DNA from: Aliiroseovarius sp. Z3
Lineage (GTDB): Bacteria > Pseudomonadota > Alphaproteobacteria > Rhodobacterales > Rhodobacteraceae
DNA length: 64,000 bases
Reading direction: 5' to 3'
Assembly (NCBI RefSeq): GCF_029105185.1
Contig: NZ_JAFMZK010000001.1
Location: forward strand, 186,001 to 250,000
Part shown: piece by piece, positions 1 to 64,000 of the stretch
Numbering within the stretch: position 1 is the stretch's first letter
Layout of the letters: each line of letters opens with the position of its first letter
Notes under the pieces: generated by a model
The model's input: only the letters and a program-made list of their open reading frames with translations
Database searches by the model: none
What the model was told of the DNA's origin: nothing
Program-made: the position numbers and the translations under genes

Positions 1-428
1 TCATAGATCTGGGTCAACGTTGCCTTGGGATCAGGGGTGCGCAGCAAGGGACGCGTATCCTTGTGCCTGACCCGCGCCCAGAGCAAATCAAGATCGGCGT
101 TCAGCCAAACCGCGACCCCGCGGTCCGAGATCATTTTCCGGTTCGGCTCGGACATGAACGCCCCGCCCCCGGTCGAGAGCACCGCGCGCTCAGTATCCAG
201 CAAACGGCCGATCACTTCGGATTCGCGCTTGCGGAAAAACGCTTCCCCATCCCGTTCGAAAATCTCGGCAATGGACATGTTGGCGGCGCGCACAATCTCT
301 TCGTCGCTGTCCAGAAACGGCACATGAAGACGGTTGGCCACGGCCTGTCCGACCGCGGTCTTGCCCGCCCCCATCATGCCCACCATGACGATGGATTTCT
401 TCAACTTGAATGCCAAAACGGCGCCCAC
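1..428 (-). CDS. aroK: Shikimate kinase, 3' end cut by window edge
   Basis: Phosphorylates shikimate with ATP in the chorismate pathway, in the cytoplasm. The minus-strand frame reads a classic P-loop (GMMGAGKT) about 15-22 residues from the start, then FLDSDEEI (the shikimate-binding Asp region) and STGGGAF, all typical of AroK. About 142 codons are present and the frame is still open at base 1; the family is usually 170-190 residues, so the C-terminus is missing. The start is uncertain: GTG at 428 or TTG at 416, neither with a convincing ribosome-binding site. A divergent small membrane-protein gene lies about 100 bases away. In related genomes aroK is followed by aroB, which would lie beyond the window edge. 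Confidence 0.93.
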   Translation of the reverse strand, partial: MGAVLAFKLKKSIVMVGMMGAGKTAVGQAVANRLHVPFLDSDEEIVRAANMSIAEIFERDGEAFFRKRESEVIGRLLDTERAVLSTGGGAFMSEPNRKMISDRGVAVWLNADLDLLWARVRHKDTRPLLRTPDPKATLTQIY

Positions 429-532
429 TTGCCCAAATATGAATTTCTTTCCTGAATGGCGTGATCTTACAGGAAATGCCATATATAAATTCAGACAAAA
501 CACCACTTGAGGCAGAAAATGGGTGGAACGAC

Positions 533-670
533 ATGCTGATCCGTTTGATCAAGCTTATATTCTTTTTGGCAATCGTTGGCTTTATCGGCCTGACCGGTTT
601 CGCGTTCTTTGGCGACATGGCACCAAGGTCCGCACCGCAAAGCAGTACTGTGACGTTGAATGGCGGCTGA
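533..670 (+). CDS. Small single-span membrane protein (45 aa)
   Basis: A 45-residue protein with a hydrophobic stretch from about residue 7 to 27 (LIFFLAIVGFIGLTGFAFF) and a short polar tail, so probably one inner-membrane helix. The ATG at 533 is preferred over the upstream ATG at 461 because GGTGG sits 6 bases before it and the upstream extension looks non-coding. Its stop overlaps the next gene by 11 bases, which suggests translational coupling to that exported protein. I do not recognise a named family. The arrangement small protein, exported protein, xerD reads as one transcription unit. Confidence 0.6.
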   Translation: MLIRLIKLIFFLAIVGFIGLTGFAFFGDMAPRSAPQSSTVTLNGG

Positions 671-2273
671 ACGGCGAAGGGACGGACAATCAGGACGCGC
701 CGCTTTTCTGAGCGGCGCGCTGTTGTGTGTTCTGGGCGGTTTGGCAACCCCTGTGGCGGCACAGACCCAGCAAGGCACTGGTCCCTTGTCGGCCATCGAC
801 TGGTTGTCGGACAGCATCGCGCTGCCCCCTCCGTCATCGGATAACGCCATTCTGCCCCCGGCACTGGATGAACCGGCCACAAGCACCGGGGCATCGGTCG
901 CCGAGGTGACGATGGCACTGTTGGAAACGCCCGTTCTGGATGCGGTCGGACTGTTGCCCGGCGTGGTGACGGGGCTTCCGCGTGATCTGTGGGGTATGTC
1001 ACGCCCTGACGACCTTGCGCGCCGCATATCGACACTTGATCTGGACCTGCAACCGGCGATGCAGGATCTGCTACACAAGCTGATGCTGGCAGAGCTTGAT
1101 CCGCCTAAAGGCGCCAGCGCCGGCGAGGATCGCTTGTTCCTGGCGCGGGTCGACCGGCTGTTGTCTTTGGGCGCGTTGGATCAGGCCGAGGCCTTGCTCG
1201 CGCGCTCCGGCTCGGTGAATCCACGGGTCTTTCGACGGGCCTTTGACACGGCGCTGTTGCTGGGCAACGAAGACCTCCAATGCACAACCCTGCGCGCCAC
1301 GCCTGAACTGAGCCCCACCTATCCAGCACGGGTGTTCTGTCTGGCCCGTAGCGGCGATTGGGATGCCGCGGTGCTGACCTTGGAAACCGGGCGGGCGCTG
1401 GGGTACATCAGCGATGAAGAAGATGCGCTGCTGGCACGGTTTCTGGATCCGGACCTGTTTGAAGGTGAACCAGACCTGCCCCGGCCTGATCATCCGTCGC
1501 CCCTGACCTTCCGGATGTTCGAAGCCATCGGGTTGCATATCAACACGGTCTCGCTCCCACTGGCATTTGCGCAGTCCGACCTGCGCGCCAATATCGGCTG
1601 GAAGGCCCGGGCCGAAGCCGGCGAGCGATTGGCCCGTGTGGGGGCCGTGACCGAGAACCAGCTTCTCGGCCTCTATTCCGAACGCAAGCCGGCGGCCTCG
1701 GGCGGTATTTGGGACCGGATGAGCGCAGTAAATCGCGTTGAAACGGCCTTGGCGACAGGTAACGACGAACAAACTGCCCATGCGGTTCTGAACCTGTGGA
1801 CCCATTTGGAAGAAAGCGGGCTTGAGGTGCCATTCGCGCAAATCTTCGGTCCCGAGATCGCCGCACGCAACCTGCCCGGCAAAGCGGGCGACATCGCGCT
1901 GCGGCTTGGGCTTCTGTCTGCAGATTACGAAAAGGTTGCCGAAGCGGCGCAACCTGCTGCGACTGACACGCTTGCGCCGATCCTTTTGGACATTGCACGT
2001 GGACAAACCGCGGATTTGACCGCGATCGATGATCGCACCCGCGCGGTGTTGGAAGGGTTTGCCGCCACCAACCTTCCGGTCCGCCTACGCTCGCTGGTCG
2101 AGCAGGACCGGCTGGGCGAGGCCATCCTGCGCGCGATTGATCTGTTCACGTCGGGAAGCAATGGCGACTTGGATGAGTTGACCGATGCGCTGGCCTTCTT
2201 CCGTCAGATCGGTCTGGAACAGGTGGCCCGACAGGCCGCGCTCGAATTTCTGATCCTTGAGAGGCGCGGATGA
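660..2273 (+). CDS. Exported hypothetical protein, alpha-helical repeat type
   Basis: A 537-residue protein beginning with a basic stretch (AERRRDGQ) and a hydrophobic segment ending in ATPVAAQ, consistent with a Sec signal peptide cleaved near residue 35. The rest is Ala/Leu-rich and looks like helical hairpins (for example LLSLGALDQAEALLARSG and VFCLARSGDWDAAVLTLETG), which resemble degenerate TPR units. A cysteine pair lies in the middle. No enzyme motif is seen. It overlaps the preceding small gene and its stop overlaps the xerD start in an ATGA, so it is translationally coupled to xerD. Probably a conserved periplasmic protein of Rhodobacterales with unknown role. Confidence 0.75.
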   Translation: MAAERRRDGQSGRAAFLSGALLCVLGGLATPVAAQTQQGTGPLSAIDWLSDSIALPPPSSDNAILPPALDEPATSTGASVAEVTMALLETPVLDAVGLLPGVVTGLPRDLWGMSRPDDLARRISTLDLDLQPAMQDLLHKLMLAELDPPKGASAGEDRLFLARVDRLLSLGALDQAEALLARSGSVNPRVFRRAFDTALLLGNEDLQCTTLRATPELSPTYPARVFCLARSGDWDAAVLTLETGRALGYISDEEDALLARFLDPDLFEGEPDLPRPDHPSPLTFRMFEAIGLHINTVSLPLAFAQSDLRANIGWKARAEAGERLARVGAVTENQLLGLYSERKPAASGGIWDRMSAVNRVETALATGNDEQTAHAVLNLWTHLEESGLEVPFAQIFGPEIAARNLPGKAGDIALRLGLLSADYEKVAEAAQPAATDTLAPILLDIARGQTADLTAIDDRTRAVLEGFAATNLPVRLRSLVEQDRLGEAILRAIDLFTSGSNGDLDELTDALAFFRQIGLEQVARQAALEFLILERRG

Positions 2274-3208
2274 ACGCCGACCATGCCCGCTGGATTTCGA
2301 CCTTTCTGGAAGCCCAGGCGGCCGAGCTTGATGCGTCCGAAAACACACTGTTGGCCTATGGGCGCGACCTGAAAGGGTTTGCTGAGTTTGCGGATGAGAA
2401 AAGGATCGGGTTTGCTGACATAACCCGCGCCGACATCGAAGCCTTCATGGTTGATTGCGACACGATGGGGCTGGCGCAATCAACCCGCGCGCGCCGCCTG
2501 TCTGCCATCAAGCAGCTTTACCGCTTCGCTTATGAAGAAGGGTGGCGCACAGACAATCCGGCGATCAAGATCAAGGGGCCGGGGCGGGCGAAATCCTTGC
2601 CAAAAATCCTGAGCGAAGATCAGGTTGAGGCGTTGTTGACCACCGCCCGCAATCACGGCCGCAACCGTGACGACCACCTGCGCAACACCTGTCTGATGGA
2701 ATTGCTTTATGCCACCGGGATGCGGGTCAGTGAACTGGTCACCCTGCCCGTCGCCGCCGCACGGGGCGAACCGCATATGCTGCTGGTCAAGGGCAAGGGC
2801 GGCAAGGAACGTATGGTCCCCCTGTCCGCCCCGGCCCGCGATGCATTGGCCGCATGGCTTGCCGCCCGTGACGGGGCCGAGGATGACGCACGCATAAAGA
2901 CAGGCGCGAAACCATCGCCTTTTTTGTTTCCATCGGGTGGCAAAACCGGTCATCTGACCCGCCATCGTTTCTATGGCTTGATCAAAGAGATCGCCGTGGC
3001 CGCAGGCGTTTCGCCCGCAGCGGTGACGCCCCACCGTTTGCGCCATGCCTTCGCCACCCATCTTCTGGCGCATGGCGCGGACCTGCGATCCATCCAGACC
3101 CTTCTGGGGCATGCCGACATCTCGACCACCGAGATTTACACACATGTGCTTGAGGAACGCCTGAAAGACCTTGTCCTGACCCACCATCCCCTTGCGGACA
3201 CGGATTAG
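2270..3208 (+). CDS. xerD: Tyrosine recombinase XerD
   Basis: Site-specific recombinase that with XerC resolves chromosome dimers at dif. The 312-residue length is normal. The N-terminal core-binding domain (about 1-105) precedes the catalytic domain, which contains the full set: R152 (ATGMRVSEL), a Lys in VKGKGGKE near 176-179, H255 and R258 (PHRLRHAF), H281 (GHADIS) and the nucleophile Y290 (TTEIYTHV). The start ATG overlaps the previous stop as ATGA. It sits in a stable chromosomal context and has no cargo or att sites beside it, so it is read as housekeeping XerD rather than an element integrase. Confidence 0.95.
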   Translation: MNADHARWISTFLEAQAAELDASENTLLAYGRDLKGFAEFADEKRIGFADITRADIEAFMVDCDTMGLAQSTRARRLSAIKQLYRFAYEEGWRTDNPAIKIKGPGRAKSLPKILSEDQVEALLTTARNHGRNRDDHLRNTCLMELLYATGMRVSELVTLPVAAARGEPHMLLVKGKGGKERMVPLSAPARDALAAWLAARDGAEDDARIKTGAKPSPFLFPSGGKTGHLTRHRFYGLIKEIAVAAGVSPAAVTPHRLRHAFATHLLAHGADLRSIQTLLGHADISTTEIYTHVLEERLKDLVLTHHPLADTD

Positions 3209-3330
3209 AACGTTATTGCGCTATACAATCGCGCGCGGACAGGCTATCAGCCCGCTTTCGCCCCTGCATCGCAGACCCACCGTGACGGATCACCCGTCCC
3301 TCCCCACCGAGACAACAGAATTGATCGCCC

Positions 3331-5280
3331 GTGAAACAGCTTATCTCTGACGCGCTTGCCGAGCGCGGATATGACACCCTGACCCCCGTCCAGACCGCCG
3401 TGTCCGACCCGGCATTGCAAGGCGTGGACCTTTTGGTGTCGGCGCAGACCGGATCGGGCAAGACAGTCGGTTTCGGCCTTGCCATTGCCCCCGTATTGTT
3501 GGGCGACGACAATCAGTTCGGCGCCGCCGCCAGCCCGCTGGGTCTGGTCATCGCCCCCACACGTGAACTGGCGATGCAGGTGAAACGCGAACTGCATTGG
3601 CTGTTTGCCAAGACCGGCGCAGTGGTTGCGTCCTGTGTGGGCGGCATGGACATGCGCGATGAACGCCGCGCTTTGGCTCGTGGTGCCCATATCGTGGTTG
3701 CCACACCGGGACGTCTTCGCGATCACGTCATGCGCGGTTCGATTGATCTGACAGCCTTGCGCAGTGTCGTTCTGGACGAGGCTGACGAAATGCTGGACCT
3801 CGGTTTCCGCGAGGATCTTGAGTTCATTCTGGACGAAACCCCCGACGATCGACAAACGCTGCTGTTCTCGGCGACGGTGCCGAAAAGCATCGCCTCGCTT
3901 GCCGCGCGGTATCAAAAAGACGCACAACGCGTGACCACTGTGGCCGAGAAAAGCCAGCACAGCGACATCGAATATCGCGCCATGGCGGTGGCCCCGCGCG
4001 ACGGCGAAAACGCGATCATCAACGTGTTGCGGTATTTTGAAGCGCCCAACGCCATCATTTTCTGCAACACCCGCGCGATGGTCAGCCGATTGGCGACCCG
4101 CCTGTCGAACCGGGGCTTTTCGGTCGTGGCACTGTCGGGCGAGTTGACCCAGAACGAACGCTCCAACGCGCTGCAATCCATGCGTGACGGGCGGGCGCGA
4201 ATCTGTGTGGCAACGGATGTGGCCGCGCGCGGGATCGACCTGCCGAAACTTGATCTGGTGATCCATGCCGAACTGCCAAACAACCATGAAACCCTGCTGC
4301 ACCGGTCTGGACGGACCGGGCGCGCGGGCCGCAAGGGTGTCAGCACACTGATCGTGCCGCCCGCCGCCCGCAAGAAAGCCGAGCGTCTGTTGCGGTTCGC
4401 GAAGCTGACGGCGGAATGGGGCCCCGCCCCATCGGCACAAGAGGTTCACGCGGAAGATCAGAAACGCATACTGGCTGACGAGGTCTGGCAACAGGAACCG
4501 ACAGCAAACGAAGCCGCCTTGGCCGAAGAACTGGTTGCGCAATTCACCCCCGCGCAACTGGCCACCGCGTATCTTCAGCTTTACCACACGGCCCACGCGG
4601 CGCCCGAAGAGCTGTCCGATGTCAAAACGAAACCGGAAGAGCGCAAGCCGTTTGGGCCAAGCGTTTGGTTCACCCTTGCCAAGGGCCGCAATCAAGGGGC
4701 CGACCCGCGCCACCTTCTGCCAATGCTGTGCAAGGCGGGTAATATCACCCGCAACGACATCGGTGCCATTCGCATTCAGGACGACAAATCTTATTTCGAG
4801 GTGAAAGAATCTCAAGTCGACGGGTTCCTGTCCACCCTCGGTGCGGGCATGACAATCGAGGCGTTCGCCGTCGAACGTTTGGACACGGCTCCCGACCTTG
4901 GACGCCCCGGCAAACCTGCGCCACGTGGTAAACCGCGCAAGTTTGAGAAGGCGGATCCCAAGCCCCACCGCAAGGGGCCGGGCAAAGCTGGCGCGCCGTC
5001 CGAACGTAGGCCCAACCCCAAGCACAAGTGGAAGGACGACAAGGACGCCGACCGCCCGGTCAAGGCCTACGCCAAATCGAAAGACGAGAATCGGAAACCC
5101 CGCACGGCGTCCAAATCCGATGGCGACAAGCCCAAGGGAAAACGTCCGGCCGACCGCAAAAAAGGACCGCCGCCGCCCAAAGGCAAGCCGAACAGCAAGA
5201 AGAACCGGGCGCGTGCCGCCGCCAAGGCAATCGCGAAAGCCAAAGGGGGTGACAGTGCCCCGAAACGGCGCAAGACCTAG
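3331..5280 (+). CDS. DEAD-box RNA helicase with DbpA-like RNA-binding domain and basic tail
   Basis: ATP-dependent RNA helicase of the DeaD/CsdA type, expected to act in ribosome assembly or cold-related RNA remodelling. Visible motifs in order: Q motif region (TPVQTAV), motif I AQTGSGKT (38-45), Ia PTRELA, II DEAD in LDEADEMLD, III SAT in FSATVPKS, V ATDVAARGIDLP and VI HRSGRTGRAGRKG. A C-terminal domain resembling the DbpA RNA-binding fold (MLCKAGNITRNDIGAIRI) is followed by a Lys/Arg/Pro-rich tail of more than 100 residues that is probably disordered and RNA-binding. The start is GTG at 3331 with no strong ribosome-binding site. A 689-codon open frame on the opposite strand is a codon-composition artefact. 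Confidence 0.92.
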   Translation: MKQLISDALAERGYDTLTPVQTAVSDPALQGVDLLVSAQTGSGKTVGFGLAIAPVLLGDDNQFGAAASPLGLVIAPTRELAMQVKRELHWLFAKTGAVVASCVGGMDMRDERRALARGAHIVVATPGRLRDHVMRGSIDLTALRSVVLDEADEMLDLGFREDLEFILDETPDDRQTLLFSATVPKSIASLAARYQKDAQRVTTVAEKSQHSDIEYRAMAVAPRDGENAIINVLRYFEAPNAIIFCNTRAMVSRLATRLSNRGFSVVALSGELTQNERSNALQSMRDGRARICVATDVAARGIDLPKLDLVIHAELPNNHETLLHRSGRTGRAGRKGVSTLIVPPAARKKAERLLRFAKLTAEWGPAPSAQEVHAEDQKRILADEVWQQEPTANEAALAEELVAQFTPAQLATAYLQLYHTAHAAPEELSDVKTKPEERKPFGPSVWFTLAKGRNQGADPRHLLPMLCKAGNITRNDIGAIRIQDDKSYFEVKESQVDGFLSTLGAGMTIEAFAVERLDTAPDLGRPGKPAPRGKPRKFEKADPKPHRKGPGKAGAPSERRPNPKHKWKDDKDADRPVKAYAKSKDENRKPRTASKSDGDKPKGKRPADRKKGPPPPKGKPNSKKNRARAAAKAIAKAKGGDSAPKRRKT

Positions 5281-5373
5281 AAGGTTCCGGTGCGGGTTGA
5301 CGAATACGCATTGCACGCACCGGCCTCAGGCCGCTAGGGTCGATCAAGACGAACGAGCCAAACAAGGGACATT

Positions 5374-5736
5374 ATGAGCCTTCTCGCCATCCTGTTGATC
5401 CTGTGTATCGCCGCGCTGCACGCCTTCATCCTGTATTTCGAGATGTTTGCTTGGGAAACCCGCGGCCCGCGCGTATTTCGCCAGTTCGATCGCGACATGT
5501 TCCCGAAAACCAAGGTGATGGCGGCCAACCAGGGGCTTTACAACGGGTTTCTGGCCGCCGGGCTGATCTGGTCCTGCCTGATCGGCGATCCCATATGGGC
5601 GCAGAATGTGGCCCTGTTCTTCCTGGGCTGCGTTCTGGTCGCCGGCATCTATGGCGCCGCCACCGCCTCCAAACGCATCCTTTACGTTCAGGCCCTGCCC
5701 GCCGCCGCGGCAATACTTGTTCTGATGGTCAGCTAG
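5374..5736 (+). CDS. DUF1304 family membrane protein
   Basis: A 120-residue protein with about four hydrophobic segments and the family's characteristic region FEMFAWETRGPRVF followed by ANQGLYNGFLA. The small integral membrane proteins of this family have no established function. AAGGGAC lies 5 bases before the ATG and supports the start. The stop codon directly abuts the stop of the convergent RatA/COQ10-like gene with no intergenic base. Confidence 0.88.
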   Translation: MSLLAILLILCIAALHAFILYFEMFAWETRGPRVFRQFDRDMFPKTKVMAANQGLYNGFLAAGLIWSCLIGDPIWAQNVALFFLGCVLVAGIYGAATASKRILYVQALPAAAAILVLMVS

Positions 5737-6192
5737 TCAGCCTGTCGGTCCGTAAAGCGTGGCGGCACGTTTTTCGAACGCGGCGACGATACGGTGCATC
5801 GCCTCGTTGAAGACTATCCCGATCACCTTTTGCAAGATCGCGCTCTTAAACTCGAAATCCACGAAAAACTCGACTTCACACCCATCCGGGTGCGGGTGGA
5901 ATATCCAGTGTGATTTCAGGTATTTGAAGGGGCCGTCCAGATATTCGGTGTCGATCCGCTGGTCTTCCTTGTCCAACCACACACGGCTGGCGAAGCGTTC
6001 GCGAAACACCTTGAAACTGATCACCAGATCGGCGTCCATCAGGTCGCGCCCGTCGGGCTGTGGTGTCACACGACGCACACGTGCGGCAGAGTTCCACGGC
6101 AGAAACTCGGGATAGCGCCCCACATCCGCCACCAGATCATACATCTGTTCCGACGTGTATGGCAGGACGCGTTTTTCCCCATGTGTCGGCAT
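5737..6192 (-). CDS. RatA/COQ10-type SRPBCC lipid-binding protein
   Basis: A START-like (SRPBCC) fold protein of the COQ10/RatA group, about 151 residues. It carries the typical N-terminus [20 protein letters not shown], then [13 protein letters not shown], and a later [12 protein letters not shown] segment. In alphaproteobacteria these proteins are best linked to ubiquinone binding and delivery; the RatA toxin annotation used in databases comes from an E. coli homologue. The start at 6192 is chosen because GAAGGGGAA precedes it at good spacing; the longer frame start at 6213 lacks this. In related genomes the gene is often next to lipA, which lies 800 bases away here. Confidence 0.88.
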
Positions 6193-6261
6193 GGTCAGGT
6201 TTCCCCTTCTCACTTCGCTGCGTATGTCTTAGGAATACGACCGGAAATCAAGGGGGAAGAC

Positions 6262-6807
6262 ATGGCACAGCGACCTTATGTCATCGACACGATGATCTCG
6301 GCCAAGCAAATCGCGGCGCGGGTGGAAGAGTTGTCGCAAGAAATCCATGACGAGTTCAAAGGCACCGACAAGCTGGTCGTTGTTGGACTGCTGCGCGGTT
6401 CTTTCGTGTTCATCGCCGATGTCGTCCGCGAGCTGGACCTGCCGGTCGAAGTCGATTTTCTGGAGGCGTCTTCCTATGGCAATTCGACCGAAAGCAGCCG
6501 CGAGGTGCGCATTCTGAAGGACTTGCGTGGCGAGATTTCGGGGCGCGACGTCTTGGTGGTCGAAGACATCGTGGACACCGGGTTCACCCTTAGACATGTG
6601 GTCGGGCTGCTGAAAGCAAAGTCACCCCGCAAACTGAAGACCATCGCACTGCTCGACAAACCATCCCGACGCGAGGTTGACATCCGTGCCGACTGGATCG
6701 GGTTTGAAATCCCGGACGAATTCGTTGTGGGCTATGGCATCGACTTCGCGCAGCGTGACCGCAACCTGCCACATATCGGCAAGGTGCGGTTCTTGGACGA
6801 AGACTAG
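6262..6807 (+). CDS. hpt: Hypoxanthine phosphoribosyltransferase
   Basis: Purine salvage enzyme converting hypoxanthine or guanine plus PRPP to IMP or GMP. The 181-residue length is typical. The PRPP-binding signature [14 protein letters not shown] is clear, with the LLRGSF loop upstream and the C-terminal [17 protein letters not shown] typical of the family. AAGGGGGAAGAC directly before ATG 6262 fixes the start and rules out the longer frame from 6181. A small membrane-protein gene follows after 3 bases, so the two are probably co-transcribed. Confidence 0.95.
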
Positions 6808-6810
6808 GCG

Positions 6811-6984
6811 ATGAACCCACGTTGGTTCATGCGCATGTCCAAATGGGCGCGCAATCCGCCCTCGGCCAAGCGGGTGAAGCTGGTGTTTGCCGTGGTGGCG
6901 ATCTGTATCGCGGTTGTGGTGATCGAAAAGCTGTTCGGAATGCCCGACTGGATGCAGATTGAGCGTGTCCGGTTCAGGCCATAA
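6811..6984 (+). CDS. Small membrane protein downstream of hpt (57 aa)
   Basis: A 57-codon open frame starting 3 bases after the hpt stop. It reads MNPRWFMRMSKWARNPPS, then a hydrophobic segment (VKLVFAVVAICIAVVVIEKLF) and a basic C-terminus VRFRP, consistent with one membrane helix. The close spacing, codon usage like the neighbours and plausible protein architecture support a real gene. I do not recognise a characterised family. It ends 11 bases before the convergent lipA stop. Confidence 0.65.
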   Translation: MNPRWFMRMSKWARNPPSAKRVKLVFAVVAICIAVVVIEKLFGMPDWMQIERVRFRP

Positions 6985-6995
6985 ATCTTTTAAGA

Positions 6996-7946
6996 TCAAC
7001 CCCTGGCAAGCTGTTCTTCACGTGCTGCGCGCAGGCGGACGAAATCATCGCCCGCGTGATAGGACGACCGCGTCAGCGGTGTGGCAGACACCATCAGGAA
7101 CCCTTTGCCATAGGCGGCGGTCTCATAATCCTTGAACTCGTCGGGGTGCACGAACCGTTCCACCGCATGGTGTTTCGGCGTCGGTTGCAGATATTGCCCG
7201 ATGGTCAGAAAATCGATCCCCGCTGCGCGCATGTCATCCATGACCTGCAAGACCCCCTGACGATCCTCGCCCAGCCCGACCATAATGCCGGATTTGGTGA
7301 ACATTGACGGGTCCATTTCCTTCACGCGCTGCAACAAGCGCAGCGAATGGAAATATCGCGCACCGGGGCGCACCTGTGGATACAGGCCCGGCACGGTTTC
7401 CAGATTGTGGTTGAACACGTCAGGCCGTGCCTCAACCACGGTTTCCAGAACCGACGGATCGCATTTCAGGAAATCCGGGGTCAGAATTTCGATGGTGGTG
7501 TCGGGCGACTGATGGCGAATGGCGCGGATGGTCTGGGCGAAATGATCCGCCCCGCCGTCTTTCAGATCGTCGCGATCGACCGAGGTGATCACAACGTGGT
7601 TCAGCCCCAGTTTCTTCACCGCATGGGCCACCCGGCCCGGTTCGAATGCGTCCAGATCGTCGGGACGCCCGGTGGCGACGTTGCAGAAGGTACAACCGCG
7701 CGTACAAATCTCGCCCATGATCATCATGGTGGCGTGGCCCTGGCTCCAGCATTCGCCGGCATTGGGGCACGCGGCTTCTTCGCACACGGTGGACAGCTTG
7801 TTTTCACGCATGATCCTGTGGGTTTCCGCATAGCCCTTGCCGCCGGGCGCTTTCACACGAATCCAGCTGGGTTTCTTCGGCTGGGCATTGTCCGGGCGAT
7901 GCGCCTTTTCAGGGTGGCGGCTTTCCGGGATTTTCAGGTTACGCAT
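6996..7946 (-). CDS. lipA: Lipoyl synthase
   Basis: Radical-SAM enzyme that inserts two sulfurs into protein-bound octanoate to make lipoate. It has both iron-sulfur motifs: the auxiliary cluster cysteines C55, C60, C66 ([12 protein letters not shown]) and the radical-SAM CxxxCxxC at C81, C85, C88 (CTRGCTFC). The C-terminal [10 protein letters not shown] includes the conserved RSSY serine ligand. GGAGG at 6-base spacing supports ATG 7946, giving 316 residues. Gene order relative to the COQ10-like gene is typical of Rhodobacterales. Confidence 0.97.
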
Positions 7947-8164
7947 GGCATTCCTCCGCGCCAAAATCGGCTTTGTGACATATAACGTTATCGCGCCGCC
8001 AAGTCACCTTGAAAGCCGCATGGCTGTTATGAGCCTGACGCATGGCCTGCTGGCACGATGCTGCACCTGCAAAATCCTCGTTGAGCCACATCTGGGATCG
8101 TTCTAACAACATGGCTGACCAGCCCGCGCGATTCCCCGCGCGCTGAAAAGAAAAGGAAATCACC

Positions 8165-8710
8165 ATGCAAGCAGGCGTTCGCGTTCCAAACATCACCTTC
8201 CGCACCCGTGTTCGCGATGACAGCATCGACGGCCCCAACCCGTTCCGCTGGCAGGACATGACCTCGGACGACTATTTCAAAGGCAAGCGCGTTGTTCTGT
8301 TCTCGCTGCCCGGCGCGTTCACGCCCACCTGCTCGACCTATCAGCTGCCCGGTTATGAAAACGGCGCTGACGACTTCCGCGCCCAAGGCATCGACGAAAT
8401 CTATTGCATGTCGGTCAATGACAGCTTCGTCATGAACGCCTGGGCCCGCAACCAGGAGCTTGAGAACGTCAAAGTGATCCCCGATGGCTCGGGCGAGTTC
8501 ACCCGCCTGATGGGCATGCTGGTTCAGAAAGACAACTTGGGCTTCGGCGCCCGCTCGTGGCGCTATGCCGCCATCATCAACGACGGCGTGGTCGAGGCAT
8601 GGTTCGAAGAGCCGGGCCGCTGCGACAACCACGGCGAAGACCCCTATGGCGAAAGCGCGCCGGAAACCGTTCTGGCATGGCTGAAAGAGGCCAACGAAGC
8701 CGTCGCATAA
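8165..8710 (+). CDS. Peroxiredoxin (Prx5-like)
   Basis: Thiol peroxidase reducing hydrogen peroxide and organic hydroperoxides. The 181 residues contain the peroxidatic Cys56 in PGAFTPTCSTYQLPGY, the exact pattern of the Prx5 subfamily. A second cysteine is at about 81 (EIYCMSVNDSFVMNAW). AAAGGAAATCACC before ATG supports the start. A strong intrinsic terminator 24 bases after the stop closes the unit, so the gene is probably monocistronic. Confidence 0.93.
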   Translation: MQAGVRVPNITFRTRVRDDSIDGPNPFRWQDMTSDDYFKGKRVVLFSLPGAFTPTCSTYQLPGYENGADDFRAQGIDEIYCMSVNDSFVMNAWARNQELENVKVIPDGSGEFTRLMGMLVQKDNLGFGARSWRYAAIINDGVVEAWFEEPGRCDNHGEDPYGESAPETVLAWLKEANEAVA

Positions 8711-8733
8711 GCGACCCGCGATAGAATGACGAA

Positions 8734-8760
8734 GGGCCGCCCGATTGGGTGGCCCTTTTT
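8734..8760 (+). terminator. Intrinsic terminator after peroxiredoxin gene
   Basis: A 9-base stem (GGGCCGCCC / GGGTGGCCC, one G-T wobble) with a GATT loop, followed by five T. Placed 24 bases past the peroxiredoxin stop. Confidence 0.88.
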
Positions 8761-8799
8761 GTTGGCGACACATGCAATTGTGAAAGTAAGTCAAGGCAT

Positions 8800-9234
8800 T
8801 CAGAGCACGTGGATATCGTTCAAAACAAGAGCGTATTTATCATCTCTGAGATAGATCTCAAATATCGCTGTAAGGTCTGACCAAGTACCGTTCAAGGGCA
8901 GTTCAGCTGACACCTCACCCACTCTGCCATCTGTACCGGGCTGCTCAAACCATTCCACTTCCCAGCGTGGCTTAGGCCCGCCCTGTGCTTCATCAACGCT
9001 GGTAACTTCGTATTTTTGCAGACTATTTTCGTCAGGCAGGCCGTAGCTTTCAATAACCTTCCTGATTAAGTCAGGGGTCCACGAATGGTAGCTGTCATGC
9101 CCAGTCAGTTCGAATGCAGCTTGATAGTGCTTATTGGCTAGTAGTTCGATCCAAGTGTGAACCAGATCAAGCACGATTTCGTTGTTTGCGGGCTGGTTAA
9201 GCCATTTGACGGTTCTAAGAATGGTAATGGTCAA
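8800..9234 (-). CDS. Hypothetical protein, A/T-rich orphan (144 aa)
   Basis: A 144-residue acidic soluble protein with no signal peptide or membrane segment. It reads VLDLVHTWIELLANKHYQAA near residue 22, then WTPDLIRKVIESYGLPDE, and ends in a beta-rich region (WEVEWFEQPGTDGRV, DLTAIFEIYLRDDKYALV). I do not recognise the family. The start is a TTG at 9234, chosen because a strong TAGGAGGG lies 6 bases before it and no ATG fits. Base composition is clearly more A/T-rich than both neighbours (one sampled 60-base line holds only 26 G/C), which suggests recent acquisition. A stand-alone immunity-type or stress protein is possible but not shown. Confidence 0.65.
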   Translation of the reverse strand: MTITILRTVKWLNQPANNEIVLDLVHTWIELLANKHYQAAFELTGHDSYHSWTPDLIRKVIESYGLPDENSLQKYEVTSVDEAQGGPKPRWEVEWFEQPGTDGRVGEVSAELPLNGTWSDLTAIFEIYLRDDKYALVLNDIHVL

Positions 9235-9269
9235 TGTGACCCTCCTAAGGACAGATAAGACTGTCTTGT

Positions 9270-9794
9270 TTACCCCTGCACAGCCTTCAACCCCGTCAGG
9301 AACCGCGCCGCGTTCTGCTGATAATGCACGGCAGACGCATAAAGCCTCTTGATCGTCACCGCATCCAGCTCCCGCACCACTTTGCCGGGCGCGCCCAGCA
9401 CCATGGAGCCATCGGGGATCACCTTGCCTTCTGTGACCAGCGCCCCTGCCCCGATCAGGCAGTTCTTCCCGATCTTGGCACCGTTCAAGACGGTCGCCCC
9501 CATACCTATCAGACTGCCATCACCCACCGTACAGCCATGCAGCATGGCCTTGTGGCCAACGGTCACGTTTTCACCAATCGTCAGCGGATAACCCAGATCC
9601 GTATGAAACACGCTGTTTTCCTGAACATTGGTGCCGGCCCCGATTTCGATCTGCTCGTTGTCACCGCGGATCGCACACCCGAACCAGACGGACGCTTTCG
9701 CACCGATGCGGACCCGGCCAATGATATTTGCATCGGGCGCAACAAACACGTCGTCTGCAATTTCGGGGCTGACCCCATCCAGCTCATATATCAT
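9270..9794 (-). CDS. Gamma-class carbonic anhydrase family protein
   Basis: A left-handed beta-helix hexapeptide protein of 174 residues, homologous to gamma carbonic anhydrases. The three zinc-ligand histidines are in place: H64 (SVFHTD), H81 (VGHKA) and H86 (MLHGC). Conserved RGD ([13 protein letters not shown]) and the [12 protein letters not shown]-terminus are present. Catalytic activity is not guaranteed in this subgroup. The start ATG overlaps the gmk stop as ATGA and uses a ribosome-binding site inside gmk, so it is translated from the yicC-gmk message. Confidence 0.93.
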
Positions 9795-10435
9795 TGGCTT
9801 CCCTCTTCAAATTCCGCTTGTAACTTACGGACATGGTTCAACAATCCGGGTTGCTGATTGCGTCGCTGACGCGTGGCTTCAACAATCGTGATCAGCTTTT
9901 GCGCCGTTTCTTCCAGGTCATCGTTGATCAGCACGTAATCATAGCTGCCCCAGTGGCTGATCTCGTCCCAGCTTTTCTGCATCCGTTTGGCGATGGTGGC
10001 CGCATCATCCTGCCCGCGCCCTTCAAGCCGGGCGCGCAGCTCTTTGATGGACGGCGGCAGGATGAAGATCGACAAAGAATGTGACGCCATGGCGGAGTTG
10101 CGGATCTGGACTTCCCCCTGCCAATCCACGTCGAACAAGACATCACGGCCGCTTTCAATCGAGTTCCGCACCGGACCTTCCGGCGATCCATAGAAATTGC
10201 CGAAGACGTGGGCATGCTCCAGCATTTCACCCCCGGTCACCATTTCACGAAACCGGCTTTCATCAACGAAGTGGTAGTGCTGCCCGTCGACCTCGCCTTT
10301 GCGCGGCGCGCGCGTGGTGGCCGAGACCGAGAAGCTGAGCGTCGGATCCCAGTCCATCAGCCGCCGCGCCAAGGTCGATTTTCCCGCGCCCGAGGGCGAA
10401 GACAGGATGATAAGAAGGCCACGCCTGTCGGACAT
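9791..10435 (-). CDS. gmk: Guanylate kinase
   Basis: Phosphorylates GMP to GDP. The 214 residues include the P-loop [11 protein letters not shown] at about 12-22, the GMP-binding [19 protein letters not shown] segment and the lid-region Arg residues (LEGRGQDD). GGAG that overlaps the yicC stop lies 7 bases before the ATG, so the gene is coupled to yicC. The yicC-gmk order is widespread in proteobacteria. Confidence 0.96.
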
Positions 10436-10439
10436 ATCG

Positions 10440-11333
10440 TTACTCCACGTTCTGAACCTGCTCGCGCATCTGATCTATGACATGCTTCAGGTCAAGGCCA
10501 ATGGCAGTCAGATCCTTGAATTGTGCCTTGGAACACAATGTATTGGCCTCTCGGTTGAACTCCTGCATCAGGAAATCAAGTTTTCGACCGACGGGTTGAT
10601 CAGACACCAAATATCCCCGCGCCGCGTCGATATGGGCTTTTAGCCGGTCGATTTCCTCGCGAACATCGGTTTTCACGGCCAGCATGGCAAGTTCTTGCGC
10701 AACGCGATCGGGGTCTGCACCATCGGTGTTGTCCATCACGCGTGACAGGGCGTCCCGCAACCCGGTGATCTGGGCCTCCTGCCGGGCGTCCATGACCGCT
10801 TCGGCGGCGGTGACAAGCCGGGACACCTCGTCAATCTGATCCGACAAAACGCGGACCAACGCCGCGCCTTCTTGCGCCCGCGAGGTCAGAAACTGATCCA
10901 CCAATTCGGGGATGTCATTCATCAATCGGTCCAGCAAGGGCGCGATATCGCCATCGGTCATCGCGCGCTGCTCCAACACGCCGCGCATGCCAGCGATTTC
11001 AGTAGGTTGCACCGGTGCGACGGGCAGTCCCCGCGCCTCGGCCTCGGCGGCGATTGCGGTCAGTTGGGTCAGCACCCGCGCCAATTCGTCCGGGTTGATG
11101 GATTGCGATCCCACATCATCCTGGCGCGTGATTTTCAAACTGACCGACACACTTCCGCGCGCCACCTTGGCCTTCAGGCTTTTGCGCATCGCCTCTTCCA
11201 GACCGCTCAGCCAATCGGGCACCCGAATTTTAATGTCCAACCCGCGTGCATTCACGGATTTCAGGTCCCAGACCCAGTTGTAACCGGCGTCTTCGGACGC
11301 GGTGCTGGCAAAGCCCGTCATGGATTGTGGCAT
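10440..11333 (-). CDS. yicC: YicC family endoribonuclease
   Basis: A 297-residue YicC family protein; the E. coli member has been shown to be an endoribonuclease acting on small RNAs. It has the conserved N-terminus SMTGFAS, the N-terminal YicC domain ([18 protein letters not shown]) and the C-terminal DUF1732-type end ([15 protein letters not shown], then [16 protein letters not shown]). ATG at 11333 has no clear ribosome-binding site; ATG at 11321 (SMTGF) is the alternative. A CtrA-box-like 15-mer begins 6 bases upstream of the start. Confidence 0.93.
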
Positions 11334-11339
11334 GTAAAG

Positions 11340-11354
11340 TTAACCATTTGCTAA
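11340..11354. promoter_or_regulatory. CtrA-box-like site upstream of yicC
   Basis: TTAA, seven bases, CTAA, beginning with TTAACCAT, close to the alphaproteobacterial CtrA consensus TTAA-N7-TTAA. It lies 6 bases before the yicC start on the minus strand and about 150 bases upstream of the PAS_5 gene on the plus strand. The same pattern with 13 of 15 identical bases occurs at 39865-39879. Binding is inferred only. Confidence 0.4.
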
Positions 11355-11502
11355 GTTTTTATGCCAATTTCGAAAGGAATGTGACATATTAAGACATCGG
11401 TAAGGATTATCCTTCCAATCGTTAACAAACGGCCACAATTTGAACAAGCTCGCTGGTTATCACCAAATTTATTAAATTCGTTTCAAACCTTGGGACGCGA
11501 AG

Positions 11503-12378
11503 ATGAAGATTGAGTATCTTAAAGATGGTAATGTTGTCACGCTGGCCTCGGCTCGGCGGACGATCAAATTTCCTGCCATCGCACAGATTGAAGCTTATTG
11601 GCATGCGCTGCGAAATGGCCGTCTGATGCCCACACGCGGCGATGTTGACCCCCGTGGCATCGGCGAAAACCTGACTTATGCGATGATCCTTGAACGTATC
11701 GCGCCCGGCCATGCCCGCATCCGGCTGGCGGGTCAGCACATCAGCGACGTTCTGTCCATGGAAGTACGCGGCATGCCCCTGAGCGCATTGTTTACGCCTG
11801 ACGCCCGTGACGAGATACAAGAGGCGCTGGAAAGCGTCTTTACCACGCCTGCCGAAGTCAGCCTGACCCTGCGCAGTGAAAGCAATCTGTTTCACAACAA
11901 GCTGGACGCTCAATTGATCTTGCTGCCCCTGAAAGACATCCACGGCAATGTCACGCGCGTTCTTGGTGGGTTCCAGGTCGATGGCAAACTGGGTCGTGGA
12001 CCACAGCGATTTGCCATCTGCAATATGGAAACACGTCCGCTTACGGTGGAACATACCGCCGGCCAGAACAGCAGCGATGCAGCACGTCGGCGAAAACGGG
12101 ACATCGCCCGTCCCGGCTACTGGGACATCCGTGGCGCGCCGCCCCCCCGATCAACCGACGCGAATAAGCCAGACGTCACCCGTGTGGATATCCGCCCCTC
12201 GCAAACCGGTCAAAACCGTAAGAGCGAAGGCCACATCATGCGTCCGTCGGATGCCAGCGGCGTTGCAGTGCCGGGCATGGCCGAGCTTGCGGCAAGTTTC
12301 CATGGCGCCTCGCGCCCGATGAGCATAAGCCCCACGGCGCGTCCCGGCGGGCATCTGCGGCTTGTCAAACAAGACTGA
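11503..12378 (+). CDS. PAS_5 domain protein
   Basis: A 291-residue protein. Residues about 20-165 match the PAS_5 (formerly DUF1457) domain common in alphaproteobacteria: IAQIEAYWHALRNGRLMPTR, GDVDPRGIG, a central RIRLAGQHISDVLSMEVRGM and a closing VLGGFQVDGKLG. The last 110 residues are Arg/Pro/Ser-rich and look disordered. No output domain is seen, so it is not a self-contained sensor kinase. It has an A/T-rich 170-base upstream region shared divergently with yicC, including the CtrA-like box, and ends at a bidirectional terminator. Confidence 0.82.
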   Translation: MKIEYLKDGNVVTLASARRTIKFPAIAQIEAYWHALRNGRLMPTRGDVDPRGIGENLTYAMILERIAPGHARIRLAGQHISDVLSMEVRGMPLSALFTPDARDEIQEALESVFTTPAEVSLTLRSESNLFHNKLDAQLILLPLKDIHGNVTRVLGGFQVDGKLGRGPQRFAICNMETRPLTVEHTAGQNSSDAARRRKRDIARPGYWDIRGAPPPRSTDANKPDVTRVDIRPSQTGQNRKSEGHIMRPSDASGVAVPGMAELAASFHGASRPMSISPTARPGGHLRLVKQD

Positions 12379-12414
12379 TCACCCGCGCCGCCATCTTGCG
12401 ACCATCACTGAAAT

Positions 12415-12445
12415 AAAAAACCCCGGCCGTTGGGCCGGGGTTTTT
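12415..12445. terminator. Bidirectional intrinsic terminator
   Basis: Perfect 8-base stem CCCCGGCC / GGCCGGGG with a GTTG loop, preceded by six A and followed by five T, so it can end transcription from both the PAS_5 gene (plus) and the DAHP synthase gene (minus). Confidence 0.93.
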
Positions 12446-12466
12446 CTGTAATTACATGAACGGCGG

Positions 12467-13840
12467 TCAGCTGGCTTTGACCGCCGCCGCGTCTTCGGCA
12501 CGCATTGACGACAGCTCTTCCGCCACCAGAAACGCCAGTTCCAACGATTGGCTGGCATTCAGACGTGGATCGCAAGCGGTGTGATAGCGGTCCGACAGAT
12601 CTTCGTCGGTAACCGCGCGCACGCCGCCGGTGCATTCCGTCACGTCGGCGCCCGTCATCTCGAAATGCACACCACCGGGGATGGTGCCTTCGGACTTGTG
12701 GACGGCAAAGAAGTCCTGCACTTCTTTCAGCACGGCATCGAATGGGCGCGTTTTGTAGCCGGTGGCCGATTTGATCGTGTTGCCATGCATCGGATCGCAG
12801 GACCAGACGACCTTCGCGCCCTCTTCCTTTACCGCCTGAATGAGGCGCGGCAGATGTTCGGACACCTTCCCTGCCCCGAACCGCGCGATCAGCGTCAGGC
12901 GACCGGCATCGTTGTTCGGGTTCAACTTGCCCATCAGAACCTTCAGGTCTTCCGCCGTTGTGGTCGGGCCGCATTTCAGACCGATCGGGTTCGCCACACC
13001 GCGGCAGAACTCCACATGTGCACCGTCAGGCTGACGGGTGCGGTCGCCGATCCACAACATGTGGCCCGAGCCTGCAACGGTTTTGCCCGTGGTGGCATCC
13101 AGACGGGTCAGCGCCTCTTCATACTCCAGCAAAAGCCCCTCGTGCGAGGTGTAGAAGTCCACCGTCTGCAATGTATGGGCCCTGTCACTGTCAACACCAG
13201 CAGCGCGCATGAAATCCAGCGTGTCCTGAATACGTTCGGCCATTTCCCGGTATTTCTCGGCCTCATCGCTTTCGGTGAAGCCAAGTGTCCAGCTGTGCAC
13301 CTTGTGCACATCCGCCAGACCACCGGTTGAAAAGGCCCGCAACAGGTTCAGCGTCGCCGCAGCTTGCGTATAGGCCTGCAACATCTTCTGCGGATCGGGC
13401 ACGCGCGAGGCTTCGGTAAAGTCCAGCTCGTTGATGATATCACCGCGATAGCTTGGAAGCTCTACGCCATCGACTGTCTCGGTTGGGGCCGAACGCGGCT
13501 TGGCGAACTGGCCGGCCATGCGTCCGACCTTGATCACTGGCACCTTGGCGCCATAGGTCAGCACCATCGCCATCTGCAACATCACCTTGAACGTGTCACG
13601 GATTCCGTCTGCCGAGAAGTCCGAGAAGCTTTCGGCGCAATCGCCACCCTGCAACAAAAAGGCTTCCCCGCGCGAGGCGCGACCAAGTTGTTCACGAAGC
13701 CGCATCGCTTCGCCTGCAAAGACCAGCGGGGGATATTTCGCAAGTTGTGCCTCGACCTCGGCCAACTTGGCCGCGTCGGTATAGTCAGGCATCTGCACCC
13801 GTGGCTTTGCGCGCCAGGTCGACTTGTCCCACTCCGTCAT
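12467..13840 (-). CDS. Class II 3-deoxy-7-phosphoheptulonate (DAHP) synthase
   Basis: First enzyme of the shikimate pathway, condensing PEP with erythrose 4-phosphate. The 457-residue length and motifs are those of the plant-like type II family: [11 protein letters not shown] near the N-terminus, [14 protein letters not shown], and [11 protein letters not shown] plus [13 protein letters not shown] at the C-terminal metal and substrate site. GGAG 7 bases before ATG 13840 supports this start; the longer frame to 13921 is rejected. It supplies the pathway whose shikimate kinase lies at the left edge. Confidence 0.95.
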
Positions 13841-14077
13841 GTCTTTGCTCCGTCTTAGGTCGTTATCCCGCGCCTGCGGGTTCAAGGCCCTTCTTCTAGC
13901 GCGGTCAGCGCTAACGTGCAATTACCGTTATGGATTGGGGATATGTCGCGTTAATATCCCGAAATGCCGGTCTTGACCGGTTGTACAAATGCCGGTGGTT
14001 TCTCTCTTGCCGCTTCCGTTCAAACCTGATGTGGTCCCCGACAACGCAAAGAAACCGATCCGCAGAAGGTGACTCGG

Positions 14078-15067
14078 ATGACTGAAAAACCCGTATCGAC
14101 ACACTCCGCCCCACGACGGTTTGTTTTCGTGCTTGTCGAAGGGTTTACGTTGCTCAGCTTCGCAGGTGCCGTGGATGCCTTGCGCATTGCCAACCGAGCA
14201 GCAGGGCGCACCCTTTATGAATGGGTGATCATGGGCGACGGCGGTCAGACCATCACCTCATCTGCCGGCCCAGCCTTCAATCTGGACAGCGATCTGGGCG
14301 AGCTTCGGCGCGATGATACGATGATTATCTGCTCGGGCGTGGACGTGCAGACCCACTGTTCCACGAAGCTTTTGAACTGGTTGCGGCGCGAGGCACGCCG
14401 GGGCGTGAAGGTGGCAGGCCTGTGCACCGCTGCACATGTGATCGCAAAAGCAGGGCTATTGAATGATAAGCGTGCGACCATTCACTGGGAAAACCACGAC
14501 AGCTTCGCCGAAGCCTTTGACGAGGTGGACCTGACCAAACGTGTCTTCGTGATTGATGGCAACGTCATGACCGCCGCGGGCGGCACATCGTCGATTGACC
14601 TGATGCTGAAGCTGATTGCGGATGAGCACGGTGAAGACATCGCCAATGTCGTCGCTGACCAACAGATCTATACCTCGATCCGAACGGACCGCGACACTCA
14701 GCGCTTGTCGGTGCCGACCCGGATCGGCGTGCGCCACCCCAAGCTCAGCGATGTGATCCAGAAGATGGAAGCCAATATCGAAGAGCCGATTTCGCCGTCA
14801 ATTCTGGCTGCTGATGTGGGCATGTCGACGCGGCAGCTCGAACGGTTGTTCCGACGCTATCTGAACCGTTCGCCCAAACGCTATTATATGGAGCTGCGTT
14901 TGCAAAAAGCACGCAACCTGTTGATGCAAACAGATATGAGCGTGATCAACGTGGCGTTGGCCTGCGGATTTTCCAGCCCGTCCCATTTTTCCAAATGTTA
15001 CCGGGCACATTACGATACCACGCCTTATCGCGAACGCGGCAGTCATGCCGCCAAGGTGACGCTTTAA
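14078..15067 (+). CDS. GlxA-family AraC-type transcriptional regulator
   Basis: A 329-residue regulator with an N-terminal DJ-1/PfpI-like domain (about 10-175; RFVFVLVEGFTLLSFAGAVD, and the nucleophile-elbow-like GLCTAAHVIA) and a C-terminal AraC helix-turn-helix pair (DVGMSTRQLERLFRRYL and VALACGFSSPSHFSKCYRAH). AGAAGG lies 8 bases before ATG 14078; a GTG nine bases upstream is the alternative. It precedes the liv-type transporter on the same strand with a 150-base gap, which suggests control of that operon. Relatives include regulators of betaine, carnitine and amino-acid catabolism; the ligand here is unknown. Confidence 0.9.
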   Translation: MTEKPVSTHSAPRRFVFVLVEGFTLLSFAGAVDALRIANRAAGRTLYEWVIMGDGGQTITSSAGPAFNLDSDLGELRRDDTMIICSGVDVQTHCSTKLLNWLRREARRGVKVAGLCTAAHVIAKAGLLNDKRATIHWENHDSFAEAFDEVDLTKRVFVIDGNVMTAAGGTSSIDLMLKLIADEHGEDIANVVADQQIYTSIRTDRDTQRLSVPTRIGVRHPKLSDVIQKMEANIEEPISPSILAADVGMSTRQLERLFRRYLNRSPKRYYMELRLQKARNLLMQTDMSVINVALACGFSSPSHFSKCYRAHYDTTPYRERGSHAAKVTL

Positions 15068-15219
15068 CGCGCACCGCCAACGCGTAACCTTGAACATCTT
15101 TCCAGCCATAACCTGCCGATCCTACGACCTTTTTCATGTCTGGCACCGCTTGGCCCTTTTCTTTTCCCAAACGCTTGCCTAGGCTCTGCTTCGGATATTT
15201 TCCAACTGGGAGAGAAAGT

Positions 15220-16404
15220 ATGAAAAAGATTCTTATGGCGACCGCCGCCAGCGCACTGATGAGCGGCACAGCCTTTGCAGAAGACGTGAAGGTGGGTGTC
15301 CTTCTTGGCTTCACCGGCCCGCTTGAATCGCTGGCGCCCCACATCGCGGGCGGCGCGGAACTGGCCATTGCCGAGGTCAACGAATCGGGCCTGTTCATGG
15401 GCGGGTCCACGGTGACGTCTGTTCGTGGCGATTCAACCTGCGTCGACGCAGCCGCTGCCACAGCCGCCGCCGAACGACTGGTCACGGGTGAAGGCGTTGC
15501 CGGCATCGTGGGTGCAATGTGCTCGGGCGCAACCGGCGCTGTCTTGACCAGCGTGGCGCTGCCCAACGGTGTTGTGCAAATCTCGCCATCGGCAACCTCG
15601 CCGGGTCTGTCGACCATCGAAGACAATGGCCTGTTCTTCCGCATGGCCCCGTCGGATGCGCGTCAGGGCGAAATCATGGCCGATATCATCACCAGCCGTG
15701 GCATCAACGAAGTCGCCGTGACCTATACCAACAACGACTATGGCAAAGGTCTGGCCGACAGCTTTGCGGCAGCCTTCGAAGCCGCGGGCGGCACCGTGAC
15801 CATCAACGCTGCCCACGAAGAAGGCAAAGCCGACTATTCGGCCGAAGTCGGCGCGCTGGCTTCTGCTGGTGGTCAGGCGCTTGTCGTGGCCGGTTATTCG
15901 GACCAGGGCGGTTCGGGCATTATCCAGGGTTCGCTTGACACCGGTGCATTTGACACATTCGTCCTTCCGGACGGCATGGTGTCGGACATCCTGACCGAGA
16001 AATTCGGCAGCGACATCGACGGCAGCTTCGGCCAACACCCCAGCTCGGCCAATGATGGTGCGGGCAAGTTGGAAGAGATGCTGGCAGCAGCCGAAATCGA
16101 CGGCACCTCGCCCTATGCCAAGGAAGGCTATGACAGCGCCGCTGTTCTGCTTCTGGCAATGCAAGCCGCAGGCTCGACCGATGGTGCTGCGGTCAGCGCA
16201 GCCGTGACCGAAGTGGCCAACGCCCCCGGCGAACCCATCGGTCCAGGTGAACTGGCCAAAGGTCTTGAGATCCTCGCGGCTGGCGGCGACATCGACTATG
16301 TCGGCGGTTCAGACGTTGAACTGATCGGCCCCGGTGAAAGCGGTGGAAGCTATCGCGAGATCGAAATCAAAGATGGCGCCATCGAGGCTGTTAAGTTCCA
16401 CTAA
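15220..16404 (+). CDS. Branched-chain-amino-acid-type ABC transporter, solute-binding protein
   Basis: A 394-residue periplasmic binding protein of the LivJ/LivK type. It has a signal peptide (MKKILMATAASALMSGTAFA, cut before EDVKVG) and the family start VGVLLGFTGPLESLAPHIAGG. The specific ligand cannot be read: the liv family also carries amides, urea and aromatic compounds. GGGAGAGAAAGT before ATG 15220 supports the start. It is the first gene of a transport operon and is separated from the ATPase genes by a terminator-like hairpin. Confidence 0.92.
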   Translation: MKKILMATAASALMSGTAFAEDVKVGVLLGFTGPLESLAPHIAGGAELAIAEVNESGLFMGGSTVTSVRGDSTCVDAAAATAAAERLVTGEGVAGIVGAMCSGATGAVLTSVALPNGVVQISPSATSPGLSTIEDNGLFFRMAPSDARQGEIMADIITSRGINEVAVTYTNNDYGKGLADSFAAAFEAAGGTVTINAAHEEGKADYSAEVGALASAGGQALVVAGYSDQGGSGIIQGSLDTGAFDTFVLPDGMVSDILTEKFGSDIDGSFGQHPSSANDGAGKLEEMLAAAEIDGTSPYAKEGYDSAAVLLLAMQAAGSTDGAAVSAAVTEVANAPGEPIGPGELAKGLEILAAGGDIDYVGGSDVELIGPGESGGSYREIEIKDGAIEAVKFH

Positions 16405-16425
16405 ACAACCTTATAAACCTAATGA

Positions 16426-16454
16426 AACAGCCCGGATGTTTTCCGGGCTGTTTT
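16426..16454 (+). terminator. Intercistronic terminator-like hairpin after the liv binding-protein gene
   Basis: An 11-base stem (AACAGCCCGGA paired with TCCGGGCTGTT) with a 5-base loop followed by a short T run, 21 bases past the stop of the binding-protein gene and 44 bases before the next start. A partial terminator here would make more binding protein than permease and ATPase. Confidence 0.75.
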
Positions 16455-16497
16455 GGTAAGACGTGCGGCCAACTTCCGGTTGCGAGAGGGGACACAT

Positions 16498-17280
16498 ATG
16501 ATCGTCATCGAAGACGTTCACAAGCATTTTGGCGGCTTTCACGCGGTGGACGGCGCAACAATGCGGATCGAGGAACGCTCGATCACCGGGTTGATCGGAC
16601 CCAACGGGGCGGGCAAGACCACCTTGTTCAACGTAATTGCAGGCGTGTTGCCCCCGACCTCGGGCCGCATCACCATGGCGGGTGAAGACATCACCGGCCT
16701 GCCCCCGCATGAATTGTTCCACAAGGGACTTCTGCGCACGTTCCAGATTGCCCATGAATTCGGGTCGATGACCTGTCGGGAAAACCTGATGATGGTGCCG
16801 GGGGCCCAGTCGGGCGAGCAGCTTTGGAACACGTGGTTTGGCCGCAAGCGCATAGCGGACGAAGAACGCGCCCTGCGCGCCAAGGCCGATGAAGTTCTTG
16901 AATTTCTGACCATTTCTCACATCGCAGACCTTCGGGCGGGCGAAATCTCGGGCGGTCAGAAAAAGCTGCTGGAACTGGGCCGCACGATGATGGTCGATGC
17001 CAAAATCGTCTTTCTGGACGAGGTTGGCGCGGGTGTGAACCGCACCCTGCTTTATACCATCGCCGACGCCATCAAGCGCCTGAACGAAGAACGCGGATAC
17101 ACATTCGTCGTGATTGAGCACGACATGGATTTCATCGAACGTCTGTGTGACCCGGTGATCTGTATGGCAGAAGGCAAAGTCTTGGCCGAAGGCACGCTGG
17201 CCGAAATCAAGGCCAACGAACACGTGATCGAGGCCTATCTGGGCACCGGTTTGAAGAATAAGGACAAGGTGGGCGCATGA
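16498..17280 (+). CDS. livG: Liv-type ABC transporter ATP-binding protein (LivG)
   Basis: Cytoplasmic ATPase of the transporter, 260 residues. Walker [10 protein letters not shown] (about 38-46), signature [13 protein letters not shown], Walker [13 protein letters not shown] and H-loop [10 protein letters not shown] are present. The C-terminal GEVLAEGT-like [25 protein letters not shown] is characteristic of LivG rather than LivF. The residue after the catalytic Asp-Glu is Val where most ABC ATPases have Pro. GAGGGGACACAT precedes ATG 16498. It overlaps livF as ATGA. Confidence 0.93.
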
Positions 17281-18104
17281 GCGGGAACCCCTATCAGGAT
17301 GATCGCGGCAACAAGGATGCCTCGATCGTCAATCCCAAGGGTCAGGGCACCCTCACGCCGGCGGCGGGCACCGGACACCAGATGCACACGGGCGATGCCT
17401 TTCTGATCGGCGACAGCATGACCGGCGGTTATGGCAAATCCGGCCCGGATATTCTGCATGACTGCACCATCGCCGTCGACAAAGGCGAGATCGCGGTGAT
17501 CGTCGGCCCCAATGGCGCGGGCAAGTCCACCGGTATGAAAGCCGTGTTCGGAATGCTGAACCTGCGCCAGGGATCGGTCCGGCTGGATGGTGAGGATATC
17601 ACCGACCTGTCGCCGCAGGCACGTGTCCACAAGGGCATGGGGTTTGTTCCGCAGACGCAGAATATTTTCACCTCGATGACGGTTAAGGAAAACCTCGAAA
17701 TGGGGGCGTTTATCCGCGAGGATGACATTTCACAGACCATGGCACAGGTGTTTGAGCTGTTCCCGATCCTGCACGAGAAACGCAATCAGGCGGCGGGTGA
17801 GTTGTCGGGTGGGCAGCGCCAGCAGGTCGCCGTGGGCCGTGCGCTGATGACCAAGCCCAAAGTGCTGATGCTGGATGAACCCACGGCAGGTGTCAGCCCC
17901 ATCGTGATGGACGAGCTGTTTGACCGGATCATCGAGGTGGCGCGCACTGGCATCTCGATCCTGATGGTTGAGCAGAATGCACGCCAAGCCCTTGAGATCG
18001 CTGACAAAGGCTATGTTCTGGTGCAGGGCGCGAACGCACATACCGGATCTGGCAAAGACCTTTTGGCCGACCCGGAAGTGCGCCGGTCGTTTCTGGGGGG
18101 ATGA
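17277..18104 (+). CDS. livF: Liv-type ABC transporter ATP-binding protein (LivF)
   Basis: Second ATPase, 275 residues. Walker A GPNGAGKST, signature LSGGQRQQVAVGRAL, Walker B VLMLDEPTAGVSP and MVEQNARQAL (LivF-type H-loop) are present. An N-terminal extension of about 40 residues precedes the usual start of the domain (MTGGYGKSGPDILHDC); it is polar and Gly/Asp-rich. Translation is coupled to livG (ATGA) and its stop overlaps the next small gene. Confidence 0.92.
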   Translation: MSGNPYQDDRGNKDASIVNPKGQGTLTPAAGTGHQMHTGDAFLIGDSMTGGYGKSGPDILHDCTIAVDKGEIAVIVGPNGAGKSTGMKAVFGMLNLRQGSVRLDGEDITDLSPQARVHKGMGFVPQTQNIFTSMTVKENLEMGAFIREDDISQTMAQVFELFPILHEKRNQAAGELSGGQRQQVAVGRALMTKPKVLMLDEPTAGVSPIVMDELFDRIIEVARTGISILMVEQNARQALEIADKGYVLVQGANAHTGSGKDLLADPEVRRSFLGG

Positions 18105-18448
18105 GGATGTTGAAGTATATCTGTGCAGCAGCCGCGAGCAGCCTGATCGCCCTGCCCGCCTTCGCCCAAACCTGCACGTTCACCATGGAATGCTACGAGA
18201 CCGAAGCCTGTCAGGACACAGCCTTTTCGCTGACAGCGGAACTGGACGACTCCAAGCTCGTCACAGATTTTGGTGACCTGACCATTGTGGGCGTCAAAAG
18301 CGACGCGCCTCTGATCACCGTTTTTGCCACCGGCCAAGGCGCGGAATACCTGTTGTCGCGCACTGGCGACACAGCACGCTTCACCGCCCATTCCAATGAA
18401 GGGCCCACGTCGATCACCTATCTGGGCACATGCGAGGGAGAGTTCTGA
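18101..18448 (+). CDS. Small cysteine-rich exported protein within the liv operon
   Basis: A 115-residue protein with a signal peptide (MLKYICAAAASSLIALPAFA, cleaved before QTCTF). The mature part has four cysteines (25, 31, 37, 111), which suggests two disulfides, and is otherwise beta-rich and polar. It is translationally coupled on both sides: its ATG overlaps the livF stop and its stop overlaps livH as TGATG. The start may be the ATG at 18107. I do not recognise a named family. Position inside the operon suggests a periplasmic partner of the transporter or of its substrate pathway. Confidence 0.75.
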   Translation: MRMLKYICAAAASSLIALPAFAQTCTFTMECYETEACQDTAFSLTAELDDSKLVTDFGDLTIVGVKSDAPLITVFATGQGAEYLLSRTGDTARFTAHSNEGPTSITYLGTCEGEF

Positions 18449-19458
18449 TGGATATCCTGAACGCGCTTGTCGCGCTTCTCAACTTCGTCGTGATCCCTGC
18501 GATGGCCTATGGCAGCCAATTGGCGCTGGGGGCGCTGGGTGTCACGCTGATTTACGGCATCCTGCGGTTTTCGAACTTCGCCCATGGTGACAGCATGGCC
18601 TTCGGGGCGATGGTGACGATCCTTGTGACATGGTGGTTTCAATCCATGGGCGTGTCGATTGATCCGCTTCCCACGGCATTGCTGGCCCTGCCCTTTGGCA
18701 TCGTTGGCACCGCGCTGATGCTTTTGGCCACCGACCGCGTTGTGTATCGCTTTTATCGCCGCGTCAAAGCCAAGCCGATCGTCTTTGTCATGGCCTCGAT
18801 GGGCGTGATGTTCATCATGAATGGCGTTGTCCGCTTTGTTATCGGCCCGGACGATCAACGCTTTGCCGATGGCGCACGGTTCATCATCAGTGCACGTGAT
18901 TTCAAATCCATGACCGGCTTGGACGAGGGGCTGGCTTTCAAAACCAGCCAAGGATTGACCATCGTCACCGCTGTCATCGTCGTCGCGGCCCTGTTCTGGT
19001 TTCTGAACAAGACGCGCACCGGGAAATCCATGCGCGCGTTTTCCGATAACGAGGATCTGGCGCTTTTGTCCGGCATCAACCCCGAGCGTGTCGTGATGAT
19101 CACCTGGATCATCGTGGCCGGACTGATCACCATCGCGGGTGTGCTCTACGGTCTGGACAAGACGTTCAAACCGTTCACTTATTTCCAGCTTCTGCTACCT
19201 ATCTTCGCCTCGGCGATTGTCGGCGGATTGGGCAGCCCGCTGGGCGCCATCGCGGGTGGTTTCGTCATCGCCTTCTCCGAGGTCACGGTGACCTATGCGT
19301 GGAAGAAGGTTGTGACCTATCTACTGCCCGAAAGCCTTGAGCCATCTGGCCTGGTGCAGCTGATGTCCACAGATTACAAATTCGCGGTCAGTTTCGTCAT
19401 CCTGATCATTGTCTTGCTGTTCAAACCCACGGGTCTTTTCAAGGGGCAATCGGTATGA
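18448..19458 (+). CDS. livH: Liv-type ABC transporter permease (LivH)
   Basis: Inner-membrane permease, 336 residues with about eight to nine hydrophobic segments. It carries the LivH signature region GVTLIYGILRFSNFAHGDSMAFGA and the later AIVGGLGSPLGAIAGG (EAA-like loop). GAGGGAGAGTTCTG before ATG 18448 supports the start; the frame from 18430 is too long. It overlaps livM as ATGA. Confidence 0.93.
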   Translation: MDILNALVALLNFVVIPAMAYGSQLALGALGVTLIYGILRFSNFAHGDSMAFGAMVTILVTWWFQSMGVSIDPLPTALLALPFGIVGTALMLLATDRVVYRFYRRVKAKPIVFVMASMGVMFIMNGVVRFVIGPDDQRFADGARFIISARDFKSMTGLDEGLAFKTSQGLTIVTAVIVVAALFWFLNKTRTGKSMRAFSDNEDLALLSGINPERVVMITWIIVAGLITIAGVLYGLDKTFKPFTYFQLLLPIFASAIVGGLGSPLGAIAGGFVIAFSEVTVTYAWKKVVTYLLPESLEPSGLVQLMSTDYKFAVSFVILIIVLLFKPTGLFKGQSV

Positions 19459-20810
19459 GCCAATCCCTTCGCACACCGTTTCTGTTTGCGCTGGTGGCGC
19501 TTCTGTTCATCCTCGAAGGCTCGTCCCAGTTCTGGATCTTTTCAGGCAGCTGGAACTCCTCTATCACCATCCTGAACATGGCGCTTATCTCTGCCGTGAT
19601 GGCATTGGGCGTGAACCTGCAATGGGGCTATGCGGGCCTGTTCAATGTCGGGATCATGGGCTTTGTCGCGTTGGGTGGTCTGGCAACCGTGCTGATTTCC
19701 ATGCCCCCCACGCCGGGAGCATGGAGCGGCGGCGGCTTCAGGATCGTCGCCGGCCTGATCATGGGCGCGGCCACGATCGCATTGATGATCTGGCAACATA
19801 AATCCATGGCGCAGGGGCGGCTGCGTGCACTGGTCATGTTTGCCACGCTCGCGGTCGGTTTCTTCGTGTTCCGCTGGATCTTTGATGCAGGTGTCGCGGG
19901 GGTCGAGGCGATCAACCCGGCGCAAACCGGGTATCTCGGCGGTCTGAACCCCGGTGGGCAAGACAACTATCGCGCCCATGGGTACATGACGCTGCTGGCT
20001 TGGCCGGTGGGCGCTTTGCTTGCGGCGGGGGCCGCTTGGTTGGTCGGCAAAACGGCACTTGGCCTGCGGTCCGATTATCTGGCGATTGCGACGCTGGGCA
20101 TCGCCGAAATCATTCTGGCCGTCGTCAAGAATGAAGACTGGCTTGGGCGCGGCGTAAAAAATGTGATCGGTTTGCCCCGCCCCGTGCCGTACGAGGTCGA
20201 CCTTCAACAAAGCACCAGTTTCATCGAGAAGGCAGATTCCATCGGTATGAATGTCACCACGGCCTCGACGCTTGCGGTGAAACTGTCTTATTCGCTGCTG
20301 TTCACCGCGGTGTTGTTGGTGCTTGTGATCCTTGCACAATTGTCCCTGAAATCACCTTGGGGCCGGATGATGCGCGCCATTCGCGATAACGAGGTCGCGG
20401 CGCAGGCGATGGGCAAGGACGTCACACGACGCCATTTACAGATCTTCGTGCTTGGTTCCGCCCTATGTGGTCTGGCAGGGGCAATGATGACCACGCTGGA
20501 TGGACAATTGACGCCCGGCACATACCAGCCCTTGCGCTATACATTCCTGATCTGGGTGATGGTGATCGTAGGTGGGTCGGGCAATAATCTTGGCGCGGTG
20601 CTGGGGGCCTTCGTGATCTGGTTCTTCTGGATTCAGGTTGAACCGATTGGCAATTCGGTGATGTCATTCGTCACCTCTGGCATGTCGGACGGATCAGCTC
20701 TGAAATCCCACCTTTTGGACTCTGCCGCCCATATGCGGCTCTTCTCGATGGGGATCATCCTTCTGTTGGTATTGCGGTTCAGTCCGCAAGGTCTGATCCC
20801 CGAGAAATAG
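19455..20810 (+). CDS. livM: Liv-type ABC transporter permease (LivM)
   Basis: Partner permease, 451 residues, longer than usual for LivM (about 300-430) because of an extended loop of about 100 residues in the first half (from PPTPGAWSGGG to NYRAHGYMT). Typical features are LNMALISAVMALGVNLQWGY near the N-terminus, RSDYLAIATLGIAEI, and GRMMRAIRDNEVAAQAMG followed by IVGGSGNNLGAVLGA. Ends the transporter operon; a nucleotidyltransferase gene follows after 7 bases. Confidence 0.92.
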   Translation: MSQSLRTPFLFALVALLFILEGSSQFWIFSGSWNSSITILNMALISAVMALGVNLQWGYAGLFNVGIMGFVALGGLATVLISMPPTPGAWSGGGFRIVAGLIMGAATIALMIWQHKSMAQGRLRALVMFATLAVGFFVFRWIFDAGVAGVEAINPAQTGYLGGLNPGGQDNYRAHGYMTLLAWPVGALLAAGAAWLVGKTALGLRSDYLAIATLGIAEIILAVVKNEDWLGRGVKNVIGLPRPVPYEVDLQQSTSFIEKADSIGMNVTTASTLAVKLSYSLLFTAVLLVLVILAQLSLKSPWGRMMRAIRDNEVAAQAMGKDVTRRHLQIFVLGSALCGLAGAMMTTLDGQLTPGTYQPLRYTFLIWVMVIVGGSGNNLGAVLGAFVIWFFWIQVEPIGNSVMSFVTSGMSDGSALKSHLLDSAAHMRLFSMGIILLLVLRFSPQGLIPEK

Positions 20811-20817
20811 CGCCATC

Positions 20818-21411
20818 ATGTCCCGCCCCCCATCCCTTGCCGTGTTGATCATGGCCGCGGGCCAATCGCAGCGGATGGGGCGGGACAAGCTGTTGCTCTG
20901 CGGGTCGGATGGAATCACCTTGCTGGCCCATCGGATCGACACCGCGATCCAAACAGGGCACCGCGTGTTTGTCGCCCTGCCACCGGGCGATACGCGACGG
21001 CTTGATGTAGTTTCGAGGACTGAAGCAACACCAATCCCCTGCCCCAATGCCCATCTTGGAATGGGCCACAGCCTGTCTGATGCGATAAAGATGTTACCGA
21101 GCTGCGACGGCGTGTTGATCCTGCTGGCTGACATGCCCGCACTGACATCCGATGATTTGCGCAACGTCAGCGCCGGGTATGATCCCGACTGGGTCATACG
21201 CGGTGGGGCACAGGATCTTGCCCCCGGACATCCAGTATTGATCCCCGCACGATTTCTGGATCGGCTGGAAACGCTTGAAGGCGATCAGGGAGCACGAAAC
21301 CTGCTAAAGAGCCTGCCGACCCGGATCGTTCCCTTGCCGCAGGATCATGCTTCTTTCGACATCGACACCCAAGAAGACTGGCAATCATGGCTGGACCGAT
21401 CCACGCCCTGA
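20818..21411 (+). CDS. MobA/MocA-like nucleotidyltransferase
   Basis: A 197-residue NTP-transferase domain protein. The signature MAAGQSQRMGRDKLLL and the metal-binding LLADMP support the MobA-like superfamily, closest in style to MocA-type molybdopterin cytidylyltransferases. Those normally serve xanthine-dehydrogenase-type enzymes, none of which is in the window, so the substrate is open. It starts 7 bases after livM and may be read through from the transporter operon. The convergent Hint gene ends 14 bases after its stop. Confidence 0.8.
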   Translation: MSRPPSLAVLIMAAGQSQRMGRDKLLLCGSDGITLLAHRIDTAIQTGHRVFVALPPGDTRRLDVVSRTEATPIPCPNAHLGMGHSLSDAIKMLPSCDGVLILLADMPALTSDDLRNVSAGYDPDWVIRGGAQDLAPGHPVLIPARFLDRLETLEGDQGARNLLKSLPTRIVPLPQDHASFDIDTQEDWQSWLDRSTP

Positions 21412-21425
21412 ACCCGCCCGACAGT

Positions 21426-22103
21426 TTACGACCCGAACAGCAGGGCAACCTCACGCTCATCCAGAACAGGGCGTGTGCGCACATAGGCCGCACGCCCCTG
21501 ATGGCTGACCAGTTTAGGCAGATGCAACAGGATTTCCTGTGCAGTTTCGGCGTCTTCGGAACGGATCTGATCCATATTCGGGCGCAGGCTTTCCACCCAG
21601 TCGTCACCGCATTTCACAAGCTCATATGTGTCAAACAACAGGTGCACGATCGTCGGGTTCACCGTCGGGTCGGGTGTGAACACACCCGCAGCCGCCAGAT
21701 GCATGGCAGGGCACAGAACTTCGCTGGTGCCAAACAGGGCATCGTTTTGCGCGTGTGAAACAAGGACCAGTTGATCTGAGGTCACGAGCGTGCTGATTTC
21801 GCGGCCATCAAAGGATGTCCGCCGCATCGGCAGGCCCGCATCTTCGGCTAAGCGGGACGTGCCAATCCAGCGCAGTGCCGAAAACCCGCCACCATAGGTT
21901 TTCACCTGATCGCCGATTTGCAGCTCACGCGCAGCCACCGGGCCGCGCAACGTCTCAACCCGTGTATTGGCGGACAGGCCAGACGACGCTATGCCCCTGC
22001 GGGAGTGGCGCCCCCGCATCGGATCGTCAACCGTTGATGTCGATGAAAATCCCGTCCAATGGATCGGGATGGTTTCCTGCACTCGGATGTCACGCAAGCT
22101 CAA
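21426..22103 (-). CDS. Hint-domain protein
   Basis: A 225-residue protein with a Hint (hedgehog/intein-type) domain: SANTRVETLRGPVAARELQI followed by GDQVKTYGGGFSALRWIG and, further on, NPTIVHLLFDTYELVKC. Single-domain or C-terminal Hint proteins are frequent in Rhodobacterales. The catalytic Cys normally found just before the GTxVxT motif is absent (it reads LSANTRVE), so self-splicing is unlikely. The start is TTG 22103, supported by TTAGGGG 8 bases upstream. Flanked by an A/T-rich 235-base region with a perfect palindrome. Confidence 0.8.
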   Translation of the reverse strand: MSLRDIRVQETIPIHWTGFSSTSTVDDPMRGRHSRRGIASSGLSANTRVETLRGPVAARELQIGDQVKTYGGGFSALRWIGTSRLAEDAGLPMRRTSFDGREISTLVTSDQLVLVSHAQNDALFGTSEVLCPAMHLAAAGVFTPDPTVNPTIVHLLFDTYELVKCGDDWVESLRPNMDQIRSEDAETAQEILLHLPKLVSHQGRAAYVRTRPVLDEREVALLFGS

Positions 22104-22307
22104 CTCATTTACCCCTAAAAAACACGCCGGATACCCCGTTCGGCACTACCTGCATACTAGCAATTTGCGCCTAAACTATGAAGAAATCCTTGGAAAATAG
22201 GTGCATTTTCAATTCTTGCGAGAGTTTTTCGACTAACAACGCCATGTCCTCGCCACAATTTGCATCCTATGATTGAATTGGCCAGAGTAGCGCGATTTTT
22301 AGGCTGC

Positions 22308-22323
22308 ATTCACTGAAGTGAAT
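22308..22323. promoter_or_regulatory. Perfect 16-bp palindrome
   Basis: ATTCACT-GA-AGTGAAT: 7-base arms around a 2-base centre, in the A/T-rich intergenic region 22104-22338, 16 bases past the cystathionine gamma-lyase-like gene and about 200 bases upstream of the Hint gene. It has the geometry of a dimeric repressor operator; no T run follows, so it is not a terminator. The rest of the intergenic region holds nothing I can support. Confidence 0.4.
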
Positions 22324-22338
22324 ATGATTCTCGCAACC

Positions 22339-23466
22339 CTATCCGTCCAGACCTGGCGTCTGCTGATCCAAAGACCGCAGCAGATCGGTCAGAAGTTCAT
22401 CGACCGGCTCGCACCCGATGGACAATCGCACGAAGCCATCCGGCACATCGTCGCCCCAACGCGCGCGCCGTTCGGCTGAACTGTGCACCCCGCCAAAGGA
22501 CGTGGCTGGCCGAAAATACCGACAACCGTTTATGAACGCCTCGGCACTGTCTTTTGTGTCCAGCACTATCCCGATCAGAAACCCAAACCGCAACATCTGC
22601 AGTTTGGCCAATTCATGCGACGGATCACATGTCAGACCCGGATAGCGGATGGTGGACACAGCCGGATGATCAATCAGCGCCTCAGCGATGATTTGTGCCG
22701 ACTGGCACATGCGATCAAATCGCACCTCAAGCGTTTCAAGTCCGCGATGCAGCAACCAGGCCGCATGGGGTGACGGGATAGAGCCCGACATTTTTCGCCA
22801 ATCCAGAACCGCTTCCTGCAGGGCGACACTGCGCGTGGCAACATGGCCCATCAAAACGTCAGAATGCCCACCCGGCGCTTTCGTATCTGCCGCGACAACC
22901 ACATCTGCGCCCAGATCCAAAGGACGTTGGCCAAACGGGGTCATCGTTGTGTTGTCGACGATGCTCACGCCGCCTGTACTGCGCACCGCCGTCGCAATTG
23001 CCCGAATGTCGCACAGATCAAGCCCAGGGTTAGACGGGCTTTCCATGAACACAACGTCTATACCCTCAAAACCGCCATCGGAAAAACCGAGCGTGGGCCG
23101 TTCAACCACGCGTATCCCAAGCGGCGACAGGAACCGGTCGGCCAGCAATCGCGTAACGTAATATCCATCCGATGGAACAAGCAGGGTTTGCCCCGCTTTC
23201 AACGTTGCAAACAGTGCCGCCGAGATTGCCGCCATGCCGGACGGAAATGCGATACAAGGCGCGGCTTCCAGCACAGAGAGGCTGTGTTCCAAAGCCTCCC
23301 ATGTTGGATTATCAATGCGCCCATAAGCGGCGGCACCATCGGGGTCGCCCGGCAGGTGAAACATCGAACTGGACACCAGCGGCAGCGCCACCGGGTCGCC
23401 CTTTGACAGCCCCTGCCCGCGCAGGTGCAACAGATCAGCGGCACGTTTCCGAGTGTCTTCGTCCAT
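22339..23466 (-). CDS. Cystathionine gamma-lyase-like PLP enzyme
   Basis: A 375-residue PLP-dependent enzyme of the Cys/Met metabolism (trans-sulfuration) family. Visible features are AYGRIDNPTWEALE near residue 47, FPSGMAAISA (PLP phosphate loop), ESPSNPGLDLCDI, VDNTTMTPFGQRPLDLGADV and the Schiff-base Lys196 in DTKAPGGHSDVLMG. The usual S-x-T-K-Y is replaced by ADTKAP, so the reaction (gamma-lyase, beta-lyase or gamma-synthase) cannot be fixed from sequence alone. ATG 23466 is preferred, with GGGGG about 8 bases upstream. It is the last gene before the island's left repeat. Confidence 0.87.
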   Translation of the reverse strand: MDEDTRKRAADLLHLRGQGLSKGDPVALPLVSSSMFHLPGDPDGAAAYGRIDNPTWEALEHSLSVLEAAPCIAFPSGMAAISAALFATLKAGQTLLVPSDGYYVTRLLADRFLSPLGIRVVERPTLGFSDGGFEGIDVVFMESPSNPGLDLCDIRAIATAVRSTGGVSIVDNTTMTPFGQRPLDLGADVVVAADTKAPGGHSDVLMGHVATRSVALQEAVLDWRKMSGSIPSPHAAWLLHRGLETLEVRFDRMCQSAQIIAEALIDHPAVSTIRYPGLTCDPSHELAKLQMLRFGFLIGIVLDTKDSAEAFINGCRYFRPATSFGGVHSSAERRARWGDDVPDGFVRLSIGCEPVDELLTDLLRSLDQQTPGLDG

Positions 23467-23533
23467 ACGTTCATCCCCCACTTCGCATCACGCAAAGATA
23501 CGCGACATGACGTCGGTTCTATCTGACATCAGA

Positions 23534-23557
23534 GTGGTGCCCAAGGAGAGACTCGAA
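23534..23557 (+). repeat. Left direct repeat of the tRNA-Leu island (att-like)
   Basis: 24 bases identical to 30805-30828, the 3' end of tRNA-Leu(CAA): part of the T arm, the acceptor strand, the encoded CCA and one base beyond. Same orientation as the tRNA copy. Identity stops sharply on both sides, as expected for an integration crossover duplication. Confidence 0.85.
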
Positions 23558-23745
23558 ACCCGGCTTCACTCGACGTCACACTGTTCCACAATATTTGACC
23601 GTTAACTTGTGTCACTGACGACTTAGCCGAAGTTCCCTACCAGCCTGATCTACAGCTCGCCTCCTCATGTCGAAGCGATGCACTCCAAGTCATTTGCATC
23701 AGTCGATCTAGCTGGGCGTGTGCGCCGATAAGAGATTGCCGTCAC

Positions 23746-25983
23746 CTAGTCACTGCAGATCTGGTCTAAAGCGCGTTCGAAATCCTGAATTTCAACTTGA
23801 TATGGGAGCACAGGAAAACGTTCCGATGCGATCAACCCATCAACAAAACGCCCGAGGATCCAGTGATGTTCATGCCCCCGGTATCCGGAAAGCACCTGGA
23901 AGTAGTTCAAACAAGCCTCTCTGGCTGACATAACTCCGACTTTGATAGGTTCGCAGGCAAAAAGCACATTCGTCAAAGCCGCCCCTGTTGGCCCGATAAT
24001 TGCCCGTGCTTCGGCCATCATTTTTACCTGATCAAGCAGTGACAAGCTCGCTGGATCCAGAATTTCGAAACCGCGTTTTTCCGCCAGTTCCAAGAGTTCG
24101 GACTCGTTTAGCAATGGCCTTCGCTCGGAATCGATCTCGCGTCGCGAGAAGTAGATGTTACGACTGCGCTTCCGAGTGCCTACCAACTGCTGAATTCGCT
24201 CGCGTAATGGCTCGAAATATTGCGGCTCCAGCATTTCCGTCATGCGCGGTGGGTCGGGAAGAATTGCATCTCGAAAACGATAACGCACACCTGCCTCGAC
24301 TTTGAATAGTTGCTCGTCTTTGAACCCCATCAGCTCGAGAAACGTCAGTCCCCAGCCAGGCGTGTCGGAATCAATTGCGATTTTTCGCCCGTCCAATGCT
24401 CCGATCTTTGCAAGATACGGCAACCGGCCGAAATTCTGAGCGACCGCATGGAAGAAGTTATCGTAGTGCGCTGGCGAACCGCCCAGCAACACAACCGGAG
24501 CATCGACGTTTACGCTCTCACAATCATCCACAATCAACGCATGTGAGCCGGCGGCGGCAAGAATATGGTCAGTCTTCCGCAAAAAATGACTGGGATCTTC
24601 GGGTCCAAACAACTTGTCATCTTGCCAAATGTAGCGACGATCAAACACGCACAAGTCATTGACCTGTCGGCAGTTCATCGCACGAAGATTCAGACTTTCG
24701 GTCAACTCAAGCCGTTGGTTTTCCGCATATGCGTTAAACCGGAAGTCCAATGTCGATTTTGAATGCTTGTCCGCTTGCCCATCCAGTTTGGCGATGAAGT
24801 CTTGCTGATGACCAAAGGGAACTACCCGTCCCTTACCTGAAAGTCCTTTCCACCGGTTTTCAAACATATCCAGCGCATCTTGTTCTGACCCCGCCATGAG
24901 TGCGGCATCCAATGCAGCATCTTTCAGCCGTTTGTTTCCTTTTGGTGTTTCGTCAACTTCCGCTGAAAAGCGACAAATCTTGGCGTAGAAATCCAGATCA
25001 ATCTCGATGCCATAGCAAGTATGTTTGTACAACAATATCTTCGACAACAGCGCATTTGCGTCTGCGTGCGTGGGCGCATGTCCGAGAGCTTCCGCACACA
25101 CAATGTGGGCGGTGTCGAGTACGGTCCAAAAGTTAGCCAGATAGCTTTCTTTTTCCAATGCTCCAAACCGTGCCAGGCTTTTGGTTTGGCGACTTTCCGA
25201 TCGAACAACAAATGGCAACGCCACGCATGGTTGGAAGAGTTGAGCTGCAATTGCAGCTTGTTGGCTGGCATGAGTGTCTGAATCTGCCGATGAAGCATTT
25301 CGCGCAATCTCGGTGGTAGCCGGAAGGATATGCGAGAGCCAATGCGCTTGACTGCCAAACGCCTCTTCAACCTTGGCGTTTGAAAACTCGGTTTCTATGA
25401 TGCGGTTGACCGCCTGTCTTACCTTCGCCGAATCTCCATGTTTGTAGGAGTTGGACACCATTCGAAACGCCGCAGTGTTACGTACCTTGGCCTGTAACTG
25501 TTGATCACTGCTTATATCCTCGAAAAGCTCGATAGCGCGTTCTCGGTCGCCTGATCGCAAATAAGCATCAGCCGCCTTGAATCGCCCCTTATAGGGCAAT
25601 GAACTCTTCATATCACCTGCCTCAAAAGCCCTGATGTAGGATTCTTCGCTTCGGGTATGGAAAGCCAGGAGTACGAGCAGTTTGCTACTATTTTCTTCGC
25701 TGCCTTCTGCCCGGACAAACTCCGAGAGCTTCTCGATCGGAGGTGCGTCTTTGTTTTCAAGTATGCCAAGCGCTATGGCCTTTTGGGTTTTCGATGGGAC
25801 AGACGCGTTCTTTCTGAACATGTCAGACAGCCCCGCGATCAACGCATCACCCTTTGCCTCGCGGGCCAAATCGACATATTTTCTGAATTCGTCACCATCC
25901 TGGTAGCCTGCGCGATAACGTAAAGTACGCCTTCTCAAAGCACTTAGAAGTTTACGCGCTACGAGTGTTGTATCAGAGCCCAA
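23746..25983 (-). CDS. GT61-family glycosyltransferase with long N-terminal helical region
   Basis: About 745 residues. The C-terminal 300 match the GT61 (DUF563) family of glycosyltransferases: GGSPAHYDNFFHAVAQNFGRL, RKIAIDSDTPGW, RNIYFSRREIDSERRPLLNE and the closing IIGPTGAALTNVLFACEP. The first 400 residues are helical and contain TPR-like stretches (AADAYLRSGDRERAIELFED). It probably transfers the modified sugar or a neighbour in a surface glycan. The start is read as TTG 25983 because GGGAGAG lies 6 bases before it; TTG 25998 has none. It is the last gene of the island operon and lies next to the left repeat. Confidence 0.87.
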   Translation of the reverse strand: MGSDTTLVARKLLSALRRRTLRYRAGYQDGDEFRKYVDLAREAKGDALIAGLSDMFRKNASVPSKTQKAIALGILENKDAPPIEKLSEFVRAEGSEENSSKLLVLLAFHTRSEESYIRAFEAGDMKSSLPYKGRFKAADAYLRSGDRERAIELFEDISSDQQLQAKVRNTAAFRMVSNSYKHGDSAKVRQAVNRIIETEFSNAKVEEAFGSQAHWLSHILPATTEIARNASSADSDTHASQQAAIAAQLFQPCVALPFVVRSESRQTKSLARFGALEKESYLANFWTVLDTAHIVCAEALGHAPTHADANALLSKILLYKHTCYGIEIDLDFYAKICRFSAEVDETPKGNKRLKDAALDAALMAGSEQDALDMFENRWKGLSGKGRVVPFGHQQDFIAKLDGQADKHSKSTLDFRFNAYAENQRLELTESLNLRAMNCRQVNDLCVFDRRYIWQDDKLFGPEDPSHFLRKTDHILAAAGSHALIVDDCESVNVDAPVVLLGGSPAHYDNFFHAVAQNFGRLPYLAKIGALDGRKIAIDSDTPGWGLTFLELMGFKDEQLFKVEAGVRYRFRDAILPDPPRMTEMLEPQYFEPLRERIQQLVGTRKRSRNIYFSRREIDSERRPLLNESELLELAEKRGFEILDPASLSLLDQVKMMAEARAIIGPTGAALTNVLFACEPIKVGVMSAREACLNYFQVLSGYRGHEHHWILGRFVDGLIASERFPVLPYQVEIQDFERALDQICSD

Positions 25984-26007
25984 TTCTGTCTCTCCCAATC
26001 GTCGAGG

Positions 26008-26934
26008 TCAGCGCGCGCGCGACAGCAAACAGCCAGCCCACGATAATCCGACTCCAAAGCCGGCCAGCAAAAGCCGTTCTGCGCTAGCAAAGCGTTCATC
26101 ACAAAGCATAAGGGGGATTGAGGATGACACAGTATTCCCCGTCTCAGCAGCCATGAACGGAGCTTTTTCCGAAGAAACGCCCAAACTACTGCCGATCGTC
26201 TCGACGATGTAGCGGCTTCCTTGGTGGAGCAAATAGTAATCGACATCTTGGACATCGAGACTTTGCTCGCCCAACAGATCTTTTATCATTTGGGGCACCA
26301 CCTGTGCAGAGAAGACAAAGACGCCCCTGCCATTCATGGTCAATTCTCTTTGATCGTTGGTCGTGATCGCGCGCCCCTTGCTTCCATCACTTCCAAACAC
26401 GAAGCGTCCAAGCGACCATTGCGGCGTATCACTCAGCAGTGTGGCCGTGGCGGCATCACCGAACAACAAGGCAGTGTTCTTGTCTTCTTCGTTCAAAATC
26501 TTGGAGTACGGATCGGCCGTCACAAACAACCCGCGGGTCATGCCATTGCTTTCCATGAATGACTTTACCACTGACAAGCCCATGACAAACCCTGAACACC
26601 CAAGACTGACATCAAACGTTGCGCAGGACACGGGCAGTGACATTTTCCCATGCACTATCGCGCTGGTGTGGGGAATGCCATGACCATCTGGATTTTGCGT
26701 ACACACAACAAGGCATTCGATTTCAGCCAAATCCAGACCTGTTTTTGCAACCAGATCATTAATTGCCGCGACGCACAGATCAGAGGTTTCATCGTTTTCG
26801 TCTTTCCGGCGCGCATGCAAGAACCCCGTTTTATCGCGTAGAAAACTCTCATCGACGGAAAAACTTTCCATAAGATCGCCTTCCGTGCGCCCCCCAGACG
26901 GCACATAGCTTCCGATGGCCTCTATCCCGATCAT
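26008..26934 (-). CDS. FabH-like 3-ketoacyl-ACP synthase III
   Basis: A thiolase-fold condensing enzyme, 308 residues. The KAS III triad is complete: Cys113 (DVSLGCSGF), His237 (YLLHQGSRYI) and Asn267 (AETGNTVSSSIP). It probably starts or elongates a short acyl chain on the ACP encoded by the same operon, though KAS III relatives can also act as plain acyltransferases. The N-terminus GIEAIGSYVPSGG is family-typical. The start overlaps the stop of the preceding 207-residue gene as ATGA. The housekeeping fabH of Rhodobacterales normally sits by plsX, so this is a second, dedicated copy. Confidence 0.9.
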   Translation of the reverse strand: MIGIEAIGSYVPSGGRTEGDLMESFSVDESFLRDKTGFLHARRKDENDETSDLCVAAINDLVAKTGLDLAEIECLVVCTQNPDGHGIPHTSAIVHGKMSLPVSCATFDVSLGCSGFVMGLSVVKSFMESNGMTRGLFVTADPYSKILNEEDKNTALLFGDAATATLLSDTPQWSLGRFVFGSDGSKGRAITTNDQRELTMNGRGVFVFSAQVVPQMIKDLLGEQSLDVQDVDYYLLHQGSRYIVETIGSSLGVSSEKAPFMAAETGNTVSSSIPLMLCDERFASAERLLLAGFGVGLSWAGCLLSRAR

Positions 26935-27554
26935 TTTTTCGCTTCCATGAAGTAGATCTCCCCGGCCTCGATACCATCAAAGCTGACGGTGCTCTTGTAG
27001 ATACGCGCCGGTGCATCCGTTTGTGACGTGATCTCGATGTTCTGTGGCGTTTCAGGCCAGAACTTGAAATCGGCACGAACAAACAACCAATTTGTTGGCA
27101 ACTGGGTTTCAGTGTGCAGGCACATTCTGAGATGTTTGTTGAGTGGTACAACCTGTTCGATGAGAGAAAAATCAGCCAAGACACCGCTGGAAACCCTGCG
27201 CCCTGAAACCTCACATTGGGATACGATCTTCTCCTCGTCATATGGCTTTCGCAAACCTGCCTCCTGCCCGTTACCTGCAGGTCGTGCGGCTATATACACA
27301 GAGCTTTCATCGGCGCTGAGAAGGCTCATCTTGACGACCCATGTGGCGCTGTCAGTGACGATAGGTGCCTCCGAAACCGCAATCTCGATTTCAGAGCCTT
27401 CGATCATGTTGTTCACTGCGAAGGTGACGCGCCCGCTTGAAGCCGGGGCATACCCATGCTCTTGGCCAATGGCGCGCATTTCGTCAAACAAATCCGTCCC
27501 ATGCAAATAGGTACGAGTTCCCTTGAAGGCGATCTTCTTCTTTATGATGTCCAT
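26931..27554 (-). CDS. Unrecognised 207-aa protein of the acyl-sugar island
   Basis: A soluble protein of 207 residues without signal peptide or membrane helix, predominantly beta-strand by eye. Notable stretches are FKGTRTYLHGTDLFDEMRAI at the N-terminus, GRVTFAVNNMIEGSEIEIAV and FKFWPETPQNIEITSQTD. I cannot assign a family. It is sandwiched between the LpxD-like acyltransferase (13-base overlap) and the FabH-like gene (ATGA overlap), so it is almost certainly part of the same pathway. A hotdog-fold dehydratase or thioesterase role or a chain-length accessory is conceivable, but no catalytic motif is visible. Confidence 0.75.
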   Translation of the reverse strand: MDIIKKKIAFKGTRTYLHGTDLFDEMRAIGQEHGYAPASSGRVTFAVNNMIEGSEIEIAVSEAPIVTDSATWVVKMSLLSADESSVYIAARPAGNGQEAGLRKPYDEEKIVSQCEVSGRRVSSGVLADFSLIEQVVPLNKHLRMCLHTETQLPTNWLFVRADFKFWPETPQNIEITSQTDAPARIYKSTVSFDGIEAGEIYFMEAKK

Positions 27555-28456
27555 TCCGCAAACTTTCTCAGCGTTCTCTTGTGATCCATCGCGAAGGGTG
27601 ACGATACGCAGCCGCCCTCGGGAACGGATCGGGCGACAACCGCACCGATCTCAATTCTTGCACCATTGCCAACGCTAATCAGATTGCGCACGACTGCCGA
27701 TGGACCAATCCACACATCATCGCCGATTTTCGAGTAGCCAGCGATCTGCACTGACCCCGTAATGGTTGTTCGGCTGCCAACCTCGACGCCATGACCAAGA
27801 TGGGCTGCGACACTGATAATGCTGTCTTCACCAACGCTGGTGAAAGCCGGATGGAGCGCCTTTTGAACAATCGCCCCGGAAAGAACCTGCGCGCCCTTGT
27901 CCAAAAATACACCACCAGCGTGCAGAACTCTCAGAAGTTTGCCGTCGAACCGCTTGTAGAAGTGGCCATCCGCACCAATGATCGCCCCAGCTCCGACCAG
28001 AACGCCCTCGGACAATACACTGCCGGATCGCACAATCGCCCCTGCTTCGACGCACGCGCCGTCTGCGATTGAAACATTCTCTTCGATGATCGCTTTTGGG
28101 TGTATGTCGGCCTTGGAACTGATACCGGGCACCAGATCGGGACGCATTCCACTTGCAGCCATATGGTTGTGCAGCAAGTAGAATGTTCTTGTCGGATCAT
28201 CCGCGACCACGGCACCGCAAGACCCGGTTAAATGCCCAGCCAAATCCGGGGTGGTCACGACTGCCGAAACATTTGAGTTTTCAAGCGCCTCTCGCAGGAA
28301 GCGTTGTGTTGCAGCCAACACAAGAGACTTTGGAAACCGGGCAGAGGCGAAATCCGTTCGCCCAACATGTGCCTGCCCTTTCACATGCGCGCCGGGAACG
28401 ACCGTGGCCAGCTCAGCAAGAGCCCATTGTGCGACCTGCGATGACGTGCCGACCAT
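27542..28456 (-). CDS. LpxD-like N-acyltransferase (left-handed beta-helix)
   Basis: A 304-residue hexapeptide-repeat acyltransferase. The N-terminal ~100 residues resemble the LpxD nucleotide-binding domain (VVPGAHVKGQAHVGRTDFAS), followed by long left-handed beta-helix repeats (ADIHPKAIIEENVSIADGA). The segment AAHLGHGVEVGSRTTITG (H219, H222) aligns with the catalytic His region of LpxD, and the next stretch VQIAGYSKIGDDVWIG also follows LpxD. LpxD uses 3-hydroxyacyl-ACP to acylate an amino sugar. Here the adjacent ACP gene (3 bases upstream) suggests the same chemistry on the 3-amino group made by the aminotransferase. A second lpxD for lipid A is expected elsewhere in the genome. Confidence 0.85.
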   Translation of the reverse strand: MVGTSSQVAQWALAELATVVPGAHVKGQAHVGRTDFASARFPKSLVLAATQRFLREALENSNVSAVVTTPDLAGHLTGSCGAVVADDPTRTFYLLHNHMAASGMRPDLVPGISSKADIHPKAIIEENVSIADGACVEAGAIVRSGSVLSEGVLVGAGAIIGADGHFYKRFDGKLLRVLHAGGVFLDKGAQVLSGAIVQKALHPAFTSVGEDSIISVAAHLGHGVEVGSRTTITGSVQIAGYSKIGDDVWIGPSAVVRNLISVGNGARIEIGAVVARSVPEGGCVSSPFAMDHKRTLRKFAEWTS

Positions 28457-28459
28457 AGC

Positions 28460-28693
28460 CTATTGCGACACAACAAGTTCGACGATGTTTCTGGGTGTAT
28501 TCAACTCGTCATAAAGCTCGTCTGAGATGGTAACACCCGCCACCTCTTCCACCTTCATGACCAGCGTCGCCTTGTCCAGCGAGTCAATTCCAACATCTTC
28601 CAAAGACGCCTCTTCAGAAAGCTCAGACCAGTCGCGATCCGGAAACTGCTCTTGAAGTATCGAAAGGAAGGTGGCGTGTGTAAACTGGGACAT
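28460..28693 (-). CDS. Dedicated acyl carrier protein
   Basis: A 77-residue acidic four-helix carrier protein. Ser38 in the GIDSLDKATLV motif is the phosphopantetheine site, and EDVGIDSL with the downstream MKVEEVAGVTISDE gives the typical helix II/III pattern. GTGAGGAGTTTCC before ATG supports the start. It is not the housekeeping acpP (which in these bacteria sits by fabF/fabG) but a private carrier for the island's KAS III and acyltransferase. A 181-base gap separates it from the aminotransferase gene upstream; I see no gene there. Confidence 0.9.
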   Translation of the reverse strand: MSQFTHATFLSILQEQFPDRDWSELSEEASLEDVGIDSLDKATLVMKVEEVAGVTISDELYDELNTPRNIVELVVSQ

Positions 28694-28874
28694 GGAAACT
28701 CCTCACGAAATATTGCGATCTCTGGCGTGCGTTGGCCTACTGGGCGCTTAAAAGCTTTATCGACCTTTGCCCCAGAGCACCAGAGACAAACGGCACCTAA
28801 ACGTTCCAGTCAACCACCCTAGATTGCAGCGATCAGAAAGCGGCACGAACCTGCGCGTTCAGCACCCTGCATCG

Positions 28875-29975
28875 CTACAACTTCGGAACCACATCACGCA
28901 TGGCCCCGATCACGTCGTCGACCTCGTCATCGCTCATATGCGGTCCGATCGGCAAACTGAGGCACTGGGCACATATCTTCTCGGTTACCGGAAAGGATGT
29001 TCCAGCGAAATCACTGACATATGCGCCGGCCTTGTGATTTGGGATCGGATAATGCTTCAACGTTGGGATGCCGCGTTCGCGCAATTTCACTTCCAGCAGA
29101 TCGCGCTTTGAGTGACGCACAACAAACAAATGCCATACGGGCACCGATTGAGCGGCAACGGTGGGAAGGGTCAAGGACTTCAACTCCGCGAATGCCTCAA
29201 GGTAACGCGATGCTATTTGTCGGCGCCGTCCATTCCATTCACCGAGCACTTTCAACTTTACCGAAAGAACTTCTGATTGCAGCGGATCCAATCGCGAGTT
29301 TTGGCCCTGAACATCGTGGACATATTTTTCAACAGAGCCGTAGTTGCCCAATACGCGACACGCCGATGCCAAATCCCCGTCGTTCGTTGTGATGGCACCG
29401 CCATCCCCAAAGGCGCCAAGGTTTTTACCGGGATAGAAACTAAAAGCCGCAGCATCACACATCGAACCGACATGCGCAGAACCAACGCACGCACCATGGG
29501 CTTGCGCTGCATCCTCGATCAGTTTGATCTGATTGTTTTCACACAGGTTTTTCAACGGTGAAACATCGGCAGGATTGCCATAAAGATGGACTACAATGAT
29601 TGCACGCGTTCGGGACGTGACAGCGGCCTCGACCAATGTCAGGTCCATGTTCATGTCAGCCCAATCCGCATCAACCGGGACAGGCTTAGCCCCGACGAAG
29701 GACACTGCAAGCCAGGTTGCAATGAATGTGTGCGCAGGCACGATGACCTCGTCGCCCGGCCCGATGCCCATGGCGCGCAAAATCAATACCAGTGCATCCA
29801 AGCCGTTGCCTGCCCCAACCGCGTGCGCAGCCTGACAATACGCCGCGAACTCTCTCTCAAACCGATCCACGCTCGGGCCACCAATAAAGTAGCCCTTGGC
29901 CATTACATCGGACATCGCCAGATCAATTTCGTCTTTAAGCGCTGTGTATGTGGAGCCAACATCCAAGAACTGCAT
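28875..29975 (-). CDS. DegT/DnrJ/EryC1-family sugar aminotransferase (FdtB-like)
   Basis: A 366-residue PLP-dependent nucleotide-sugar aminotransferase. Key features: GNGLDALVLILRAMGIGPGD, VIVPAHTFIATWLA, EDAAQAHGA (PLP-stacking region) and the Schiff-base Lys184 in SFYPGKNLGAFGDGGA. Directly after an FdtA/QdtA-type isomerase (2-base gap), it most likely aminates dTDP-3-keto-6-deoxyhexose to a dTDP-3-amino-3,6-dideoxyhexose (Fuc3N or Qui3N type). Which epimer is made depends on the isomerase and cannot be read here. Confidence 0.93.
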   Translation of the reverse strand: MQFLDVGSTYTALKDEIDLAMSDVMAKGYFIGGPSVDRFEREFAAYCQAAHAVGAGNGLDALVLILRAMGIGPGDEVIVPAHTFIATWLAVSFVGAKPVPVDADWADMNMDLTLVEAAVTSRTRAIIVVHLYGNPADVSPLKNLCENNQIKLIEDAAQAHGACVGSAHVGSMCDAAAFSFYPGKNLGAFGDGGAITTNDGDLASACRVLGNYGSVEKYVHDVQGQNSRLDPLQSEVLSVKLKVLGEWNGRRRQIASRYLEAFAELKSLTLPTVAAQSVPVWHLFVVRHSKRDLLEVKLRERGIPTLKHYPIPNHKAGAYVSDFAGTSFPVTEKICAQCLSLPIGPHMSDDEVDDVIGAMRDVVPKL

Positions 29976-29977
29976 CG

Positions 29978-30391
29978 TTACCCTTTCCGCGCGCCGACCC
30001 AGGCGACGTACTCTTCATACTCATAGATGTAGTCATTCGTGTCATAGACATCGGACGCAAACACGCCGACAACCGTTTCGGGAACGAAGTCGTCAATGTT
30101 CCGCCATAAGCCGGGCGGCACATAAAGAATCTGATCGGGACGTGCTAGTTCAAAGCGTCTGTTGCGCTCACCATCATCCAGAGTCACTGTGACGGACCCA
30201 CTGAAGCAGACCATCAACTGATGCAGTGTTTTGTGAGCATGCTCCCCCCGGCGCATGCCAACCTGTGCATTAAAAAGGCAATAAAACCGCTTCATATCAA
30301 ACGGAAGATCTTCTTTTTCTAAAACAAAGAGCCCTCCCCGTTTGTCGTGAAACGTCGGTGCCGAAAAAAGTCTGACTCTATCAAGCGACAT
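29978..30391 (-). CDS. dTDP-4-keto-6-deoxyglucose 3,4-ketoisomerase (FdtA/QdtA-like cupin)
   Basis: A 137-residue cupin of the WxcM/FdtA family. It has the diagnostic RRGEHAHKTLHQ (R48, E50, H51, H53), an early DKRGGLFVLEK, and the late YVPPGLWRNIDDF. These enzymes move the keto group of dTDP-4-keto-6-deoxy-glucose from C4 to C3, giving the substrate for 3-amination. GGAG lies 5 bases before the ATG. First gene of the island operon. No rmlA or rmlB is in the island, so the dTDP-sugar precursor must come from the host chromosome. Confidence 0.92.
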   Translation of the reverse strand: MSLDRVRLFSAPTFHDKRGGLFVLEKEDLPFDMKRFYCLFNAQVGMRRGEHAHKTLHQLMVCFSGSVTVTLDDGERNRRFELARPDQILYVPPGLWRNIDDFVPETVVGVFASDVYDTNDYIYEYEEYVAWVGARKG

Positions 30392-30804
30392 GACTACTCC
30401 AATATTGAATAACGGCTAGGCCGCTTGGACTGCCGCGAGTGATAGTTGCTATTCTACGCAATGCAAGCCGTAACATCAGGCGACTGTGGCGGAGTTTCAA
30501 CAAGTCTCCGTATCCGCCAAGCGTCGGAACGGCCTTCCACCCTGAATATATCTGTCGTAGTTCGTTTTCTAACCATGCAAGAAAGCACGATGCAATGCTG
30601 CTTACCTCGGAACAGAATGCGACGCAAACTGGCCCGCCTTAATCTGATGGTTCAGTTCTGATGTTGGTGAAGGCTCGGTCTGGTTGGGCTCTGAGTTGGG
30701 TTCCGATCCCTGACGCAATCGCTCAACCGACACTGTGGTCATTTGAACCTGCGCTTTGAACGAATAGTCACACGCCCCCCAGGGTCAAAAATTAGAGGGA
30801 TGCG
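30392..30804. other. Non-coding right part of the island (about 410 bp)
   Basis: No open frame here looks like a protein and no integrase remnant could be read on either strand. It contains the likely promoter of the island operon near its left end. The stretch next to the repeat (AGGGTCAAAAATTAGAGGGA) is A/T-rich and may carry the recombination arm region, but that is speculation. Confidence 0.5.
30439..30466 (-). promoter_or_regulatory. Candidate promoter of the island operon
   Basis: On the minus strand TTGCAT, 16 bases, TATCAC, about 50 bases upstream of the isomerase ATG. Both hexamers deviate from the sigma-70 consensus at two positions. Confidence 0.3.
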
Positions 30805-30828
30805 GTGGTGCCCAAGGAGAGACTCGAA
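30805..30828 (+). repeat. Right direct repeat (3' end of tRNA-Leu)
   Basis: The second copy of the 24-bp repeat, lying at the 3' end of tRNA-Leu(CAA). It covers the encoded CCA, the discriminator, the 3' acceptor strand and part of the T arm. Confidence 0.85.
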
Positions 30829-30891
30829 CTCTCACGCCCGTGAAGGCGGGGGATTTTGAATCCCCTGCGTCTACCATTCCGCCACTTGGGC
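30806..30891 (-). tRNA. tRNA-Leu (anticodon CAA)
   Basis: Minus-strand class II tRNA of 86 bases with an encoded CCA. The acceptor stem pairs GCCCAAG with CTTGGGC, the anticodon stem GGGGA/TCCCC holds loop TTCAAAA giving CAA, a long variable arm is present, and the T loop reads GTTCGAGTC. Its 3' end is duplicated at 23534-23557, marking it as the integration site of the adjacent island. Confidence 0.96.
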
Positions 30892-30965
30892 ACTGCGATG
30901 GGATTACCCAAGCGCCGGGGCAAGGTCAACGAGGTTTTGCCCTGCGCCTCGCGTTTTTCTTGCGG

Positions 30966-32318
30966 CTAGAACATCACCCCGACCAGCCAAAGCGTGATGC
31001 CCGGAAAGGCAACCAAAATCACAACGCGGATCAGGTCGGACAAAACGAAGGGCGCGACCCCGCGATAAGTCGCGGACATCGGAATGTCACGCGCCATCGA
31101 ATTGATAATGAACAGGTTCATCCCGACCGGAGGCGTGATCAATCCGACCTCGACCACGATCAGCGCGAGGATGCCGAACCAGATGCCGGCCTCTTCCGGG
31201 GTCAGGCCGAAATCCAAGACCTCGATGATCGGATAGAAGATCGGGATGGTCAGAAGGATCATCGACAGGCTGTCCATCACGCAGCCGAAGATCAGATAGG
31301 CAATCAGCATCATGGCCAGCACAACCAGCGGCGCAAAGCCCTGTGCGGACACCCAATCGGCCAGCATCTGCGGCGCTTGTGTGAAGGCAAGGAACGAATT
31401 GAAAATCTGCGCGCCCAGCACGATGAAAAAGATCATTGCGGTGGATTGGGCTGTGGCAAGGATGCTTTCCAACAGCCCCTTCCATGTCAGCCCACCGGTC
31501 ATCGCACCGTAAAGCCCCGTCGCAACGGCCCCGACAGCGGCACCTTCTGTCGGCGTGAACAGGGCCTGCACCCCAGGTTTCACCCAGTTCCAGTCCGCGG
31601 CGATCCCGCCCATCACCAGACCGAATATCACCACCACCGGCCAGATCGACAGCAACGTCCGAAACCGATGTGCATAGGGCATACGTTCGGCGGTCGTGGC
31701 ACTGTCTGGGTTGATACGCACCATAACGGCCACAGTCAGCATGTAACCAAGCGCCGCGAGGATACCGGGCACAAGGGCGGCAATGAACATTTTTACAATA
31801 TTCTGCTCGGTCAGGATCGCATAGATCACCAGGATGACCGATGGCGGGATCAGGATGCCCAAGGTTCCGCCTGCGGCCAGCACACCTGTTGACAAGGCGT
31901 CGGAATAGCCCCGCTTGCGCATCTCGGGCAAGGCCACCTGCCCCATCGTGGACGCCGTCGCCAGCGACGAGCCACACACCGCGCCAAAGCCCGCACAAGC
32001 GCCGACCGCCGCCATTGCGACACCACCTTTACGGTGCCCAAGCCAATCGCTTGCCGCTTCGAACAGCGCGCCGGACATGCCGGACTTGGTGGCAAACTGC
32101 CCCATCAGCAAGAACAGCGGCACGATGGACAGCGAATAGCTGGAAAACGTGTCGTAAGACAGCGTCTTCAGCTGGCTGAGCGTTACGGAAGGATGCCCCA
32201 TCATGTACCAGATGCCGAAAAACCCTGTCAGCCCCATCGCAAGACCGATGGGCAGGCGCAGGAAGATGGCCAGCAGCATCAGGGCAAAGGCGACAATCGC
32301 CAGTTCAATTCCGGTCAT
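30966..32318 (-). CDS. TRAP transporter large permease (DctM type)
   Basis: A 450-residue inner-membrane protein with about twelve hydrophobic segments, the transport subunit of a tripartite ATP-independent transporter. Family features are LPIGLAMGLTGFFGIW near the N-terminus, FLLMGQFATKSGM, CGSSLATASTMGQVALPEM and PEEAGIWFGILALIVVEVGL with TPPVGMNLF. Its ATG overlaps the small-permease stop (ATGA). The substrate is not readable; TRAP systems carry organic acids and related solutes driven by a sodium gradient. Confidence 0.94.
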   Translation of the reverse strand: MTGIELAIVAFALMLLAIFLRLPIGLAMGLTGFFGIWYMMGHPSVTLSQLKTLSYDTFSSYSLSIVPLFLLMGQFATKSGMSGALFEAASDWLGHRKGGVAMAAVGACAGFGAVCGSSLATASTMGQVALPEMRKRGYSDALSTGVLAAGGTLGILIPPSVILVIYAILTEQNIVKMFIAALVPGILAALGYMLTVAVMVRINPDSATTAERMPYAHRFRTLLSIWPVVVIFGLVMGGIAADWNWVKPGVQALFTPTEGAAVGAVATGLYGAMTGGLTWKGLLESILATAQSTAMIFFIVLGAQIFNSFLAFTQAPQMLADWVSAQGFAPLVVLAMMLIAYLIFGCVMDSLSMILLTIPIFYPIIEVLDFGLTPEEAGIWFGILALIVVEVGLITPPVGMNLFIINSMARDIPMSATYRGVAPFVLSDLIRVVILVAFPGITLWLVGVMF

Positions 32319-32914
32319 ACCCGTTCCTCCTTGCCATCAAGCACCCAGTTGAAGGACCGCCAGACCGAATATGCTGCAACGATCAGAAAAAAGGCCGCGC
32401 CGATCAGGCACAAGCCAAAGGGGATCCAAAGCGGGATCTCAAGCTCATAGGTGCTTTCTGGAAAGAAGGGTTTGTCGCCCATACCAAGCGCAGTGCGCAG
32501 CCCTTCCGAGCCGAAGGGAAACTTCTCGCCAAACCCCAGCCACAACCGCCACAGAATGATAAACGCCGCGCCAGTCAGGAACAGATCGCCAATCAGACCG
32601 AGGATCGCCTGTATCCTGTCCGGCAGCTTGGAAATGAATATGTCAACGGTCACATGACCGCGTTTGAGCTGACACCATGGCATGAAGGCGAATACCGCGA
32701 CGGCACATCCCATTTCAACAATCTCATAATCGCCTTTGACAGGGTCAAGGCCAAAGCCCGAAAGCGTCCGACCGATGATCGAGACCACCGTTGTCAGTGC
32801 GATCGCGACCAGAATGGCACCCCCGGAATATGCCATCCAGCGGCTGGCAAATTCCATCATGCGACCCACCCGCACCTGTGCTGTCTTTGCGATTGCCACG
32901 ACTGCCCCCTTCAT
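32315..32914 (-). CDS. TRAP transporter small permease (DctQ type)
   Basis: About 199 residues with four hydrophobic segments and the DctQ-type FMPWCQLKRGHVTVDIF motif. An inserted region (KFPFGSEGLRTALGMGDKPFF) between the third and fourth membrane segments is longer than usual. The start is uncertain: ATG 32914 is used, but ATG 32860 (MEFASRW) has a better GGTGGG context. It follows the binding-protein gene after a terminator-like hairpin. Confidence 0.87.
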   Translation of the reverse strand: MKGAVVAIAKTAQVRVGRMMEFASRWMAYSGGAILVAIALTTVVSIIGRTLSGFGLDPVKGDYEIVEMGCAVAVFAFMPWCQLKRGHVTVDIFISKLPDRIQAILGLIGDLFLTGAAFIILWRLWLGFGEKFPFGSEGLRTALGMGDKPFFPESTYELEIPLWIPFGLCLIGAAFFLIVAAYSVWRSFNWVLDGKEERV

Positions 32915-32949
32915 CCGGTGATGCACAGTTGAACATAGCCTGCGCACAT

Positions 32950-32984
32950 AAAAAGGCTTCGGGCACGCCTTGTTGCCCGAAGCC
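32950..32984 (-). terminator. Intercistronic terminator-like hairpin after the TRAP binding-protein gene
   Basis: A perfect 11-base stem (GGCTTCGGGCA with TGCCCGAAGCC) and 8-base loop, followed in the minus direction by five T. It starts 14 bases past the binding-protein stop and lies upstream of the small permease start at 32914. Confidence 0.85.
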
Positions 32985-32998
32985 ACATCCCTCAACGA

Positions 32999-34036
32999 TC
33001 AGTTGTCGGAATATTTCGCGACCAGCTCCTTGGCCAAGGCTACCATGCCTTCACCATCCAGGCCCTTCGATGTCATGTCCGCGGCCCAGGCTTCTGTTTG
33101 CTGGTCGCCCAAAGCACGGATTTCGGCAACGACAGCAGGATCGAGTTGGTGAATGTTGTTGCCCGAACCCGCCACGATCTCGCGCCCGATCACGTCACCT
33201 TTGTCGAAGGACGCGCCGGCCCAGCCCGACGTCTCAAGGCCCGAGTTGGCGTCGATCACGGCTTTCAGGTCATCCGGCAGGTTTGCATAGGTGTCCTTGT
33301 TCATCGCCCAGATGAAGAACGTGTTGTAAAGTGAGCGGTCACCCGGGAATTCAGTGTGGCTGTCAGCCAATTCATGCAGCTTCAGCGGCGGCACGATTTC
33401 CCATGGGGTCACACCCCCGTCGACCACGCCTTTCGACAAGGATTCGGGGAAGGTCGGCATGGGCATCCCGACGGGGGATGCGCCAAGGGCCTCGAGCAGC
33501 GCATTGGCCTGACGCGACGGGCCACGCAGCTTCAAGCCCTGAAAATCGTCCAGCGCCATGACAGGCTCGCCTTTCTTGTGGACAATACCGGGGCCATGAA
33601 CATGGGTTGCCAACAGTTTGACGTCTCCCATCCGCTCCATCAGATATTTTTCCGAAAACTCCCACGCGGCTTTCGACGATGCCTCGGCGTCACGGCTGGT
33701 CATGAACGGCAGTTCGAATGCCTCGGCTTCGGGGAAGCGACCCGGTGTATAGGCGGGCAGCGCCCAGCCACAGTCGATCACCCCATCGCGGATCTGATCA
33801 TAAAGCGCCTGGGGCTTACCGCCCAGTTGCATGGCTGGGTACAGCTCAACCTTGATCCGACCACCGGATTCCTTCTCCACCTTCTCGGCCCAGGGCGTCA
33901 TGAAGTAGAGCGGCGTTGACCCTTTCGGCGGCAAGAAGTGCTGACAGCGCAACGTGACCTCTTGCGCGAAGCTGGCACCTGCGGTCAAACTCAGGGCAAC
34001 AGCACCGGCAAAAGCAGTTTTCATGGTGAATTTCAT
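32999..34036 (-). CDS. TRAP transporter solute-binding protein (DctP type)
   Basis: A 345-residue periplasmic binding protein. Signal peptide MKTAFAGAVALSLTAGASFA then QEVTLRCQHFLPP. The DctP-fold features PWAEKVEKESGGRIKVELYP, KLRGPSRQAN (containing the ligand-carboxylate Arg) and the VDGGVTPWEI motif are present; the W-rich latter resembles the group binding lipophilic or aromatic acids, but the ligand is unproven. GGGAGGAAGCGAT before ATG 34036 sets the start. First gene of the operon. The 292 bases upstream (34037-34328) hold its promoter region; I see no gene there. Confidence 0.92.
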   Translation of the reverse strand: MKFTMKTAFAGAVALSLTAGASFAQEVTLRCQHFLPPKGSTPLYFMTPWAEKVEKESGGRIKVELYPAMQLGGKPQALYDQIRDGVIDCGWALPAYTPGRFPEAEAFELPFMTSRDAEASSKAAWEFSEKYLMERMGDVKLLATHVHGPGIVHKKGEPVMALDDFQGLKLRGPSRQANALLEALGASPVGMPMPTFPESLSKGVVDGGVTPWEIVPPLKLHELADSHTEFPGDRSLYNTFFIWAMNKDTYANLPDDLKAVIDANSGLETSGWAGASFDKGDVIGREIVAGSGNNIHQLDPAVVAEIRALGDQQTEAWAADMTSKGLDGEGMVALAKELVAKYSDN

Positions 34037-34328
34037 ATCGCTTCCTCCCAAACGCGAACTATGTCCGGTCCGCCACGGTGGCTCCTCCACCCCGCAGACA
34101 GACCGATAAAAACAGGCTCGTCCCCGTCACGCAAGTATTATCGACTGATTGGTCGGGTTTGTTTGTGATCCTGTCGCTGAAATATTCGTAACCAAAACTC
34201 GTTGCATGCGCAACAACCATATAAACATGGTGCTTTTTCTGATGTTTAACGCATGAAATAAAGGCGATGGCGCAGCCGGTCGCTTGCCGGCCGGTTCAAA
34301 TTTCGAACCGTTCAAAAAGAATCACTGC

Positions 34329-35168
34329 TTACAGCCGTTCCGCAGAAAACGTGTCACAGCTCCGCATATCGCCGCTTTCGAACCCACGCACAAACCAGCT
34401 TTGGCGCTGTTCAGAGGTGCCGTGGGTGAAAGTGTGCGGCATGGGCACACGACCAGAGTTGCGCTGCAACGTATCGTCGCCAATCTGGCGGGCCGCATTC
34501 ATTGCTTCGGCAATATCGCCACGCTCCAGCGTGCCGAAGCGGGCCTGCGCCTCGCGTGCCCAGATGCCCGAATAGCAATCGGCCTGAAGCTCGATCCTGA
34601 CCGAGATCGCGTTCGCCTCGGCAGTGCTGACCTGCGCGCGGATTGAATTTGCCTGCCCCAGAATACCCAGCTCGTTCTGCACGTGGTGGGCCACTTCATG
34701 CGCCACCACATAGGCCGCTGCAAAATCGCCTTTTGCCCCCAACTGGCGCGACAGCGTGGTGAAAAACGCGGTATCCAGATAGACTTTGCGATCACCGGGG
34801 CAATAGAACGGCCCGGTGGCCCCCGATGCGCCACCGCACGGGCTTTGGGTGACACCTTTGAACAATACCAGCGTCACCGGATTATAGGGTTGCCCGACCT
34901 GAGTGCGAAACAGTTCGTCCCACACCTCTTCCGTATCCGCCAGGGTGACCGAGACAAACTCGCCTTCCTGCCGGTCGGCCTCGGTAATCTCGCCGCCGCC
35001 GCTACTGCTCAGCGTGCCGCCGCCCTGAAGGAAGGGTGTCACATCCACGCCAAGGAAATACCCGATGGCCAGCACCGCCAACAAACCAAGCCCGCCAACC
35101 TGCGCCGCGCCACCGGCACGCCTGCGATCCTCTATGTTCCGACTTCCGCGCCGACCTTGCCATTTCAT
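34329..35168 (-). CDS. YpfJ-type neutral zinc metallopeptidase
   Basis: A 279-residue protein with a short basic N-terminus, a single membrane segment (VGGLGLLAVLAIGYFLG) and an extracytoplasmic domain holding the zinc motif HEVAHHVQ (HExxH). The family-typical CPGDRKVYLDTAFF and WFVRGFESGDMRSCDTF are present. AAAAGGAATATCAAG before ATG 35168 supports the start. Physiological substrate unknown. Confidence 0.92.
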   Translation of the reverse strand: MKWQGRRGSRNIEDRRRAGGAAQVGGLGLLAVLAIGYFLGVDVTPFLQGGGTLSSSGGGEITEADRQEGEFVSVTLADTEEVWDELFRTQVGQPYNPVTLVLFKGVTQSPCGGASGATGPFYCPGDRKVYLDTAFFTTLSRQLGAKGDFAAAYVVAHEVAHHVQNELGILGQANSIRAQVSTAEANAISVRIELQADCYSGIWAREAQARFGTLERGDIAEAMNAARQIGDDTLQRNSGRVPMPHTFTHGTSEQRQSWFVRGFESGDMRSCDTFSAERL

Positions 35169-35334
35169 CTTGATATTCCTTTTACCCACCCGAGAACCGA
35201 AGTATCGGACCAATACGCAATCGTTTCACAACCAGTTTACCGGCCAAACCACTTCTATCAAGACATGATAACCCGCCTGTCCCTTGACCTTGCGCACGGG
35301 GCATGGTTCGTGAACAAAAACACGAGGCACGCAG

Positions 35335-35913
35335 ATGATCAGGCGTCTTTATGATTGGACGATGGGTTTGGCAGACACCCGCCACGCGCTATGGGCGCTG
35401 GCGGTGGTGTCATTTCTGGAAAGCTCGGTCTTTCCGATCCCACCCGATGTCCTGATGATCCCGATGATCATCGCCCGCCCCTCGCGCGCCTTTGTGATCG
35501 CCACCGTGGCCTTGGTGTCCTCGGTCATTGGTGGGGCGTTTGGCTATTTCATCGGCTGGGGGCTTTATGAAAGCGTCGGCCAGCCGGTGCTGGAGTTTTA
35601 TGGCAAAACTGCCGAATTTGGCCATTTCGCCGAGACCTATAACCAATGGGGCGCCTGGGCGGTGCTGATCGCCGGCGTCACCCCGTTCCCCTATAAGGTC
35701 ATCACGATCCTGTCGGGATCGACCGGGCTGAATTTCGGCATCTTCATGGTGGCCAGCGTGATCGCGCGCGGTCTGCGTTTCTTCATCGTTGCCGCATTGT
35801 TGTGGAAATTCGGCGCACCCATTCGTGATTTCATCGAACGTCGATTGGGCTTGATGTTCATCCTGTTCGTGGTGATCCTGCTTGGCGGCTTCTATCTGGT
35901 GAAATACCTATGA
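35335..35913 (+). CDS. DedA/YqaA-like membrane protein
   Basis: A 192-residue protein of the DedA/VTT superfamily with about four to five hydrophobic segments. Characteristic are FLESSVFPIPPDVLMIPM near residue 27, GGAFGYFIGW and AGVTPFPYKVITILSGSTGL. Family members act in lipid-carrier flipping and envelope homeostasis. GAGGCACGCAG precedes ATG. The stop overlaps the dsbB-type start as ATGA, so the two are coupled. Confidence 0.9.
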   Translation: MIRRLYDWTMGLADTRHALWALAVVSFLESSVFPIPPDVLMIPMIIARPSRAFVIATVALVSSVIGGAFGYFIGWGLYESVGQPVLEFYGKTAEFGHFAETYNQWGAWAVLIAGVTPFPYKVITILSGSTGLNFGIFMVASVIARGLRFFIVAALLWKFGAPIRDFIERRLGLMFILFVVILLGGFYLVKYL

Positions 35914-36386
35914 GATTTCTCGACCGTTTCTCGACCTCGCAGCTTATTGCCTTTGCCGCCGTCTCGTCTGCGCTGATCCTTGGCGGTGCCTTCGTCTTTC
36001 AGGCCTTGGGCTTTGCGCCCTGCAAGCTGTGCCTGTGGCAAAGATGGCCCCATGCCGCCGCCATCGTGATCGGTGGTCTGGCCCTGTCCACCAAACAGAA
36101 AGCTCTTGCCTGGATCGGTGCGTTGGCAGCCGCGACCACCTCGGCACTTGGGTTTTACCATTCAGGCGTCGAGCGTAAGCTGTGGGAAGGCCCCTCGGCT
36201 TGCACCGGCGGCGGGGTGGCCGATCTGTCGGTCGATGACCTGTTGTCGAAGATCAACGAGGCCCCCCTGATCCGCTGCGACGAGATTCCGTGGGAGATGT
36301 TTGGCATCACCATGGCAAACCTGAACGCGGTGGGATCGCTGGTTTTGGCTATCATCTGGGTTGTGGCCGCGACGCGGAAGACCTGA
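35910..36386 (+). CDS. dsbB: Disulfide bond formation protein B family
   Basis: A 158-residue four-helix inner-membrane protein that reoxidises periplasmic thiol oxidases and passes electrons to quinone. The first cysteine pair is APCKLCLWQRWPH (CxxC, with the quinone-contacting Arg) and the second pair lies in the periplasmic loop (SACTGGG and IRCDEIPW). Translationally coupled to the DedA-like gene. Its TGA abuts the TCA stop of the convergent methyltransferase gene. Confidence 0.92.
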   Translation: MRFLDRFSTSQLIAFAAVSSALILGGAFVFQALGFAPCKLCLWQRWPHAAAIVIGGLALSTKQKALAWIGALAAATTSALGFYHSGVERKLWEGPSACTGGGVADLSVDDLLSKINEAPLIRCDEIPWEMFGITMANLNAVGSLVLAIIWVVAATRKT

Positions 36387-37142
36387 TCAGTCCTGCTTGC
36401 CCCTAAGCAACTGGCGCAGAATCCCGTGAAAAATCTGCACGTCGGCGCGGGTCATCGGCATCCGGCTCCACATATTCCTGAGCGTGGTCTTCATCACCGG
36501 CGCCTTGGTCGGCGGATAAAAGAACCCAGCCTCGTCCAGACGGGTTTCATAATGCTCGGCCAGTTTCTCGATCTCGATGGCTTGCGCGCGTTCGGACCCC
36601 GCCCATTCCATCACGTCGTGGCTCACCTCGGCGGTCTGGCGGCGCCATTCATACGCGGTCAGAAGCACGCATTGCGCCAGGTTCAGGGACGCAAATTCCG
36701 GGTTCACCGGGACCGAGATGATGGCGTTGGCGCGCGCCACCTCGTCATTCTCCAATCCAGTCCGCTCTGGCCCGAACAGGATGGCAACCTTCTTGCCCGC
36801 AGCCCGCATCGCGCGGGCTTCGGCCATCGCGCGTTCGGGGCTGAGGATCGGTTTTGCCAAATCGCGCGAACGTGCTGTCGTGGCATAGACATAATCGCAA
36901 TCGCCGATCCCGTCAGCAAGGGTTTCATAGACCCCTGCCCCATCCAGCACCCGACCGGCCCCTGATGCCATGGCAACCGCGGACGGGTTCGGCCAGCCGT
37001 CACGTGGGGCGATGATCCGCATCCGCTCAAGCCCGAAATTCAGCATCGCCCGCGCCGCCGCACCGATATTTTCACCCATTTGTGGGCGCACCAGCACGAT
37101 TTCTGGCTGCGGCCCAAGAATACCCGTCTTTTGATCCGCCAC
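36387..37142 (-). CDS. TrmJ-type SPOUT RNA 2'-O-methyltransferase
   Basis: SPOUT-class methyltransferase for position 32 of tRNA in E. coli TrmJ. Motifs: LVRPQMGENIGAAARAM, FGPERTGLENDEVARAN and VPVNPEFASLNLAQCVLL. The start is read as GTG 37142, preceded by AAGGG at 6-base spacing, giving 251 residues; the ATG at 37214 would overlap the divergent TfoX-N gene and adds an atypical N-terminus. Confidence 0.92.
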   Translation of the reverse strand: MADQKTGILGPQPEIVLVRPQMGENIGAAARAMLNFGLERMRIIAPRDGWPNPSAVAMASGAGRVLDGAGVYETLADGIGDCDYVYATTARSRDLAKPILSPERAMAEARAMRAAGKKVAILFGPERTGLENDEVARANAIISVPVNPEFASLNLAQCVLLTAYEWRRQTAEVSHDVMEWAGSERAQAIEIEKLAEHYETRLDEAGFFYPPTKAPVMKTTLRNMWSRMPMTRADVQIFHGILRQLLRGKQD

Positions 37143-37212
37143 CGCCGACCCTTCCTTTTGATTGGGCGCGTGATACGCTGAGTGCAGGATCAGGGCAAGC
37201 ACGAGGTCTATC

Positions 37213-37542
37213 ATGGCGTATGACGAAGGGCTCTACGAACTTCTCAAGGACGATCTGGCCGAGCGTCAGGGGCTGGTCGAGAAACGAATGTTCGGCGGCA
37301 TTGCCTTCATGCTGAATGGAAATATGCTGTGTGGGGTGCATAAGGACGGGGCGATGTATCGCGTCGGCAAGGACAATGAAGCCGCTGCGCTGGCCGTGCC
37401 GGGGGCAAAACCGATGGCGTTCACGGGGCGGCGCATGGGGGGCTTCATTGAAGCGGGATCCGAGGCGATGGCGGCAGACGATGCTCGCGCTGCGTTGCTG
37501 CGCATGGCGCTGGAATATGTCACCGCGTTGCCTCCTAAGTGA
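37213..37542 (+). CDS. TfoX N-terminal domain protein
   Basis: A 109-residue stand-alone TfoX/Sxy N-terminal domain: YELLKDDLAERQGLVEKRMFGGIAF-type start (with the RMFGG motif), CGVHKDGAMYRVGK and RRMGGFIEAG. In gammaproteobacteria the full-length protein links to competence, but single-domain versions are widespread and uncharacterised. GAGGTCTATC precedes the ATG. Divergent from the TrmJ-type gene. Confidence 0.87.
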   Translation: MAYDEGLYELLKDDLAERQGLVEKRMFGGIAFMLNGNMLCGVHKDGAMYRVGKDNEAAALAVPGAKPMAFTGRRMGGFIEAGSEAMAADDARAALLRMALEYVTALPPK

Positions 37543-37623
37543 CGCGCAACCTCTTGTCAGGCTTGCAAAGACGCTCTAGCCGTCTATGAAGCTGCAAACA
37601 CCCCACGAAGAGGATCGCGCGCG

Positions 37624-38253
37624 ATGGCCGAGACAGACATTGAACTTCCCCAGCTCTATCTTGTGACCCCGCCCGAGTTTGAACTGTCGCGCTTTCCCGA
37701 ACAGTTGGCCCATGTGCTGGACAGTCACGACACGGCCTGCCTTCGTCTGTCGCTGGCCACATCGGACGAGGACCGCATCATGCGCGCCGCCGACGCCTGC
37801 CGCGAGGTTGCCCATGCCCGCGACGTGCCCATCGTGATCGCGGAACACGCGCTGATGGTCGAACGTCTTGGGCTGGATGGCGTGCATCTGGGCGACGGCG
37901 CGCGCCGGGTGCGCAAGACCCGCGACGATCTGGGGGCTGATGCCATTGTCGGTGCGTTTTGCACCGCCTCGCGCCATGACGGCATGACAGCAGGGGAAGT
38001 CGGTGCGGATTACGTGAGCTTTGGGCCTGCAGGCGCAAGCGGGCTTGGCGATGGCACCCGCGCAGAAGCCGACCTGTTTGACTGGTGGTCAAAGATGATC
38101 GAAGTGCCTGTGGTGGCCGAGGGCGCGTTGGACGAAGACACCATTCGCACCCTGACCCCCTTCACCGATTTCTTTGCCATTGGCGAAGAAATCTGGCGCA
38201 CGGATGATCCGTCGTCGGCGTTGGCCCGCCTGATGGCCGCAATGGAAGGCTAG
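37624..38253 (+). CDS. Thiamine-phosphate synthase family protein (ThiE-like)
   Basis: A 209-residue TIM-barrel protein of the ThiE/TenI family: LYLVTPPEFELSRFPEQLA, DGVHLGDGARRVRKTR, ADYVSFGP and VPVVAEGALDEDTI. Some canonical ThiE residues are altered (for example LRLSLATSDEDRI in place of the usual VQLRxK stretch), and no other thiamine genes are nearby. It may therefore be a divergent ThiE or a TenI-like paralogue. Its stop shares the bases CTAG with the stop of the convergent acyltransferase gene. Confidence 0.78.
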   Translation: MAETDIELPQLYLVTPPEFELSRFPEQLAHVLDSHDTACLRLSLATSDEDRIMRAADACREVAHARDVPIVIAEHALMVERLGLDGVHLGDGARRVRKTRDDLGADAIVGAFCTASRHDGMTAGEVGADYVSFGPAGASGLGDGTRAEADLFDWWSKMIEVPVVAEGALDEDTIRTLTPFTDFFAIGEEIWRTDDPSSALARLMAAMEG

Positions 38254-39086
38254 GCCGGTTCGACGTTCAACCTGCCCAAACCGTCCCGGACAGCGGCTTC
38301 GCAATGGGCCGCAAGATCTTTCCGACTGGCAAATTCAGACACTTTAACCGGCGTGTGATACTTCACCTCGACGCGGCCTTGCCTGCGGGCCGCGAGCGTT
38401 TGCACCAGATGTGGCGCGAACCCCATGTCACCCCACCAGCCATAAAATCGCGGATCGGCGCCTTCAGGCGCGACATAGCGCACCGTCACCGGCTGCACCC
38501 ACATGAAATCGCGCAACTCAGGCGCAAAGAACGCCGCGAAAAGCGTTGACTTAAATGGCAGGACACGGCGCGAGTCGCTGGATGTGCCTTCCGGGAAGAA
38601 CAGCAGCTTGTGCCCGGCCTGAAGGCGCTGGCGGAAGATTTCGATCTGTTGTGTGGCCTCGCGCCGGTCGCGGTTGATAAACACGGTGCCCGTCGCACGC
38701 GCCAGCCAGCCAATGCCGGGCCAGTCTGCGACCTCGGATTTCGACACGAAGTAAACGCGCTTCTTGGCATTGAGCGAGAAGATATCAAGCCACCCCGCAT
38801 GGTTCGCCACCACCGCCCCTTTTTGTCGCATTGGCGTTCCGATCGTCTTGAACGGGATACCAAGGATCAAGAAGGCCATACGACAGACAAACTGCGTGAT
38901 ATGTGGCGTAAAGGGGCGCTTGATCCCGAAAAATGGCCGCTCGATCAGGCGGATCAACAGCAGAACACCCAAACCGCCGAACACCAGCACCGCCAGTGGA
39001 AACCCGCGCGCAATAATTCGCAGCCAATCCGCGCCGGACGGATGGAAGGCATGCGGCTCTGGTTCGCCCTGCCAGAGGGCCGTCAT
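38250..39086 (-). CDS. PlsC-type acyltransferase, probable lyso-ornithine-lipid acyltransferase (OlsA)
   Basis: A 278-residue 1-acylglycerol-3-phosphate acyltransferase family protein. The catalytic NHAGWLD (HxxxxD) and FPEGTSSDSRRVLPFK motifs are clear, with an N-terminal membrane segment (GFPLAVLVFGGLGVLLLIRLI). It is coupled to the upstream OlsB-like gene through an ATGA overlap, which points to ornithine-lipid O-acylation (OlsA) rather than phosphatidic acid synthesis. AAAGG precedes ATG 39086. Confidence 0.87.
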   Translation of the reverse strand: MTALWQGEPEPHAFHPSGADWLRIIARGFPLAVLVFGGLGVLLLIRLIERPFFGIKRPFTPHITQFVCRMAFLILGIPFKTIGTPMRQKGAVVANHAGWLDIFSLNAKKRVYFVSKSEVADWPGIGWLARATGTVFINRDRREATQQIEIFRQRLQAGHKLLFFPEGTSSDSRRVLPFKSTLFAAFFAPELRDFMWVQPVTVRYVAPEGADPRFYGWWGDMGFAPHLVQTLAARRQGRVEVKYHTPVKVSEFASRKDLAAHCEAAVRDGLGRLNVEPA

Positions 39087-39865
39087 ACGCGCGCCTTTCC
39101 AGCGTATATTGCTTTGTGTTTCGCGCTCATCTGCTTGGTATCCATGATCAGACACACATCGGTCGTGTTGAAATCATGATCAATATAGGCACCATCGCCC
39201 ACAAAGCCACCCAATCGCAGATAGGCCTTGATCAACGAAGGCACAGCCCGCATCGCCGCAGGCCGGTCGATCTGGGCCTGGTCCATCAGGTTCATCGATT
39301 GGTAATGTGCAGCTTGCGCCTTGACCCGCAATGCCTCGGGGGCCAGATGGCGATGGTGTAGCAATGACAACGGGGCAGCCAACGCATCAATATCGGTGCC
39401 GTGAAACGAGGCGACACCGAACAGCAGATCAATCTCGTGCTGCGTCACGTAATCCGCCAGTCCGGTCCACAGAACCATCATGGCATGTCCCCCACGGTAA
39501 TCCGGATGAAGGCAGGAACGGCCCAGTTCCAACAGCTTTCGACCGGACGTCCGCAAGGGTGTCAGGTCGTATTCATCCTCGGAATAGAACCGCGACACGG
39601 CATGTTCGGACGTCGACAGGTTGTCCCCGTTCAGCAGACGGTAAACACCCACCGCGGGACACCCTTCCCGCGCCTGATCGAACAGGATCAGATGATCAAA
39701 ATAGGGGTCAAACGCATCGCGTTCCAATCGGGCGTCGTGATCGACCAGATCACCTGTGCCGCCCAATTCGTCGACAAAAACATCATATCGCAACCGCTGG
39801 GCCGCGATCAGGTCAGCCTCATCCCGGGCCAGACGCAGGACAAAATCGGGTTCAGTCATCGTCAT
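39083..39865 (-). CDS. Ornithine-acyl-ACP N-acyltransferase-like protein (OlsB)
   Basis: A 260-residue GNAT-like acyltransferase of the OlsB/hemolysin-type family: LRYDVFVDELGG near residue 25, SEHAVSRFYSEDEYDL, ELGRSCLHPDYRGG and LFGVASFHGTD. It would make lyso-ornithine lipid from ornithine and 3-hydroxyacyl-ACP, a membrane lipid pathway common in roseobacters, with OlsA encoded immediately downstream. The ATG at 39865 lacks a visible ribosome-binding site (ATG 39859 is the alternative). A CtrA-box-like 15-mer touches the start codon. Confidence 0.9.
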   Translation of the reverse strand: MTMTEPDFVLRLARDEADLIAAQRLRYDVFVDELGGTGDLVDHDARLERDAFDPYFDHLILFDQAREGCPAVGVYRLLNGDNLSTSEHAVSRFYSEDEYDLTPLRTSGRKLLELGRSCLHPDYRGGHAMMVLWTGLADYVTQHEIDLLFGVASFHGTDIDALAAPLSLLHHRHLAPEALRVKAQAAHYQSMNLMDQAQIDRPAAMRAVPSLIKAYLRLGGFVGDGAYIDHDFNTTDVCLIMDTKQMSAKHKAIYAGKARV

Positions 39866-39879
39866 TAACGTTTTGCTAA
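39865..39879. promoter_or_regulatory. CtrA-box-like site at the olsB start
   Basis: TTAA, seven bases, CTAA. Thirteen of fifteen bases match the site at 11340-11354, and both sit against a start codon without a ribosome-binding site on the minus strand. A role in cell-cycle or CtrA-dependent control is inferred. Confidence 0.4.
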
Positions 39880-39964
39880 CTTTGCTGGGCTTTTATGGCG
39901 ATGGGTTCGGGTTTGCAACAGAGCGGGCAATCCCCTAGGTTGTTTGACAGCATATCAACTTACT

Positions 39965-40156
39965 TTAGGTTGACTTCGGAGGTTCGAAAACAGGGATGAG
40001 GTCAATGCGCTCAGAAACAATCACCTGCTTCCCGGCATGTTCGAAATTCACGGTGATCTTGCCGCCGATGTTGGACTGCACTTGTCCAAGGCCCCAATCG
40101 GACTTCTGGGGATGACGCACCAGCATACCCGGTTCCAGCAGCGATCCCATATTCAT
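39965..40156 (-). CDS. DUF3553 family protein
   Basis: A 63-residue protein matching the small DUF3553 family (LLEPGMLVRHPQKSDWGLG and GQVQSNIGGKITVNFEHAGK), which reads like a compact beta-barrel similar to the C-terminal region of UvrD-type helicases. GGAAAGG before ATG 40156 supports this start over 40189, which would overlap the divergent chpT gene. Function unknown. Confidence 0.85.
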   Translation of the reverse strand: MNMGSLLEPGMLVRHPQKSDWGLGQVQSNIGGKITVNFEHAGKQVIVSERIDLIPVFEPPKST

Positions 40157-40182
40157 CCCTATCCCTTTCCAAGGCATCTTCC

Positions 40183-40782
40183 ATGACACAACAAGACCGC
40201 GACCTGACTGCGCTTATCGGCTCTCGTATCTGCCATGATCTTATCAGCCCTCTGGGGGCAATCGGCAATGGGGTTGAATTGTTGCAGCTTTCCGGGATGG
40301 CGGATAGCCCGGAAATGGCGTTGATTGCTGAAAGCGTCACCAACGCCAACCTGCGCATTCGTTATTTTCGGGTGGCGTTCGGCGCAGCCGACGACGATCA
40401 ACTGATTGCGGAAAATGAAATTCGCGCTGTTCTGGCGCCCGGTGTGGATGGCCGCAAGATCGAAGTGGATTGGCGCCCAAATGGCAGCCAACCGCGAAGT
40501 GCTGTCAAGCTGGCATTTCTGGTCCTCCAATGCTTTGAGACCGCGATGCCCTGGGGCGGGCATGTCGATGTGCGGTTTGATGGCGAGCATTGGAGAATTC
40601 GTGGACAGGCCGACAAGATCAAACTGGACCATGAATTGTGGGCCATGCTGACCACCCAGCAGGGCACCACCGACGTGCCCCCCGCGCAGGTGCATTTCGC
40701 CCTGATCGCGCCGGAACTGGCACGCCAGAAGCGCAGCATGGGTGTCACACTGTCCGAACATTCGATCAGTGTGGAATTCTAG
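40183..40782 (+). CDS. chpT: Histidine phosphotransferase ChpT
   Basis: Phosphotransfer protein linking the CckA kinase to CtrA (and CpdR). The 199 residues include the DHp-like SRICHDLISPLGAIGNGVEL with the phospho-accepting His18, and a degenerate ATPase-like C-terminal domain (FLVLQCFETAMPWGGHVDV). This protein family is restricted to alphaproteobacteria and is diagnostic for the host. The start is preceded by a weak GGCATC context; ATG 40183 matches family length. Confidence 0.92.
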   Translation: MTQQDRDLTALIGSRICHDLISPLGAIGNGVELLQLSGMADSPEMALIAESVTNANLRIRYFRVAFGAADDDQLIAENEIRAVLAPGVDGRKIEVDWRPNGSQPRSAVKLAFLVLQCFETAMPWGGHVDVRFDGEHWRIRGQADKIKLDHELWAMLTTQQGTTDVPPAQVHFALIAPELARQKRSMGVTLSEHSISVEF

Positions 40783-40787
40783 CGGGA

Positions 40788-42035
40788 TCAGGCGCGGATC
40801 GTCCCGTCGCCTTCGACCAGATACTTGAACGACGTAAGCTGTGCGGCCCCCACCGGCCCGCGCGCATGCATTTTACCGGTGGCGATGCCGATCTCGGCGC
40901 CCATGCCAAACTCGCCCCCATCGGCAAACTGAGTCGAGGCATTGCGCATCAGGATCGCGCTGTCGAGCCGGGTGAAGAACCGTTCAGCAGTCACGTCATT
41001 TTCCGTCAGGATCGCATCGGTGTGCGAGGACGAGTATCGGTTGATATGGTCAATCGCCGCATCCACATCGTCCACGATCCTGGCGGCGATGATGCTGTCC
41101 AGAAACTCCTTACCCCAGTCGTCATCGGTGGCAGCGACCGTGCCGGTCAGGCCCGCACCCGCATGGACCTCGACCCCCGCATCCATCAGATCGTTTAGGA
41201 TTTTTTGCCCGAGGGCCACCGTGTCGCGGTGCACTAAAAGACACTCCGCTGCACCGCAGATCCCTGTTCGCCGTGTCTTGGCATTCATCACCACACGCGC
41301 GGCCTTGTCCGGGTCCGCATCCTTGTCGAGATAGATATGCACGATGCCTTCCAGATGGGCAAAGACCGGCACACGGGCTTCGCGCTGCACCAGCCCGACC
41401 AGCCCCTTGCCACCGCGCGGCACAATCACGTCGATATAGTCCGTCATGGTCAGCATCTCACTGACCGCCGCGCGGTCACGGGTCGGCACGCGCTGGATCG
41501 CATCTTCGGGCAGACCGGCAGCACGCAACCCGTCTTGCAGACAGGCATGGATCAACCCGGCGGAGTGAAAGCTCTCGGACCCGCCGCGCAGGATCACAGC
41601 GTTGCCCGCCTTCAGACAAAGCGCACCGGCATCCGCCGTGACGTTCGGGCGGCTTTCATAGATCACGCCGATCACGCCCAAAGGCGTGCGCACGCGTTTG
41701 ATGTGCAGGCCCGTGGGCTGATCCCACTCCGCCAGCACCTCGCCCACCGGGTCAGCCTGGCGGGCCACCGCGCGCAGCCCGTCGCACATGCCCTTGATAC
41801 GATCCTCGTCCAGCATCAGCCGGTCCAGCATCGCGGGCGACAGGCCCTTGTCGCGCCCGAACGCCATATCCTTTTCGTTGGCCGCAACGATCTCGGCCCG
41901 CCGGTCCCAACAGGCATCGGCGGCAGCCAGCAGCGCCTTTTCCTTGGCCTCGGCTGGGGCGAAGGCAAGATCCTTGGCCGCGGCCCGCGCGCGGCGGCCA
42001 ATCTCGGTCATCATGGCGGTGATGTCTTCGCTCAT
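40788..42035 (-). CDS. proA: Glutamate-5-semialdehyde dehydrogenase
   Basis: Second step of proline synthesis, NADPH-dependent reduction of gamma-glutamyl phosphate. A 415-residue aldehyde-dehydrogenase-fold protein with [37 protein letters not shown], and the catalytic Cys in [21 protein letters not shown] before ATG 42035 supports the start. It lies directly after proB. Confidence 0.95.
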
Positions 42036-42066
42036 ATCTGGTCTCCGTCTGCTTGGTCGTCCGCCC

Positions 42067-43173
42067 TTAAAGGGCCATGTCGTCACGATGGATCAGGGCG
42101 GCGCGGCCCGGATAACCCAGGATCGCCTCGATCCGGTCGGACCGTTGGCCTTTGATGGCCCGCGCCTCGTCCGCGGTGTAACGGCTCAGCCCTGCGCCCA
42201 GATGGGTGCCATCGGGGCCATGTATCTCGATCGGGTCGCCGCGCTGGAAATCGCCGCGCACATCCGCAACACCGGCGGGCAGAAGCGACTTGCCCGAGCG
42301 CAAAGCCCGCTCGGCCCCCTGATCGACCGTCACCGCACCGCGCGCTTTCATCGAGGCGATCCAGTGTTTGCGCGCCGCCTTGGGGTCGGTGCGTGCCGTG
42401 AACAGCGTGGCCGCCTCCCCCGCCTCAAGCGCAGACAGCGGACTGGTGCGCGACCCAAGCGTGATGGTCATGTCACAGCCCGCGCCGGTTGCGGTTTTCG
42501 CGGCCATCAACTTGGTCTTCATGCCGCCTTTCGACAGCCCGGTGCCCGCGTCGCCCGCCATCGCCTCGATCTCAGGCGTGATGGTGTCGATCACGTCATA
42601 GCGCGTGGCGGCGGGATCGTCCTTGGGGTTGCCGGAATAAAACCCGTCCACATCAGACAAAAGCACCAGATGATCTGCGCCAACCGTAACAGCGACCTGT
42701 GCAGCCAGACGATCATTGTCACCAAAGCGGATTTCATCGGTGGCGACCGTGTCATTTTCATTCACAATTGGCACAACACCCAGTGACAGAAGGGTTTCCA
42801 ACGTCGCGCGGGTGTTCAGATAGCGCCTGCGGTCGGCGCTGTCCTCCAACGTGACAAGAACTTGCGCGGTGGTCGCACCCAGCGGCGCTAATGCTTCTTC
42901 GTAAGCCCGTGCCAGCCGGATTTGTCCAACCGCAGCCGCGGCTTGTGATTGTTCCAACGACAAGGTGCCTGCAGGCAGCCCCAACACGCCGCGCCCCAGT
43001 GCGATAGACCCCGAAGACACCAACACAACATCCGCGCCCCGCGCCTTCAACGCGGCCACATCAGCGGCCAGCGATTGCAACCAGTCAGACTTCAATGCCC
43101 CGGACGCGACATCGACCAGAAGCGCCGAGCCGATCTTGACAACAATCCGATTGGCATCGGTCAGGGTTGCCAC
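42067..43173 (-). CDS. proB: Glutamate 5-kinase
   Basis: First step of proline synthesis. The 368 residues comprise an amino-acid-kinase domain ([69 protein letters not shown]) and a C-terminal PUA domain (about 280-360). The start is GTG 43173 with AAGAGGAG upstream; it overlaps the obgE stop by 13 bases, giving an obgE-proB-proA unit. Confidence 0.95.
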
Positions 43174-44192
43174 GTCTGTTTCTCCTCTTGGGGTTTCTGG
43201 CGGATGCGGTCGTCCGAGATCTGTTTGCGCAGGGCCCGCAGCACGTCGGTCGTGCCTTCATGGGCAACACCAGACATCATCATCACAGGGCCTGCCGCCG
43301 CCTCAAGCGCCTTGCGCTTTTCGGCACGTTCCTCGTCATCCAATGCGTCGATTTTGTTCAGAACCGTGACACGGGGCTTGCCACCCAGAATGTCCCCATA
43401 GGCTTCGATTTCGGTGATAATGGTCTGCCAATCCTCCACCACGTCTTCGGCGGTGCCATCGACCAGGTGCAACAGAACCGAGCACCGCTCGACATGGCCA
43501 AGGAACAGATCACCAAGACCGCGCCCTTCGGACGCCCCCTCGATCAGGCCGGGAATGTCGGCCACAACAAACTCTTCCCCATCCACGCCGACCACGCCCA
43601 GATTGGGGTGCAGGGTGGTGAACGGGTAATCCGCGATCTTGGGGCGCGCATTCGACGTGGCGGCAAGAAAGGTCGATTTGCCCGCATTGGGCAGACCCAG
43701 CAGGCCAACATCCGCGATCAGCTTAAGGCGCAGCCAGATCGTGCGCTCGACCCCCTCTTGCCCAGGATTGGCGCGACGTGGGGCGCGGTTGGTCGAGCTG
43801 GTGAAATGCAGGTTGCCAAAGCCGCCATTGCCGCCCTTGGCCAGCACGAAACGCTGCCCGACCTCGGTCATGTCGGCGATCACAGTGTCCTGATCTTCAT
43901 CCAGAATTTCGGTCCCGACGGGCACCCGCAGGACGATGTCATCACCGTCCGGGCCGGTGCGCTGCTGCCCCATGCCGGGGCGCCCGTTGCCTGCGAAAAA
44001 ATGCTGTTGATAACGAAAGTCGATCAGAGTGTTCAGCCCATCGACCACCTCGACCACCACGTCACCGCCGCGCCCGCCATCGCCCCCATCGGGGCCGCCA
44101 TATTCTATGAATTTTTCGCGCCGAAATGACACGCAGCCCCCGCCGCCGGACCCGGAACGGATATAGACCTTTGCGAGATCGAGGAATTTCAT
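43161..44192 (-). CDS. obgE: GTPase ObgE/CgtA
   Basis: Ribosome-associated GTPase in 50S assembly. The 343 residues show the Gly-rich Obg domain ([34 protein letters not shown]) and the G domain (G1 [10 protein letters not shown]3 [10 protein letters not shown]4 LNKID). AAAAGG upstream of ATG 44192 marks the start. Gene order rplU-rpmA-(GNATs)-obgE-proB-proA is a variant of the common rplU-rpmA-obgE-proB cluster, with the acetyltransferases inserted. Confidence 0.96.
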
Positions 44193-44282
44193 GGGGCATA
44201 CGCCTTTTCTGGTTACGGTATTGGCGATAGAGGGAAATGAGCCGAGGCTCAAGAGTTCAAGGCGGTTTGCGGTGCAAACAGC

Positions 44283-44798
44283 TTATGGATGTGATGGTCG
44301 TGGCAAGCTGAAACTGCGCAGGGGAAAATCGCCATTGCGCGCCGTGCACCTGCCCGTTGTCGGTTCGATTTCCACAAACCCCAGCTTGGACAACACCCGC
44401 ACCGAAGCCGGATTGTCTTCAAACACCGTCGCACCAATCGCATCCCAATCGTATCGCGACCAAACATGCGCGATCAGTTTCTTCCCCATCTCGGAAGCGA
44501 ACCCTTTGCCCCAATGATCCGGCGCGAACATGTAACCGAGTTCCGGACCGCCTTCGTCGCGACACATGACACCCATGGCTCCGACAAGTTCCCGGTTGTG
44601 AAACACCGGACCAGCCATGCCCACCGCCGGGTCGCAGGGGATGCAACGCGATTTCGTGAACGCGGGATCTGCGGGCCACGGCCAGCTTGCGGTCATGCGC
44701 ACCACGTCGAAATGCGACACCAGCGCGTGGAAGGCATCTGCATCCGCGGGTTGTGCGCGGCGCATCATCAAACGCTCGGTGATCAAACGGGTCATCAT
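44283..44798 (-). CDS. GNAT family N-acetyltransferase (RimJ/RimL type)
   Basis: A 171-residue acetyltransferase: LITERLMMRRAQPADADAFH at the N-terminus, the acetyl-CoA region ELGYMFAPDHWGKGFASEMG and ATVFEDNPASVRVLSKLGF. This is the RimJ/RimL pattern, which includes ribosomal-protein N-terminal acetyltransferases and small-molecule acetylators. The substrate is unknown. Its ATG overlaps the stop of the next GNAT gene upstream. Third of three tandem GNAT genes. Confidence 0.88.
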   Translation of the reverse strand: MMTRLITERLMMRRAQPADADAFHALVSHFDVVRMTASWPWPADPAFTKSRCIPCDPAVGMAGPVFHNRELVGAMGVMCRDEGGPELGYMFAPDHWGKGFASEMGKKLIAHVWSRYDWDAIGATVFEDNPASVRVLSKLGFVEIEPTTGRCTARNGDFPLRSFSLPRPSHP

Positions 44799-45313
44799 TC
44801 GCGCAACGCCCAATCCGACTGACTTAGCTCGACTTTTATCAGTTCAACATCAATGCCTTGAGAAGCACAGTTGACGTGTTCAACCACGCCCGTGTGGCGA
44901 AATCCAAGGGATTGCAACACGGCGCGCGACGCGTGATTGCCGGCGAAGTAGCCCGATCCGATCTGGTCGATCTCAAGATTTGTAAACGCCCAGTCGACCA
45001 ATGCTCTTGCCGCCTCGGTCATCACACCGCGCCCCTGATGCGCGCGTCCCAACCAATAACCAAGCGTCGGATCAAGCCCGACCACCCCCAAGACCTGCCC
45101 GTGTTCTTCAATCGCCAGTCCGCCCAGCGGCGATGTGTCGGCCAGATGGGCCAGAAACCCGTTGAAATCTGCAAGCGTATAGGGATGCGGCACGACGGTC
45201 AGCCAGCGCGCAACCTCGTAGTCGTTAAGCAGGCTGACCACCTGATCGCCATCCCCGACCGTCAGCGGACGAAGCGTCAACCGCCCCGCCCTGATGCCAA
45301 AATCATGTTTCAT
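44795..45313 (-). CDS. GNAT family N-acetyltransferase
   Basis: A 172-residue RimJ/RimL-type acetyltransferase with RAGRLTLRPLTVGDGDQVV, LGYWLGRAHQGRGVMTEA (acetyl-CoA-binding signature) and AGNHASRAVLQSLGF. Nine bases separate it from the upstream GNAT gene and its stop overlaps the next, so the three form one unit. Substrate unknown. Confidence 0.88.
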   Translation of the reverse strand: MKHDFGIRAGRLTLRPLTVGDGDQVVSLLNDYEVARWLTVVPHPYTLADFNGFLAHLADTSPLGGLAIEEHGQVLGVVGLDPTLGYWLGRAHQGRGVMTEAARALVDWAFTNLEIDQIGSGYFAGNHASRAVLQSLGFRHTGVVEHVNCASQGIDVELIKVELSQSDWALRE

Positions 45314-45322
45314 GGCAGGCTG

Positions 45323-45862
45323 TTACAGCATCTTCCTGATATAGGTCCAGGTTGGCACATTGGCGTTACGCGCAACGCAATGGCTTTCCGCATCCCCGAT
45401 ATATTCGAACCCCGCATGGGTCAGCACACGGGCCGAGGCCGCGTTGTCCTGAAACACCTCGGCAAAGATCGATGTGTTTTCCTGTGGGTTCGCAGCGACG
45501 ATTGCCTGCACGGCTTCCGACGCGATCCCGGTGTTCCAGAACCCCGGCGCGACCCAATATCCAAGTTGGGATTGTGCCCGATCCAGATGGGTCAGGCTGA
45601 TCACACCCAGAACCTCGCGCCCATCGGCGCGGGCGGCGTCCATCACCCAGACATCTTCCCGGCGCCCATCCTGCAACGATCGTTCGATGAACGCCTCGGT
45701 CGTGCCGGGCGGCAGAGGGTGCGGGATCGACCGCGTGCCGGAAGCCACACGCTCGTCCGCCGTGTACATGGACAGCATCCCCACATCCGAACGGCGGACA
45801 GGGCGGAGCACAAAGCGGTCCGCCTCAATCAGCGGCTGGCGTGTGATCTCAACATGCTTCAT
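45323..45862 (-). CDS. GNAT family N-acetyltransferase
   Basis: A 179-residue RimJ/RimL-type acetyltransferase: LIEADRFVLRPVRRSDVGML, LGYWVAPGFWNTGIASEAV (the usual GxG/A is weakened by Asn-Thr) and EVFQDNAASARVLTHAGF. GAGGAGGG lies 6 bases before ATG 45862, the strongest ribosome-binding site of the trio. Downstream of the rpmA terminator, so it likely begins a new transcription unit running through obgE. Confidence 0.88.
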   Translation of the reverse strand: MKHVEITRQPLIEADRFVLRPVRRSDVGMLSMYTADERVASGTRSIPHPLPPGTTEAFIERSLQDGRREDVWVMDAARADGREVLGVISLTHLDRAQSQLGYWVAPGFWNTGIASEAVQAIVAANPQENTSIFAEVFQDNAASARVLTHAGFEYIGDAESHCVARNANVPTWTYIRKML

Positions 45863-45993
45863 GGCTTTCCCTCCTCTGAAAAGCGCAGAACACACCGGGT
45901 TGGTCAGTTCTTCCTCGTGGACATATCGCAGGATATGGGGGGCAATAAGACCAAAATGTGATTTCCCAGTGAATGGCAGATAGGTATTTGAAA

Positions 45994-46029
45994 CAAAAAG
46001 AAAAGGGGCCGGCTATCACAGCCGGCCCC
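45994..46029 (-). terminator. Intrinsic terminator after rpmA
   Basis: Perfect 10-base stem (GGGGCCGGCT / AGCCGGCCCC) with a 5-base loop, followed in the minus direction by a T-rich tract (TTTTCTTTTTG). Begins 30 bases past the rpmA stop. Confidence 0.93.
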
Positions 46030-46058
46030 TGGTTTTTCACAACCTTGTCAGGTTCGGC

Positions 46059-46328
46059 TTACTCAGCGGCCTCCGCCACCGGGAGAACCGAAATAAAGGT
46101 GCGGCCTTTCAGGCCCTTATGGAATTGGACGTGACCTTCAACGGTCGCGAAGATCGTGTGATCCTTGCCCATGCCCACATTGGCGCCCGGCCACATTTTC
46201 GTGCCGCGCTGACGCACGATGATATTGCCCGGAATCACGACTTCACCGCCGTATTTCTTGACGCCAAGGCGACGACCGGCTGAGTCGCGGCCGTTACGGG
46301 ATGAACCGCCTGCTTTTTTATGTGCCAT
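46059..46328 (-). CDS. rpmA: 50S ribosomal protein L27
   Basis: An 89-residue L27 with the standard N-terminus [16 protein letters not shown] and [25 protein letters not shown] before the ATG supports the start. Co-transcribed with rplU 21 bases upstream and ended by a strong terminator. Confidence 0.98.
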
Positions 46329-46349
46329 GCTATCTCTCCTTAGCTCAGA

Positions 46350-46952
46350 TTAGGCCAGCGTTTTGGCCTGCTCAACCCACTCGGGCTTGATTTTGACAGC
46401 GTCAAAGCTGTCAGCGTCAACGGCCGCAAGCTGGGCGAAGGTGGTGATGCCGGCTTCGGCCAGCTTCTTGGCGGCGGCGGGGCCGACACCGGTGATTGCT
46501 GTCAGGTCATCCGATGCAGCGGCTGCCGGAGCTTCCGCTTTCTCGGGCGCAGCCTTTTTCGCAGCAGCTTTCTTGGCCGGAGCAGCAGCAACGCCACCCG
46601 AAACCGAACCTGCGCCGATGGCGGCTTTCACACCCGACTTGTCCGCACCTTTTTCAAGGATGTCGGTCACACGCAGGAGCGTCAGTTGTTGACGGTGACC
46701 CTTGGTACGCTTCGAGCTGTGCTTACGGCGACGCTTCACGAAGTGAATGACTTTCTCGCCTTTGATCTGGTCGATAACCTCGGCCTGCACGCCAGCACCA
46801 GACACGGTGGGGGTGCCGACGGTTGCACCAACCATCAGAATCTCGTTGAACTGGACTTTTTCGCCCGCTGCAGCTGCCAGCTTTTCGACGCGCAGAACGT
46901 CGCCAGCCTGGACTTTATACTGCTTGCCGCCGGTTTTCAGAACCGCAAACAT
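46350..46952 (-). CDS. rplU: 50S ribosomal protein L21 with C-terminal helix-hairpin-helix extension
   Basis: A 200-residue protein. Residues 1-103 are ordinary L21 (MFAVLKTGGKQYKVQAGDVL, HFVKRRRKHSSKRTKGHRQQ). An Ala/Lys linker (about 115-147) leads to a helix-hairpin-helix-type domain (LTAITGVGPAAAKKLAEAG, about 150-200) similar to the domain found in many alphaproteobacterial ribosomal or DNA-binding proteins. GAAGGAAGATCAA before ATG 46952 fixes the start; the longer frame is rejected. Confidence 0.96.
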   Translation of the reverse strand: MFAVLKTGGKQYKVQAGDVLRVEKLAAAAGEKVQFNEILMVGATVGTPTVSGAGVQAEVIDQIKGEKVIHFVKRRRKHSSKRTKGHRQQLTLLRVTDILEKGADKSGVKAAIGAGSVSGGVAAAPAKKAAAKKAAPEKAEAPAAAASDDLTAITGVGPAAAKKLAEAGITTFAQLAAVDADSFDAVKIKPEWVEQAKTLA

Positions 46953-47066
46953 TTGATCTTCCTTCATATTCCGCGTTCTGTGGCCCCGGATAACCGGCGT
47001 TTGACGAAGGGAGGATCCCTTCACTTACCTCGAACAGCGCGCCCCGATGGGCAAAGTTAAACACGC

Positions 47067-47094
47067 CCACTCGGGAATTTCCCGGTAGGAGTGG
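47067..47094 (-). promoter_or_regulatory. Hairpin at the 5' end of the rplU leader
   Basis: Outer arms CCACTC and GAGTGG enclose an inner GGGAA/TTCCC. It lies right at the predicted transcript start of the rplU-rpmA operon, at the head of a leader about 140 bases long. May be an mRNA-stabilising structure or an L21/L27 autoregulatory site. The intergenic region 46953-47292 otherwise holds only this leader, the promoter and the upstream region of the TPR gene. Confidence 0.4.
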
Positions 47095-47097
47095 CGG

Positions 47098-47126
47098 CTT
47101 ATCGGGTGAAATCGCCTGCAAGTCAA
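47098..47126 (-). promoter_or_regulatory. Promoter of rplU-rpmA
   Basis: On the minus strand TTGACT, 17 bases, GATAAG: near-consensus -35, optimal spacing and a reasonable -10, about 145 bases upstream of the rplU ATG. Confidence 0.6.
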
Positions 47127-47292
47127 GCCGGTTTCCAAGGAAATTCACCCCGGCGCACCGCCATACCGCAGCCATGTCTGCGAGCGGAACAACCCTTGCG
47201 ACCCTTGGCATGACATATTAGGCCATGGATGGAAACATCCCGCACGTGCGCCCTTTGCACATGCCCCCCGATCCGAGCGCAAGGAGCCCGTG

Positions 47293-49461
47293 ATGCTGCC
47301 GCTGAATTCCAACCAGATCCCGGCCATGTTCAACCGCGCCATGGGGCTCGCGCGCAGCGGCAAACCGCGCGAAGCGCTGGATGTGCTGGCGCAACTGGCA
47401 AAAATCGCTCCGAAACGTGCCGAGATCCCTTTTCACATGGGGCAAATCCACATGCAGGCCGGGCGTCCCAAGGATGCGTGCCACTTTCTGGCCCGGGCCG
47501 CCAGTTTGGCCCCGGGTGAGGTAAAGGTCTGGCAGGCTTATGCCGCCGCCATCGCAACCCATGGCGACGATGCCGCCCGGGCGGATGCAAAAGCGCAGTT
47601 GAAAGCCGCCAATCTGGGACAGCGGGATCGCAAGGCCATCGCCCGAGCGATGGATGCCATGCCATCCAGCACCGCCCGGATGACGACCAAAGTGTCGACC
47701 GCCGAGATCAACAAGCTGGTCGCGCAGATCAATGCCGGCCAGATCGCCGAGGCCGAAGCCCAGGCGCGCCAGTTGATCGCGACCCGTGGTGGCAGCGAAG
47801 TCCTGTCGACCATTCACGGCGCCGCCCTAGCCAGCCTGGGCCGCAGCGACGAGGCCGAAGCCGCTTTTCGCGCCGCCCTTGCCATCGACCCGGATTACGG
47901 CGAGGCAGCGGCGCAACTGGGTCAGTTGCTTCTGGCGGCGGGGCGTCATCAGGATGCCAAGCCCTTGCTGCTTCACGCAAGGCGATTGATCCCGCACAAC
48001 CCCATTGTTCTGGGCAATCTCGGCAAGCTTTATCAGGATCTTGGCTCTCCGACCGAGGCGGTGGACTGTCTTGACCGGCTTCTGAAACAGGACCCGGACA
48101 ACCGTTTGGCCCTGATGACGCGGGCGCAGGCCCATATCACGCTGGAAGACGCGGCCGCCGCGATGTCCGATCTGGACCATCTTGAGCGGCTTGCCCCCCC
48201 CACCGGCGAAACACTGGCGCTTGGGGCAGTGGCCCGAAAACTGGCAGGCGACGTGGATGGGGCCCGCGACCGGATCGACGCGGCCCTGAAGGCGGACCCG
48301 GGCAGCCTGCGGGTTGTCACCATCGCGGCCAATATCCTGCAACAGTCAGGGGCGATGGACGACGCCGACACCGTTCTGCGCGACGCCCTTGCCCGCGATG
48401 TGCGCTCTGGCGCCATTTACCGGATGATTGCACATGGCAAGAAGCTTGCCGCCGATGATCCGGTGGTCACCGAGATGAAAGAGCTTTGGTTGTGTGATGA
48501 CCTGCCGGACGAGGGTCGCATGGATTTGGGCTATGGCCTTCTGAAAGTGATGGAAGACCTCGGCGACTATGATCAGGCCTGGCACTATCTGGCACGTGCG
48601 AACGAGATCATGGCGACGCGCCATCCCTATGATCGGGCCAAGGCGCAGCGGGACTTTGACAAGCTCCGTGCATTTCTTGAAGGCTTTGACAGAAACCGGA
48701 TCGGAACGGTCGGCTATCAGGACAACCAGACCATATTCGTGACCGGCCTGCCCCGCTCGGGCACAACGCTGGTCGAACAGATTCTGGCCAGCCATTCGAC
48801 CATCACCGGTGGTGACGAGCTTGGTATCCTTCACCCGCTGGCGTTTCAGGCCGTGGCCCAGACCGACCGTGACGGCGACACCATCGCCGATATGACCGCC
48901 GCCCGGTTCGAGCAGATCGGTCGTGACTATCAGGCCGCGATCGACATACGCGTGCCGGGTGCAGACCGGATCACCGACAAGACGATCTCGACCTATCAGA
49001 TTGCGCCGCTGGCGTGGCTGTCACTGCCCAATGCCAAGATTGTCGTCCTGCGCCGCGATCCGCGCGACAACCTGTGGTCGATCTTCAAGAACCGGTTTGT
49101 GACCGGGTTGCATCTGTATTCCTACAACCAGTCCGACCTTGTCGAAACCTACCGCCTGTTCACGGAATACCTTGCCCTGTGGCGGGACATGGCGCCCGAA
49201 CGCATCTATGAGCTTCAATATGAAGCCCTTGTCGCCAACCCCGAGGAAGAGGTGCGCAAGCTTCTGGAGTTCTGCGAATTGGAGTGGGAGGACGCCTGTC
49301 TGAACTTCCACAAGACCGACCGTGACGTCAAAACCCTGTCTTTGGCGCAGGTGCGACAACCGCTTTACAACTCGTCCATCGGAAAATGGCGCCGCTACGA
49401 ACAGCAGTTGAGCGAGATGATCAACGGGTTGAAAGGTCTGGACGGGGTGCCAGAAGACTGA
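47293..49461 (+). CDS. TPR-containing sulfotransferase family protein
   Basis: A 722-residue protein. The N-terminal ~400 residues are tetratricopeptide repeats (for example FHMGQIHMQAGRPKDACHFL, AALASLGRSDEAEAAFRAAL, LYQDLGSPTEAVDCLDRLL). The C-terminal ~270 form a P-loop sulfotransferase domain with the PAPS 5'-phosphosulfate loop FVTGLPRSGTTLVEQIL and the 3'-phosphate region IVVLRRDPRDNLWS. It would transfer sulfate to a glycan, lipid or peptide; target unknown. AAGGAG 6 bases upstream favours ATG 47293 over GTG 47290. Confidence 0.88.
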   Translation: MLPLNSNQIPAMFNRAMGLARSGKPREALDVLAQLAKIAPKRAEIPFHMGQIHMQAGRPKDACHFLARAASLAPGEVKVWQAYAAAIATHGDDAARADAKAQLKAANLGQRDRKAIARAMDAMPSSTARMTTKVSTAEINKLVAQINAGQIAEAEAQARQLIATRGGSEVLSTIHGAALASLGRSDEAEAAFRAALAIDPDYGEAAAQLGQLLLAAGRHQDAKPLLLHARRLIPHNPIVLGNLGKLYQDLGSPTEAVDCLDRLLKQDPDNRLALMTRAQAHITLEDAAAAMSDLDHLERLAPPTGETLALGAVARKLAGDVDGARDRIDAALKADPGSLRVVTIAANILQQSGAMDDADTVLRDALARDVRSGAIYRMIAHGKKLAADDPVVTEMKELWLCDDLPDEGRMDLGYGLLKVMEDLGDYDQAWHYLARANEIMATRHPYDRAKAQRDFDKLRAFLEGFDRNRIGTVGYQDNQTIFVTGLPRSGTTLVEQILASHSTITGGDELGILHPLAFQAVAQTDRDGDTIADMTAARFEQIGRDYQAAIDIRVPGADRITDKTISTYQIAPLAWLSLPNAKIVVLRRDPRDNLWSIFKNRFVTGLHLYSYNQSDLVETYRLFTEYLALWRDMAPERIYELQYEALVANPEEEVRKLLEFCELEWEDACLNFHKTDRDVKTLSLAQVRQPLYNSSIGKWRRYEQQLSEMINGLKGLDGVPED

Positions 49462-49500
49462 TCACGGACGCCCCTGCCCCGTGCCCATCCGACGCAGGAG

Positions 49501-50385
49501 TTACAAGTCCTGCTGCGCCCCGAACTCGCCCACCGCGCGACCAAGGTCGGCGGACAATCTGATGTATATTTGATCCAGTGCCTCGAACATCGCGTGGTTC
49601 AGGGCATGCCCGGCCTCGGTTTCGGAAAACGCCACATAGTCATCCAGCACCTGCTGCGAAACCGGACCGTAAGCGGTCGACAGGAAGGCATACAGCCACT
49701 CCGATGTATCGCGCCGGATCTCGACCTCCTGCGACCAGACCTCGAACAGGATTTCCTGTTCGGTCAGCTTTTCGGCGGGCACCGGATGGGCATCGGTCAT
49801 GGCACGCAGAAACGCATAGTTGGAATTCAGCGCGCCCATCACATTGCGCTCCACAAGATCGTTGACTTCAACAAACCGCAAAATGGCGTCTTCATGCGGG
49901 GTCAGCGCGCGACCGCTTGACCATGCGCTACGAGCACGCTCTTCGACATCGGCATCCAGAAAGGCGCGGCGCGCAGTGATTTCCAGATCGACAACGCTTT
50001 GGATGTCGTCTGATTCATAGAAATCACAAAGCGCATCAAGATGACCTGCATCCAGCGCGGCTTCCATCGCCACTTCCGCGTCGCTCTTCAGCCGGCCGAA
50101 ATCATATATTGCGTGCACCCGTTTGCGCCATGGCTCGCCACCGGGATGGCCCAGCAGATCGACATCAGCCTCCAGCGCCATATTGGCACCTTCCTCGTGC
50201 ATGATCTCAAGCAGGTCATTTAACCGAAGAAGCGACCACAGCCTGTCGTAATCGTTTGACTCGCTTTGCGTCACCGACCTTGTGTCAGACGACCCCGCCC
50301 AACCAACGGTTGTTGCGCCAAACACCGCCAGCACGAACAGCACCACTGCGACGCCAAGTGTCTGTCGCAGCCCGGCGCGCATCAC
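49501..50385 (-). CDS. Exported DUF2059-like protein
   Basis: A 294-residue protein with a signal peptide or membrane anchor (LGVAVVLFVLAVFGATTVGWA). The mature part is helical and acidic, with a final FSETEAGHALNHAMFEALDQ that matches the DUF2059 pattern (FYxSPxGxxL-type hairpin). It is a diverged paralogue of the adjacent upstream gene and overlaps it as ATGA. Function unknown. Confidence 0.8.
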   Translation of the reverse strand: MMRAGLRQTLGVAVVLFVLAVFGATTVGWAGSSDTRSVTQSESNDYDRLWSLLRLNDLLEIMHEEGANMALEADVDLLGHPGGEPWRKRVHAIYDFGRLKSDAEVAMEAALDAGHLDALCDFYESDDIQSVVDLEITARRAFLDADVEERARSAWSSGRALTPHEDAILRFVEVNDLVERNVMGALNSNYAFLRAMTDAHPVPAEKLTEQEILFEVWSQEVEIRRDTSEWLYAFLSTAYGPVSQQVLDDYVAFSETEAGHALNHAMFEALDQIYIRLSADLGRAVGEFGAQQDL

Positions 50386-51212
50386 AATTCCTGCTCGGGG
50401 CGCAGATCGACCAACCGGCTGGCCAATGTTTCATATCGCTCGGCCATGATCTGATACTGAACCGCGTTCAAAATTTCATAGACCTGACCCATCTTCGGAT
50501 TCTGGAGTGCCGCCAGATAGTCGATCAGCTCTTCATCGGACAGCGCACGATACGCATAAGCATTGGCGACAACGCTGTTCACCTCGATATTCTTGCGCAT
50601 TTCACCGGCTTGCTCCATCAACATCAGGCGCAAATCCTCTTCCGAGACATCAAAGTCGCTGACCCCTGCCGCAACGGCCGCCATTAGATACCGAACCTGG
50701 ATTTCCACGATCGACTTAACCGCTGTTTCCGTTGATCCAATCGCCACGCCCATCTCGCGAAACAAATCAATGCGAATGCTGTTTTGCTCCAGCAACTCAC
50801 CCGTCAATCGTTCGCCTTCCTCGTATTTCTCGGTGTCATCAGCCATATGGCTTTCATTCTCCACCTCGACCAGGCGCTGGCCCAACGGGCTGCTATAGAA
50901 GGCCGCGCCGTGATCTAGAAGCTCGTCGGGCATCACCGCGCTCAGCATCTCAACCGCTTCGGTGATCATCTCATCCGGGTCAAAGACCTCTTCCGCCAGC
51001 CTGACCCATTGACGGCCGAATACATCCGGATCCTCGCCGGTCAACGCCGGCCCCGCCATCGCGCCCTGCTGGATCGAGGCGATCGCCACATCAAACCCCG
51101 TGACCTTGAGGAAGTCGCGAATGTCCTGTTCTTCCGCCGCATTCGCCGCAGACGCCGCCCCCAGCATAAAGAACACGATGGCAAATAACGGTGCCAATCT
51201 GTTGAGTTTCAT
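50382..51212 (-). CDS. Exported DUF2059 family protein
   Basis: A 276-residue periplasmic protein: signal peptide ending SAANAAEEQ, then VIASIQ-like repeats and the DUF2059 hallmark ELLDHGAAFYSSPLGQRLVE. A second copy of the same hairpin type near the C-terminus (YLAALQNPKMGQVYEILNA) suggests an internal duplication. Overlaps the next gene as ATGA. Function unknown. Confidence 0.85.
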   Translation of the reverse strand: MKLNRLAPLFAIVFFMLGAASAANAAEEQDIRDFLKVTGFDVAIASIQQGAMAGPALTGEDPDVFGRQWVRLAEEVFDPDEMITEAVEMLSAVMPDELLDHGAAFYSSPLGQRLVEVENESHMADDTEKYEEGERLTGELLEQNSIRIDLFREMGVAIGSTETAVKSIVEIQVRYLMAAVAAGVSDFDVSEEDLRLMLMEQAGEMRKNIEVNSVVANAYAYRALSDEELIDYLAALQNPKMGQVYEILNAVQYQIMAERYETLASRLVDLRPEQEL

Positions 51213-51376
51213 CGGAACATGTGCCTTTTCGACTGGATTGTTTACCGCAGCCTAGCCCCGCTCAGTTCGAGTGCCAAGCGCTGCCCGATCACGAAACCGC
51301 AGGTCGGCAACGAATTGTTCAAAAAATGGCTTGCACATGCCGCGCGAGGCAATTATGCCCCCCGCAAGACCCCCGC

Positions 51377-51466
51377 GGAGAGGTGCCGGAGTGGTCGAAC
51401 GGGGCGGTCTCGAAAACCGTTGTGGGTGCAAGCCCACCCAGGGTTCGAATCCCTGTCTCTCCGCCA
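51377..51466 (+). tRNA. tRNA-Ser (anticodon CGA)
   Basis: Class II tRNA of 90 bases with an encoded CCA. The acceptor pairs GGAGAGG with TCTCTCC (with a wobble), the anticodon stem CGGT/ACCG encloses CTCGAAA giving CGA, a long variable arm follows, and the T loop is GTTCGAATC. No duplicated 3' end was seen downstream, so there is no sign of an island here. Confidence 0.95.
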
Positions 51467-51673
51467 CTTTCAGGTGTTGTCATTGGGTAAGACGGCTGTC
51501 TGCCACAAGCTCTCCACCATCCCTCCATCACCTTTTGTAAGTCTCGATATGACGCCGAGATAGGTCAGAAGGTTCTTCGCCGAGGCAATCAAAAAGGCGG
51601 ATACGGGCTTTACCTGTATGATCTGTTGTGAAACTAAGCCAACCAATCCGAGTTGTGCCAAAGCGGTGTTTAC

Positions 51674-53833
51674 ATGTCTTCGAAGCGTATTTCTGTCATC
51701 ATTGCAGCCTATAACGTCGAAAACTTCATTCAAGAAGCCATCCAGTCGGCTGTTGATCAGACTCCGCCTTTTCACGAGATCATTGTTGTAAACGATTGCT
51801 CATCGGATGACACACCGCGACTGATTGACGAGGTTTCAGCGGGTCAGCCGAATGTCAAAGTGATCCACTGCGACGAAAATTGCGGCCTTGGATCGGTGCG
51901 GAACCTCGGCACCGCAAACGCAACAGGAGATTACATCGCCTACCTGGACGGTGACGATTACTTTACCCCCGATGCTCATACGTTGATGCAACAGGCGATT
52001 GCCACGGACCCCGACTTGGCGATCCTTAACCACAGCCGGTTTCATCCCGATGGGCAGATCGTTCCCAATGTGATGACAGACTTGTTGTCGGCAGCTGTTC
52101 ACAGCACGGCCGATGCGAAGAAGGCATTGTTCGACAATCTGAACGTTGCCTGGAACAAGGTTTATAAACGAAAGTTTCTGGATCGGACCGGGCTGACGTT
52201 TCCGGTCGGCAAATACGAGGACATAGCGTGGAATTATCTTGCATTGATCCATGCAGATACAATCGCCACCTCGCCCGAAGTAATCGTCATGTATCGCCAA
52301 CGCGAAGGCTCAATCCTGCGCAGCCAGAATGATACACATTTCGAGCTTTTCACCCGATGGAGCGAGCTCTGGGAAGCGGTATCGGGTGACCCTGCACTGA
52401 TGGATGAATTTGGCGAGACCTTGCGGCTTCGAATATTTCGCAGCTTGGTTCATGTGTTGGATTCAAACCGGTTGCCCAAAAGCAGCAAGGCAAGATTTGC
52501 AGAACAGATCCGCCAATATTGCAAACCTGCAGAACGGTTCAATCGTTCCCAGATGGGGCGATCGGATATGCTGCTCGGATATCGCGGCGGGTATTATCTG
52601 CGTCAAATTCTTCGGGCCGAACCCCTTTCACGACTGCGACTCGGTGCCCGGGTCGTCCCGCGGATCGCGCGCATGGCCATCGAGAAAATCAATCTGATTA
52701 TCTACAAGCTGCTGTTGTCGCGACTGCCTCTTGATCACAACCTGGTCGTTTATGAATCGTATTGGGGGAAAAAGATCGCCTGCAATCCCTACGCCATCTA
52801 CCTGACCCTGTTGGACCGGGCACCGGGGAAATACAAGCACGTCTGGGTCGTGCAGGGCAACAAGGACCATCGGGGCACGAACGGCGGTGCAACCCATGTG
52901 AGACAAAACAGCTTGCTGTATTTCTATTATCTCGCGCGCGCGGGATATTTGATCAACAACGCCAATTTTCCTGACTTTCTGAAGAAACGAGCGGGATCGA
53001 CACATGTGCAGACCAAGCACGGTACGCCCCTGAAGTATATGGGTTTGGATATCTTGAAGAAGGATCCGGATGCATTTGCTGATCCTGCCCTGTTTGCAAA
53101 ACGGTGTTTGCGTTGGGACTATGTTATTTCGTCTAACCCCTACTCGTCCCGGATCTGGCGCCGAGGCTTTCCTTACAACTACAAGGTCATCGAAACTGGA
53201 TATCCACGCAATGATCGGCTGATAAAAAGTTCCTCTGATGAACGTGCTGCGTTACGCGAGAAGTTAGGCTTGCCGAAAGACAAGAAGATCGTGCTTTATG
53301 CTCCGACTTTCAGGCCAGAATATTCGCGCGTTGATGCTGCGGGGCAACCGCAAAAGGAACAGATCGTCAGCGCGATCATGAAAGGGCTTGGAGCGGATAG
53401 CGTTCTTGCCATCCGAGATCACTATTTTCTCGGCGCAGACAGTGGCTGGTCGAATGATCCACGGGTCGTTGACCTAAGTTCGCATGCCAGCACCACCGAC
53501 GTGTTGCTGGTTACTGACCTGTTGATAACCGATTACTCTTCGATCATGTTCGACTACGCGGTTCAGAAACGGCCGATCATAGTTTTGGGCTACGACATGG
53601 CGCTTTATGAACAGACCCGCGGCATGTATTTCGACATCAAAACAGAGAACCCCGGTATCTTCTGTGATGACCTGCAACAACTGACCATTGCGCTAAACAA
53701 CAAATCATATGAATCCGAAGATGCTCTGGATCGCCTGAACGCCTTCCACGACAAGTTTTGTCCGTGGGAAGATGGCAATGCGGCGGATCGCGTTTACGAT
53801 CTGGTCTTCGACACTACGAAACAGGGTTTCTGA
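51674..53833 (+). CDS. GT2 glycosyltransferase / CDP-glycerol glycerophosphotransferase fusion
   Basis: A 719-residue bifunctional protein. The N-terminal ~230 residues are a GT-A family 2 glycosyltransferase (ISVIIAAYNVENFIQEAIQS, DxD-type YLDGDDYF). The C-terminal ~370 are a TagB/TagF-type glycerophosphotransferase (HGTPLKYMGLD, VLYAPTFRPEYS, LITDYSSIMFDYAVQKRPII). Such enzymes build teichoic-acid-like polyol-phosphate polymers in Gram-positives; in Rhodobacterales the fusion is thought to make a capsule or other surface polymer. The ATG at 51674 has no good ribosome-binding site. Coupled to the sulfotransferase gene by a TGATG overlap. Confidence 0.9.
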   Translation: MSSKRISVIIAAYNVENFIQEAIQSAVDQTPPFHEIIVVNDCSSDDTPRLIDEVSAGQPNVKVIHCDENCGLGSVRNLGTANATGDYIAYLDGDDYFTPDAHTLMQQAIATDPDLAILNHSRFHPDGQIVPNVMTDLLSAAVHSTADAKKALFDNLNVAWNKVYKRKFLDRTGLTFPVGKYEDIAWNYLALIHADTIATSPEVIVMYRQREGSILRSQNDTHFELFTRWSELWEAVSGDPALMDEFGETLRLRIFRSLVHVLDSNRLPKSSKARFAEQIRQYCKPAERFNRSQMGRSDMLLGYRGGYYLRQILRAEPLSRLRLGARVVPRIARMAIEKINLIIYKLLLSRLPLDHNLVVYESYWGKKIACNPYAIYLTLLDRAPGKYKHVWVVQGNKDHRGTNGGATHVRQNSLLYFYYLARAGYLINNANFPDFLKKRAGSTHVQTKHGTPLKYMGLDILKKDPDAFADPALFAKRCLRWDYVISSNPYSSRIWRRGFPYNYKVIETGYPRNDRLIKSSSDERAALREKLGLPKDKKIVLYAPTFRPEYSRVDAAGQPQKEQIVSAIMKGLGADSVLAIRDHYFLGADSGWSNDPRVVDLSSHASTTDVLLVTDLLITDYSSIMFDYAVQKRPIIVLGYDMALYEQTRGMYFDIKTENPGIFCDDLQQLTIALNNKSYESEDALDRLNAFHDKFCPWEDGNAADRVYDLVFDTTKQGF

Positions 53834-54456
53834 TGCCACTCATTCGCCACGATGGAAATCTGGTCTTTTTTGTCCACGTTCCGAAGACTGGAGGTACCTC
53901 GATCGAGAAAGCCCTGAAAGATGCAGGTGCGTCGGTTGCGTTGCTCTATGGCTCGCGCTTTGAAGGGTTTTGCAAAACAACGTTTCAGCACTTGAACGCC
54001 GATATCTATGAGAAGGTTATTCCCCCCGCATTCTACGACTACAGCTTTGCAGTTGTGCGGCATCCCTTCACCAGATTGGTCAGCGAATACTACTACCGGC
54101 GCAAACGCGGCTTCGCGAAACGAACCTTTGACGACTGGCTGAACAGGGCGATGAAAGACTATCGGCAGAACCCTTACATCATGGACAACCATTTTCGACC
54201 TCAGGTCGATTTCATTCGCCCCGGTGTCGAGGTGTTCAAGCTGGAAGACGGGCTTGAACATCCTCTCGCGGCTGCGTCCCATCATTTGGGCCTGACGATG
54301 CCTGCCCCGTCGTCGCATGTTAACAAGAGCCAGTCCAAAGAACCTGTGGTTTGGTCCAGACGAACCCGTGCACGCATCACGAAGTTTTACAAAGCGGACT
54401 TTGATCGTTTTGGTTACGACCCCAACGAAGAATTCAGCGAACTTCGCCTCTGGTGA
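53833..54456 (+). CDS. Sulfotransferase family 2-like protein
   Basis: A 207-residue P-loop sulfotransferase: FFVHVPKTGGTSIEKALKDA (PAPS-binding loop) and FAVVRHPFTRLVSEYYYRR (3'-phosphate site). Small carbohydrate sulfotransferases of this type modify polysaccharides. Overlap with the preceding fusion gene suggests both act on the same surface polymer. The start is the ATG within TGATG. Confidence 0.88.
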   Translation: MPLIRHDGNLVFFVHVPKTGGTSIEKALKDAGASVALLYGSRFEGFCKTTFQHLNADIYEKVIPPAFYDYSFAVVRHPFTRLVSEYYYRRKRGFAKRTFDDWLNRAMKDYRQNPYIMDNHFRPQVDFIRPGVEVFKLEDGLEHPLAAASHHLGLTMPAPSSHVNKSQSKEPVVWSRRTRARITKFYKADFDRFGYDPNEEFSELRLW

Positions 54457-54537
54457 CGGCGCGATTGCGCATCGAAGCGATACGGGATCGCCCGCCATCC
54501 CATTGGAAAATGAGGTCCGACCCGACAGTTTCTCGGG

Positions 54538-56004
54538 TCAGCTCTTCAGGTAAGCCGCAAGGGCTGCTTCGGTGCCATTCGACCAAATCAGTCTGAACCA
54601 GCGGATGAAACTTTCGCCAAGACGCGTGTTGTCTGCAAGATCGCCATAGAGGTTGCGTTGTTGCAGCCATGACAGAGGATCATTCCTGGCGGCGTTTGCA
54701 GCCGCTACAAGGTCGCCCCAAATCGGATCATTGGGTGCGATCTCGGTTCCATCCTCTCGGGTGCCCGCACACATTCTGGCCCACAACGCCTGAGACAGCG
54801 CAAGCCCCTCCATAGGCCCATCCTTTGCAAGGGCGTCGCGCAATGTCGGCAGGATGAACCCGGTTTGGCGTGAGGATCCATCAAAGGCGACGCGGCGGAC
54901 CGTATCGACGATCTCGGGATTGGAAAACCGGCGATCAATCAATTTGACATACTCATCGGGTGTCATGCCTGGGACGGCGTCCACGCAAGGTGCAATCTCG
55001 GTCCCCGCCACCTTGCGAAAAAAAGGCCCGATCAGCGGATGTTCCATACATTCTGATATCAACCCGACTGACAAAACCTCGCCGGGGTTCGAAATCAGCT
55101 GATGTCCCCCGTTGAGAATGCGAATCTTCATCATCTCGTAACTGTGCACGTCATCGGTGAAGATGGCTCCGGCCCTGTCCCAATCCGGGCGGCCAGCACA
55201 GAAATCATCCTGGATGATCCATTGGCGGAAAACCTCGTGTGTGACGGGCGCAGCATCGTCAATGCCAAAGCCCTTGACCAGTTCCAGTTCTTTCGGCCCG
55301 GTGGCAGGGACGATGCAATCAACCATCGAGTTTGGAAAACTGCAATTGTCGTCGATCCAGTCGGCCAGTGTGCTGTCACTTAGCCGCGCCAGCGATACGA
55401 CCGCTTGGCGCAAGATGTCGCCATTTCCCTGCAAATTATCACAGCTTTGGCCCGTGAACGGCCCGACACCCTGTGCCCGTCGGCGTTTCAACGCGGCAAC
55501 CATCGCCCCGAAGGCGGTACGCGGCGTTTCCGGGTTCGCTGCGTCATGTTGAATATCTGGATGGCCGTGATCGAACCGCTTTGTCACCGGGTCGATGTAA
55601 TATCCGCCTTCGGTAACGGTCAGCGAGACAATGCGGATCTCTGGATCTGCTATGCGGGCGATCAGCGCGGCGTTGTCATGTTCGACCGGGATGAACCCGA
55701 TCATTGATCCGACCACCTCGGCCGACTGAACTGCTGGGTCAAGCTCGATCAGGGTGTACAAATAATCCTGCGCCGCCAACCGCTCTCGTTGGCGTTCATC
55801 CGCATCACGGACACCCGCGCCAAGGATGCCCCAATCCAGTGCCTCGCCCTGCTGCATCAAGCGATGCAGATACCATGCCTGATGGGCGCGATGAAAATTG
55901 CCAAGACCGATATGTACAATGCCGGGCGTGACCGAGGACCGGTCATAGGTCGGTCGTCCAATATCGACAGGCAGTTGCGCCAAGTTGGTGTTACACAGTC
56001 TCAC
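54538..56004 (-). CDS. mtlK: Mannitol 2-dehydrogenase family polyol dehydrogenase
   Basis: NAD-dependent oxidation of mannitol (or related polyols such as arabitol) to a ketose. A 488-residue long-chain dehydrogenase with GIVHIGLGNFHRAHQAWYL (nucleotide-binding start) and the catalytic KIRILNGGHQ (K-x4-N-x2-H). The start is GTG 56004, 1 base past the sorbitol-dehydrogenase-like stop. Last gene of the polyol operon. Confidence 0.92.
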   Translation of the reverse strand: MRLCNTNLAQLPVDIGRPTYDRSSVTPGIVHIGLGNFHRAHQAWYLHRLMQQGEALDWGILGAGVRDADERQRERLAAQDYLYTLIELDPAVQSAEVVGSMIGFIPVEHDNAALIARIADPEIRIVSLTVTEGGYYIDPVTKRFDHGHPDIQHDAANPETPRTAFGAMVAALKRRRAQGVGPFTGQSCDNLQGNGDILRQAVVSLARLSDSTLADWIDDNCSFPNSMVDCIVPATGPKELELVKGFGIDDAAPVTHEVFRQWIIQDDFCAGRPDWDRAGAIFTDDVHSYEMMKIRILNGGHQLISNPGEVLSVGLISECMEHPLIGPFFRKVAGTEIAPCVDAVPGMTPDEYVKLIDRRFSNPEIVDTVRRVAFDGSSRQTGFILPTLRDALAKDGPMEGLALSQALWARMCAGTREDGTEIAPNDPIWGDLVAAANAARNDPLSWLQQRNLYGDLADNTRLGESFIRWFRLIWSNGTEAALAAYLKS

Positions 56005-56005
56005 G

Positions 56006-56770
56006 TCAACTCATCCAGTTGCCGCCATCGACGTTCAACGTCTGCGCGGTGATGTATCGGGCGTCATCCGAGGCCAGAAAGACGCATGGATCGGCCACGT
56101 CACGCGGGTCGCCCATCCGCCCCAGCGGCACCGCGTCGCCTACTTCGCGCTTCTTCTGTCCGATGGGCTTGTTTTCGTATTCGGCAAATAGCGCGTCGAC
56201 GGCCTCCCACATCGGCGTGTCGATAACGCCGGGCGCGATCGCGTTCACGCGGATGTTGTCGTCCGCCAGTTCAAGGGCCAGGCTTTGGGTGATCGAAATC
56301 ACCGCCGCCTTGGTCGAGCAATAGAGCACGATGTTCGGCTCACCTCGCCGCCCGGCTTGCGACGAGAAGTTGATGATTGCCCCGCCTGCGCGCTTTTTCA
56401 TCGACGGAACAACGGCTTGAATGGCAAAGATGGTGCCGCCAACATTCACGTCATATTGGCGGCGATAATCCTCGACCGTTACTTTGTCGATGGACGCCAT
56501 GTTGAAGATCGCGGCGTTGTTGACCAGTATATCGATCCCACCCCACACCTTTTCGACCGCAGCGACACCCGCCGCGATCGACGTCGGATCGGTCACATTC
56601 ATCGGCACGGCCAGCCCGCCAATCGCGCTGGCGGTCGATCTTGCATCGTCTTCCAGCAGGTCGGCAACGGCCACCTTTGCGCCCTGTGCCGCGAAGGCTT
56701 CACAAACGGCGCGCCCGATGCCGCGCGCCCCGCCCGTGACAAGCGCGACCTTTCCGTCGAGTCGTTTCAT
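56006..56770 (-). CDS. smoS: Short-chain dehydrogenase, sorbitol (L-iditol) 2-dehydrogenase type
   Basis: A 254-residue classical SDR: cofactor motif [18 protein letters not shown], catalytic Ser in NFSSQAG and YxxxK in YCSTK. It fits the SmoS enzyme of Rhodobacter polyol metabolism by both sequence style and context (between the ABC ATPase gene and mtlK). Its ATG overlaps the ATPase stop (ATGA). Confidence 0.9.
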
Positions 56771-57771
56771 GCGACACGCAATCCTGCTTCATCGAACTTG
56801 TGAAGGTGGTTCATGTCCGGCGTGAGATAGACCCGGTCGCCATGCTTTACGGTAAATTCTCCACTCGCCCGAACCGTCATCGGATCACAACCCGGAACAC
56901 CATGAATATGAATATAGGTATCTGATCCAAGATGTTCAGCGACGCCGACAGTGCCTTGCCACAGCCCTTCGGTCGTCGAGACCGTAATGTGCTCTGGGCG
57001 GCAACCGATACAGTGGGCACCATGCGCGGCAGCTTCGGCGCCTTCGATGAAGTTCATCTTTGGCGACCCGATAAACCCAGCAACGAACTTGTTGCAGGGT
57101 GCGTTGTACAGATCAAGTGGGCTACCGACTTGTTCAATCACACCCGCCTGAAGCACCACGATCTTGTCAGCCATCGTCATCGCTTCGACTTGGTCATGCG
57201 TCACATAGATCATTGTGGTTTTCAGCCGCTCGTGCATTTCGCTGATTTCCAACCGCATCCCAACGCGTAAGGCGGCATCGAGATTTGACAGGGGTTCATC
57301 AAACAAGAAGGCAGACGGTTCGCGCACAATCGCACGGCCAATGGCCACACGCTGGCGTTGCCCCCCCGACAGCTGGCCGGGGCGGCGGTCAAGGTAATCG
57401 GTCAGGTTCAGTGCGCTGGCAGCGGCTTCGATCCGGCGATCCTGCTCGGCCTTGTCCATCTTTGCCATTCGCATCGGGAACGCGATATTCTTGCGCACCG
57501 ACATATGCGGGTAAAGCGCATAGGATTGGAATACCATCGCCAAACCCCGTTTGGCAGGCGGCGTATCGGTCGCATCCTCGCCATCAATCGAGATCTGGCC
57601 CGACGTCAGATCCTCCAGCCCTGCGATCATCCGCAGCAGGGTGGATTTACCGCAACCCGACGGGCCGACGAAAACTGTGAACTCGCCGTCTTCGATGGTC
57701 AGATCCAGTGGCGGAATAACCTGAACGTTGCCGAAGCTTTTGGTCACTTGGTTCAGTTGAATTTGTCCCAT
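56767..57771 (-). CDS. smoK: Polyol ABC transporter ATP-binding protein (SmoK type)
   Basis: A 334-residue sugar-type (UgpC/MalK) ATPase: Walker [10 protein letters not shown], signature [15 protein letters not shown], Walker [13 protein letters not shown]-loop VTHDQVEAM, plus the C-terminal OB-fold regulatory region ([11 protein letters not shown]). Energises the CUT1-type transporter formed by the two permeases that precede it in the transcript. Confidence 0.93.
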
Positions 57772-57782
57772 TGGTCAGTTCC

Positions 57783-58613
57783 TTATTTCACAGCGCCGAA
57801 GGTCAGGCCGCTGACAAGTTGCTTTTGGCTGAACCAGCCAAGGATGAGGATGGGCGCAATCGCCATTGTCGATGCCGCGCTGAGTTTGGCATAGAACAAC
57901 CCTTCCGGGCTGGAGTAACTCGCGATGAACGCGGTCAGCCGGGCGGCTTTTGCGGCGGTAAGGTTCAGGGTCCAGAACGCCTCGTTCCAGGCAAGAATGA
58001 CGTTCAGAAGGATCGTGGACGCGATGCCGGGAATGGCCATGGGTGTCAGCACGTAAAGAACTTCTTCGCGCAAACTCGCGCCATCCATCCGGGCAGCTTC
58101 CAGAATTTCACCGGGGATTTCCTTGAAATACGTGTAAAGCATCCAGACGATGATCGGCAGGTTGATCAGCATCAGCACGACAACCAACGCGATTTTCGTG
58201 TCCAGCAAGCCCATTTTGATGAAGATCAGATAGATGGGATACAACACGCCAACCGCTGGCAGCATTTTGGTCGACAGCATCCACAGCAGGATGTCTTTGG
58301 TGCGCTTTGACGGCACAAAAGCCATGGACCAGGCCGCAGGAACGGCAATGATCGTTCCCAGAAGCGTCGAACCACCCGCGATGATTACCGAATTCCATAG
58401 AAACCGCATGTAATTCGAGCGTTCCATCACCACGCCATAATTTTCAAGCGTCCAGTCGAACCCAAGGAAGATGGGTGGATCAGCGATGGCCTGCGCTTCG
58501 GTTTTGAAGCTGGTCAGGATTGTCCAGAGGATCGGGAAGAAGATCAGAAGACCTATAGCCCATGCCGCTGCGGTGTTTATGATTTTGCGTCGTTGGGTAA
58601 CTGAGCGTGCCAT
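57783..58613 (-). CDS. smoG: Polyol ABC transporter permease (SmoG type)
   Basis: A 276-residue inner-membrane permease with six hydrophobic segments and the EAA loop EILEAARMDGASLREEVLYV. It is the MalG-like partner, second permease in the operon. Confidence 0.93.
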   Translation of the reverse strand: MARSVTQRRKIINTAAAWAIGLLIFFPILWTILTSFKTEAQAIADPPIFLGFDWTLENYGVVMERSNYMRFLWNSVIIAGGSTLLGTIIAVPAAWSMAFVPSKRTKDILLWMLSTKMLPAVGVLYPIYLIFIKMGLLDTKIALVVVLMLINLPIIVWMLYTYFKEIPGEILEAARMDGASLREEVLYVLTPMAIPGIASTILLNVILAWNEAFWTLNLTAAKAARLTAFIASYSSPEGLFYAKLSAASTMAIAPILILGWFSQKQLVSGLTFGAVK

Positions 58614-58625
58614 TTTAGATATACC

Positions 58626-59492
58626 TCACGCGTCCAGATTTTTGCCGACCATGCGCATCAGGAAGATGGCAACGATGTTGGCAAGAATGATTGCATAGAC
58701 ACCACCAGCGGACCCAAGCCCGACATTCTGGCTTTCCAGCACACGCTGGTAAATCAGATAGGTGAGTGTTTTGGTGCCGAACGCACCTTGGGTGGTTACG
58801 AAAATCTCGGCGAAAATCGACAGAAGAAAGATCGTCTGGATCAGCACCACAACGGTGATCGCACGCCCAAGGTGGGGCAGAACAATAAAGGCAAAGCGGG
58901 CCAGAGGCGGGGCGCCGTCCATTTCCGAGGCTTCAAGCTGTTCGCCGTCCAGCGATTGGATCGCGGTCAGCAGGATAAGCGTGGCGAAAGGCAGCCACTG
59001 CCAGGACACGATCACGATGATCGAGGACATCGGCACCTGTGTCAGCCACTCGACCGGCGTTGCTCCGAAGAACTTCCAAAGGTGGGCAAACAAACCGTTC
59101 ACCGGGTCCATGAACATGTTCTTCCAGACCAGCGCGGACACGGTCGGCATCACGAAGAACGGCGCGATGACAAGAATGCGAACCACCCCCTGCCCCCACA
59201 TAGGTTGATTCAACAGGATCGCCAACAAGACACCCAGAACGACCGTGATGACCAAGACCCCGCCCACGATAACCAGGGTGGTCAGCACCGATGGCCAGAA
59301 TGAACTGGAGGTGACGAAGCGGACATAGTTTTCGAAACCGACCCATCCAAGATCTCCGCCGCGCAGTGGCAGGTATTTCTTGAACGAGAAGAAAAGGGTC
59401 ATGATCAGCGGCACGAGCATCCAGCCAAGAAGCAGGATAACTGCCGGGGCAAGCATGATACGTGCTGCGGATCGGGAATGTTGGGTCGCCAT
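58626..59492 (-). CDS. smoF: Polyol ABC transporter permease (SmoF type)
   Basis: A 288-residue MalF-like permease with six hydrophobic segments (ARIMLAPAVILLLGWMLVPL) and the EAA-type loop GEQLEASEMDGAPPLARFAF. GGAGATGTGTC before ATG 59492 fixes the start and excludes the longer frame. Confidence 0.93.
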   Translation of the reverse strand: MATQHSRSAARIMLAPAVILLLGWMLVPLIMTLFFSFKKYLPLRGGDLGWVGFENYVRFVTSSSFWPSVLTTLVIVGGVLVITVVLGVLLAILLNQPMWGQGVVRILVIAPFFVMPTVSALVWKNMFMDPVNGLFAHLWKFFGATPVEWLTQVPMSSIIVIVSWQWLPFATLILLTAIQSLDGEQLEASEMDGAPPLARFAFIVLPHLGRAITVVVLIQTIFLLSIFAEIFVTTQGAFGTKTLTYLIYQRVLESQNVGLGSAGGVYAIILANIVAIFLMRMVGKNLDA

Positions 59493-59561
59493 GACACATC
59501 TCCATTGCTGACGGACACGACGCCGCCGAAACAAGTGATAGTACTGCTGGAACTTATTATC

Positions 59562-59594
59562 GACCGGAAGGCGGCGGATCACCGCCTTCCGGTC
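59562..59594. repeat. Perfect 13-bp inverted repeat between smoE and smoF
   Basis: Arms GACCGGAAGGCGG and CCGCCTTCCGGTC around a 7-base loop, 14 bases past the binding-protein stop. No T run follows on either strand, so it is better read as an mRNA-stabilising (REP-like) hairpin than as a terminator. Confidence 0.8.
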
Positions 59595-59608
59595 AGTATT
59601 GCACGTCT

Positions 59609-60910
59609 TTAGTAGCCTGCGGCTTCCATCTCATCCGCAGTCAGTGCCTGCGCTTTGGCAAGCGCCTCTTCGGCGGTCTGCTGACCGGCCAGCGCGGACG
59701 AGAATTCCTGCCCGACCTGGTTGGCAATACCCGCAAATTCCGGGATCGCTGCAAACTGCACGCCGACATAAGGAACCGGATCAACGGTCGGGTTGTTCGG
59801 ATCAGCCGACAGGATGCTGTCCAGCGTCATTTGCGCGAACGGAACCTCTTTGTAGTTCTCGTTCTCGTAAAGCGAGGTCCGCGCGCCCGGAGGCACGTTG
59901 GCCCAGCCTTCGTTTTCCGCAACCAGCTCGATGTATTCCTTCGACGTTGCCCACTGGATGAATTCCTTGGCGGCGGCCTCTTTCTGGGTGCCTGCCGGAA
60001 TGGCCAGGGCCCAGGCCCACAGCCAGTTGCTGCGCTTGCCCAGCCCGGTGTCGGGGGCCAGTGCGAAACCGACCTTGTCCGCAACCGTCGATTCGTTCGG
60101 GTTGGTCACGAAGGAGGCCGCCACGGTGGCGTCGATCCACATGCCGCATTTACCCTGCTGGAACAGCGACAGGTTTTCATTGAACCCGTTGTTCGACGCT
60201 CCGGGAGGGCCTGCTTCGTTCATCAAGTCGATGTAGAAGTTCAGTGTCGTGGCCCATGCGTCGCTGTCGAACTGTGGCTTCCAGTCTTCGTCAAACCAAC
60301 GAGCACCGAACGCGTTCGAAGTGGCTGTCAGGAAGGCCATGTTTTCACCCCAGCCGGCCTTGCCGCGCAAGCAGATGCCATAGACCTCATTGTCCTTGTC
60401 GGTCATGGCACGCGCAGCATCGGCGACGAAATCCCATGTCGGCGCGTCGGGCATTTCCATGCCGGCGGCTTCCATCAGGTCAGTGCGATACATGATCATC
60501 GAGCTTTCGCCATAGAAGGGCGCTGCATACAGCGTGCCTTCATAAGACAGGCCGCCACGCATAGCAGGCAGAATATCATCGACGTCGTATTCTGCGGGAA
60601 GATCGTCCAGCGATACCAGCCAGCCGTTCTTGGCCCAAATCGGCGTTTCATACATACCGATCGTCATGATGTCGAACGAGCCACCCTTGGCCGAGATATC
60701 GGTGGTAACACGTTGACGCAGGACATTTTCTTCCAGCGTCACCCATTCGACCTCGTGACCAGTCTTGGCGGTAAAATCATCGGTCAGACCCTGCATGCGG
60801 ATCATGTCGCCGTTGTTCACAGTCGCGATTGTGATGGTCTCGGCAATGGCGGCAGTTGTGCCCATGACCGTCAAAGCGGTCGCTGCACAGAGTGCGGTCT
60901 TCAGAGACAT
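59609..60910 (-). CDS. smoE: Polyol ABC transporter solute-binding protein (SmoE type)
   Basis: A 433-residue extracytoplasmic binding protein of the sugar/polyol class with signal peptide MSLKTALCAATALTVMGTTA then AIAETITIATVNNGD. Regions GSFDIMTIGMYETPIWAKNG and FPRGTQKEAA-like AIPAGTQKEAAAKEFIQWAT follow the family. GGGAGGATAAGG before ATG 60910 supports the start. Preceded by a promoter and an operator candidate; followed by a long hairpin before smoF. Confidence 0.93.
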   Translation of the reverse strand: MSLKTALCAATALTVMGTTAAIAETITIATVNNGDMIRMQGLTDDFTAKTGHEVEWVTLEENVLRQRVTTDISAKGGSFDIMTIGMYETPIWAKNGWLVSLDDLPAEYDVDDILPAMRGGLSYEGTLYAAPFYGESSMIMYRTDLMEAAGMEMPDAPTWDFVADAARAMTDKDNEVYGICLRGKAGWGENMAFLTATSNAFGARWFDEDWKPQFDSDAWATTLNFYIDLMNEAGPPGASNNGFNENLSLFQQGKCGMWIDATVAASFVTNPNESTVADKVGFALAPDTGLGKRSNWLWAWALAIPAGTQKEAAAKEFIQWATSKEYIELVAENEGWANVPPGARTSLYENENYKEVPFAQMTLDSILSADPNNPTVDPVPYVGVQFAAIPEFAGIANQVGQEFSSALAGQQTAEEALAKAQALTADEMEAAGY

Positions 60911-60945
60911 CCTTATCCTCCCATAATTGGATGTTATGATCTCCA

Positions 60946-60975
60946 ACCATAGTCACAGCGCTGCCTCGGCGTCAA
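60946..60975 (-). promoter_or_regulatory. Promoter of the smo operon
   Basis: On the minus strand TTGACG, 18 bases, TATGGT, ending about 35 bases upstream of the smoE start. The operator candidate lies just upstream of the -35. Confidence 0.5.
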
Positions 60976-60982
60976 TTAAATT

Positions 60983-60996
60983 TTTACGCGCGCAAA
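60983..60996. promoter_or_regulatory. LacI-type operator candidate upstream of smoE
   Basis: TTTACGCGCGCAAA: a near-perfect 14-base palindrome (one mismatched pair) centred on CG. Thirteen of its bases recur exactly at 62112-62124, upstream of the regulator's own gene. Confidence 0.65.
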
Positions 60997-61009
60997 GAAT
61001 TTACTTTTC

Positions 61010-62041
61010 TCATGCTGAATCTCGCATAATCAGCTTGCCCTCAAACAGCACCGTCTCACCCGAGCCACTTTGCGTCCCGGATTCCACCGCATCAAACAGG
61101 ATCTGAACAGCGCGCCGTGACACCGATTCATAGTCCTGTGCGATGGTCGTCAACGGGGGGCAGGTGAACCTTGAAAACGGATGATCGTCCTGCCCCGCAA
61201 CGCGCAAATCGCAGCTGCTGTCCCGACCAACCTTGATCCCCATCTGGTAACACGCTGATAAGAACCCGATCGCCAATCGGTCGTTGCTGCACAGAATGGT
61301 GTTGGTGGAAAACCGGCCAGATTTAATGGCCTCGATCCCGCCGTCACGGCCGATCTCCTCGAAGGCCCAGCCTTCACCATCAACGCTGATGATAACAGGC
61401 TCCTGCCCCATTTTTTTCATCGCATCAATATATCCCACACGCCGTTTGTTCGCATTTGGGTTGGCGGGATTCTTCATCTCGAAAAAGCAGGGCGGCTCGC
61501 CTGTCCTGCCCAGATATTCCACAATCAAATGCGAAAACTGCGGGTTGTCAGACCCGACGAATGCCAGCCCCGCGCCTTCGATAAAGCTGTCAAACAGCAC
61601 GGTCGGAACGTCGGAACAGAATGCCTCGACGGCCCGACGGTCCGACACGCGCCCCAAGGGGGCCAGCAACACGCCAGCGGGCTTCAACGCCCGAAGACTG
61701 TCCAAAATCTCGACCTCTAAATCAGGGTCACCGTGTGAACTGAACAAGGTCGGGCTGTATCCCGCATCAATGCACCGCTCTTCGATGTTTCGCGCAATCT
61801 CGGCGAAGAAGGGATCGGCCAGATAGGGCACCACGATCCCGACATTCTTGGTCAGTTTGCGGTTCTGGTTCATCGCAAAGACGTTCGGACGATAGTCATG
61901 CTGCTCCAACGCCGCTTCGATCCGTTGCCGAGTGCTGGCGCGGACGCTGTTCGGATCGTGGAAGTACTTGGATACGGTGGGTCGCGAGACGCCGCTGATC
62001 TCGGCGAATTCTTCCATGTTCCTGATCTTGCGCCCGCTCAT
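61010..62041 (-). CDS. LacI-family regulator of the polyol operon
   Basis: A 343-residue repressor-type regulator: N-terminal helix-turn-helix and hinge (EEFAEISGVSRPTVSKYFHD, QRIEAALEQHDYRPNVFAMN) and a periplasmic-binding-protein-like sensor domain (NVGIVVPYLADPFFAEIARN). CAGGAGAG before ATG 62041 fixes the start. Its position at the head of the smo genes and the shared operator sequence at both promoters support control of polyol uptake and of itself. The inducer is presumably a polyol or its ketose. Confidence 0.92.
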   Translation of the reverse strand: MSGRKIRNMEEFAEISGVSRPTVSKYFHDPNSVRASTRQRIEAALEQHDYRPNVFAMNQNRKLTKNVGIVVPYLADPFFAEIARNIEERCIDAGYSPTLFSSHGDPDLEVEILDSLRALKPAGVLLAPLGRVSDRRAVEAFCSDVPTVLFDSFIEGAGLAFVGSDNPQFSHLIVEYLGRTGEPPCFFEMKNPANPNANKRRVGYIDAMKKMGQEPVIISVDGEGWAFEEIGRDGGIEAIKSGRFSTNTILCSNDRLAIGFLSACYQMGIKVGRDSSCDLRVAGQDDHPFSRFTCPPLTTIAQDYESVSRRAVQILFDAVESGTQSGSGETVLFEGKLIMRDSA

Positions 62042-62111
62042 GACACTCTCCTGCCGACCATCTGCACCTATACGCACAGTGTTATCGAAATCACCGTGTG
62101 CCTTCGATTTC

Positions 62112-62124
62112 TTTACGCGCGCAA
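62112..62124. promoter_or_regulatory. LacI-type operator candidate upstream of the regulator gene
   Basis: TTTACGCGCGCAA, identical over 13 bases to the site at 60983. On the minus strand it follows a TATTAT-like -10, about 70 bases before the regulator ATG, a placement that fits autorepression. Confidence 0.6.
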
Positions 62125-62273
62125 TATAATATATTTACAATAGAGCTTTGCGAAAATACTTGGTCAAGTTTTATTTCCGCCTCGGTGCGCAGGGTAGCTC
62201 TCATAAACTCTTGGTTGTTTGAACCCGGACTTTATCGTATTTTGAGGCAACGGATCGACTGTATCCAACACCG

Positions 62274-62558
62274 ATGAAAGACCAGCAAGCAAAAGAAGAA
62301 GACAGCGCGAAGAAGCCCGAAGAAAAGTCGTTCTGGAAGACAGTACCCGGCATTCTGACCGGCATCGCCGCCGTCGTGACGGCCGTGGCAACACTGCTTG
62401 CAGCGGCCGACAAGGCAGGACTGTTCGCCACGGATACGTCTTCGCCACCGTCACAGGAGAACGGAACAGATACGGGTGGGGATGTGTCCACAAGCGGGGA
62501 CAACAGCCCGGTCATTCAGGATACAGGTGGCGACGTTACCATTACGGGAAGCCAATGA
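62274..62558 (+). CDS. Small membrane-anchored protein with a GDNSPVIQD motif
   Basis: A 94-residue protein. A charged N-terminus (KDQQAKEEDSAKKPEEK) precedes one membrane segment (about 28-50, VPGILTGIAAVVTAVATLL) and a polar Gly/Asp/Ser tail. The tail ends GDNSPVIQDTGGDVTITGSQ. A motif of the same form stands near the mature N-terminus of the next protein, with which the gene is translationally coupled (ATGA). The 232-base upstream region is shared with the divergent LacI-type gene. I do not recognise a characterised family. Confidence 0.7.
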   Translation: MKDQQAKEEDSAKKPEEKSFWKTVPGILTGIAAVVTAVATLLAAADKAGLFATDTSSPPSQENGTDTGGDVSTSGDNSPVIQDTGGDVTITGSQ

Positions 62559-64000
62559 TTGGGCGGGCGGCACGGATCGCGGCGCTGGCCGCCCTGCCCT
62601 TCGCCGCCAATGGGCAGGACGTGACAACCTATGGCAATTGTAGTCCGATCATTCAGGATGTCGGCGGCGATGTAACCGTTGTCTGCTACCGGGATCGGGA
62701 AAAGAAACCCCGGTTTCGTGTGGTCTATTACCGGCTTGGCGGCATCGGGCAGAGCTTTCTGATCAACGGCAAACTGTCACCTGAGTGGGAGAAGTATCTG
62801 GGTGGGCAGCAGGCCATCGTCGACAACGCCATTCACCACGAAATCCGCAACCTGACAGACAAGTTCGGGCAACAGATCGGCGGCAGCTATTTGTCTGGCA
62901 ATGTCGGTTTTGAGGGCGGCGATTTCAGCACGGGCCTTGCCGACTATGCGCAGGAGGTCAACGCAGATATCAAGGTATTTGAAACCGACGCGGGCGCAAT
63001 GCCGGATCTGAAGGCAAATGACGGCTGGCGCGTCTTTGGCCCCGGCGAGCTGTTCGTTCCCGACCTTAAGGCCGCCCAATCCCTGTTTCAGAAACACACG
63101 ATCCCCGCGGGTTATTATGCCTATTGGGGCACGTCATCGGGGCCGTCCGACTGGGTCGAGCCCGGATCGAAAATGACCGCCCCCACATTGTGGCGATCCC
63201 TGACGATGGCGGATCTGGAAGATTACGAAGCCCGCTATGATGCCTATCTGGGACGTGCGCTCGATTTATCCGATGATGCGCGCAGCGCCAGCGAACTTCG
63301 TCAGCGGTCCGAACGCGGCTTGTTTGCCAATACGGGGGCGGGATATTTCGAAGGTCGCCGCATTGATCACCGCCCGCTTGATGCACTGCGCTACCTTGCG
63401 CGGAACGGTTTGCCCCAGAACTATGCCATCGTGATGGGAGTGCCGGGCGTACATTATGGTTGGGCGTTCACCGCCAATACGCGCAGCGCCGATCTGCTGG
63501 TTGCCGTGCTGGAAAATGTCGGCGACACGCCGATGGATGTGGGCGCATTCAGCATTGCCGAAACCAACGAGATGACATTGCGGCGCCACGAAGATACGCA
63601 GGCCCTTCTGGCGGCGGCACGTCCTGTTGAAAAGCGGCTTTGGCCACCGGGCATGCTGGCGCCGAGGGAAAAACTGGTCATTCCCATTCGCATCGAAATG
63701 CCGCTTCTTCCCGAATTTTTTGACTGGATTATGTCGGGCTATCGCGACAATTACGCGGCGAGCGAGATGATCCGGGATCAAGCCGCGGCCTCTGAGGCAA
63801 AGTCGATTGCCTTCGTGCATCCATCGGAACGGACAAACCTGCTGTTTGCCCTGCCCCCGACGGGCATGCCCAAGGGACGCATCCCAGAGCTTATCGAGCG
63901 GTTCGAATACGGTCCCGCATGGGCCATTCAGGCGGTCGAGGTCGATGGCACCTCCTACGACTTCCGCCAGCATGATCCCAACAATTTCATCCTGTTCGCC
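62555..64000 (+). CDS. Large exported hypothetical protein, 3' end cut by window edge
   Basis: Open for 482 codons to the window edge with no stop. A signal-like N-terminus (MIGRAARIAALAALPFAANG) is followed by NCSPIIQDVGGDVTVVCYRD, which repeats the end of the preceding small protein almost residue for residue. Further on are YYRLGGIGQSFLINGK, a central GPGELFVPDLKAA and aromatic-rich regions. No catalytic motif is obvious. Overlap with the preceding gene suggests that the two proteins form a membrane/periplasmic pair. Confidence 0.8.
   Translation, partial: MIGRAARIAALAALPFAANGQDVTTYGNCSPIIQDVGGDVTVVCYRDREKKPRFRVVYYRLGGIGQSFLINGKLSPEWEKYLGGQQAIVDNAIHHEIRNLTDKFGQQIGGSYLSGNVGFEGGDFSTGLADYAQEVNADIKVFETDAGAMPDLKANDGWRVFGPGELFVPDLKAAQSLFQKHTIPAGYYAYWGTSSGPSDWVEPGSKMTAPTLWRSLTMADLEDYEARYDAYLGRALDLSDDARSASELRQRSERGLFANTGAGYFEGRRIDHRPLDALRYLARNGLPQNYAIVMGVPGVHYGWAFTANTRSADLLVAVLENVGDTPMDVGAFSIAETNEMTLRRHEDTQALLAAARPVEKRLWPPGMLAPREKLVIPIRIEMPLLPEFFDWIMSGYRDNYAASEMIRDQAAASEAKSIAFVHPSERTNLLFALPPTGMPKGRIPELIERFEYGPAWAIQAVEVDGTSYDFRQHDPNNFILFA

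Follow-up and report, generated by a model that had tools for sequence, protein, structure and literature searches.

An integrase-less genomic island at tRNA-Leu(CAA) of Aliiroseovarius sp. Z3 with a putative acyl-amino-sugar gene set

We show that a 64-kb stretch of the Aliiroseovarius sp. Z3 genome (the window) contains a genomic island at tRNA-Leu(CAA) that is delimited by a 24-bp repeat. The best explanation, to which we assign a probability of about 0.72, is that a foreign segment was inserted site-specifically at the 3′ end of this tRNA gene and now forms a fixed, integrase-less cargo block that resembles a cis-mobilizable element (CIME). On this view, the lineage leading to Z3 would have acquired the segment through site-specific recombination at the tRNA 3′ end. 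The integrase may since have been lost, or the element may have arrived without one, and the block would therefore now sit fixed at this locus. Among the matches listed in our literature search, there was no paper on this island.

The intact tRNA-Leu(CAA) gene, which is the integration target, is located on the minus strand at 30806..30891 (Rfam tRNA, 57.4 bits). Its 3′ end plus one base constitutes the proximal attachment repeat (30805..30828, minus strand), and the displaced copy of this 3′ end, the distal attachment repeat, is located at 23534..23557 (minus strand). As the initial annotation had stated, the two copies are identical and direct (spacing 7271 bp) and the tRNA is intact. Exact identity ends at 24 bp, that is, the 23-nt tRNA 3′ end and one G, so that the repeat extends from the first T-loop base (assigned by reading the sequences) to the CCA end plus the G. 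The T-loop and the CCA end are usual limits of site-specific integration. With up to three mismatches allowed, the repeat was found at two places in the window, compared with 0 expected from 100 shuffles, and the 24-mer is not scattered over the chromosome, as the whole genome of 3,519,893 bases contains two exact copies and no third.

Alignment to relatives, which had been suggested as a check on the insertion, supported this reading. The sequence to the left of 23534 directly abuts the tRNA in 16 of the 18 assessable genomes of the genus; the junction is exact to the base in three of them (G012, G007 and G015), and in 13 more the spacing is as expected for an empty site, within 12 bp. The cargo DNA had no match in any of 20 other genus genomes. 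The lower G/C content that had been noted for the island was likewise borne out: it is 0.525, while 170 overlapping windows of equal size from the 64-kb stretch range from 0.549 to 0.618 (mean 0.585), and the tetranucleotide distance of 0.267 exceeds the maximum of 0.159 for these windows. Third-position G/C ranges from 0.523 to 0.601 in the island genes and amounts to 0.622 and 0.767 in the genes on either side. We found nothing in favour of the genes being ancestral core genes that the relatives have lost, and this is scarcely credible given the joined site in these relatives, the foreign composition and the occurrence of one cargo gene, encoding a hotdog-like protein, in just two of the 394 family genomes, Z3 itself being one of the two. 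As side observations, we noted an extra 1.6 kb in G009 and two copies in G064.

The integrase was reported missing from the island, and our searches agree. The genome has 11 matches to the tyrosine recombinase family PF00589 (E ≤ 0.001), none of which lies in the island. A tblastn search of positions 23501-30900 with 26 recombinase queries (E up to 1) resulted in 12 weak matches, none of them convincing, and no remnant demonstrates that the island once had an integrase; one query, L034, was void because its frame is not recombinase-like. The strongest of these matches (E 0.006, 51 aa) falls within the gene for a family 61 glycosyltransferase (GT61). Another, to L035 (E 0.038, 18% identity over 49 aa), lies in the non-coding sequence at the right end (30392..30804, 413 bp), which contains no ORF of note, has no plasmid match and is the place occupied by the integrase in the tRNA-Leu(CAA) elements of the family. 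The left non-coding end (23558..23745) also has no ORF of note and received none of the 12 weak matches.

The features of a tRNA-associated genomic island that we found are the 3′-end repeat, the intact tRNA, the empty site and the deviating composition; an own integrase is absent. Because remnants of such islands may be without their own integrase, we filed the element as an integrase-less island, and tRNA islands of this kind are known. The proposal that it is either a fixed remnant or dependent on a helper in trans stands, and it leans towards a fixed remnant because the integrase of the family's tRNA-Leu(CAA) elements has no match in the Z3 genome (E ≤ 0.001); beside this leaning, the 11 other tyrosine recombinase matches in the genome could still act as helpers.

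These 11 matches, together with perfect ends and open reading frames, would fit a living element that carries nothing but its cargo and attachment sites and relies for its movement on a helper integrase acting in trans. We consider such an element improbable. A third copy of the core is absent from the genome, which therefore has no resident helper that shares this core, and nothing in the genome matches the known family of tRNA-Leu(CAA) integrases. Comparable elements were searched for with the exact 23-mer, which matched 12 of 394 family genomes and occurred in two copies only in Z3. Because the exact 23-mer misses variant tRNAs, a degenerate pattern was used; it matched 93 of 296 family genomes, and islands at other tRNA variants would therefore be missed. 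With this pattern, a second core copy was absent from all 20 other genus genomes, and two of 295 other family genomes had linked same-strand core pairs, each of the two with an integrase. We also looked for a helper phage in a viral collection, in which 19 stretches contain the 22-mer. In 17 of these the 22-mer lies within a recognised tRNA-Leu with the anticodon TAG, and these were rejected, as was L058, whose match is at the edge of the stretch, without a tRNA call. The last candidate, L059, has an attachment-like site near a tyrosine integrase (by reading), but this site reaches the anticodon arm and is thus not a T-loop match.

Five integrase-bearing elements were available for comparison. 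Three of them (G375, G235 and G148) are from the family and carry related integrases of 346-347 aa at 77-88 bp from tRNA-Leu(CAA), with other neighbouring genes; the two ends of the G148 element are on different contigs. They share with the island the target gene, the end of the gene that is used and the duplicated 3′ end, and elements of the family evidently integrate at tRNA-Leu(CAA). They differ from the island by the integrase beside the tRNA and by their longer repeats, which extend over 57-64 bp as far as the anticodon loop. The other two are integrase-bearing islands of the Z3 genome itself, with repeats of 46 and 47 bp. In all five, the repeat starts at or within about 2 bases of the anticodon loop (assigned by reading). 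A tRNA-Ser(GCT) gene of Z3 also lies beside an integrase; it has no displaced copy of at least 12 bp in the rest of L044, and there is one 13-bp match in L091.

Because identity begins exactly at the first T-loop base, the enzyme is inferred to have been a tyrosine recombinase crossing over in the T-loop, and the island is probably the remnant of an insertion by such an integrase. The 24-bp repeat is shorter than that of every integrase-bearing element that was measured, and an example of a T-loop-limited integrase was therefore not found here. A standard island may instead have decayed. It would at first have had a distal integrase and a long repeat (about 46-60 bp) extending to the anticodon loop; a single deletion, starting inside the displaced copy and running into the island, would then have taken out the integrase and cut the repeat to 24 bp. 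This course would account at once for the shortness of the repeat and the lack of an integrase, and it fits the repeat starts of the five comparisons as well as the tRNA-Lys island of Z3, whose integrase ORF is separated from the displaced copy by about 200 bp. However, the deletion would have had to end by chance exactly at the first T-loop base (an estimated 1 in 30), and the tRNA-Leu(CAA) elements of the family have their integrase at the opposite end, beside the intact tRNA. We regard decay as possible although unlikely; as it also ends in a fixed remnant, it overlaps with the preferred explanation and the odds of the two are not exclusive.

Homology-facilitated illegitimate recombination, by which a fragment ending in a tRNA-Leu 3′ end would have entered the tRNA without an integrase, agrees with the short repeat and the missing integrase, and also with the inner ends of the island, whose only shared repeats of at least 9 bp (word length 9) are the core and a single inverted match of 9 bp. 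We nevertheless find it doubtful, because the repeat limits coincide with the T-loop and the CCA end and because tRNA-Leu(CAA) is an integrase target in relatives.

With site-specific insertion as the preferred explanation, the island comes close to CIMEs, for which a definition is given in the available excerpt of PMC5704250. As in that excerpt, both attachment repeats are kept at the 3′ end of a conserved gene and no integration or transfer genes were recognised among the seven genes (Pfam); there is no tandem element here, and the island is called CIME-like for its repeats and gene content. We found no intact relative that could represent an ICE or IME ancestor. Tycheposons, as described in the excerpted text of PMC10872708, are also cargo islands at tRNA genes, but their mark, a tyrosine recombinase, was undetected in the island (PF00589). 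Overall, the element is clearly a genomic island, though one of a rather ordinary kind.

Seven genes lie between the repeats, all on the minus strand, as the initial annotation described. Six of them were taken from an ORF list with many overlapping frames, and the 76-aa acyl carrier protein (ACP) was read at 28460-28690. All except a 207-aa protein had Pfam matches over the cut-off (6/7). The first gene of the row (29978..30391, 137 aa; PF05523, 143 bits) encodes an FdtA/QdtA-type dTDP-4-keto-6-deoxyhexose 3,4-isomerase that matches the FdtA and QdtA structures at E 1e-25 to 5e-24. It is followed by a DegT/DnrJ/EryC1 sugar aminotransferase of the FdtB/QdtB type (28875..29975, 366 aa; PF01041, 368 bits), which has QdtB in second place among its PDB matches (E 4e-103), and by the ACP (28460..28690; PF00550, 35 bits), whose alignment contains the motif GIDSLDKAT. 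The next protein is an LpxD-like hexapeptide N-acyltransferase (27542..28456, 304 aa; PF00132); its top NCBIfam match, PRK00892/LpxD, is under the cut-off of that family, and its top PDB sequence matches are LpxD. The 207-aa protein (26931..27554), a probable hotdog-fold protein, has no Pfam or NCBIfam family. A 3-oxoacyl-ACP synthase III (KASIII; 26008..26934, 308 aa; PF08545 and PF08541) and the GT61 glycosyltransferase (23746..25998, 750 aa; PF04577 at 515-682, 75 bits), which has a long N-terminal part without a Pfam match, complete the row. Promoter and terminator scans gave nothing above the shuffle level.

The families fit one acyl-amino-sugar pathway, in line with the single biosynthetic theme suggested before, and, judged from their sequences, the seven genes most likely serve to synthesise a dTDP-3-amino-3,6-dideoxyhexose, to N-acylate it and to transfer it. 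The pair of the Fuc3N/Qui3N pathway, FdtA/QdtA isomerase and FdtB/QdtB aminotransferase, is present by family and sequence match only. Chromosomal RmlA (putative) and RmlB would supply dTDP-4-keto-6-deoxyglucose; rmlB (dTDP-glucose 4,6-dehydratase) was found elsewhere in the genome (C9:153051-154052, 493 bits, cut-off 365), and no ketoreductase, RmlA or RmlB is among the seven cargo genes. Going by the enzyme families, the FdtA-type enzyme would isomerise this sugar and the DegT enzyme would then aminate C3. KASIII and the ACP, perhaps with the hotdog protein, may provide a short 3-oxo- or 3-hydroxyacyl-ACP, from which the LpxD-like enzyme would place the acyl group on the amino group of the sugar, and GT61 may join the product to a surface polysaccharide or protein.

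The 207-aa protein is probably of the hotdog fold and a probable partner of KASIII. Its structure model has a low confidence (pLDDT 63), above all in the first half, and a weak Pfam match to DUF3203 (E 0.14) was disregarded. Searches of the genome contigs revealed no relative of this protein and, with the KASIII alignment, one relative, from Pontibrevibacter, with 54% identity and invariant C113, H237 and N267 in both. This relative belongs to a cassette on plasmid unnamed3 of Pontibrevibacter nitratireducens (NZ_CP049814.1), where homologues of six island genes (29-54% identity) occur. The order ACP, LpxD-like, hotdog, KASIII is the same as in the island and is followed by FdtA and DegT, whose order is not as in the island. 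Unlike the island, this cassette is plasmid-borne among polysaccharide-type genes, with other glycosyltransferases and no GT61 annotated in that stretch. A blastn search of the whole island against plasmids resulted in 16 records, the best 10 of which all fall on DegT genes; GT61 matched two plasmid records, with 14-26% of the query covered, and KASIII matched 25 phage records, all with <60% identity.

According to the excerpt of PMC3927599 that was available, the viosamine island of Pseudomonas syringae pv. tabaci combines an aminotransferase, vioS (KASIII), vioB (acyltransferase), an ACP and a glycosyltransferase in one block, and the product of its genes is an acylated dTDP-amino sugar. Both islands bring KASIII, ACP, acyltransferase and aminotransferase together. 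The Z3 island differs from that account by FdtA and DegT, which would aminate at C3, and by the LpxD-like acyltransferase, the hotdog-like protein and GT61, and vioR (3-oxoacyl-ACP reductase) and vioM (methyltransferase) in the same excerpt have no counterpart among the seven genes.

A KASIII, hotdog and ACP group also occurs in another genome (L042), there beside an aminoglycoside-acetyltransferase-like protein. With these different acyltransferase neighbours, the group looks like a reusable acyl supplier for sugars, and it includes one uncharacterised protein that is open to testing. It is a long shot that the island is a living cargo-only unit with minimal T-loop sites, moved by a non-resident T-loop-specific tyrosine integrase (for example, of a visiting phage or ICE), whose cargo centres on KASIII, hotdog and ACP as a new, portable module for acyl donation that pairs with different acyltransferases; if this were true, a mobile surface-sugar cassette would exchange the surface glycan used by phages. 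On the preferred reading as a fixed block, a whole putative pathway for surface-sugar decoration sits as one small, cleanly bounded and lineage-specific unit at a tRNA gene, and its insertion is demonstrated by the relatives to the base.

The intact tRNA-Leu(CAA) gene (30806-30891, minus strand), identified by a tRNA call and by Rfam, has a displaced copy of its 3' end at 23534-23557 in the same orientation, and the two form an exact 24-bp repeat with a spacing of 7271. They are the sole two places in the window with three or fewer mismatches, where 0 are expected by chance, and the exact 24-bp repeat has two copies in the whole genome (3,519,893 bases). Identity between the copies spans exactly 24 bp; on the tRNA strand it starts at the first T-loop base (the loop being TTCGAGT by our reading) and ends one base past the encoded CCA. 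The enclosed segment (23558-30804) is distinct in composition: its G/C of 0.525, described as lower in the initial annotation, indeed falls under the entire range of 170 overlapping same-size windows from the same 64 kb (0.549-0.618), and its tetranucleotide distance is 0.267 (mean 0.115, maximum 0.159).

Three queries (the left flank, the tRNA plus DctM side and the island) were run against 21 genomes of the genus, namely our own and 20 more; the island DNA had no match in any of the 20 other genomes at E ≤ 0.001. Eighteen of them gave matches to both flanking queries; neither G001, in which the left flank gene is absent, nor G017, which is 56% complete and is missing both sides, was counted as assessable. 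A joined, empty site was found in 16 of the 18. Because the flanks in G012, G007 and G015, whose sequences were read, lie exactly one base apart, namely the shared G, the empty site is exact there, and in 13 more (G016, G020, G019, G014, G008, G010, G018, G013, G004, G011, G002, G005 and G006) the gap is, by our arithmetic, within 12 bp of that predicted from the unaligned query end. In these relatives the left flank directly meets tRNA-Leu, as had been anticipated, and the initial reading of an island at tRNA-Leu(CAA) was judged right in both finding and interpretation. The exceptions, G003 and G009, carry approximately 1.4-1.6 kb of extra DNA between the two flanks; in G003 it comprises genes for a WYL regulator and a protein of the glyoxalase family. 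In G003, repeats of its tRNA within the left-side sequence retrieved do not exceed 10 bp, and in G009 the longest is 11 bp. Because a G precedes TGGTGCC in eight of nine empty-site loci inspected (a tenth is without this search word), the twenty-fourth repeat base may be due to chance or may belong to the site.

The Pfam profile PF00589 matched 11 times across the genome and never inside the island, in agreement with the claim that no integrase is present. Its sole match in the window (2606-3157) lies within a 312-aa ORF that we take to be a Xer protein. Elsewhere in this genome, two near-identical tandem tyrosine-recombinase frames (C3:11157-11609 and 12543-12995) lie approximately 1.4 kb apart.

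Islands with an integrase match occur in the same genome at tRNA-Lys(TTT) (C5:38442-50913) and tRNA-Phe(GAA) (C4:499832-514887), with repeats of 47 and 46 bp, respectively, that start at the anticodon loop. Of 296 family genomes searched with a degenerate pattern of the tRNA-Leu(CAA) 3' end, 93 gave a match. Our own genome aside, a same-strand pair on one contig was present in G235 (36.3 kb) and G375 (11.1 kb); G148 and G064 each have two copies on separate contigs. Related integrases of 346-347 aa are located 77-88 bp from tRNA-Leu(CAA) in G235, G375 and G148, with repeats of 64, 57 and 57 bp (the ends in G148 are on different contigs). That of G375 scores 28.1 bits against a Pfam cut-off of 27.1, and those of G235 and G148 (59% and 85% identical to it) were assigned by relatedness. 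The G375 integrase had no match in our own genome at E ≤ 0.001. The genes around this integrase differ widely among the three genomes, and three phages, with Pseudanabaena and Microcystis as their recorded sources, encode relatives at 57-61% identity.

Because the integrase-bearing comparisons have repeats of 46-47 and 57-64 bp, the 24-bp repeat is the odd one. It could have been left when a longer repeat was trimmed as the integrase was lost, or made by a different integrase with a crossover within the T-loop; since the repeat starts exactly at the T-loop, we weakly favour the T-loop crossover.

Two further observations concern tRNA-Leu(CAA). In G001 (L017:2700-3730 and L036:720-7450), the resident gene is cut to approximately its first 41 nt (95% match) and broken in the anticodon loop, and its 3' half is absent from the 60 kb searched. 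The adjoining stretch has an intact but divergent tRNA-Leu(CAA), together with genes for a Cap4-like nuclease and a 536-aa serine recombinase and a fragment of a phage terminase. This arrangement resembles tRNA-dependent lysogeny, although the latter, as described in the abstract of PMC10865867, uses a tyrosine integrase. The viral contig IMGVR_UViG_3300017730_001413 (3-698 and from 1606) encodes, by our reading, a putative phage RNA polymerase and a putative tyrosine integrase, and holds a stretch resembling the 3' half of tRNA-Leu(CAA) as far as the anticodon arm, probably a phage attachment site for this tRNA.

The proposed single biosynthetic theme is borne out by what is predicted to be a coherent acyl-amino-sugar cargo, and the genome has a strong RmlB match. 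In Pontibrevibacter nitratireducens, a plasmid of conjugative type carries ACP (50% identity over 58 residues), LpxD-like (46%), hotdog (29%) and KASIII (54%) genes in island order, followed by FdtA (39%) and DegT (50%), surrounded by polysaccharide-type genes; a further assembly of this species has at least five of the six (ACP was under the length limit used). The hotdog gene was found in two of 394 family genomes, our own and G368 (E 9.6e-4, barely within the limit), where hotdog, KASIII and ACP, in that order (contig stretch L042, 337-4283), adjoin genes for a DUF4910 protein and for one resembling aminoglycoside acetyltransferases. This neighbourhood suggests that the three genes form an acyl-donor core that pairs with different acyltransferases. 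Judged by gene content, the set is predicted to work like the viosamine island of P. syringae pv. tabaci, which in the accessible portion of PMC3927599 comprises an aminotransferase, KASIII, acyltransferase, ACP, reductase, methyltransferase and glycosyltransferase; relative to that account, ours is without the reductase and the methyltransferase and uses different enzyme families.

The island is an integrase-less tRNA island. It is CIME-like in anatomy, which is where its likeness lies to the cis-mobilizable element as defined in an excerpt of PMC5704250. Its kind is already known, and the fresher parts are the combination of cargo genes and the uncharacterised hotdog partner.
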